A DNA stretch of 28,942 nucleotides from a virus: IMG/VR virus record IMGVR_UViG_3300025759_000492, positions 1-28,942 of that record; one strand, given 5' to 3'. Shown here in pieces: positions 1 through 28,942 of the stretch. The position numbers and the translations under genes were made by a program. Numbering within the stretch: the first letter of the stretch is position 1; every line of letters begins with the position of its first letter. The notes beneath the pieces were generated by a model. That model had not been told where the DNA came from and ran no database searches. It worked only from the letters and a program-made list of their open reading frames with translations.

Positions 1-1
1 A

Positions 2-157
2 ATGAATAAAGAATATACAGTTCAAAGAACTTGCACAGAAATATATATAGTAAAAGCAAATAGCGCAGAACAAGCAGAAGAATATATTGCTAATAATCCT
101 AGCAATTTTTCTATGATTGGTGGCGAAACTATCGATATAGAAGTGGAGGAAGCATGA
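2..157 (+). CDS. Small hypothetical protein, 51 aa
   Basis: An open frame from ATG at 2 to TGA at 157 encodes a 51-residue acidic protein (starts MNKEYTVQRTC, ends IDIEVEEA). The N-terminal half could form a beta strand followed by a helix (KANSAEQAEEYI), as in small alpha/beta phage proteins, but I recognise no family. The window begins one base before the ATG, so the SD site and an upstream start cannot be judged. The stop overlaps the next start as ATGA, and the GGAGGAA stretch inside its last codons is placed to act as the next gene's SD. It is the first member of a five-gene chain. Confidence 0.65.
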   Translation: MNKEYTVQRTCTEIYIVKANSAEQAEEYIANNPSNFSMIGGETIDIEVEEA

Positions 158-330
158 TTTTATATAATGGTGGAGAAAAAGTAGTAATAGATAAAAGTAA
201 TATTGTTGACGATTTATTACATATACTTAAACTAAATTATATATTTGTTGATATTGTTGATAACACACGTAAACAAGTATCAATTGTTAATGGAAAAGTT
301 GAAGTAATAGAAATATTAGAGGAGGAATAA
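154..330 (+). CDS. Small hypothetical protein, 58 aa
   Basis: A 58-residue protein starting MILYNGGEKVV and ending LEEE. Its ATG overlaps the upstream TGA, and GGAGGAA lies about 6 nt before it. Hydrophobic and charged residues alternate, suggesting a small mixed alpha/beta fold; there are no cysteines and no membrane segment. The glutamates at the end are encoded by GAGGAGGAA, which also forms the SD site for the next gene, whose ATG starts on the last base of this TAA. Function unknown. Confidence 0.7.
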   Translation: MILYNGGEKVVIDKSNIVDDLLHILKLNYIFVDIVDNTRKQVSIVNGKVEVIEILEEE

Positions 331-461
331 TGAATAAAATTGATTTACATACTAAAGCAATTAAAGATATCGTAGAAGCGCTAGAGTTACTTGATAAACG
401 TATTAAGTTAAATACTAGACTTATTGCGACAATTGGTGGTGTTAATTTGGAGGAAGAATAA
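330..461 (+). CDS. Small hypothetical protein, 43 aa
   Basis: A 43-residue protein (MNKIDLHTKAIKDIVEAL...) that is probably mostly helical, with an amphipathic stretch IKDIVEALELLDKRIKL. It starts in a TAATG overlap behind a GAGGAGG SD and ends in EEE followed by another TAATG overlap. The tight coupling supports real translation despite its size. No family recognised. Confidence 0.65.
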   Translation: MNKIDLHTKAIKDIVEALELLDKRIKLNTRLIATIGGVNLEEE

Positions 462-631
462 TGGCTATTAAATCTGTATGCGTAAAATGTGGTAACGATA
501 ATATCGGCAGACCTTTTAATGGTATGCAATATATTAATGATGATTACCACAATGAAATATTTAAATTCGGCAAATGGGATTGTCCTGATTGTGGCGAAAC
601 TGATATAAAAGAAATACAGGAGGAAAAATAA
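461..631 (+). CDS. Small zinc-ribbon-like protein, 56 aa
   Basis: A 56-residue protein with two CxxCG knuckles: CVKCG at residues 7-11 and CPDCG at 41-45. The spacing fits a small four-cysteine zinc ribbon with a roughly 30-residue insertion. Such mini zinc ribbons are common in phage early regions and may bind nucleic acid or a host protein; the target here is unknown. The start is in a TAATG overlap with GGAGGAA upstream, and the stop overlaps the next ATG the same way. Confidence 0.75.
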   Translation: MAIKSVCVKCGNDNIGRPFNGMQYINDDYHNEIFKFGKWDCPDCGETDIKEIQEEK

Positions 632-852
632 TGGCTGTTTATGTATATGTTGATGAAAGTATTAAAGCTGATATTAATAATTTAACTGTTCATTTTGATT
701 TTCCATCTGATATGAATGCTGATGAATGTATAGCTAATATTGATAAGCTAGTATCATTAGCAAATAATCATGATGATATTAAAATATTATCTCATGAACA
801 TAGTGTTTTTAGTGTTTCACAATTCAGTCCAGTAGCTGAAACGATAAAATAA
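631..852 (+). CDS. Hypothetical protein, 73 aa
   Basis: A 73-residue protein beginning MAVYVYVDESIKADINNL, the last gene of the overlapping chain from 2 to 852. CAGGAGG lies just upstream of its ATG. The sequence suggests a small alpha/beta protein, acidic in the middle (SDMNADECIANIDKL). No conserved motif or membrane segment is visible and I recognise no family. Downstream is the gene-free structured stretch 853-1185, so the transcript probably changes character here. Confidence 0.75.
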   Translation: MAVYVYVDESIKADINNLTVHFDFPSDMNADECIANIDKLVSLANNHDDIKILSHEHSVFSVSQFSPVAETIK

Positions 853-874
853 CGCAACACGAAACAAAGCTATT

Positions 875-1028
875 TACATTGCTGGAAAGGTTTATTCATA
901 ACCATCCCGCCAGCCGTTAGACCATAATGTAGGTAGCTTGTAGCACATAGAAGTAAATGCGTATAGCGAATACGAAAGTATGGTCGCTTTGTAGGTTGAA
1001 TTCCTACCAACTGTGTGTTACAAGCTAC
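875..1028 (+). ncRNA. Candidate structured RNA, three-way junction
   Basis: No gene fits between 853 and 1185, but nested inverted repeats do. A long stem pairs 933-950 (GTAGCTTGTAGCACATAG) with 1011-1028: 18 consecutive pairs, two of them G-U wobbles that are valid only in the + strand RNA. Inside are a GNRA-capped hairpin (966-987: GCGA, ATAC, loop GAAA, GTAT, GG bulge, TCGC) and a 5-bp hairpin with a 7-nt T-loop-like loop TTGAATT (991-1007). Upstream, 875-880 TACATT pairs with 926-931 AATGTA around GCTGG (881-885)/CCAGC (910-914) and GGTT (889-892)/AACC (900-903). Structure is seen in sequence; a function (ncRNA, leader or riboswitch) is inference. No known family was recognised. Confidence 0.55.
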
Positions 1029-1133
1029 TTATTAACTGGATAATGTTCTATATATAAAAAAATGTGATTTATCCCAATATTAAGTAGCGCTAAAGTAAAA
1101 GTAAAAAACGATATACAAAAAATATCTACACAT

Positions 1134-1171
1134 GTATGACGTGCCGTTACCCTATGTACGGCACGCCATAC
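1134..1171 (+). promoter_or_regulatory. Leader hairpin directly upstream of an SD
   Basis: GTATG-A-CGTGCCG (1134-1146) pairs with CGGCACG-C-CATAC (1159-1171) around a 12-nt loop, giving 12 pairs with one A-C mismatch. The GAAAGGAG SD follows at 1172-1179, and the ATG at 1186. Such a stem could protect a processed 5' end, attenuate transcription or position the SD. GC content is far above the surrounding sequence. It may belong to the same leader as the structure at 875-1028. Confidence 0.55.
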
Positions 1172-1185
1172 GAAAGGAGAAAGAT

Positions 1186-1611
1186 ATGGAATTTCATGGA
1201 ACACATATTGACGTACGTTCTAGACCAATGAATGATTACATTGTTGAGTTTGCATTTATATTAGATGCAGAATCAAATGATGCAGAAATGAATCATGTGT
1301 ATAGAATAGAAGTCAAAGCAGTGTCAATGATAGATGCAATTAATGTTGCACAAGACATACTTGTAGTAGAAAAAGCTAATACATTTCAAGGTTTTCTTGA
1401 TAGTAAGCGAGGTGCAGATGATATGTCAGCTGATGATATTCAAAATGAAAAACAGCATATTATGCAAGCATGGATATTAGATGACCCTACAGCTATACAA
1501 GTATTCACAAAAGATAATATTGATATGTTACGTAATGTAACAGAAAAAAATGTTATGGATAACATAGAAAATATATCTGATGAAGTAGAAGAATTTCTAA
1601 AGGAACAGTAA
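1186..1611 (+). CDS. Hypothetical protein, 141 aa
   Basis: A 141-residue acidic protein starting MEFHGTHIDVRSRP. I chose ATG 1186 because GAAAGGAG sits 6 nt upstream; an in-frame ATG at 1132 would lie inside the leader hairpin and lacks an SD. The first half looks like a beta-rich/alpha unit (IVEFAFILDAES, VYRIEVKAVSMIDAINVAQDILV); the C-terminus is helical and glutamate-rich. No motif recognised. It is the first gene of the operon leading to the AAA+ ATPase and VWA protein, so a supporting role for them is possible but unproven. Confidence 0.75.
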   Translation: MEFHGTHIDVRSRPMNDYIVEFAFILDAESNDAEMNHVYRIEVKAVSMIDAINVAQDILVVEKANTFQGFLDSKRGADDMSADDIQNEKQHIMQAWILDDPTAIQVFTKDNIDMLRNVTEKNVMDNIENISDEVEEFLKEQ

Positions 1612-1615
1612 AGAT

Positions 1616-1921
1616 ATGTTACCCGAAGGAATGAAAGCAGCTAATCCACCAGAACCATTCGGCAATAGAAAAGGTAAACAACCTTCATTATTGACAGATG
1701 AAAAAGTAAAAATACTTTTATCTATGCCTAATCAATGGTTTATTATCGGTACACGTGATAAGTGGATAAGCGGTGTTAAAGCAAATATTGAGTCTATGAC
1801 TCAGTCAAACATATCTCATCTTGTTTCTAAAGGTAAGTTCGAGATACAACAAAGAAAAAATGATGATGGACAAATAGATATTTATTGTCGATTTGTTACG
1901 TCAACTCTTGAAGAAGAGTAA
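1616..1921 (+). CDS. Small protein with PNxW motif, 101 aa
   Basis: A 101-residue protein (MLPEGMKAANPPEPF...). After a basic/proline-rich head comes MPNQWFIIGT, resembling the SPNKWVAMDV and NPNKWVVLDM segments of the proteins at 6564 and 6856. All three may share a small fold: PNxW strand, basic helix, then a beta segment (FEIQQRKNDDGQIDIYCRF here). The ATG lies 5 nt after the previous stop; a usable SD is AAGGAAC within the end of the preceding gene. It ends EEE before the AAA+ gene. Function unknown; DNA association is a guess. Confidence 0.7.
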   Translation: MLPEGMKAANPPEPFGNRKGKQPSLLTDEKVKILLSMPNQWFIIGTRDKWISGVKANIESMTQSNISHLVSKGKFEIQQRKNDDGQIDIYCRFVTSTLEEE

Positions 1922-1936
1922 TAGAAAGGAAATACT

Positions 1937-2659
1937 ATGGAAAATACAGCTGATTGCTGGAAATTGGTAAACGCTGTACTAGGTCAGTCACGTAGAATAT
2001 TGTTATACGGGCCACCAGGTACAGGTAAATCATATAGTGCGGTAAAACAAAACGCACCACTAAACATAAATGGAGAACCTAATGTGTTCTCTGTTACTAT
2101 GACAGAAGATACTGCTAGTGCTAATCTAGAAGGTTTTTACAAACCTAGTTCTAGCGGTACATTTGAATGGCATGACGGTATTGCAATACAGTCATGGAGA
2201 AATGGCGGTAGATTAGTTATTAACGAAATCGACCACGCATCACCAGATGCAATGACATTTCTTCACGCTATTCTTGATGACCAAGAGATAGCGCAATTAA
2301 CAATAAACAATGATGACAAGGAAACAGTTAGACCAGCTGCAGGCTTTCAGGTTATAGCTACAACTAACAGTCCACCAGAGTCATTACCATTAGCACTAAA
2401 GGATAGATTTCCAGTCAAAATACACGTTGACAAAATTCATCCAAAAGCTATGGAAAAATTCCCAGATGAATGGCACAAGGTAATTAACGATACTTCTATT
2501 GTTGATGACCCAGAAGCAAGAATTTCTGTACGTTCATGGAAAGAGTTCTTTGAATTACAGAAAAAGGGATTTGATATAGAAGTTGCTGCAAAACTTGTAT
2601 TTGCTGATAAAGCAGAAGAATTAGTAGATGCAGTTACTCTAGCTAAAGCAGATGCGTAG
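1937..2659 (+). CDS. MoxR/CobS-like AAA+ ATPase
   Basis: A 240-residue AAA+ ATPase. Visible motifs: Walker A GPPGTGKS at residues 25-32, Walker B LVINEID at 93-99, sensor-1 asparagine in ATTNSPP (N144), and a likely arginine finger in ALKDRFP (R157). The compact size and adjacency to a VWA protein match MoxR/CobS-type ATPases, which remodel or load protein complexes or metal cofactors together with a VWA partner. A good SD (AGAAAGGAAA) precedes the ATG. The stop overlaps the VWA gene start by 8 nt, implying coupled expression and a complex. The substrate in this phage is unknown. Confidence 0.9.
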   Translation: MENTADCWKLVNAVLGQSRRILLYGPPGTGKSYSAVKQNAPLNINGEPNVFSVTMTEDTASANLEGFYKPSSSGTFEWHDGIAIQSWRNGGRLVINEIDHASPDAMTFLHAILDDQEIAQLTINNDDKETVRPAAGFQVIATTNSPPESLPLALKDRFPVKIHVDKIHPKAMEKFPDEWHKVINDTSIVDDPEARISVRSWKEFFELQKKGFDIEVAAKLVFADKAEELVDAVTLAKADA

Positions 2660-4124
2660 TAAACCTTATCCTTATCCAGAGATTGTAACTGGAGATGAAT
2701 GGACAGTCAACGAAACTATCGGTGACCAACAAGCATGTACAGATAATCTGAACAAACAAATGTATGTTCCTTTGGATAGGGAATGTGAATCATGTGGTAT
2801 AAACCATGGTCGTATGATACGTAGGCATGAGTTAGGTCATGCTAAATGGTCACCAAAGACTATGGGTAAACTACCACCTACAACTAGACCAGAAGCTATT
2901 GAAGTACTAGAAGAGATAAGAGTTAATTATCTTATGTATTTAAATGGATTAGGTATCAATGAGCCAACACAATGCGAAGCTATTGTTGAAGCTAAAACAA
3001 TGGGCCTAATCATGAATGCATCAGTTACTGATTTGCTTTTATATGGTTTAGCTTGTTTCTGGCATACTAACAATAAAATATCAGAACAAACTTATATGAC
3101 TGATTATTTGTATCATATACAAAATTATGAACTTAGTCATGAGTTTAGACGCTTTAAAGCACTGATGGCTGACGCTATTGTTGATAAAGCAATGCATCCT
3201 ATTAGACAAAATGAACTACAATTTGTTTTGAATACGATAGATATGTTTGTTAAAAAATTATTACAAAGCAGACATAATTATCAACCTATGATTTCATATC
3301 GTAAGGTACAAAAGGTTGCACAAGATTTATCAACTATCCTTAATGCATTTATGGATAAACCTAATCCAGATGAAATTACAGCACCACAACAACAAAATGG
3401 TTCTAGTAATCAATCAGGTGAAGGTGATAATGAAGATGACAATTCTGAAGCTGAAGCTGGTGCTGGTAATGCTGATGAACTAGAAAAACGTATGCGTAGA
3501 GCATTATCTGAAAAGATGATTGACTATCATACTTCTGCTGGTATAGGTCAATGGGGTGATATGACAATTCATACACCACCATTATCAGTTAACTTGCAAA
3601 GCAGAATTAAAGGTGCTAGAGCATATAGACCATCTGATTATGGTTACAATCCTAAATACATAAATCGTTATTGTATTGATAAGAAAATATTCAAACAAAA
3701 ACAACGTGTATTAGGCGGTACTATATTAATAGATGCTTCTGGTTCAATGCGTTTTGATGGCCATGACTTATTAGAAATAATGAAGTTATTACCAGCAGTA
3801 ACAATTGCTATGTATAACGGTCGTCTTGATACAGGTGATTTACGTATTATTGCTAAAAATGGTATGCGTGTAAATGATGAATATATTCATGAACATGTAG
3901 GTTATGGTAATATAATTGACGGTCCAGCATTAGAATGGTTAGCTACTATGCCAGAAAGACGCATTTGGATATCAGATATGTATGTATTTGGTAAAGCTGG
4001 TCGTGGTCAATCTGGTGCAAACCTTGTCAGAGATTGTTTAAATATTGTTACTAAAAACAAAATTATCAATCTACAAAATATAGACGAAGTAAAGGAACAT
4101 GCTATAAAACTTAATATGGTATAG
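2652..4124 (+). CDS. CobT-like VWA protein with HELGH metallopeptidase-like motif
   Basis: A 490-residue protein. Near the N-terminus are CESCG and HELGH (residues 59-63), followed by an acidic EEIRVN segment at about 87-92 that could supply a third zinc ligand, as in metallopeptidase-like domains found before VWA domains (DUF2201-type). A long helical part follows, then an acidic linker rich in D/E at about 255-280, resembling that of CobT. The C-terminal VWA domain carries the MIDAS motif DASGS at 361-365. It is the natural partner of the overlapping AAA+ ATPase. No SD precedes the start, consistent with translational coupling. Proteolysis is not shown; the HExxH could be structural. A Ro60/TROVE relation was considered, but I see no TROVE motifs. 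Confidence 0.85.
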   Translation: MRSKPYPYPEIVTGDEWTVNETIGDQQACTDNLNKQMYVPLDRECESCGINHGRMIRRHELGHAKWSPKTMGKLPPTTRPEAIEVLEEIRVNYLMYLNGLGINEPTQCEAIVEAKTMGLIMNASVTDLLLYGLACFWHTNNKISEQTYMTDYLYHIQNYELSHEFRRFKALMADAIVDKAMHPIRQNELQFVLNTIDMFVKKLLQSRHNYQPMISYRKVQKVAQDLSTILNAFMDKPNPDEITAPQQQNGSSNQSGEGDNEDDNSEAEAGAGNADELEKRMRRALSEKMIDYHTSAGIGQWGDMTIHTPPLSVNLQSRIKGARAYRPSDYGYNPKYINRYCIDKKIFKQKQRVLGGTILIDASGSMRFDGHDLLEIMKLLPAVTIAMYNGRLDTGDLRIIAKNGMRVNDEYIHEHVGYGNIIDGPALEWLATMPERRIWISDMYVFGKAGRGQSGANLVRDCLNIVTKNKIINLQNIDEVKEHAIKLNMV

Positions 4125-4130
4125 TTTGGG

Positions 4131-4360
4131 GAACATAGCAACTGGCAACAGTGCTTATGAACTCCTTTCCATAAGTTAAGCTATGTTCACGTAGTGGAAT
4201 AGAGTCGGAAGAGAACTCCGAACAAGGGTGACCAGTCATGTCAACAATAATCCTATAGTTAACACCACTACACCTATTCGTTAGCAAGCGTTGCAGCAAG
4301 AAAGCTAAAGCGTCTGCAAGCAGTCACCTTATTTTAGCAATACAATATATAGCAAAATAA
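4131..4360 (+). ncRNA. Candidate structured RNA with anti-SD-like loop
   Basis: The gene-free stretch 4125-4464 (340 nt) is full of inverted repeats. GAACATAGC (4131-4139) pairs with 4180-4188 and encloses ACTG-GCAA-CAGT (4141-4152, GNRA tetraloop) and CTTATG/CATAAG (4154-4159/4170-4175) with loop AACTCCTTTC, so a three-way junction. The loop carries CTCCTTTC, matching the usual 3' end of 16S rRNA (anti-SD). Next, GTAGTGG (4191-4197)/CCACTAC (4265-4271) encloses TCGGA/TCCGA (4205-4221) and TGAC/GTCA (4229-4243). Then come TTGCAG/CTGCAA (4291-4296/4314-4319) and TTATTTT/AAAATAA (4329-4335/4354-4360). Beyond, GCGTAGC occurs twice at about 4375-4395. Strand choice follows flanking genes. Function is unknown. 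Confidence 0.55.
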
Positions 4361-4451
4361 TTAGGCCTGTGAGTGCGTAGCGGTAAGCGTAGCTTTTAGG
4401 TGCAGAGCGGCTAACAACAAATTTAATCCTTGTAATAATAAATAATCTGTA

Positions 4452-4457
4452 TATAAT
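4452..4457 (+). promoter_or_regulatory. -10 element TATAAT of a likely leaderless promoter
   Basis: A perfect TATAAT lies exactly 7 nt before ATG 4465, so transcription would start at or beside the start codon. There is no SD in the AT-rich lead-in. No clear -35 box is visible. Same geometry as at 5760 (+) and 14204 (-). Confidence 0.5.
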
Positions 4458-4464
4458 GAAAACT

Positions 4465-4698
4465 ATGAATATAGATGAAATGCTTAAAGAAGCAGAAACT
4501 GGAAAACGTAGTGCAGTAGTTGACCGAATTACAGACGAAGCTAAACCATTTTGGCAAGGTTGTGAAGAACGTGTTGCTGCTGGACGTGCGTTAAAACCAT
4601 ATGTCGTTTCTAGATTACTTAGAGATGAATTTGGTATCAAGATAAGTGAATCAGCAGTGAGAAATCACTTTCAAAATATAGCAGAAGTTAATGAATAA
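4465..4698 (+). CDS. Small helix-turn-helix-like protein, 77 aa
   Basis: A 77-residue protein (MNIDEMLKEAETGKRS...). Its C-terminal half, LKPYVVSRLLRDEFG followed by ISESAVRNHF, reads like a helix-turn-helix with a recognition helix at SAVRNHF. I chose ATG 4465 over the in-frame ATG 4456 because TATAAT ends 7 nt before 4465 and 4456 lies inside the -10 box. The stop overlaps the metallophosphoesterase start by 8 nt. Likely DNA-binding, perhaps an early regulator or a recombination accessory; the exact role is not visible. Confidence 0.75.
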   Translation: MNIDEMLKEAETGKRSAVVDRITDEAKPFWQGCEERVAAGRALKPYVVSRLLRDEFGIKISESAVRNHFQNIAEVNE

Positions 4699-5749
4699 AA
4701 AAGAATTAGATAAACTATTTGCTGAAGCTGAATCACAAAAAATTACTGAATTAAAAGCTGATAATGTTAGATTGCTTAAATCATTAGAAAAAGCTAAAAA
4801 TAAAAAAGCTGATATGATTGAAGCAGTTTATGACGCTGTATCTACTAACTTACGAACATGGGATAAACCTAAAGTTCCTAAACCAACTGTTCATAAAAAA
4901 AATAAAAATGAAGAAGTTGCAGTAGCAGTATTATCAGACATTCAGTTAGCAAAAGTAACTCCAGATTATAACACAAAAGTAGCTGAAGAACGTGTCATTG
5001 AATATGCAAATAAAATTGTTGAATTGACAAACGTGCAAAGATATGCTCATCCAGTTAACAAATGTGTTGTACTTGCAGCTGGAGATATTGTAGAAGGAGA
5101 ACTTATATTCCCAGGACAAACACACTTGATAGATGCAAGCTTATACAATCAAGTAACAATTGACGGTCCTAGAATATTGACACAGTTCTTTGACATACTT
5201 CTTGCTAATTTTGCTGAAGTAGAAGTACATTGGGTAATAGGTAACCATGGCAGCTTAGGCGGTCGTGCAAGGAAAGACTATCATCCAGATTCTAATGCAG
5301 ACAGAATGCTAGGCAAGATAATGGATATGGTATATGAAAATGAAAAACGAATACAATTTACTATTCCAGATAGTGAAGGCGATAATCATTGGTTTGACAT
5401 TGCTGATATTGGTAAAGGATGTAAATTCTTTGTCTGGCATGGCGATAATGTTAGAGGACACAGTGGTTTTCCATGGTATGGATTTGGTAAGAAGCTATTA
5501 GGTTGGAAAGCATTAGCATCAAGAGGTTTAATGCCTGATTTTGATTACGCTATTGCTGGACATTTTCATACACCTACAACAATGTACGTTAATGATATAC
5601 GTTTATGGGTTAATGGTAGTACTGAAAGCTACAACACATACGCGTTAGAACAGTTAGCAAGCATGGGTAGGCCGTGTCAATGGCTTTTATTTGCTAAACC
5701 TAATCACGGCGTAACAGCCGAGTATCTTGTTAAGCTTAACGAGAAGTAA
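4691..5749 (+). CDS. Calcineurin-like metallophosphoesterase
   Basis: A 352-residue protein. Residues 1-45 form a charged probable coiled coil. The catalytic domain follows with the metallophosphoesterase motifs in order: SDIQ (first metal motif, with Q in place of the usual H), AAGDIVEGE, GNHGS, WHGDN and AGHFH. The family includes Mre11/SbcD nucleases and phosphatases; phages often carry such enzymes near recombination genes, as here (Rad52-like gene at 6001). Substrate is uncertain: nuclease or phosphodiesterase. The DxQ change is worth noting, since the histidine normally binds metal. Translated in overlap with the preceding HTH gene. Confidence 0.9.
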   Translation: MNKKELDKLFAEAESQKITELKADNVRLLKSLEKAKNKKADMIEAVYDAVSTNLRTWDKPKVPKPTVHKKNKNEEVAVAVLSDIQLAKVTPDYNTKVAEERVIEYANKIVELTNVQRYAHPVNKCVVLAAGDIVEGELIFPGQTHLIDASLYNQVTIDGPRILTQFFDILLANFAEVEVHWVIGNHGSLGGRARKDYHPDSNADRMLGKIMDMVYENEKRIQFTIPDSEGDNHWFDIADIGKGCKFFVWHGDNVRGHSGFPWYGFGKKLLGWKALASRGLMPDFDYAIAGHFHTPTTMYVNDIRLWVNGSTESYNTYALEQLASMGRPCQWLLFAKPNHGVTAEYLVKLNEK

Positions 5750-5759
5750 TAAATATAGG

Positions 5760-5765
5760 TATAAT
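5760..5765 (+). promoter_or_regulatory. -10 element TATAAT of a likely leaderless promoter
   Basis: TATAAT ends 7 nt before ATG 5773, with no SD between. A -35 box is not obvious (CTTAAC at 5735-5740 would be 19 nt away). The geometry equals that at 4452, suggesting a transcript beginning at the start codon. Confidence 0.5.
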
Positions 5766-5772
5766 GTATAGT

Positions 5773-5943
5773 ATGACAGACATAAATGTCAAGTCTAAGT
5801 GGACAGTAACTGGTATAGAATACAGCGGTTTAGGTGATAAACCATACTTTATACTCCATGACGGTGATGGAAATGTTAAATTATATCCTGTTGGTCGTGG
5901 AATTACAGACCTTAGAAAGACATTAAATCTAGAAGAAGAATAG
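5773..5943 (+). CDS. Small hypothetical protein, 56 aa
   Basis: A 56-residue protein beginning MTDINVKSKWTVTGIEYSG and ending LEEE. The pattern WTVTGIEYSG...YFILHDGDGNVKLYPV suggests a small beta barrel (strand-turn-strand), followed by a short helix DLRKTLN. It stands alone between the metallophosphoesterase and Rad52-like genes with its own promoter-like TATAAT and no SD, so it is probably read from a leaderless mRNA. An 11-bp inverted repeat follows it. No family recognised. Confidence 0.7.
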   Translation: MTDINVKSKWTVTGIEYSGLGDKPYFILHDGDGNVKLYPVGRGITDLRKTLNLEEE

Positions 5944-5950
5944 TTTTATC

Positions 5951-5982
5951 GTACTTTTCTTTACCTTACGTAAGAAAAGTAC
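5951..5982 (+). other. 11-bp inverted repeat, possible terminator or processing site
   Basis: GTACTTTTCTT (5951-5961) is perfectly complementary to AAGAAAAGTAC (5972-5982) around a 10-nt loop. Only a short T run follows, so it is a weak intrinsic terminator at best. It lies between the 56-aa gene and the SD (AGAAAGGA) of the Rad52-like gene, and could equally be an RNase III type processing site or a stabilising 5' stem. Confidence 0.5.
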
Positions 5983-6000
5983 TTTATAGAAAGGATTGTT

Positions 6001-6561
6001 ATGAATAATAACGTTGACTTACTATCCCCTTTTCCATCTGAATTAGTGCGTAAAGCACCAGCAGGTAAGTTTGGGGATTACGTACCACACGCTAATTATG
6101 TAGAAAGATTACGCGATAGTGGTGTCAAATACTCATGGACATGCGAACCTGTTTACGGTATGCATAACGGTGAGAAAAGAATAGTTGGTGCTAAAGGTAC
6201 TATAACTATTGATGGCATGGGAAGTTATGACGGCTTTGGTGACGTAGATACATTTAAATTATCTAACGCAAAGTTTAATGACGGAACAAATCTAAAAGAT
6301 GCTGAGTCTGATGCATTTAAACGTGCATGCATGAGGTTCGGTTTAGGAGTAGAGCTATGGTCTGGTTCTAAGCAATCAGAAGAGGAAGCTACAGCAGTAG
6401 CACCTGATGGTTACACAGCTGAAATGGCAGCTAAAGATGCACAAGTTGAAGTAACTAAAGTTGATATGCGTAAGAAAGAGAACAAGCCTACTAAAGAAGA
6501 TATAGCACGTATGGAATCAATAATGGACGATATTTTAAATGCGTCTGATAAAGGAGAATAA
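6001..6561 (+). CDS. Rad52/ERF-like single-strand annealing protein
   Basis: A 186-residue protein. The region KDAESDAFKRACMRFGLGVELWSG (about residues 98-122) is the signature of Rad52/ERF-type single-strand annealing proteins, preceded by a beta-rich part (ITIDGMGSYDGFGDV). These proteins form rings on single-stranded DNA and promote annealing in phage recombination and concatemer formation. The C-terminus is charged and helical. SD AGAAAGGA lies 7 nt before the ATG. Followed by three short genes that may belong to the same recombination operon. The family call is strong; the exact subfamily is not resolvable by eye. Confidence 0.88.
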   Translation: MNNNVDLLSPFPSELVRKAPAGKFGDYVPHANYVERLRDSGVKYSWTCEPVYGMHNGEKRIVGAKGTITIDGMGSYDGFGDVDTFKLSNAKFNDGTNLKDAESDAFKRACMRFGLGVELWSGSKQSEEEATAVAPDGYTAEMAAKDAQVEVTKVDMRKKENKPTKEDIARMESIMDDILNASDKGE

Positions 6562-6563
6562 CT

Positions 6564-6866
6564 ATGGAATATACAATTGGTCAGGTATTAACTGACGATA
6601 TTATGCCAGAACAAACAACAAAAAGAACTGATATATTCAAGGATGATTATAAAGATATACTTGATATGTCACCTAATAAATGGGTAGCTATGGATGTAAT
6701 TAGCATTGATGGTTTAGATAAACCAACAACTAATGCAACTATAACTAAATATTATGCAAGAGTAAATTCTTGGAATAAAAAATATGATGGCGAATATGCA
6801 TTTAGAACATATAGAGATACAAAGCAATTTGTTGTCTTTGGAAAGAGAGTTATAAATGGAATATAA
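6564..6866 (+). CDS. Small paralogous protein A, 100 aa
   Basis: A 100-residue protein starting MEYTIGQVLTDD. It shares its opening (MEYxIGQVLT), a central acidic IFKDDY segment and PNKWV with the next gene product, so the two arose by tandem duplication. A GGAGAATAACT stretch provides the SD. The fold is probably alpha/beta with a C-terminal beta segment (YAFRTYRDTKQFVVF). Function unknown; position directly after the annealing protein suggests an accessory of DNA recombination or binding. Confidence 0.75.
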   Translation: MEYTIGQVLTDDIMPEQTTKRTDIFKDDYKDILDMSPNKWVAMDVISIDGLDKPTTNATITKYYARVNSWNKKYDGEYAFRTYRDTKQFVVFGKRVINGI

Positions 6867-7146
6867 AATAGGACAGGTATTGACAGAAGTACCTGAATCA
6901 GTATTTCAAACAACTGCTAAAAAAGAACCTATCTTTGAAAAAGATAATTATGCTAAACAATTAACTGATAATCCAAACAAATGGGTTGTACTTGATATGG
7001 TTGAAGATAGAAAAGCTACTAAACTTCATACAAGAAATGTAAGGTATAACAAAAAATATAATTCTAAAGGATTTGAATTTAGAAGAATAATGTTACCTAC
7101 AGGTCAATTGTTTATGGGTAGATACAATCCTAGCTTATTATCATGA
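6856..7146 (+). CDS. Small paralogous protein B, 96 aa
   Basis: A 96-residue protein, starting inside the last codons of its paralogue (11-nt overlap). Shared with it are MEYKIGQVLT, IFEKDNY, NPNKWVVLDM and RYNKKYNSKGFEFR. The same PNxW element occurs in the 101-aa protein at 1616. The C-terminal GFEFRRIMLPTGQLFMGRY looks like a short beta hairpin rich in arginine. No known family recognised. Confidence 0.75.
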   Translation: MEYKIGQVLTEVPESVFQTTAKKEPIFEKDNYAKQLTDNPNKWVVLDMVEDRKATKLHTRNVRYNKKYNSKGFEFRRIMLPTGQLFMGRYNPSLLS

Positions 7147-7709
7147 AACAAGACCTAGAGTTCATAGCTAAAACTGTAGCTACTATGACCGAACATATTA
7201 AAGATGTAGAGTCACGTAGGTTAGTTATAGGTAGAGCTAACGACTATGCAGGTATTAAAAAGTTTCCTAAAGATAAGGAAATGTGGAGTGACGAACAGTT
7301 AGATACATATCTAAATATGTTGGAAAAATTATCTGGAACTATGGAAGCTAAAATACCTAGCGAATTAGACCAAATGTCATTAGACGATAAAGTTGAAACG
7401 TTAGTTGCAGCTGATGTAGTTACAGATATCACACCACAAAAAGAAAATAATCCAGAAATATCTGGAACAGTAGGAGATATAGTAAATAAAATGGAAGAAG
7501 CAAAGAACTATCGTGATGACCTAAAATGTCCATTCTGTGGTCAAATGGTCTACGATAATCGTAAATCCAAAAAGGGTGACAAATCACCTGACTTCGTATG
7601 TTCTACCAATGACCCAGCTATATGCGGTGGTCATAGCGGTAAATGGCGTAAGTCATGGTGGTTAGATAACTCTGACTTACCTGAAGAATGGGGTATCGAA
7701 ACATTCTAA
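7143..7709 (+). CDS. Hypothetical protein with C-terminal zinc finger, 188 aa
   Basis: A 188-residue protein. The N-terminal two thirds are helical and charged (MKQDLEFIAKTVATMTEHIKD...). The C-terminal part carries CPFCG (about residues 129-133) and, after a basic linker KSKKGDKSPD, a second pair CSTNDPAICGG, then a tryptophan-rich end (GKWRKSWWLD). This is a plausible four-cysteine zinc ribbon of the kind found in phage nucleic-acid-binding proteins. The ATG overlaps the previous TGA. A role in the Rad52-like recombination set is inferred from position only. Confidence 0.75.
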   Translation: MKQDLEFIAKTVATMTEHIKDVESRRLVIGRANDYAGIKKFPKDKEMWSDEQLDTYLNMLEKLSGTMEAKIPSELDQMSLDDKVETLVAADVVTDITPQKENNPEISGTVGDIVNKMEEAKNYRDDLKCPFCGQMVYDNRKSKKGDKSPDFVCSTNDPAICGGHSGKWRKSWWLDNSDLPEEWGIETF

Positions 7710-7729
7710 GGTATTAGAAAGGTGGAATA

Positions 7730-8002
7730 ATGATACCAGAATATTTCAGGGGTAAAAAAATCCCTGCTTATATAAAATCAAAAACACAGTTAGTAGCTTG
7801 GGTATTGACTGAGTTTATTGATGATGAACCAATTAGCAATTGGGAGTTTGTGGCAGACTTACATTGTCACAGGTTTGGTGGGATAATACATAATCTTAGA
7901 GCAGAAGGTTATGAAATTACTACCTTACCTTCTAAGAAGAGAGGTCTAGTACATTACTATTGTACTAAACTGCCTTCAACGAAAGCTGCTAGCATTAGCT
8001 AA
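7730..8002 (+). CDS. Winged-helix-like small protein, 90 aa
   Basis: A 90-residue protein. ISNWEFVADLHCHRFGGIIHNLRAEGYEITTLP reads as a helix-turn-helix with a following wing: helices LVAWVLTEF and NWEFVADL, recognition helix RFGGIIHNLRAEG, then beta strands EITTLP and GLVHYYCT. Such mini winged-helix proteins are frequent in phage early regions and often bind DNA. SD AGAAAGGTGG precedes the start, and the stop overlaps the next ATG by one base. The target is unknown. Confidence 0.75.
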   Translation: MIPEYFRGKKIPAYIKSKTQLVAWVLTEFIDDEPISNWEFVADLHCHRFGGIIHNLRAEGYEITTLPSKKRGLVHYYCTKLPSTKAASIS

Positions 8003-8454
8003 TGATAGAAGTAATAGCAAGTTGTTTGATACCTGTGTTTCTTACAACTGCTAATTTACCTGAATACCGAGAGTGCGTTAATACTGCTGACAAAATAGAA
8101 TACGTAGAAAAACATGCACTCTTGGTATCAGAGTATTTCCATGAGGACGACATCCCGAAAGCTTTAAATATAATATATTGCGAAAGTTCAGGAAAGCCTG
8201 ACGCAATTGGGGTAAACAAAAACGGCTCAAAGGATGTCGGACTATGGCAATTCAATGACAACACATGGGATTGGTTAAAACCTAAACTAGGTATAATTAA
8301 TTCTAGAACCAACACACGCACCGCTACTTATGTCGCTGCGTGGTTGGTATACAATGATGGATGGCATCATTGGAACGCAAGTAAACATTGTTGGAAAGGA
8401 ATTACTAATGAACGATTACATGTACAGTTATTATCTAAACAAAAAAATGCGTAG
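8002..8454 (+). CDS. Lytic transglycosylase/lysozyme-like enzyme, 150 aa
   Basis: A 150-residue protein. The N-terminus MIEVIASCLIPVFLTTANLPEYREC is hydrophobic and could be a signal peptide or signal anchor. Downstream, PKALNIIYCESSGKPDAIG holds the likely catalytic glutamate (CESSG) of an SLT/lysozyme-like fold, followed by the diagnostic GLWQFNDNTWDWL. It would cleave peptidoglycan glycan strands. It lies on the + strand, away from the holin-like genes on the - strand, so it may act in lysis, or earlier. The stop region overlaps the next gene. Confidence 0.85.
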   Translation: MIEVIASCLIPVFLTTANLPEYRECVNTADKIEYVEKHALLVSEYFHEDDIPKALNIIYCESSGKPDAIGVNKNGSKDVGLWQFNDNTWDWLKPKLGIINSRTNTRTATYVAAWLVYNDGWHHWNASKHCWKGITNERLHVQLLSKQKNA

Positions 8455-8590
8455 CAAACCTACGCTAGATATATTTAATTATCTATGTGAAGATTGTAAT
8501 TCTGCTTTTGTTACAGACGTACCATGGAATAAAAAATGTGATAATTGTCACGATAATTATTTTAAGGACTTTGATGAAAGAGAAAATTGA
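8447..8590 (+). CDS. Small zinc-finger-like protein, 47 aa
   Basis: A 47-residue protein (MRSKPTLDIFNY...) with CEDC and CDNC knuckles 13 residues apart, so probably a small zinc-binding protein. I place the start at 8447, overlapping the upstream stop exactly as the VWA gene start at 2652 does: both read ATGCGTAG then [CT]AAACC. An in-frame ATG at 8408 with SD GGAAAGGA 7 nt upstream would add 13 tyrosine-rich residues and overlap the transglycosylase by 47 nt; I cannot exclude it. Function unknown. Confidence 0.65.
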   Translation: MRSKPTLDIFNYLCEDCNSAFVTDVPWNKKCDNCHDNYFKDFDEREN

Positions 8591-8771
8591 TATAGAAAAA
8601 ATTAATATTTTTACCCATCCCAAGTTTATGAAAGTTTGGGCGCAACAGTTTAGTCATGCATGTGGTAGTGATACATTTAATGTACCGCCTAACACGATTA
8701 AATTACGTTTCTTGATGGATAAATTTGTTAAAGATTACAACTGGCATTTAGCACAGTTAGAGGAGGAATAA
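8574..8771 (+). CDS. Hypothetical protein, 65 aa
   Basis: A 65-residue protein starting MKEKIDIEKINIFTHPKF and ending LEEE. ATG 8574 has AAGGA 5 nt upstream and overlaps the previous gene by 17 nt. An ORF opening further upstream would read the shadow frame of the zinc-finger gene and is unlikely. The sequence is helical with several aromatic residues (FMKVWAQQFSHAC). No recognised family. Confidence 0.7.
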   Translation: MKEKIDIEKINIFTHPKFMKVWAQQFSHACGSDTFNVPPNTIKLRFLMDKFVKDYNWHLAQLEEE

Positions 8772-8851
8772 TGTCACATCCAATACCTGGCATGGAATAT
8801 TATTGCCAAGATTGTTTAGTTAATATAGAGGAAGGACACACTTGTGATTAA
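8771..8851 (+). CDS. Micro-protein with CxxC, 26 aa
   Basis: ATG 8771 overlaps the previous TAA (TAATG) behind GAGGAGG and reads 26 codons to TAA 8851: starts MSHPIPGMEYYCQDC and ends EGHTCD. The YCQDC...HTC arrangement could bind one zinc ion. Its terminal GAGGAAGGA forms the SD for the GTG start at 8844. The overlap chain and SD favour real translation, though the size leaves doubt. Confidence 0.5.
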   Translation: MSHPIPGMEYYCQDCLVNIEEGHTCD

Positions 8852-9395
8852 TACATTTACAGATTATAGCACAAAAAGTAACTTGGAGTATGACCACAAT
8901 CATGCAAGTCGCGTTAAATTTAGAGAAGACATTTCTAAATTACGTGATATAGCTAAAGATATGGATACGTTTGGTGGACGTAGATTTTTAGGTCTTAATA
9001 AAAATGGTAATGAAGTATGGATATCATATACCATAGATAAAGACACATTAGATTTACAAATAAAATCTACACATGACCTAAACAGTATTGTTGAATTAGC
9101 ACCTAAAAGAGTTACTGTTGGTATGAATGAAAATACACCATTAGATATAATGGAAGCAAGACATAGCGATACAGGAGCTGTAACACATAATACGTTACGT
9201 TATTTACAAAGACTAATGGACTTACCTAAAGGCGTAGGATATGTCGAAGGTAAGTGTAGTTCTCAATTATTTATGCATGTATCAAATGCAATTTACGAAG
9301 GTGAATGGGATTTGTATACAAACAAAGTTAGATGGATTGATATATTACAAGCTTGGAGTTTCCCAACAGGACGATACTTTACTGTATATGGCTAA
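8844..9395 (+). CDS. Hypothetical protein, 183 aa
   Basis: A 183-residue protein beginning at GTG 8844 with GAGGAAGGA about 8 nt upstream. It reads MINTFTDYSTKSNLEYDHNHAS and contains alternating strands (RRFLGLNKNGNEVWISYTIDKDTLDLQIKS) and helices (VTHNTLRYLQRLM). No catalytic motif recognised. It overlaps the SET-domain gene by 8 nt, so the two are probably expressed together; it could be the partner or substrate of that protein, but this is conjecture. Confidence 0.7.
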   Translation: MINTFTDYSTKSNLEYDHNHASRVKFREDISKLRDIAKDMDTFGGRRFLGLNKNGNEVWISYTIDKDTLDLQIKSTHDLNSIVELAPKRVTVGMNENTPLDIMEARHSDTGAVTHNTLRYLQRLMDLPKGVGYVEGKCSSQLFMHVSNAIYEGEWDLYTNKVRWIDILQAWSFPTGRYFTVYG

Positions 9396-9690
9396 TTATA
9401 AGCCGTTACCAGATAGTCTAACTATCATGCCAAGTAAAATTGACGGTTTAGGTGTATTTGCTGTTAAGCCAATAAAGAAAAATACAAACTTAGGACTTGT
9501 ACATATCTATTGCAATTCCAATGTAAAGATAATACGTACACCACTAGGTGGATTTATCAATCATAGTAATACACCTAACTGTCAGTTAATAAAATATGAT
9601 GGTTTTAGTTATCTATGGGTTAATGAAGATATTGACCCATTAACAGAACTTACACTTAAATACACGTTATATAATCCAGAGGAGGAGTAA
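9388..9690 (+). CDS. Minimal SET-domain protein, 100 aa
   Basis: A 100-residue protein. SET-domain features in order: SKIDGLGVFAVKPIKKNT near the start (GxG cofactor loop), GGFINHSNTPNC at about residues 50-61 (NHSxxPNC motif), and ELTLKYTLY at the end (ExLTxxY element with the catalytic-type tyrosine). SET proteins transfer methyl groups from S-adenosylmethionine to lysines. The protein is close to the minimum SET length and lacks pre/post-SET cysteine clusters. ATG 9388 overlaps the upstream stop; I rejected an upstream opening because it is the shadow frame. The target could be a host or phage protein. Confidence 0.8.
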   Translation: MANYKPLPDSLTIMPSKIDGLGVFAVKPIKKNTNLGLVHIYCNSNVKIIRTPLGGFINHSNTPNCQLIKYDGFSYLWVNEDIDPLTELTLKYTLYNPEEE

Positions 9691-9962
9691 TGGACAATCT
9701 ATCAGAATTACGTGAACTAGCTCTTAAAAGGGCTAATTACGCATGTGAGTGGGCATATTGTAATGAACGTAATTGGTTAGAGATGGCACACATATTAGGT
9801 ATTGGTATGGGCGGTAGAGATAAATCTAGCAAATACGACATAAATAACGTAGCTATATTATGTAAAAGACATCATGACATATATGATGGTAAAACTATAT
9901 CTGGTGCAAAAAGAGATTATAGAGATTTGTTAATAGGTTTTTTAAAAAGAGAACGTAATTAA
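9690..9962 (+). CDS. HNH endonuclease, 90 aa
   Basis: A 90-residue protein with the HNH layout: CEWAYC zinc knuckle (residues 19-24), catalytic-type histidine in EMAHI, NNVAILC with the central asparagine and third cysteine, and RHHDIYDG with the final histidines. HNH enzymes cut DNA; small phage ones act as homing nucleases or assist terminase packaging. GAGGAGG precedes the start in a TAATG overlap. It is the last + strand gene, 16 nt before the convergent - strand block. Confidence 0.85.
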   Translation: MDNLSELRELALKRANYACEWAYCNERNWLEMAHILGIGMGGRDKSSKYDINNVAILCKRHHDIYDGKTISGAKRDYRDLLIGFLKRERN

Positions 9963-9978
9963 CGTAATAAGTAGCGCC

Positions 9979-10275
9979 TTAGCTTTTTTTATCTAGTTGC
10001 ATTTTAATATAAGCAAATCTAAATTGTTGGTCTTGTGCTTGACGCATTTTAGAGTACATTAAATCTGCATATTTGTAAGCACCTTCTTTTGAAGCTTTTT
10101 TTGTTTTATCCCAATATTCATCAGCCTTCTTTTCAAACATACCTGCTAATGCAGCATGACTTTTAGCTCTTGATTGTGCTTCTCTTTTAGGCATACCTTT
10201 AGTGTTATATACAGAAGATACTTTTATTTCTATATCTTCAGGTAATGGCGCTCTAGTAACTTTAGGTAAATTCAT
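9979..10275 (-). CDS. Hypothetical basic helical protein, 98 aa
   Basis: A 98-residue protein, MNLPKVTRAPLPEDIEIK..., very rich in lysine and helix formers (EAQSRAKSHAALAGMFEKKADEYWDKTKKASKEGAYKYADLMY). It is the last gene of the - strand block. Its head (NLPKVTRAPLP) loosely recalls the MPNVPxI heads of the two preceding genes. The start overlaps the upstream stop (TAATG). No known family; a minor virion or DNA-associated protein is possible. Confidence 0.7.
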   Translation of the reverse strand: MNLPKVTRAPLPEDIEIKVSSVYNTKGMPKREAQSRAKSHAALAGMFEKKADEYWDKTKKASKEGAYKYADLMYSKMRQAQDQQFRFAYIKMQLDKKS

Positions 10276-10610
10276 TAATAACTTAACTTTGTTCCAATAT
10301 TAGTAGTATTTCTATCTTCCCAAGTTTTAATACTTACTCCAGTACCAGGAAAGTATGTAGGTTTTTGTATAGGTAATGATAATGCTATAGGATAACGTTG
10401 AGTCATTGCTTTTCGGTGTGCTTTTTTACGTGCAATATCTTGTCTAGCTTTAATAGGAGAACCTTGTTTCTTTTTTAAAATACTCATAGCATCTTGTGGA
10501 GATATTCCACGTTGTCGTGCATTTTGAAATTTAAGAATTATATCTGCTTGTGCTTCAGAGTATTTCTTTTTAGAATTACCAGCACCTACAATTAATGGTA
10601 CGTTAGGCAT
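10275..10610 (-). CDS. Hypothetical protein with conserved ends, copy 2, 111 aa
   Basis: A 111-residue basic protein. It begins MPNVPLIVGAG and ends SIKTWEDRNTTNIGTKLSY; the neighbouring product (10610-10870) begins MPNVPRIEGGG and ends EIKIWDDRNVSNNRTKLNR. The middles differ: this one has a lysine-rich helical core (ARQDIARKKAHRKAMTQRYP). Conserved ends with a divergent core suggest shared docking or processing signals. Start and stop are in TAATG overlaps. Function unknown. Confidence 0.7.
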   Translation of the reverse strand: MPNVPLIVGAGNSKKKYSEAQADIILKFQNARQRGISPQDAMSILKKKQGSPIKARQDIARKKAHRKAMTQRYPIALSLPIQKPTYFPGTGVSIKTWEDRNTTNIGTKLSY

Positions 10611-10870
10611 TATCGATTCAATTTCGTTCTATTGTTAGATACATTTCTATCATCCCAAATTTTAATTTCTGGAAATTCATGTCTAAATTGCTTTTGATTT
10701 GGAATATCAATACCAGTAGTAATTTTAATTAATCCTTTAGCAAATGTTGTTATAGGATTGTCTGCACCACCTGGTAACCAACCTTTATTATATTTTTTAT
10801 CATAATCAGAATAGGTCATTTGTTTTGGTTTACCTTTTCCACCACCTTCAATTCTTGGTACATTAGGCAT
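10610..10870 (-). CDS. Hypothetical protein with conserved ends, copy 1, 86 aa
   Basis: An 86-residue protein sharing its N-terminal MPNVPxIxGxG and C-terminal IKxWxDRNxxNxxTKLxx signatures with the next gene. The centre contains KWLPGGADNP-like loops and a predicted helix (TTFAKGLIKITTGI). No membrane segment. It follows the holin-like gene directly in a TAATG overlap. The role is not recognisable. Confidence 0.7.
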   Translation of the reverse strand: MPNVPRIEGGGKGKPKQMTYSDYDKKYNKGWLPGGADNPITTFAKGLIKITTGIDIPNQKQFRHEFPEIKIWDDRNVSNNRTKLNR

Positions 10871-11079
10871 TACTTACTCACCTTACCTTGTGGTTTACCT
10901 AATTGTTTTTTAGCAAACTCTTTAACAACTACTAACGCTGCTGCACCACCTGATAACGCAGCTAACTGTAAAGCCTCTGCATCTACACCAACTAGTGGGG
11001 CAACTGTTAACGCAGATATAAATGCTTCAACAAATGTCCATACAGTTTTTTCTAAAATATCTTTATATTCTTTACTCAT
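10870..11079 (-). CDS. Putative holin, r1t type, 69 aa
   Basis: A 69-residue membrane protein. After a charged head (MSKEYKDILEKTVWTFVEAF) come two hydrophobic stretches, ALTVAPLVGV and LAALSGGAAALVVVKEF, and a basic tail. The layout matches small r1t-type holins, which make lesions in the cytoplasmic membrane to time lysis. It lies in a block with other small membrane proteins and a DUF5675 protein, supporting a lysis role. Its ATG directly abuts the upstream TAA. Confidence 0.65.
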   Translation of the reverse strand: MSKEYKDILEKTVWTFVEAFISALTVAPLVGVDAEALQLAALSGGAAALVVVKEFAKKQLGKPQGKVSK

Positions 11080-12366
11080 TTAAGCCTCTGGTTTCTTTTT
11101 ATATCCAGGTAACATACCTAGAATTTCTTCTATATTTTGCTTAGGTAATAGCATACCACCTAATTGTTTACCTTTCAAACCTTTAGCAGCTGCTTTTATT
11201 ATAGGTATCATTGAAGCCATTGGAAAAGCTTGTGCGCCTTTACCTACATATGGTTTAACTTTAAATGGTTTACCTAAATTTTGTGGTTCAAGACCTGTAG
11301 TAGGTTTAGCTGGTTTTACTTGTGTACGATAAAGTTCACGTTTTTCACTAGCAGTCATTGTATCTTCATATTGAGGTTTAGTACCAAGTGTGCTTTCTAA
11401 TGTAGCTTTTTTAATTTCACCTGTTTCAAAATCAAATTCAGTTTTATATTGATTAATTTGTTCTTCAGCAATTTGTGCAGCATAATCAGCACCTTGTTTT
11501 TTGTAACCTTCAATGATTGCTTTATCAGATGCAAGTCCGCGTTCTTTTAAATATTGACTTGCAGGTATTTTACTTGTAATAGGTTTACCACTAGGCTCTT
11601 GACCTACACGCATTTCAGGAACATTGACAGATTTAGGTGACATATATTCAATACCACCAGGTGATACTTTACGTTCTGGTGTCATAGTAATATCTGAAAC
11701 TTTAGTTGGTTTTTCTTTTTTAGCAGCGCTTTGTGGTGATTGTGCTGGTTCTGGACCAATAGTAGCAGCACTACCTTTGACATTAGGGTCTACTTTTACA
11801 ATAGCTTCTGCACCGCTAGCTAATTTAACATCTACTTGTTGTTTAGGTACATCTAATGACAAAGCTTCTTGTGTCAATAGCGGTCCTTTAACTTGATAAT
11901 AAGGTGGTTTACTTCCTACACCTTGTTTAATTACTGGAGGACCTTCTGGAGTTCTAGCTTTAACTAAAGACTCTTGCGCTGTAACTTCCATAGGTTTACC
12001 TAATCGTTCTTTTTTAAGTTCTAAAGCTGCAGTAATTTGCGCTTTCTCTTGTTCTAAAAATGAAACTGTATCTCTTAAACCTTTTTCATAATCTACTGCT
12101 TTTTTAACACCACTAGCTGTACGTCCTTGTGGAGGTGATACACGAAATTTACTTTCAGATAATGCTTTATTTGCTCTAGCTAAATTATCATCAATTGATT
12201 TAAGCATCTCTTGTTCTACAAATGTAGCTTCTTTGTATGTTTGTTGTGAAGTACCGTAATCTAAAAAGTCAGGAGATGGACCTTGTGTAGCAGAACCTTT
12301 CTTACCACTTGACATACCACCTGTACCTTCTATTTCATCAATATAATCTTGTATTGGGTCTGACAT
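11080..12366 (-). CDS. Hypothetical 428-aa proline/lysine-rich protein
   Basis: A 428-residue protein of low-complexity character. The N-terminal part has a coiled-coil-like region (QEMLKSIDDNLARANKALSES...). The middle is rich in P, K and V with repeated short elements such as GKPITSK, GTKPQ, GKPFKVKP. The C-terminus ends in a more hydrophobic MASMIPIIKAAAKGLKGKQLGGMLLP. No enzyme motif is visible. It sits between the DUF5675 protein and the holin-like protein, overlapping the former by one base. A virion-associated or internal protein is one possibility; I do not recognise a family. Confidence 0.75.
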   Translation of the reverse strand: MSDPIQDYIDEIEGTGGMSSGKKGSATQGPSPDFLDYGTSQQTYKEATFVEQEMLKSIDDNLARANKALSESKFRVSPPQGRTASGVKKAVDYEKGLRDTVSFLEQEKAQITAALELKKERLGKPMEVTAQESLVKARTPEGPPVIKQGVGSKPPYYQVKGPLLTQEALSLDVPKQQVDVKLASGAEAIVKVDPNVKGSAATIGPEPAQSPQSAAKKEKPTKVSDITMTPERKVSPGGIEYMSPKSVNVPEMRVGQEPSGKPITSKIPASQYLKERGLASDKAIIEGYKKQGADYAAQIAEEQINQYKTEFDFETGEIKKATLESTLGTKPQYEDTMTASEKRELYRTQVKPAKPTTGLEPQNLGKPFKVKPYVGKGAQAFPMASMIPIIKAAAKGLKGKQLGGMLLPKQNIEEILGMLPGYKKKPEA

Positions 12367-12968
12367 TAAAGCATCCTTTTTTTATCTAGTTTAGCAGATA
12401 AAACTTGTACTTCACCACTTATCTCTTGTAATTTTTCCATAACTGTACTTGTAAGTATGACATCATCAGTTGCTTTATTAGATATATTTTTAACATCACC
12501 ATCATAATCTATATACTCTACTTCTACATCTAAACCTGATTCAATAGCAGCTAATACACGAGGATATACAAGCTTATATGCGTCACGACTTGAACCTATA
12601 AACCCATCTTTAGATACTAGGTTACTAGTTTGTGTATTTCCCAACAATAAACATCCAGCAGTATTTTCATCAGTATTACCTGAATGCCATAGTATCCATT
12701 CAAACCCAGGTACATCTAGTACCCATATCATACCTTTATGAAAATCAGCACCATAACGTGATAAATAACGATTATGAAAGCCACCTTCAGTACGTAGACC
12801 TAACTTATAAGTGCCAGCAGGTATTCTAGTTTCACCCCAGACTTTAACATCACGTTGTTCATCTTCTAATGTGTAGCATAGAAATGTACGTTTACCATTG
12901 TTGACTTCAAATAGCAATCCTGATGTACTATCTTTTTGACTACTAACTCTAAGAACTTCGTATTTCAT
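12366..12968 (-). CDS. DUF5675-family protein, 200 aa
   Basis: A 200-residue protein. Residues 1-130 match DUF5675: TLEDEQRDVKVWGETRIPAGTYKL, GFHNRYLSRY, and WILWHSGNTDENTAGCLLLG, with the conserved HxGN and TxGC elements. The family occurs in phages and bacteria; the His/Cys pair resembles L,D-transpeptidase-like folds, so a cell-wall role is suspected but not established. The last 60 residues form a helical tail (TSTVMEKLQEISGEVQVLSAKL). It overlaps the HiPIP-like gene by 20 nt and lies in the putative lysis block. Confidence 0.85.
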   Translation of the reverse strand: MKYEVLRVSSQKDSTSGLLFEVNNGKRTFLCYTLEDEQRDVKVWGETRIPAGTYKLGLRTEGGFHNRYLSRYGADFHKGMIWVLDVPGFEWILWHSGNTDENTAGCLLLGNTQTSNLVSKDGFIGSSRDAYKLVYPRVLAAIESGLDVEVEYIDYDGDVKNISNKATDDVILTSTVMEKLQEISGEVQVLSAKLDKKRML

Positions 12969-13116
12969 TTCCTACACCTTCCCATACTGCACACCAACCA
13001 TAAGGTGCTACTTTTTCATTGAATAATACGCAATGATTATTAGAATAATGTTTACAATTACTACAATACTCACCAGCTTTAGGACTTCTATCGACATATT
13101 TTCCTGGTAACGCCAT
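12949..13116 (-). CDS. HiPIP-like iron-sulfur protein, 55 aa
   Basis: A 55-residue protein with ATG 13116 in a TAATG overlap and TAG at 12949. Cysteines lie at 18, 21, 29 and 42 (C-x2-C-x7-C-x12-C). The block CVLFNEKVAPYGWCAVW strongly resembles the end of high-potential iron-sulfur proteins, whose hallmark is CxxC, a third Cys, then GWCxxW. HiPIPs hold a 4Fe-4S cluster and carry electrons. The gap between the second and third cysteines (7) is slightly below the usual range, and there is no signal peptide, unlike cellular HiPIPs. It could instead bind zinc. It was easy to miss because of its size. Confidence 0.7.
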   Translation of the reverse strand: MALPGKYVDRSPKAGEYCSNCKHYSNNHCVLFNEKVAPYGWCAVWEGVGNEIRSS

Positions 13117-13244
13117 TACTTTTTTTTACGTATTTTTTTAATTTTATTATTATGTGTTTTAGCATATATAAAGTTTTTAGTTTCACGAATAACTGTACCT
13201 CTATAGGTTTTGCCACCCCACTTCCAACTTACTGTTTTAGCCAT
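13116..13244 (-). CDS. TUDOR-like small protein (DUF2945-like), 42 aa
   Basis: A 42-residue protein starting MAKTVSWKWGGKTYRGTVIRE. VSWKWGGKTYRGTV resembles the first strands of the DUF2945/HVA1 TUDOR-like family (VxWxxGxxxxxGxV). The remainder is very basic (NNKIKKIRKKK). ATG 13244 lies just after the TAA of the preceding gene; a longer frame starting further upstream would be the shadow of that gene. Binding to nucleic acid or protein tails is possible. The stop overlaps the HiPIP-like gene start. Confidence 0.7.
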   Translation of the reverse strand: MAKTVSWKWGGKTYRGTVIRETKNFIYAKTHNNKIKKIRKKK

Positions 13245-13245
13245 G

Positions 13246-13539
13246 TTACCACTTAACTTTATGTGACCAATACTTAGCAGATAATTTAGATTTAGGTTTA
13301 CCTTGTGCATTATGTCTAGCATAATAAGACTTTTTACGTGCTTTATCCTTTTTAGTTTTAGGATTTTTACCTGCACCTTTTACACCTTGTTGTCCAAATC
13401 TAATTAACTTGTATTTGTTACCTTCTTTAGCCATAACAACATGCGATTTAGTTTTGTGGCTAGGTGTACGTTTAGGTTTATTGACACCTTTGAGGCCATT
13501 TTTTTTCATAATAGCTTTAACTCTATCTGGAACTGCCAT
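13246..13539 (-). CDS. Conserved basic phage protein, 97 aa
   Basis: A 97-residue, very basic protein. KPKRTPSHKTKSHVVMAKEGNKYKLIRFGQQGVKG and the end LSAKYWSHKVKW belong to a widespread phage protein family of unknown function (signatures RTPxHxTKSH, IRFGQQGVxG, ARH, YWxxKVKW). Such proteins occur in many tailed phages; several members are near structural genes, so DNA or virion association is likely but unproven. A good SD (CAGGAGAT) precedes the ATG, which overlaps the end of a tiny membrane gene. Confidence 0.8.
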   Translation of the reverse strand: MAVPDRVKAIMKKNGLKGVNKPKRTPSHKTKSHVVMAKEGNKYKLIRFGQQGVKGAGKNPKTKKDKARKKSYYARHNAQGKPKSKLSAKYWSHKVKW

Positions 13540-13654
13540 TATATCTCCTGTTTTCTTTACGTACTAAGTATAGTGATATTACGTCAATAAAACTATTCGC
13601 AATGACAATTAATACTGCCATCAGGACAGTTACATATTTGAATAATTGTTTCAT
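13523..13654 (-). CDS. Tiny membrane protein, 43 aa
   Basis: A 43-residue protein, MKQLFKYVTVLMAVLIVIANSFIDVISLYLVRKE..., with one membrane helix at about 7-25 and a basic tail. The ATG overlaps the upstream TGA as ATGA, and it overlaps the next gene by 17 nt. It is one of four small membrane proteins clustered at 13523-14196, suggesting holin/spanin-type roles. Identity uncertain. Confidence 0.6.
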   Translation of the reverse strand: MKQLFKYVTVLMAVLIVIANSFIDVISLYLVRKENRRYNGSSR

Positions 13655-13854
13655 CCATTTAATTTAAATAATAGCTCACTAAATAAACTCTCCTGCATAT
13701 CTAAATCTTTTTCTAGTATGCGTAGTTGTTCCATCATTGAACTATGTGCTAGTTGTAATTCCTCTATAGTGTTAAATAACCAACCTATTATTGCAATTAA
13801 TGCTGATAACAAAATTGGTATTAAAGTTTTTGTATCTATTTTTAATGTTGACAT
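13651..13854 (-). CDS. Membrane protein with coiled coil, 67 aa
   Basis: A 67-residue protein. A single membrane helix (LIPILLSALIAIIGWLF, residues 11-27) is followed by a coiled-coil-like region (NTIEELQLAHSSMMEQLRILEKDLDMQESLF). This layout is found in inner spanin-like and XhlA-like phage proteins. SD AGGAG lies 4 nt before the ATG. Position next to other small membrane proteins supports a lysis role, but no specific family can be assigned. Confidence 0.7.
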   Translation of the reverse strand: MSTLKIDTKTLIPILLSALIAIIGWLFNTIEELQLAHSSMMEQLRILEKDLDMQESLFSELLFKLNG

Positions 13855-13861
13855 TGTTCTC

Positions 13862-14038
13862 CTACATTATGGCAGCAACAACAACACCACCTACTGCTAC
13901 CAGTAATCCTAATACTTTATAAAATTCTGCTTTATCTAATTTTTGGTCTAGCTTTTCTTCAATTTTTTCAAGTTTATCTAATATCATTTGATTTAATTCC
14001 TTCTGGGTATATCCATTACTTGATTTTGAAGTAGCCAT
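13862..14038 (-). CDS. XhlA-like coiled-coil membrane protein, 58 aa
   Basis: A 58-residue protein: heptad-like residues 15-38 (LNQMILDKLEKIEEKLDQKLDKAE) followed by a C-terminal membrane helix (FYKVLGLLVAVGGVVVAAIM). The order, coiled coil then membrane anchor, resembles phage haemolysin XhlA-type proteins that accompany holins. The start is in a TAATG overlap with the previous gene. Role inferred from layout and neighbours only. Confidence 0.65.
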   Translation of the reverse strand: MATSKSSNGYTQKELNQMILDKLEKIEEKLDQKLDKAEFYKVLGLLVAVGGVVVAAIM

Positions 14039-14196
14039 TATGGAAGGTCATCCTCTGACATATAAATATCATCTGACCAGGAATATGCTTTATCGTAGTA
14101 GTTACGATTTTCCCAATCATAATTACTTATTCTTTTAATAAAGCTACTAATATCTTTTAAAAAAAATCCTAGTAGAAAACCTACAATAAAATCCAT
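14038..14196 (-). CDS. Small membrane protein, 52 aa, likely leaderless
   Basis: A 52-residue protein starting MDFIVGFLLGFFLKDISSF. It has an N-terminal hydrophobic helix (residues 1-15) and an acidic, tyrosine-rich tail ending SEDDLP. I chose ATG 14196 because a TGATATAAT extended -10 ends exactly 7 nt upstream and no SD is present. An in-frame start at 14271 would overlap the halogenase. This would make it the first gene of a separately transcribed lysis-like block. Holin-like function is possible. Confidence 0.7.
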   Translation of the reverse strand: MDFIVGFLLGFFLKDISSFIKRISNYDWENRNYYDKAYSWSDDIYMSEDDLP

Positions 14197-14203
14197 AAAT
14201 CGG

Positions 14204-14209
14204 ATTATA
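14204..14209 (-). promoter_or_regulatory. Extended -10 TATAAT promoter
   Basis: On the - strand TGATATAAT (extended -10 type, TGn-TATAAT) lies in the 17-nt gap after the halogenase stop, with 7 nt between TATAAT and ATG 14196. No SD lies between. This suggests an independent promoter for the small membrane/lysis genes and a leaderless first gene. Confidence 0.55.
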
Positions 14210-14213
14210 TCAT

Positions 14214-15464
14214 TTATTGTATTAATTTTGTGTAATCTATATCTTTTATTTTTGTGTAATGTTGATACCAAGATAATGAACTCATAGGACCATGTGCAAA
14301 ATCTGCTTTATCATGTGGATTTGTCCAACTCATACAATGCATAACCATTTCTTGTACTCCTTGAGAGGGAGTTTTAAAATAAGTTATTGCTTTATGTAAA
14401 GCATCTTTCCAAAAACTATTTTGTTTTTTATATGGAGATAAATAATGCAACATAATTGTATCTTTACATGCCATGTAATCATTGTGTATGGCTTCATTAG
14501 CGTACTCTGCACTATGTTCTCCTGCTATATATCCCCATATATGTCTATATGTTTGTGTGTTAAGCCATGATGTTGTTGCTTCCATAGGTTCTAAAAAATA
14601 TCCTGATAATCCTAAATACATATAATTATCTTTTATAATATTTTTTCTAATGTAATTATCAAATTTTAAACTGTATATATCATTAGTAACATTTACTTTT
14701 TCTTTATCTAATAATTCTTTAAATAATTTTTCAGCTTTTTCTTTTGAGTGTAAATTTCTGTTATACAAAAATCCATAGGTACATTCATCTAAAGTATCTA
14801 TTGCCCAACACCAACCTATGTCATGTGCTATATGCCTTGAACCATTAAATGGTTTTTTATTTTTAATTTTTGTTTTGTATATCAATGCAGAGTTTACAGG
14901 TATATCATTATGTAATTCAAAATTTTTACTGTTTATATCACTAGGCATACCTGTACAATCTATAACATAATCGAATGTTTGAATAGAGTTATCTTCAAAT
15001 ATTAAATCCCATTTTTTATTTGTATATTTTTTATCTACAACTTTTTTGTTGTATATTTTTAAATTTTGATTTTTAATATCAATCCATTCGTTTTTGTTCA
15101 TACGAACTGCACCATGTTCTTTTAAATTATTTAATACCCAATCTGACATTAAAGCAGTATTAAAATGTATGCCTGAAAGATGTGGTGGAAATGTATGATA
15201 CCATTCTTTGTTACTTCCCCAATTTTCATACTTTATAAATCTTTTAGGAATTGCTCTAGTTTCTTTGCTGTGTTCAATTAAATCGTATCCTAATGAAAAA
15301 TGTAAATCCATTGGAGTTATGATAGTTGTTGCTTCTCCTACTCCAACTAATGGTGTATGTTCATCATAAATTAAAGTTAAAGTTGTGTCTTCGATAGGAA
15401 AGCGAAGAAAATGTGCAGTGGCAAATGCACCTACACCTGCACCAATAATAGCTATATTTTTTAT
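14214..15464 (-). CDS. Flavin-dependent halogenase (VirX1/PrnA-like)
   Basis: A 416-residue flavoenzyme. GAGVGA (residues 8-13) is the FAD-binding turn; GVGEAT follows at about 40; PKRFIKYENW places a lysine at 78, close to the catalytic K79 of tryptophan halogenases such as PrnA. VIDCTGMPSD is a second FAD motif, GWCWAI (217-222) corresponds to WxWxI(P), and LEPMEATTSW (290-299) corresponds to PLEST, with Ala in place of Ser. Cyanophage Syn10 VirX1 is a related viral halogenase; substrate is unknown here. No ATG, GTG or TTG exists before the FAD motif. An ATA at 15464 overlaps the upstream TAA and follows AGGAAGAAG, giving MKNIAIIGAG. A start at 15311 would delete the FAD site. A separate flavin reductase is not seen. 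Confidence 0.88.
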   Translation of the reverse strand: MKNIAIIGAGVGAFATAHFLRFPIEDTTLTLIYDEHTPLVGVGEATTIITPMDLHFSLGYDLIEHSKETRAIPKRFIKYENWGSNKEWYHTFPPHLSGIHFNTALMSDWVLNNLKEHGAVRMNKNEWIDIKNQNLKIYNKKVVDKKYTNKKWDLIFEDNSIQTFDYVIDCTGMPSDINSKNFELHNDIPVNSALIYKTKIKNKKPFNGSRHIAHDIGWCWAIDTLDECTYGFLYNRNLHSKEKAEKLFKELLDKEKVNVTNDIYSLKFDNYIRKNIIKDNYMYLGLSGYFLEPMEATTSWLNTQTYRHIWGYIAGEHSAEYANEAIHNDYMACKDTIMLHYLSPYKKQNSFWKDALHKAITYFKTPSQGVQEMVMHCMSWTNPHDKADFAHGPMSSLSWYQHYTKIKDIDYTKLIQ

Positions 15465-16174
15465 TCTTCTTCCTGTCTAGCTATTATTCTATATCCATTT
15501 TGAAAATGTGATGTGAGCCTTTGTCTATAACTTTGTATATAATCGTAATCTTCTTTTGTAGCTTGTCTAACTTCTAAATCTAAAACATCTTTTCTATTGA
15601 AAGGTACTACATGTATAAGAGGAGTACCTGCTGATATCTTTACAACTTCATCAGGTACAATATCTATTTCAATAGGAAAATTAACCATAGGTGCAAAGTC
15701 TGAACGAACTACACCAGGTAATATTCTTATACCTTTGTGAAAATCATAAAACATTTCTGTAATTCTTATGCTGTAATTTTTTGGTGTTTTCATAAACCAT
15801 ACATTGTTTATTTTCATTGCACCACCACCAGGTATGTTAGCCATAGGTGCTTCACCTATTTGTTCTTTACTGTGTGTACCAAATGCTGCATCAATACCTT
15901 GTAAATTATTTTTCATAGCTTGTCTTACATGCAATTCACCATTGGTATTAAGAAAGTGCATGTCTGTCCATGCAGGTATAACAAATCCTTCGTTCATATA
16001 CTCTACGATTGCAGGACATGCTTTTATAGTTCTAGCCTTTTCTTTTTGTAAATCTTCAGTAAAACCATCAAACACTCCAGGTTTCATTTTTTTGTACCAC
16101 TCTGGCACATATTGACTAGCAGGTATAGGTGGATAATTTTCTGCTACACCTTCTTCAAAAGTTATAAATTCTAT
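15461..16174 (-). CDS. Unknown protein paired with halogenase (paralogue of 16171-16905), 237 aa
   Basis: A 237-residue protein. It shares FVIPAW, a CPAI segment, NNVWFMKTP and AGTPLIHVVPF with the upstream gene product (FYIPAW, CPSV, LPYVFFSDD, KGQPIVELLF), so they are paralogues. The usual start call (GTG 16108) cuts off a plausible EFITFEEGVAENYPPIPASQY. No ATG/GTG/TTG lies further upstream in frame. An ATA at 16174 overlaps the preceding TAG; an ATT at 16183 has AGGAG 9 nt upstream and is an alternative. A run of seven A in the overlap (A AAA AAA in the upstream frame) also permits a -1 shift. The fold may be a beta-rich dUTPase-like barrel, but the function is unknown. Confidence 0.75.
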   Translation of the reverse strand: MEFITFEEGVAENYPPIPASQYVPEWYKKMKPGVFDGFTEDLQKEKARTIKACPAIVEYMNEGFVIPAWTDMHFLNTNGELHVRQAMKNNLQGIDAAFGTHSKEQIGEAPMANIPGGGAMKINNVWFMKTPKNYSIRITEMFYDFHKGIRILPGVVRSDFAPMVNFPIEIDIVPDEVVKISAGTPLIHVVPFNRKDVLDLEVRQATKEDYDYIQSYRQRLTSHFQNGYRIIARQEEE

Positions 16175-16905
16175 TTTACTAATTTTTTTGGTCTCCTTTT
16201 TATAATTGTTTTTATATGTGAAAAAGTGTTGTGTGTGTATTCATTAATACTTTGTGTATGGTTCATCATTTCTTTTAAATCATTATTCCATGGCACATAT
16301 TTAAACTCATGCACAGGTTTATTAAACAACAACTCAACTATGGGTTGTCCTTTTTTAATTTGTAAAGGTTGATTAATGTCGTCCCATTGATACGCAGCAT
16401 TTATAGGTCTAAGCCATGAGTATATATTAAAGCTACCTCCAATAAAATTACCAGGGTACATATCTTTATATTGATATTCTTCAGGTCTGCGTAAATGTAT
16501 TTCCATATCTTTGTCATCACTAAAAAATACATAAGGTAATCTTAACTGAACTGATGGTATGCCATTTGCCCATCCTTCTTCATCAGTTACTATAAGTACA
16601 GACATACGAGTATCAGAACCAAACATAGCATGAGCTGACATACTATTTAATTTTTTATCAAATGGTGCATTTAATCTAAATATTTTTTGATTGTTTTCTA
16701 ATTGCCATGATGCTTCTGCATATATATTTGCCCATGCAGGTATATAAAATCTACGCTTATTACCAAAATTAACTGATGGACAACCTAGTCTTTTATGTGT
16801 TTGTACTTGTTCAAATTCAATAGGGTCATCAAACAAAGCTAAAGGAACTGTTTCGTGCGATACATCATATGAACCAATCATTGTATAACCTACAACATTT
16901 TTCAT
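16171..16905 (-). CDS. Unknown protein paired with halogenase, 244 aa
   Basis: A 244-residue protein, MKNVVGYTMIGSYDVSHETVPLALF..., with RFYIPAWANIY at about 52-62, SMSAHAMFG, RLPYVFFSDDKDMEIHLRRPEEY and KKGQPIVELLF. It is homologous to the following gene product. The family resembles a viral DUF6065-like group in my memory, which I cannot verify. A good SD (AGAAAGGTGG) precedes the ATG. The terminal sequence ends KRRPKKLVK before TAG, which overlaps the putative ATA start downstream. It comes directly after the fibre genes, so a substrate-recognition or virion role is possible. Confidence 0.8.
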   Translation of the reverse strand: MKNVVGYTMIGSYDVSHETVPLALFDDPIEFEQVQTHKRLGCPSVNFGNKRRFYIPAWANIYAEASWQLENNQKIFRLNAPFDKKLNSMSAHAMFGSDTRMSVLIVTDEEGWANGIPSVQLRLPYVFFSDDKDMEIHLRRPEEYQYKDMYPGNFIGGSFNIYSWLRPINAAYQWDDINQPLQIKKGQPIVELLFNKPVHEFKYVPWNNDLKEMMNHTQSINEYTHNTFSHIKTIIKRRPKKLVK

Positions 16906-16917
16906 ATTTCCACCTTT

Positions 16918-17283
16918 CTATTTAAAACTACAATGGATACTTTCTTTAGTATAGGTATGTTCTGAATTTATTTGATGACTACTTACATGGTCAGATATTT
17001 CTGTTTGTTTAGATACAACATCATTCCAAGTAATACCATCAAATCCATAATTATAAGTATGTGCTGTTATTTTAACTTTATAACCATCACCATTTTGTCC
17101 GTCATTATTGTAATCATATTGTAATTCCCATGTTTCAGGAACTGACAACTCAACAGATGGATAGAAAGATACATGTTCTGTGCCACTATCTCCCATGTTA
17201 ATTACAGTATGAGTTACATCATCAGGAATACTATCAACAAATGTTTGACTTGCTTGGTCCTCAGGGTTGTGATAAACATTCAT
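16918..17283 (-). CDS. Hypothetical tail-region protein, 121 aa
   Basis: A 121-residue protein beginning MNVYHNPEDQASQTFVDSIPDDV. It is beta-rich (VELSVPETWELQYDYNND, YKVKITAHTYNYGFDGITW) with a Ca-binding-like DYNNDGQNGDG loop at about 56-66. The gene follows the glycine-rich fibre protein with no SD, so it is likely coupled to it. A small adhesin accessory or fibre tip chaperone is possible. No family recognised. Confidence 0.7.
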   Translation of the reverse strand: MNVYHNPEDQASQTFVDSIPDDVTHTVINMGDSGTEHVSFYPSVELSVPETWELQYDYNNDGQNGDGYKVKITAHTYNYGFDGITWNDVVSKQTEISDHVSSHQINSEHTYTKESIHCSFK

Positions 17284-17284
17284 A

Positions 17285-18256
17285 TTAATAACTTGGTGTA
17301 TAAGACCATTGTCTTATACCTCCTGCACCTCCAGCTCTGTTTCCACCATTAGCTTGTATAGTTCCATTATTAGTATAGTTACCACCACGAGCAATATTTA
17401 TTGAGCCACCACCTGAACCTCCACCTCTATGCCATGCCCAACCTGTTGCACCATTCTTACCATTAGCTTGTATATTTCCATTGTTAGTAAAATCTCCACC
17501 ACAAATTATTATTAATAATCCACCTGTTCCATCAGAGTTACCTTGATTTTGTTGACCTGCAGGATTACCTGCTCCACCACCAAAACTAGCACCTGCACCA
17601 TAACCTGAGTTCTGAGAACCACCTGCTCCACCATTGTTAGAACCAGCGCCACCTGTTACACCGTTACCACCAGTACCTCCACCTGCACCACCAGAAAATG
17701 ATGTACCACGACCACCTGGTCCAGGATAATCGTTAGATGATGCTGTACCACCACCACCTGTAGTACCATTTGTATTGCTACCTGCTGTATCTTTATTAGC
17801 ACCTAGTGCAGGAATATTTTTAACACCATCAATATGTACAGTTTGTCCAACAGCACTAGCACCTCTAGCTGTCATAGATATTGTTCCATTGTTTACAAAA
17901 TTACCTGATGTATATATATACCAACCACGCTTTCTAGTATTAGGTGTAATGGTTGCTCCCGAAGCAATATCAACATCTCCTGTAAATCTTGTCATTAATC
18001 CATAAGTATCTGCTGTATTAGAACCATAGTTAGTAGAAGCATTGACATCAGGGTCAGCTTCCATAACTTCCATATTTAAATTAACACCATTTACATTTAC
18101 AGTATTACTTTCGTGATTAGATGTACTTACAGTTTGTACTGTACTTTCCATTGGCATAAGTGCTATATGATAATCTAAATATGCAGATTGGTCTGTACCA
18201 TCATAAGTTATACCGCCTGAAGTTACTATTGCTTTAGACAATCCTAAAGGTGACAT
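17285..18256 (-). CDS. Polyglycine-rich adhesin/tail-fibre tip-like protein, 323 aa
   Basis: A 323-residue protein. The N-terminal ~110 residues are beta-rich. From about residue 150 to the end, glycine and asparagine dominate: GGGTASSNDYPGPGGRGTSFSGG, GGTGGNGVTGGAGSNNGG and so on. NNGxI repeats recur (FVNNGTIS, FTNNGNIQANG, YTNNGTIQANGG). The pattern matches polyglycine type-II helix bundles seen in phage adhesins such as S16/T2 Gp38, which recognise receptors. SD ATAGGAG precedes the ATG. The host receptor is unknown. Confidence 0.75.
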   Translation of the reverse strand: MSPLGLSKAIVTSGGITYDGTDQSAYLDYHIALMPMESTVQTVSTSNHESNTVNVNGVNLNMEVMEADPDVNASTNYGSNTADTYGLMTRFTGDVDIASGATITPNTRKRGWYIYTSGNFVNNGTISMTARGASAVGQTVHIDGVKNIPALGANKDTAGSNTNGTTGGGGTASSNDYPGPGGRGTSFSGGAGGGTGGNGVTGGAGSNNGGAGGSQNSGYGAGASFGGGAGNPAGQQNQGNSDGTGGLLIIICGGDFTNNGNIQANGKNGATGWAWHRGGGSGGGSINIARGGNYTNNGTIQANGGNRAGGAGGIRQWSYTPSY

Positions 18257-18265
18257 ATAAAACTC

Positions 18266-19141
18266 CTATCCAAGTGCTAATTGTGAAAATACTAGGTAGT
18301 CTGTTCCATCATAAAATACTGATACAACATCAATAGCACTAGCATCTGTTGTTAATGTTAGTCCTGCAGCACCTGGTGTTTTAAAAGTTGTGGAGTTTAT
18401 TTGTGTAGGTGCAGTATGACTACCTGTACTTTGTCTAAGTATTACGGTAATAGTTGTACCTGCACCCATATTGTTTATGGTCCAAGTTGTTATATTATCA
18501 TCAAGTGTTATGTCAAAAACATTTCCATCTTGTACATCTAATGTAAGTGTGTTTGATGTAAAGCTAGTGCCACTATCAGAAGTAGTAGCAATATCTTCTT
18601 TATAATCTTTAGCTACAAACTTTGTAAGTTCTTGGTCACCTGCATCTACAGCACCTGTTAATGTACCACCTGATAAAGGTAATTTAGTATCAGCATATGC
18701 TTTAATTGATTGTTGTGTAGCACCTTTTGTAGCACTATCAGATGTCATAGTATCTTCATCTAAAAATAATGATGTGTTAACTGCTGTACCATCAGAGTTA
18801 ATTATTGTACTTACTCTATCATTAACATCTTTAAACATTTCTCCAACAACTGCCATACGAATTGTTGTTCCATCTGCATGTGATGGGTCAGTTGCATGTC
18901 TACCTTCAACATCCCTACCACCTGTTACATCAGCTATTACGCCAGAAATAGAATTTACTAAAACTACTTCTCTTTTAGTTAAACTATCTGGGTCTATTAC
19001 TAAATAAAAAGGTCCTGCTATTGCAGAAGTACCATCACTTGTAGGTGCTGCTGATAGTGTAATTGATGTATCAGATGCACCAATATTACCATCTGCTGTG
19101 GTTTCAAAAAAGTTACTAAAATTTAATTCTTGTGCTGTCAT
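18266..19141 (-). CDS. Tail-fibre-like protein, 291 aa
   Basis: A 291-residue protein. The N-terminal ~95 residues form a beta domain (TSITLSAAP...VVLVNSISG...GGRDVEGRHATDPSHADGTTIR), similar in layout to a segment of the connector-like protein at 21324-22331. A linker LPLSGGTLTGAVD is typical of tail-fibre shafts. The C-terminal region is beta-rich (TWTINNMGAGTTITVILRQ...SVFYDGTDYLVFSQ). It probably connects to the tail or carries the adhesin encoded next. The start overlaps the upstream stop (TAATG). Confidence 0.78.
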   Translation of the reverse strand: MTAQELNFSNFFETTADGNIGASDTSITLSAAPTSDGTSAIAGPFYLVIDPDSLTKREVVLVNSISGVIADVTGGRDVEGRHATDPSHADGTTIRMAVVGEMFKDVNDRVSTIINSDGTAVNTSLFLDEDTMTSDSATKGATQQSIKAYADTKLPLSGGTLTGAVDAGDQELTKFVAKDYKEDIATTSDSGTSFTSNTLTLDVQDGNVFDITLDDNITTWTINNMGAGTTITVILRQSTGSHTAPTQINSTTFKTPGAAGLTLTTDASAIDVVSVFYDGTDYLVFSQLALG

Positions 19142-19320
19142 TAAGCTACTTTCTCCGTATTAATTGTATTACCAAATGATGATAATCCAAAACTTGCTAA
19201 TCCTACTATAGCAGAATAACTGATATCGTCTGTGAAATCAACATCTTCATCTATAGGTTTATTGCCAATAGTATCTATTCCTAAACTACCACCTTCTTTT
19301 AATAGTAATAACATTGACAT
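19141..19320 (-). CDS. Small tail-region protein, 59 aa
   Basis: A 59-residue protein starting MSMLLLLKEGGSLGIDTIG and ending NTINTEKVA. TAGGAT lies about 7 nt upstream of ATG 19320. It is acidic with a hydrophobic head, and its stop overlaps the fibre gene start. Its place between the large tail protein and fibres suggests a small virion component or assembly factor. Family unknown. Confidence 0.65.
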   Translation of the reverse strand: MSMLLLLKEGGSLGIDTIGNKPIDEDVDFTDDISYSAIVGLASFGLSSFGNTINTEKVA

Positions 19321-19344
19321 AATTAATATCCTACCATATATTTT

Positions 19345-21324
19345 TTATCCACCAAATCTCATTTTACCTAATATATCTATACCAAATACATAAGTACTAG
19401 ACACATCTTCTACAACAGGTTGTCTAGTACCACGTACAGTAATTACAGCAAAATGTGTATCTGAGCCTAAAACATCACCTGATGGTATTGGATAGCTTAT
19501 TCTTTCAACAACACCTCTAATAATTTCGTTAGGTTGAAATATTTCTAATGTAACTGAATTACCTTCAAGTTTTCTTAATTCTTGATACAAACTATCTCCA
19601 AGACCTTTTACTGTAATTGGTTTTCTATTAGGTCTTTCAACTCTATCACTTAAATTAACTGGTATTTGAGCCACTACTAACTCTGGTCTAGCTAATGCAC
19701 GAAACTGTATTGATTTAACTTTAGGTGTATTTACACCATTATTTGAACGTAATATTACTTTTCCAATAATATATCTAGCAACTGCTGATATTTGTTTTTC
19801 AGTATCTCCAATACCTGAAGTTTGTTTTAAAGCTAATAAGTAACTTTCATCATCAATATTATCCAATGCTTCAAAAGTATTTGAATACCTTAATTCAACT
19901 TCTGTACTGTTAGGCATATCAAATGTAGATACTTCTGCACCTACAAACTGTTTACTTTCTGCTGTAAAAAAATCTGCAGCAGATGTTATAAGATAACCTT
20001 CATCTTCATATGTATCTGTTTCTTTATATACATCAGAACCTTCAACTACTATTACAAATTTTCCATCAGATTGTGTAATTCCAGATACATAGCTATTACC
20101 AATTGTTTGTAAATCTCTAGCCAAACCACCTGTTGGTAAGTAATATCGCCACAAATTTACTTCATTTTCATCTTCTTTAACACCCATATAAACACTATCA
20201 CGACTTACAAACATAGCGTGTGGTGTTGTATCTACGCTATCTACAACAAATTCTTTTACTAATTGTCTATTAGCTAATACATATAAATCATCTGCATTAA
20301 CAAGTTCTGCTCTGTATAACCTACCTACACTTCTTGTATTTTCTTTAGTACCAAAAAATATAATTCCTTCAGCAGCAGCAAGAGAATGTATTTCTTCAAA
20401 AGGTATTTTTGTTTGTCCTTGATTTACAAATATACCAGATGATAATTTAAATGAATATATATTACCATCAGTACTAGCAGCTAAAACTACAGCACCACCA
20501 TCAACAATACCTGTTATTTGATGTGTAGGTTCTACTTCTATTATTGCATCTACTGGTGCAAAAGCTGATGACCAACTATCTTCAAACGCATTTCCTTCCC
20601 ATACATACTCTGCAGTACCATCATTACCAGTTACAAATAAAGTGTTTTTAACAAACCATATACCTGTTAATCCACCGCTAGTATTAAAAGATGTGTTATG
20701 TGTTTCCCAACCGTGTCCATCTGGTTCATAATGTATAAACTCTGAGTTAGATGTACCATCAGCAGTAGTAAAATATACTGTATTTCCAAATGCAGCAGCA
20801 CCTGTAAAGTTATAAGTTGCACCATTAGTTGCAGCTAAAATAGTACTCCAAGTTTCTGTACTAGCATCATACTCATGTACAGTTGTACCATCAGTAACGT
20901 ATATATTACCGTTAGTAGTTTGTGTCATATAGTTATTGCTATTACTAAAAGATAAACTTTCTGCAGCTGTTGTGTATAACAAATGTATATGATATGAAGT
21001 TTCATCATCTCCGTGAAATACATCTATACCTTTGCTATCCCAAAATCTATTAACATCATCTGGTTTTCCATCAGCTCTATGTGCAGTATCTAGTCCTTGA
21101 CCTGCATCAAATCTATTTCTTGAATATATACGACCTAAGTTAGATGTAAAGTCTTCAGGATTTTGTTTAACATTAACTTGTTGTCCTGCTTGTACATCAG
21201 ATGATTGTATAGTCATTTCACGACCAGGACCTATTGCAGTACGCAATAAAACATTTTCAATTCTACAATCATACCCGTATCTTCTTGGGTTACTAATAAG
21301 ACTTGTAGTAGCTACTCTAGGCAT
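19345..21324 (-). CDS. Large tail protein with beta-propeller-like repeats, 659 aa
   Basis: A 659-residue protein. After about 90 N-terminal residues, repeated blade-like strands appear: GNIYVTDGTTVHEYDAST, NTVYFTTADGTSNSEF, NTLFVTGNDGTAEYVW, GNIYSFKLSSGIF, GIIFFGTKENTR, DSVYMGVKEDENEVNLWRYY. This suggests a beta-propeller, as in tubular/nozzle tail proteins of short-tailed phages. The C-terminus (VTLEIFQPNEIIRGVVERISYP) is another beta domain. Overlaps the upstream connector gene by one base. Role as a tail nozzle protein is inferred. Confidence 0.75.
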   Translation of the reverse strand: MPRVATTSLISNPRRYGYDCRIENVLLRTAIGPGREMTIQSSDVQAGQQVNVKQNPEDFTSNLGRIYSRNRFDAGQGLDTAHRADGKPDDVNRFWDSKGIDVFHGDDETSYHIHLLYTTAAESLSFSNSNNYMTQTTNGNIYVTDGTTVHEYDASTETWSTILAATNGATYNFTGAAAFGNTVYFTTADGTSNSEFIHYEPDGHGWETHNTSFNTSGGLTGIWFVKNTLFVTGNDGTAEYVWEGNAFEDSWSSAFAPVDAIIEVEPTHQITGIVDGGAVVLAASTDGNIYSFKLSSGIFVNQGQTKIPFEEIHSLAAAEGIIFFGTKENTRSVGRLYRAELVNADDLYVLANRQLVKEFVVDSVDTTPHAMFVSRDSVYMGVKEDENEVNLWRYYLPTGGLARDLQTIGNSYVSGITQSDGKFVIVVEGSDVYKETDTYEDEGYLITSAADFFTAESKQFVGAEVSTFDMPNSTEVELRYSNTFEALDNIDDESYLLALKQTSGIGDTEKQISAVARYIIGKVILRSNNGVNTPKVKSIQFRALARPELVVAQIPVNLSDRVERPNRKPITVKGLGDSLYQELRKLEGNSVTLEIFQPNEIIRGVVERISYPIPSGDVLGSDTHFAVITVRGTRQPVVEDVSSTYVFGIDILGKMRFGG

Positions 21325-22331
21325 TATGTAGGATAGTTTATGCTATTAAGTGTTACTGGTTCTGGATATTTAGCTCTTAAATTTTTTCTAGCTTGTTGTA
21401 TTAATACTTGTTGATACTGCAATAAACTGTTTCTAAGACTATTAGAACTACCTACAGGATAACTTTGTATAGCAATTTGTTCAGTTATATATTTAGCATT
21501 GACTTTATTAATATCTTTTCCAGCTAACATTTGAGCAGCGACACCAGCCATAACAATTGGCTCGTATTCTGTTTCTAAACCTACTGATGTTAATGTTGTA
21601 CTTTCTGATGTTGGAGATACAAATTTCTTTTTAAATGTAACATAACACTCATAACCAGAAGCTATTCCTTGAAATTGTAATGCATGTACTACTTGTGGTC
21701 CAGATGTATATGTTTTAGTTCTTTCAACACTATCTTCATCAGTCCAAGTAAAACCATTAGGTAAATCTACCATTTCTACTGCTACACCAATAAACTTAAG
21801 TCCTGTTTCATCATTACCAGCACTAAAATCTGTATATTGAGATATTGCTTTTATAGGTGCTACTAAATAATTATTGTTATCTACATCAGTACCATAAGTA
21901 CCTATAATCTTATAACCAGTTCCTGATGTTAATGTTTTAGTTTCTACTGCAAATATTGTAGGATAAAGATTTTCTATTTGGTCAGATACAGCATCAAAAA
22001 CATTTTTACGAGGGAAGGTAGGTGTAACTTTAATTAAATCACCTGAACTATGAGCTGCAGCAGTTGTGCCTCTAGCACCTCTTACTACTGTTATTTCATT
22101 AGTAACAGTATTAAGAGCTGTAGAAAACATTAATTCTTGTCCTACTTCAATAATACAACCAGCATCAAGTGCATCTTCTTCTTCAACACTAAACATATTT
22201 CCTGCATAAGATATTGTTGTATCTGAATCAGTTATGCTACTTGTTATATATGAATAAGATTCAACACTTTCAGGTGGTTCTAAATATTCTCTATAAACCC
22301 TATCTACTAGGTCGCCTATTGTTGTACTCAT
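21324..22331 (-). CDS. Head-tail connector/adaptor-like protein, 335 aa
   Basis: A 335-residue protein. The start MSTTIGDLVDRVYREYLEPPE resembles phage adaptor proteins. Residues 30-105 form a beta insertion ending in VVRGARGTTAAAHSSGDLIKVTP, a pattern also seen in other phage tail proteins. The helical C-terminus (PIVMAGVAAQMLAGKDIN...LLQYQQVLIQQARKNLRAKYP) is like adaptor ring proteins. SD TTAGGAG precedes ATG 22331. The order capsid, small protein, connector supports this role. Confidence 0.75.
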   Translation of the reverse strand: MSTTIGDLVDRVYREYLEPPESVESYSYITSSITDSDTTISYAGNMFSVEEEDALDAGCIIEVGQELMFSTALNTVTNEITVVRGARGTTAAAHSSGDLIKVTPTFPRKNVFDAVSDQIENLYPTIFAVETKTLTSGTGYKIIGTYGTDVDNNNYLVAPIKAISQYTDFSAGNDETGLKFIGVAVEMVDLPNGFTWTDEDSVERTKTYTSGPQVVHALQFQGIASGYECYVTFKKKFVSPTSESTTLTSVGLETEYEPIVMAGVAAQMLAGKDINKVNAKYITEQIAIQSYPVGSSNSLRNSLLQYQQVLIQQARKNLRAKYPEPVTLNSINYPT

Positions 22332-22339
22332 TAGTACTC

Positions 22340-22672
22340 CTAACTAGACTTAAATATAAGTTGTATTTTTCTATCTGCTGCTTCAGTTCCGTTAGATGTA
22401 ACTCTTATAAAACCAGATGATGCAAAAGCCCAACCACTAGGGTCTACTCTTACTACATCTCCTGCAGTAACTGTGTAAGTAACTGCTGTTCCATCTGTTT
22501 CTACTACATCTACCCAAGTAGTTCCATCAAATGAAAAATCAAATGTTACGGATGTACCTGTCATAGTTGCAGGAAATACGATACCAGATAATAATAATCC
22601 GCCTGTTTGTACTCCTGTAGAATTACTAGCATCTTCTGAAACGTCAATTAAAGCTTGTTTTGATATTTGCAT
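22340..22672 (-). CDS. Small beta-rich head/tail protein, 110 aa
   Basis: A 110-residue protein, MQISKQALIDVSEDASNSTGVQTGG..., with a beta-sandwich-like pattern (VTFDFSFDGTTWVDVVETDGTAVTYTVTAGDVVRVDPSG). SD TAAGGA precedes ATG 22672. Located between the major capsid protein and the connector, so head decoration or a completion protein is plausible. Family not recognised with certainty. Confidence 0.7.
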   Translation of the reverse strand: MQISKQALIDVSEDASNSTGVQTGGLLLSGIVFPATMTGTSVTFDFSFDGTTWVDVVETDGTAVTYTVTAGDVVRVDPSGWAFASSGFIRVTSNGTEAADRKIQLIFKSS

Positions 22673-22698
22673 AATGTCCTTACTATAGCAGAAGAAAT

Positions 22699-22720
22699 GG
22701 GAGGAAGGTGGATTCCCCCC
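22699..22720 (-). terminator. Probable partial terminator after the capsid gene
   Basis: On the - strand GGGGGGAA pairs with TTCCTCCC (one G-U) around a 6-nt loop TCCACC; ATTTCTTC follows. This is an 8-bp GC-rich stem in an AT-rich region, 18 nt after the capsid stop. The T run is imperfect, so it may attenuate rather than stop transcription, giving high capsid levels and lower downstream levels. Confidence 0.6.
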
Positions 22721-22738
22721 AAATCTTCAAATTAATTT

Positions 22739-23857
22739 CTAAGCTACGCCAGAAATCTTTAGGTGATAGGAAGGAGGACCGAAGTCGTATCCCATCTCCA
22801 TGTAGATTGCTTTTGCAATTTTTGCAGAATCATCTTGGTCAATATCTCTTACGAATACTGTTCCGTATCCAGGGATATTTGTAAAGACTGGCTGTATGAA
22901 AGCAAAGTCTAAGATGAATGCTGTGTTTGCAGGTAAGATATTAGGGTCAATGACCATAAGACCAATTGAACCAAATGGTGTAACAATTGTGTCAATATCA
23001 ATACCAGCGATAGCTCTATCTCTAGGAAGGATAGCACCTGTAATTCCAACATTACCTTCTAGTAATTCTTTGTTTAAGTCAAGCAATTGCTTTGGACTTA
23101 CGCAAAGTACTGGTTGTTGCATTGGAGCATGTGCGTCATATAATCTCTTTAGAGATTCTGCGACTGCATCCCAAGAAAGAACTTGAGCTGCTCCGCCACC
23201 ATCTCCATCAACATCGTTGTAGTATACGTTACCACCAACGAATGTTGGAGCTGCTGTATTATCAGCATTAGCATTTAATGCTACCCATTCTGAAAGACCT
23301 CTCATTTCACGAGTACCAGCTCCTGGAGTGACGTTAGCACCGTCAGAGAAAGTACCGTTAAATGCGAACCATTCAACTTCTCTAGCTACTTTTTCAAGAG
23401 CTAAAGACATTTGCTCTGCAAATTCATCAACAATTGGATTGCTGTTAGCAAGACCTAATTCAGTTCCTGCAGCGTTAGTTCCATCTCCAGCTGATTGTGC
23501 AACAGCTGCTGCTGATAGCGTAAATGGATTTTGATGTTGATATGTTGCCATAGCTGTGTAGGTCATCTTTACACCTTTATGGAAAATTTGAGTAACGCTT
23601 GTGTAAGCTACTCTATCTCTTCCAAGATATTCTGTAGGAGCTGCACCTTCTTGAGCTTTATCTGGCTCAGAAGAAACTGTATGTGAGTCTGCAGCTTGGA
23701 TTTGCCAGAAAGTAGATTGAATAACCTTACCTCCGTTTAATCCTCCTGTAGCAGAAAGAAATGGTGTTCTTTGACCACCTACACGGAATAATTCCCCAGA
23801 AAAGTTATTAATATTCTGAGAATAAATTGTGTTACCTGTCAAGCTTATGCCTGCCAT
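22739..23857 (-). CDS. Major capsid protein (SU10/DUF5309-like)
   Basis: A 372-residue protein. The length, the RVGGQRTPFLSATGGLNGG opening, FAEQMSLALEKVAREVEWFAFNG, KQLLDLNKELLEG and IDTIVTPFGSIGLMVIDPNILP resemble DUF5309/SU10 major head proteins of the HK97 fold. SD GGAGG lies 6 nt before ATG. Codon choice is visibly less AT-rich than in neighbours, as expected for a highly expressed gene. Preceded by scaffold and followed by a terminator-like hairpin. Confidence 0.85.
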   Translation of the reverse strand: MAGISLTGNTIYSQNINNFSGELFRVGGQRTPFLSATGGLNGGKVIQSTFWQIQAADSHTVSSEPDKAQEGAAPTEYLGRDRVAYTSVTQIFHKGVKMTYTAMATYQHQNPFTLSAAAVAQSAGDGTNAAGTELGLANSNPIVDEFAEQMSLALEKVAREVEWFAFNGTFSDGANVTPGAGTREMRGLSEWVALNANADNTAAPTFVGGNVYYNDVDGDGGGAAQVLSWDAVAESLKRLYDAHAPMQQPVLCVSPKQLLDLNKELLEGNVGITGAILPRDRAIAGIDIDTIVTPFGSIGLMVIDPNILPANTAFILDFAFIQPVFTNIPGYGTVFVRDIDQDDSAKIAKAIYMEMGYDFGPPSYHLKISGVA

Positions 23858-23863
23858 AATAAA

Positions 23864-23884
23864 CCTCCGTATATTGTCGTATTA
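23864..23884 (-). promoter_or_regulatory. SD of the capsid gene with T7-promoter-like stretch
   Basis: Reading the - strand, TAATACGAC is followed by AATATACGGAGG. The first nine bases equal the start of the T7 promoter and TATA-GGAG elements follow two bases too early. The GGAGG is a strong SD. No phage RNA polymerase gene is visible in this window, so promoter activity is uncertain and chance resemblance is likely. Confidence 0.3.
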
Positions 23885-23895
23885 AATTTGTTTAC

Positions 23896-24357
23896 TTATT
23901 TTTTATCTTGTTCAATCAAATTAAGCTTTGCTCTTAAACTGTCCTTTACAGTACCGTTTTGTATAACATTAGCTAATTGTTCGTTCAAGTTTTTTGGTAC
24001 ATCTGAACTAGAATTTGCATCAAGTGCAGCTACTCTAGCACGTGCATCATCTTGTACCACTGGTTCAGGTTCAGGTTGTGTTATTTCCTCAACTTGACCT
24101 GTAGTTTCAAAACCATACTCGTCTTTAGCAAACTGTGCGATAGATTCTGCATCAACAGGACCATCATACACTTGTTTCAACGCTTTACCGAAACCTTTGT
24201 CAGTAGATAAACCTAGCTTTCCAAAAACATTATTAATTTCTTTATCTTTAAAAGAAGCTAACTCTGCCTCTAGTTTTTTGATAGTTTCATCTTTTCTATC
24301 AATAGTTTCTCTCATTTGTTTTACACCATGTTCATTAGGTGCATCAAATTCTTCCAT
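23896..24357 (-). CDS. Scaffold protein, 153 aa
   Basis: A 153-residue acidic, helical protein. MEEFDAPNEHGVKQMRETIDRKDETIKKLEAELASFKDKEI is a coiled-coil region typical of capsid scaffolds. The C-terminus is lysine-containing and helical (DSLRAKLNLIEQDKK). It lies directly before the major capsid gene. ATG 24357 is preferred over the in-frame GTG 24369 because GGAGG lies just before 24357 and inside the longer reading. Scaffold proteins guide capsid assembly and then leave. Confidence 0.8.
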   Translation of the reverse strand: MEEFDAPNEHGVKQMRETIDRKDETIKKLEAELASFKDKEINNVFGKLGLSTDKGFGKALKQVYDGPVDAESIAQFAKDEYGFETTGQVEEITQPEPEPVVQDDARARVAALDANSSSDVPKNLNEQLANVIQNGTVKDSLRAKLNLIEQDKK

Positions 24358-24372
24358 TAGTACCTCCACTAT

Positions 24373-24547
24373 GTGTTAACCTATCAGACAAGACCATAGG
24401 CATCTTGCCGTGGTGCTACCTATAACACTTGACTTATACCTCTGGTAGCTAATAGCTATAAGTCCATTACTCTACGATTTTTAATACGAGCTTTCAACGT
24501 AGGCTTCGAAAGCTGATTGCAGGTCTATTATTTTGCGGACCACGCAA
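24373..24547 (-). ncRNA. Candidate structured leader upstream of scaffold/capsid
   Basis: The 200-nt gap 24370-24568 lacks a gene and has five inverted repeats on the - strand (coordinates are + strand): 24533-24537/24543-24547 TTGCG/CGCAA; 24489-24495/24508-24514 AGCTTTC/GAAAGCT; 24431-24438/24457-24464 GACTTATA/TATAAGTC; 24373-24378/24423-24428 GTGTTA/TAACAC, which encloses 24387-24393/24403-24409 (GGCAAGA/TCTTGTC, one G-U valid for - strand RNA). It could be a leader regulating scaffold and capsid, a terminator/antiterminator or a separate RNA. Function unknown. Confidence 0.5.
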
Positions 24548-24568
24548 CGCTATATGAATATTATATAC

Positions 24569-25603
24569 TTAGTCTGCTATAAGTCCAAGTACTTCGTCAC
24601 CTTTTTTAGCAGCGCCTAATGTAATGCCCTGTGAAGATGCTATGTCAGCTTGTGTACGTTGTACACGTTTTTTAGCTTCTTGTCTACCTAAAGCAGCTTC
24701 TTCAAGTGTAAATAAATCTAAATCTCTACCTACAGTTTTAGCTGATTGCATAATGTCAGCAGCAGATTCATAAAGAGTACTTGCTGTTTTAAGTGTCATA
24801 CCTGCTTTTCTTAGCTCATCAAACCTTTCAAATGATGTAGTAAATCCAGCTGCAGCAGCTCTAGCTTCTATTTGTAATGTAGTTAACTCGCCTTTAAAAA
24901 GACCATCTTCAACATCTTTGTTAATTAATGCGCCAAATATTGCATCATCTGTAGCTTCAATATTATAATTTCTAGCAAATAATTCTCTTACTTTAGGAAT
25001 ATCATCTATAACCATGTTATAAACTAAATCAATCCTATCTTGAAACTCTACTGGTGCAACTCCTGTTTTTACTAAATCTTTAAATTGATTTTCAAATTTA
25101 CTAAAATCTGTAATTCCATATTCAGACAAAGTGTTTTTATAAGAATATACATTACTGATTGCTTCTAATTCTGACATTACTAATGAACCATCTTCTCTTA
25201 CTAAATAACCAAAATCTCTTTTCCATTCAGAAGTGTTTCTAGTAATACCTAAAGCAGCATCTGCATTTCCTGTTCTAGCCCAGTTTTTTGCAAATATATC
25301 TAATAAGTCATCAGAAAAAAAAGAATAAATATTTTGTGCTACACCTAATCCAGTTGCGTAATCAAAATTTGATGTAGAAGATGTAGTAGTTGTAGTATCA
25401 GTAGATTCAGTTTCAGGTACAAATTTAACAGTTGTACCATCATCTAAGGTTATATTACCGTCATTATAGGATACGACACCAAGCTTTTCGAATTCTTTTA
25501 TTTTTGATGTAAGTGTCCAACCTTGCTTTTCATAATCTTCTACTAAAGCAGCATCGACCATTGAATAAGAACCAGTATCTGTACGCATTTGTACTAAAGC
25601 CAT
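24569..25603 (-). CDS. Unrecognised structural-region protein, 344 aa
   Basis: A 344-residue protein, MALVQMRTDTGSYSMVDAALVEDY..., with a beta-rich head and a Ser/Thr run at about 68-80 (TESTDTTTTTSSTSN). The rest is helical and charged (LREL..RKAGMTLKTASTLYESAADIMQSAKTVGRDLDL). The end VQRTQADIASSQGITLGAAKK is also helical. GGAGGTAAA precedes its ATG, in overlap with the gene upstream. Likely a minor virion or internal protein given its place before scaffold; not recognised. Confidence 0.75.
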   Translation of the reverse strand: MALVQMRTDTGSYSMVDAALVEDYEKQGWTLTSKIKEFEKLGVVSYNDGNITLDDGTTVKFVPETESTDTTTTTSSTSNFDYATGLGVAQNIYSFFSDDLLDIFAKNWARTGNADAALGITRNTSEWKRDFGYLVREDGSLVMSELEAISNVYSYKNTLSEYGITDFSKFENQFKDLVKTGVAPVEFQDRIDLVYNMVIDDIPKVRELFARNYNIEATDDAIFGALINKDVEDGLFKGELTTLQIEARAAAAGFTTSFERFDELRKAGMTLKTASTLYESAADIMQSAKTVGRDLDLFTLEEAALGRQEAKKRVQRTQADIASSQGITLGAAKKGDEVLGLIAD

Positions 25604-26799
25604 TAACTTTTACCTCCTGTTATTCTAAAGTCTTGACCTTTAATAACTCCTGAACCAAAACTTTTAGTTAAAGCTGTTAATAAATCAGTTGTAGGTTGTG
25701 CATAACCACGTTCTAAACCTTCTAAACGAATCATTTCTTTTTGTTTACCAATATCATTAGTTGTAAGTATTTTATCAAATATTCCATCTTCTTCACTTAC
25801 ATCAACACCCCAGATAGCACTAACTAAATTTTTACTATTGTTCATTATATTTATCCAAGGTATATCTTTATCCCAATTAGAGTTAAAAGCATATCGTTCT
25901 TCTTTTAATTGATTTTCAAAATCTTTTGCAAAATCTGGATTATTTACATATGAACCTGCTAAATCACTCATTTGCGACAAGTAAGGTGCATGTAATGATT
26001 TAGGCAAATAAGTATCTAATAAATTTTGTATTTTATCTTCACCTTTATTTGAAAAACCAATATCTCCATTATCTAATACTTTTTGAAAATCTGCTGATAC
26101 TGTATAATTAGAATTTTTTTGTGTAGCTGCAGTTAATTCAGTTGTTAATCTGTTATTACCCCAAGCACCAGATGCCCATTTTCTAGCAGCATATTTCATA
26201 CTATCAGTATCTAATGTTGCTTCTAATGTTTCTAATATACCGATAACTAAATTATATCCATCAGTTTCTAAAGACTCAGCAGCTAGCTTATCTTTACCAT
26301 ATTTTTTCATACGATTAAACATATCTCCGCTATAACCGTATTCGTTTATTAAACTATAAAATCTATTTTCAGGGTCTAGTTCTAAATTTGTTTGCCAATT
26401 TTCTGGGTCTTCAATCATTGCTTCAGCAACTAACATTAAGTATCTATCATCATTGCCCCATGGCTCACTTTCAGCCATTGTTTTTACTTTTTCAATAGTT
26501 CCAGAAATTACATTACCTTGATTTTGTATATCATAAATATCACCAGCAGCCCATAAATTATTGTTATCTTTTATATCCTGCCATTGTTTTGCATCATAAT
26601 TTTTATATCCTGCAATTGGTGTAGTAAGTTTTCCTAATGAATTAAAACCAATACTAGGTGCATCAGTAATATTACCTAATTGGTCTTTAGTTAAAGTCCA
26701 ATAAAAAATAGTATCGCCTTCTTGATATGCTAAATAAAACTGTCCTTCAACTTGAATTAACGTAGTACCTTTTGGACCATAATTTATTTCATATGACAT
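25603..26799 (-). CDS. Unrecognised structural-region protein, 398 aa
   Basis: A 398-residue protein. The head (ITYGPKGTTLIQVEGQFYLAYQEGDTIFYW-like strands) is beta-rich, then long acidic helices follow with repeated aromatic residues (LWAAGDIYDIQ, YSGDMFNRMKKYG, RKWASGAWGNN). No catalytic motif. Overlaps both neighbours by one base, so it is part of a tightly coupled unit of four. Possibly an internal or ejected virion protein; unproven. Confidence 0.72.
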   Translation of the reverse strand: MSYEINYGPKGTTLIQVEGQFYLAYQEGDTIFYWTLTKDQLGNITDAPSIGFNSLGKLTTPIAGYKNYDAKQWQDIKDNNNLWAAGDIYDIQNQGNVISGTIEKVKTMAESEPWGNDDRYLMLVAEAMIEDPENWQTNLELDPENRFYSLINEYGYSGDMFNRMKKYGKDKLAAESLETDGYNLVIGILETLEATLDTDSMKYAARKWASGAWGNNRLTTELTAATQKNSNYTVSADFQKVLDNGDIGFSNKGEDKIQNLLDTYLPKSLHAPYLSQMSDLAGSYVNNPDFAKDFENQLKEERYAFNSNWDKDIPWINIMNNSKNLVSAIWGVDVSEEDGIFDKILTTNDIGKQKEMIRLEGLERGYAQPTTDLLTALTKSFGSGVIKGQDFRITGGKS

Positions 26800-27677
26800 T
26801 ATTTACCTAATCCTTTAATCATACTAAAAACTTGTTCTGTAGGAGTTTTACCTTTACCTAGTTTACTTTCTGCATATTTAGTTTCTAACCACATACCAGG
26901 AGATAATTTCATATTCTGTGCAAAGATATTTCCAGCTGTTTTTAATATGTTTTCTTCTGTTTGACTTGCAATATCTTTTTCACCCATTAATGCAGCTGAT
27001 TGACCTAATTGGGCTTGTGCTAAACCACCTTCACCAGCACGTAATATACCAGCTAAAAAGTTAGCAGCTTCTGCTTTTACCCACCAAGCAGCAACTGAGC
27101 CTAAACCTGCAGCTCTAAGTCCTGCTTCTAAACCTTCTGATATAGGGTCAAGTACTGCACCTAGTTTAGATATACTACCTTTAGGCAAATTATTTTTTGT
27201 TTCTATATCATCTACTATATTTGTAGGTGTGTCTGCTGTAAGTAAATAATTATATTGTGCAGATAATTCTTGTTGAAACTTTGACATACCTTCAGGTTTT
27301 TTTCGTGGGTCAATAGGATTACCTTCTGCATCTAAATCCCAATTTTCTATGTCTGCTAATACTGCATCTTCTATTGGAGATGGTTCTTCCCAATCTAACA
27401 AAATAGAATTTATATCTTCTAGTTCTCCTGGTCCATAAGGTTTTTGTAAATTATATTGGTCTTTAAATAATTCAAGTTTATCTGCAACATCTTTATTAGT
27501 ATATTCTAATAATTGTTCTGCTTTATCAGCAGGAAGTCCTTTAACAAATTCATCATAATCCAAATATCTTTTAAGTAAACCTTCTTTTAATGGTGATGTT
27601 TGTATGTCATTTTTAATAATTCTTTCTAATTTAAGTCTTTCATCTACTACATTTGTAGGTGTATTATTATCTTCCAT
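26799..27677 (-). CDS. Unrecognised structural-region protein, 292 aa
   Basis: A 292-residue protein. The N-terminal 175 residues are charged and helical with a proline-rich acid stretch (EEPSPIEDAVLADIENW). A less charged glycine/alanine-rich segment follows (GLEAGLRAAGLGSVAAWWVKAEAANFLAG) that could contact membrane, as in phage ejection proteins. This feature makes an internal virion protein plausible. Family not recognised. Confidence 0.72.
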   Translation of the reverse strand: MEDNNTPTNVVDERLKLERIIKNDIQTSPLKEGLLKRYLDYDEFVKGLPADKAEQLLEYTNKDVADKLELFKDQYNLQKPYGPGELEDINSILLDWEEPSPIEDAVLADIENWDLDAEGNPIDPRKKPEGMSKFQQELSAQYNYLLTADTPTNIVDDIETKNNLPKGSISKLGAVLDPISEGLEAGLRAAGLGSVAAWWVKAEAANFLAGILRAGEGGLAQAQLGQSAALMGEKDIASQTEENILKTAGNIFAQNMKLSPGMWLETKYAESKLGKGKTPTEQVFSMIKGLGK

Positions 27678-28867
27678 TAGCTACCTAACCTCCAAGCAAG
27701 ATATTCTTTTTGCATTTTTTCTACTTGAGCAGCATCTTGCATAAATTCTATATCAGATTCTAATTCTTCAGTAAGCTGTCTTTGTGCAGCTTCTAAAGGA
27801 TTTTCTACTGAAAACTCAGGTTTTAATTCTTTAAACTCTACATAACCACCAACTGGTTGTTGTTCTGCACCCATTGCTTTAAATGCATCAGCACCATAAT
27901 ATGTGTTATAAACTTCATTAGCTCTAATAGCTTTATCTTGTGCTATTAATGCTTGTACATATGGTGACCAATCTTTAGCAATTTGTTCAGCAAAATCAGC
28001 TTTACGTCTATCTGACATTTCTTTATTATGTAATGATTTATAAAGACTAAATAATTCATCTTCTAATTTTTGCTGAGTAGGTTCAATAACTTTAGCTCTA
28101 ATTTCTTTAGCAGCTTCTATATCAATTGTTTTTCTATCAGCTTTAGCTTGGTTAAGCCATTCATCTAAAGCAATACTAAATATTTCTCTTGATTCAATTA
28201 CTTGTTCACTTAGTTGTGTATTTGCAAAATCTACACCACCAAATAATGAATTTATTTTTCCATCAATAGTACCTTGTTCAAAACCTTGCATGATTTTATC
28301 TTGCAAACTATTACGTTCAAATCCACCTGGTGCATAACTGTCCATTTGTTCTATTGCATAGTTCATAACTTCTGCAATAAAAGCTTTTGTTATATTACCT
28401 TTAATACCATTTACTTCATCACCTAAATCTTCTTCAGTTATATATCCAGCTTCAATTGCTTTATCTTGAATAGCTGCTGTTTGTGAAATAGTTAATGAAC
28501 TTATAAAAGCATCAAAAAAGTTTGTAGCAGGAAATATATTATTTTTATCTACTTTAACTGTTTGTATCTGTCCATCTACAATTACAGGATTACCCTTTTC
28601 ATCTTTAACAGTTAGATATCTATCATCTGATGTAACACCAAATGGATTAATTGGAACAATAGGTTCATTTTTATTCGCTAAATTTGTTAAAGCTTGATTT
28701 ACCCATAAAGAAATGCTTTGAATAGGTGTAGTTTCATCTAGTAATAATTGTTCTAATACAGCTGATACTTCTGTATTTAGTCCATAACCTGAAGGATTAT
28801 TTATAATATCATTTACTTTTAAACCTGTTTCTTGTTCTAAAGCAGCTATTTCTTCTGGTGTAGCCAT
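27677..28867 (-). CDS. Unrecognised structural-region protein, 396 aa
   Basis: A 396-residue acidic, mainly helical protein (MATPEEIAALEQETGLKVNDIINN...), with a small beta insert near residues 70-110 (DDRYLTVKDEKGNPVIVDGQIQTVKV) and long coiled-coil-like helices (IEPTQQKLEDELFSLYKSLHNKEM; ALLEAAQRQLTEELESDIEFM-like end). It begins in a TAATG overlap with an upstream gene that leaves the window. Internal or ejection protein is a guess from position; no family recognised. Confidence 0.72.
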   Translation of the reverse strand: MATPEEIAALEQETGLKVNDIINNPSGYGLNTEVSAVLEQLLLDETTPIQSISLWVNQALTNLANKNEPIVPINPFGVTSDDRYLTVKDEKGNPVIVDGQIQTVKVDKNNIFPATNFFDAFISSLTISQTAAIQDKAIEAGYITEEDLGDEVNGIKGNITKAFIAEVMNYAIEQMDSYAPGGFERNSLQDKIMQGFEQGTIDGKINSLFGGVDFANTQLSEQVIESREIFSIALDEWLNQAKADRKTIDIEAAKEIRAKVIEPTQQKLEDELFSLYKSLHNKEMSDRRKADFAEQIAKDWSPYVQALIAQDKAIRANEVYNTYYGADAFKAMGAEQQPVGGYVEFKELKPEFSVENPLEAAQRQLTEELESDIEFMQDAAQVEKMQKEYLAWRLGS

Positions 28868-28942
28868 TACGGATTAATTACCTCTCTTACAGCATCAGAA
28901 CCTAATGTTCTTCTTTTTTCCTCTAAAGCTGTAGTATAGTCT
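28867..28942 (-). CDS. C-terminal end of an upstream gene, partial
   Basis: The last 24 codons of a - strand gene enter the window: DYTTALEEKRRTLGSDAVR, then EVINP and TAA at 28867-28869, overlapping the next ATG. A helical, charged tail; its identity cannot be judged from this piece. Confidence 0.7.
   Translation of the reverse strand, partial: DYTTALEEKRRTLGSDAVREVINP

Follow-up and report, generated by a model that had tools for sequence, protein, structure and literature searches.

Directly behind a gene for a VWA-domain protein, the window analysed here (a 28.9-kb virus record, 28,942 nucleotides in full) can be folded into a small three-way junction whose loop resembles the 3' end of 16S rRNA, and the locus raises the question of whether this is a genuine phage RNA and, if so, what its loop might bind. 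The capsid protein of this phage is closest to those of Mycobacterium and Propionibacterium phages, and its phosphoesterase to that of Streptomyces phage Dagobah, each with less than 60% identity; the host is likely actinobacterial, such as Actinomarina. For phages of this host group, a GC content of about 34-37% has been reported (PMC7771536, PMC3861242).

Selection of relatives, models and controls

Relatives were selected by the upstream VWA-domain protein alone (presumably CobT-like), and the motif CCTTTC was counted behind it without the use of any RNA model. The VWA protein fetched 80 virus contigs, of which 76 contain the stop codon plus sequence beyond it; the other four were dropped. 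Two structure models were used: model R1 was built from 15 sequences and covers the whole RNA of the near relatives (the first alignment omitted loci L055 and L080, the latter of which matches R1 only at 21 bits), and model R2 was built from 11 sequences, including the window, and covers the three-way junction, termed domain A; two deeper scans with VWA alignments extended the set to distant relatives. Because MAFFT misaligned the loop of stem P3, base pairs were counted on alignments made with the models, and such alignments are biased towards the structure; slid-structure controls and the model-free CCTTTC count served as guards against this bias.

Fold of domain A

The original prediction of a three-way junction at 4131-4188 was right in its coordinates, folds and letters: the minimum-free-energy (MFE) structure is identical to it, and the centroid prediction gives the same junction. 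The fold has -19.3 kcal/mol, compared to -8.35 (sd 2.63) for shuffled sequences (z -4.16; none of 200 shuffles was as good), and the window scores 78.1 bits with R2. The GCAA tetraloop proposed for the second hairpin, P2, is also present in the window; among 78 distinct domain A sequences, this tetraloop is of GNRA type in 69, with GCAA common and not universal. A pseudoknot of the P3 loop with purine-rich letters before P1 was checked by eye and is not kept in L071, L072 and L077. The features of the locus are summarized in Table 1.

Table 1. Features of the window that bear on the RNA behind the VWA gene
Feature	Position	Strand	Basis and remarks
Domain A, three-way junction RNA, core element	4131..4188	+	Fold z, covariation, R2 match
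P1 stem of domain A, nine pairs	4131-4139/4180-4188	+	Read from the letters; MFE identical
P2 hairpin	4141..4152 (pairs 4141-4144/4149-4152)	+	GCAA tetraloop at 4145-4148
P3 stem	4153-4159/4170-4176	+	
P3 loop, AACTCCTTTC (= AACUCCUUUC)	4160..4169	+	Invariant core CCUUUC at 4164-4169
Domain B, second covarying domain	4191..4271	+	Helices 5 and 6 of the R1 alignment; 72/96 distinct relatives
Whole near-clade RNA (closing helix P0, domains A and B)	4124..4278	+	R1 match, 108.4 bits, E 5.4e-20
VWA-domain gene, anchor for relatives	2652..4124	+	ORF; PHROG 33218 (unknown function); synteny; stop 6 nt before domain A
SD of operon lead gene (1186-1611), GAAAGGAG, candidate target	1172..1179	+	GAAAGG in 28/32 orthologs
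MoxR-like AAA ATPase gene, candidate target	1937..2659	+	Pfam AAA_5, 2.4e-20; GAAAGGA SD at 1924-1930; GAAAGG in 30/46 orthologs
GAAAGGA SD of single-strand annealing protein (SSAP) gene (6001-6561), candidate target	5989..5995	+	37/50 orthologs; PHROG 3290
GGAGG SD of major capsid gene, late type	23864..23868	-	AGGAG/GGAGG in 51/51 orthologs, GAAAGG in 0/51
Next-gene promoter, TTGTAA-16-TATAAT	4430..4457	+	-10 TATAAT at 4452-4457
Gene after the RNA	4456-4698	+	In-frame ATG at 4465, 7 nt past the promoter; no SD in 64/66 orthologs

Conservation across relatives

Domain A is a real, conserved three-way-junction RNA that always stands right after the VWA gene. CCTTTC was found 34-86 nt past the VWA stop in each of the 227 VWA-selected loci (91 distinct; nine further loci were too short to judge), compared to 132 of 4,780 random 110-nt windows, and the RNA follows the VWA stop in the 76 VWA-fetched contigs. 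Of 100 chosen sources, R2 matched 95 with an E cutoff of 5, 94 of them at E below 0.001, and gave no match in five; R1 found one copy in each of 100 sources. Two-sided changes were observed for 18 of the 19 pairs of domain A, with 448 compensatory cells against 128 after shuffling (78 distinct sequences), and the arms themselves are diverse, with 45 different 5' arms for P1 and 43 for P3.

Selection by a different gene led to the same place. A capsid-protein sample comprised 78 loci, and the records of 30 of these were searched: 28 contain the VWA gene, two of them on contigs that end inside it, and all 26 uncut records bear the element, 17 by R1 match (17 of the 30 searched) and nine by reading. 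In these nine, CCTTTC lies in the same type of hairpin directly after VWA, and domain B is absent or diverged. A letter scan for domain B, the loop not included, returned at least 100 stretches from virus contigs and a single one from genome contigs; where flanks were long enough, VWA lies upstream and the same two next genes downstream. The sole genome contig, part of a MAG, bears the same phage genes and is thus probably a phage contig; an R2 scan of 150 genomes of that MAG's phylum with stricter filters matched this MAG only.

For the near relatives, the alignment to R1 comprises two-sided changes for 34 of 37 pairs, with 702 cells against a shuffled mean of 187 (77 distinct rows), and 96.0% of its cells are paired, compared to 22-43% for slid structures; the covariation and the slid controls therefore establish that these phages have a genuine structured RNA, about 155 nt long. 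When 96 distinct regions behind domain A were sorted by simple patterns, 72 continued with domain B, six with a tmRNA-like element and 18 with neither. Domain A is the best-conserved portion of the two-domain RNA of close relatives and, with its loop, is regarded as the core, since many distant relatives have it without domain B. A further domain B helix (GGU...ACC) was by eye not universal and was kept out of the model.

No Rfam family reached its threshold in a covariance scan of the whole window, and a permissive scan of 800-4460 gave merely two unrelated weak matches. In the phage GenBank collection, neither the DNA of the region nor the VWA protein had a relative, R2 had no match in the fetched stretches of Streptomyces phages Dagobah and DSL-LC01, the nearest annotated phages by phosphoesterase, and no report of this VWA-linked phage RNA was found in the open-licence literature.

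The invariant loop

CCUUUC comprises the only columns that never change (100% in the 78 distinct domain A sequences). The letter before it is U in 72, with an alignment gap in the other six, and the loop letters farther 5' vary (UU, CU, AU, UC). The loop had been proposed to equal the 3' end of 16S rRNA, that is, what we take to be the anti-Shine-Dalgarno (anti-SD) sequence; this holds for invariant CCUUUC, the complement of GAAAGG, and full identity to CCTCCTTTC is confined to some members (e.g. L038 and L415). A loop that drifts on conserved stems had been named as the pattern that would speak against the proposed anti-SD role of the loop, and the relatives present the opposite, a fixed loop on stems that vary freely and stay paired.

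Shine-Dalgarno classes and candidate targets

The complementary SD that had been pointed out before the gene at 1186 is indeed located there, and it belongs to a frequent class in this phage group: GAAAGGA is among the leading upstream motifs (112 of 582 phage ORFs; shuffled mean, 1.6). On the strand that carries the RNA, 181 of 798 ORFs are preceded by GAAAGG, versus 3 of 289 on the opposite strand, and AGGAGG-type sites alone number 117 and 33, respectively; these counts take in ORFs that are possibly not genes, and the test was repeated with orthologs. The pooled orthologs have GAAAGG and AGGAG-type sites in a ratio of 118:85 for the early and 3:136 for the late genes, for which a Fisher test is only a guide, as the orthologs come from related phages and are not independent. 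The same-strand genes are presumed to be early from their replication and repair functions. Gene by gene, GAAAGG prevails in three same-strand genes and in none of the opposite-strand genes with at least 20 orthologs. The same-strand SDs are not uniform (AGGAG in 31 of 38 orthologs of g8844 and in 19 of 35 of g1616), and an SD is mostly missing from the orthologs of VWA and of the two genes that follow the RNA.

For the commonest loop, UUCCUUUC, predicted duplexes with the g1186, moxR and SSAP sites have -8.4 to -9.3 kcal/mol, compared to -3.8 to -5.3 for seven AGGAG-type late SDs. The window's own loop, AACUCCUUUC, gives -8.4 to -11.4 for the same three genes and -6.5 to -9.4 for AGGAG-type late genes, and hence separates the early from the late SDs less well than the commonest loop. 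Complementarity alone is weak evidence, because any anti-SD-like loop must complement SDs.

A signal beyond this was sought in the variable loop letter two positions before CCUUUC and the letter after AAAGGA in the SD, where C would go with G and U with A. Across phages, CUCCUUUC loops occur with AAAGGAG (50 G : 29 A) and UUCCUUUC loops with AAAGGAA (26 G : 89 A); per gene, the association holds for g1186 (6/7 versus 1/21) and for SSAP (10/17 versus 0/18), and none was seen for moxR (p 0.19). In near relatives, moxR had fewer matches than expected (8 versus 11.5) and SSAP as many as expected (20 versus 20.2). The VWA protein tree contains four loop changes only, with two to three independent pairs for g1186 and SSAP, which is not significant. 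The covariation of loop and SD is confounded by descent and counts as a hint; a target-specific extension of the pairing was rejected, being weak for g1186, missing for moxR and SSAP in near relatives, and nowhere significant after tree control.

As a separate observation near the operon start, the leaders of L021, L050 and L062 contain hairpins that pair CCTTTC or a similar stretch with a GAAAGG SD just before the start codon.

Proposed function and alternatives

The most likely function, at slightly less than an even chance, is that of a 3'-UTR RNA that pairs with early SDs and represses translation, including that of its own operon. Domain A would be the functional end of the early operon transcript g1186-g1616-moxR-VWA, folding directly after the VWA stop, with the P3 loop keeping open the letters CCUUUC, which repeat the 3' portion of the 16S anti-SD. 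It may be released by processing or may act from the mRNA 3' end; no conserved promoter of its own was seen upstream of the RNA. The loop would then pair with GAAAGG(A) SDs in competition with the ribosome and lower the translation of early lead genes, i.e. the operon's first gene, its own moxR and the annealing protein gene. The outcome would be negative feedback and possibly some help in the passage from early to late expression. The feedback is suggested by the layout, in which the loop of an operon-end RNA complements the operon's own lead SD, as with c4 of P1/P7, and the early-to-late help by the capsid-module genes, which use GGAGG and are poorly paired by UUCCUUUC. Pairing with SDs is preferred for this feedback layout, for the manner of c4 and for the precedent of RBS pairing by B11. 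A separate domain A RNA, its pairing, the repression and its timing are what we infer. This mechanism neither needs nor explains domain B.

An extended form of the proposal, which we regard as unlikely, is a switch of translation timing that reads SD dialects, such that early lead genes marked by GAAAGGA are silenced by an RNA that reproduces just the matching half of the 16S tail and late genes with GGAGG are spared; this RNA would be paired in one subclade with a second ribosome-directed RNA, tmRNA-like and without reading frame.

The main rival to SD pairing, itself rather unlikely, is a loop that serves as binding site of a host or phage protein reading UCCUUUC, e.g. one whose normal ligand is the 16S 3' end; through this protein the RNA would be a regulator, a decoy or a signal of the mRNA end. 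Protein-bound hairpins, too, are marked by a constant loop on stems that vary freely, a GNRA hairpin adjoins in 69 of the 78 sequences, and the covariation of loop and SD is not proof against phylogeny; however, the invariant letters coincide with the sequence complementary to the main SD on the same strand of the phage, and the variable letter follows the SD dialect, a trend that is not significant once the tree is controlled for.

Less probable still is a cis-acting element in which the junction ends the moxR-VWA operon mRNA, as terminator or exonuclease barrier, and insulates the next gene, which is probably transcribed as leaderless mRNA in view of the distance between its -10 and its ATG. 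The constant place between the VWA stop and the next genes is consistent with such a role, as are U-rich letters after P1 in some distant relatives, but a terminator does not need an invariant loop, a search of 3900-4720 gave no terminator-like site, and domain B or the tmRNA-like element follows in 78 of the 96 distinct relatives.

The loop also complements general actinobacterial SDs, and an abundant RNA of this kind could act as a sponge that lowers host translation generally (shut-off) while leaderless phage mRNAs escape. The absence of an SD from nearly all orthologs of the next gene, with its promoter so close to the ATG, would agree with this; yet the best-matching SDs sit on the phage's own early genes, which would for this reason be hit first, and we consider a sponge improbable.

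Highly improbable is a decoy whose stable loop protects host ribosomes from a MazF-type endoribonuclease with the anti-SD as its cleavage site (mycobacterial MazF-mt3 is specific for UUCCU/CUCCU, and such toxins cut the 16S tail that the loop letters equal), as UUCCU or CUCCU is present in 78 of 91 distinct loops, but the 13 others (UCCCUUUC, AUCCUUUC and GCCUUUC loops) lack both pentamers and nevertheless keep CCUUUC constant.

If SD pairing is correct, domain A would be one of the few phage RNAs directed at ribosome binding sites, and its class of targets could be recognized in the genome sequence. A structured RNA that is fixed in a whole marine phage group allows a test of whether phages regulate by SD class.

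Other elements around the VWA gene

The phage group is marked by several unexplained RNAs around the same gene. An RNA of 76-80 nt in seven loci matches both ends of tmRNA (RF00023, E 7.5e-18 to 1.9e-8); it has no reading frame, and a short hairpin replaces the tmRNA middle of roughly 300 nt (L433, 4590-4668; L434, 4573-4650; L435, 4570-4645; L439, 4570-4647; L443, 4579-4654; L430, 3874-3952; L436, 1339-1418). It lies directly 3' of domain A in six of the seven loci, and by eye a G3-U70 pair, the identity element for alanine, seems to be retained in its acceptor stem. Downstream of domain B, a hairpin in L060, L056, L009 and L016 has internal-loop letters that occur, by eye, in both orientations among phages, as though the hairpin acted as DNA or were mobile.

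Between the RNA and the next gene, L009, L054, L057, L020, L070 and L077 have an SD and behind it a mini-ORF that consists of a start and a stop codon (ATGTGA or ATGTAA), and several of the mini-ORF loci also carry a TTAATTAA-like stretch. At 935-1030 of the window, conserved inverted ends (consensus GTAGGTAGCTTGTAGCACATAG...CTGTGTGTTACAAGCTATCTATA) flank variable inserts; this element is found in many related loci, often in more than one copy, and the same inserts recur across phages, a pattern that we read as shuffled hairpin cassettes.

Comparison with known systems

Domain A would work like c4 of phage P1, the mycobacterial 6C/B11 RNAs and the cuckoo RNAs, and by its features belongs to none of them. 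The c4 RNA is made from the same transcript as its target, and Rfam holds a c4 family. The complementary letters of c4 in P1 and P7, probably located in loops, are described to bind a phage mRNA in the region of its ribosome binding site and to block translation (PMC12197685). Domain A resembles it as a phage RNA with SD-complementary letters and a candidate target SD in the same operon (1172-1179); in contrast, c4 has a single mRNA (ant) as its specific target and a role in immunity, whereas domain A is one three-way junction with a loop that fits a class of SDs. No match to c4 or to 6C/B11 was obtained for the window in the Rfam scans, the c4 covariance threshold included.

Actinobacterial B11 is reported to have open pyrimidine loops that repress through RBS pairing (PMC10470900). 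Domain A likewise exposes a pyrimidine loop complementary to ribosome binding sites, a likeness of complementarity only, but B11 has two loops with runs of C, and domain A is a phage three-way junction with only one such loop, CCUUUC, and lies directly behind a gene. The alpha-r14 or cuckoo RNAs of alpha-proteobacteria, e.g. NfeR1, are characterized by an ultraconserved unpaired anti-SD motif on divergent stems (PMC10746234). The same pattern is found in domain A, with six invariant columns on 43 different P3 arms among 78 sequences; however, the cuckoo RNAs present CCUCCUCCC in three hairpins, and domain A presents CCUUUC in one loop, with another architecture and in another host group. The anti-SD likeness to the cuckoo RNAs is shared logic, not kinship.
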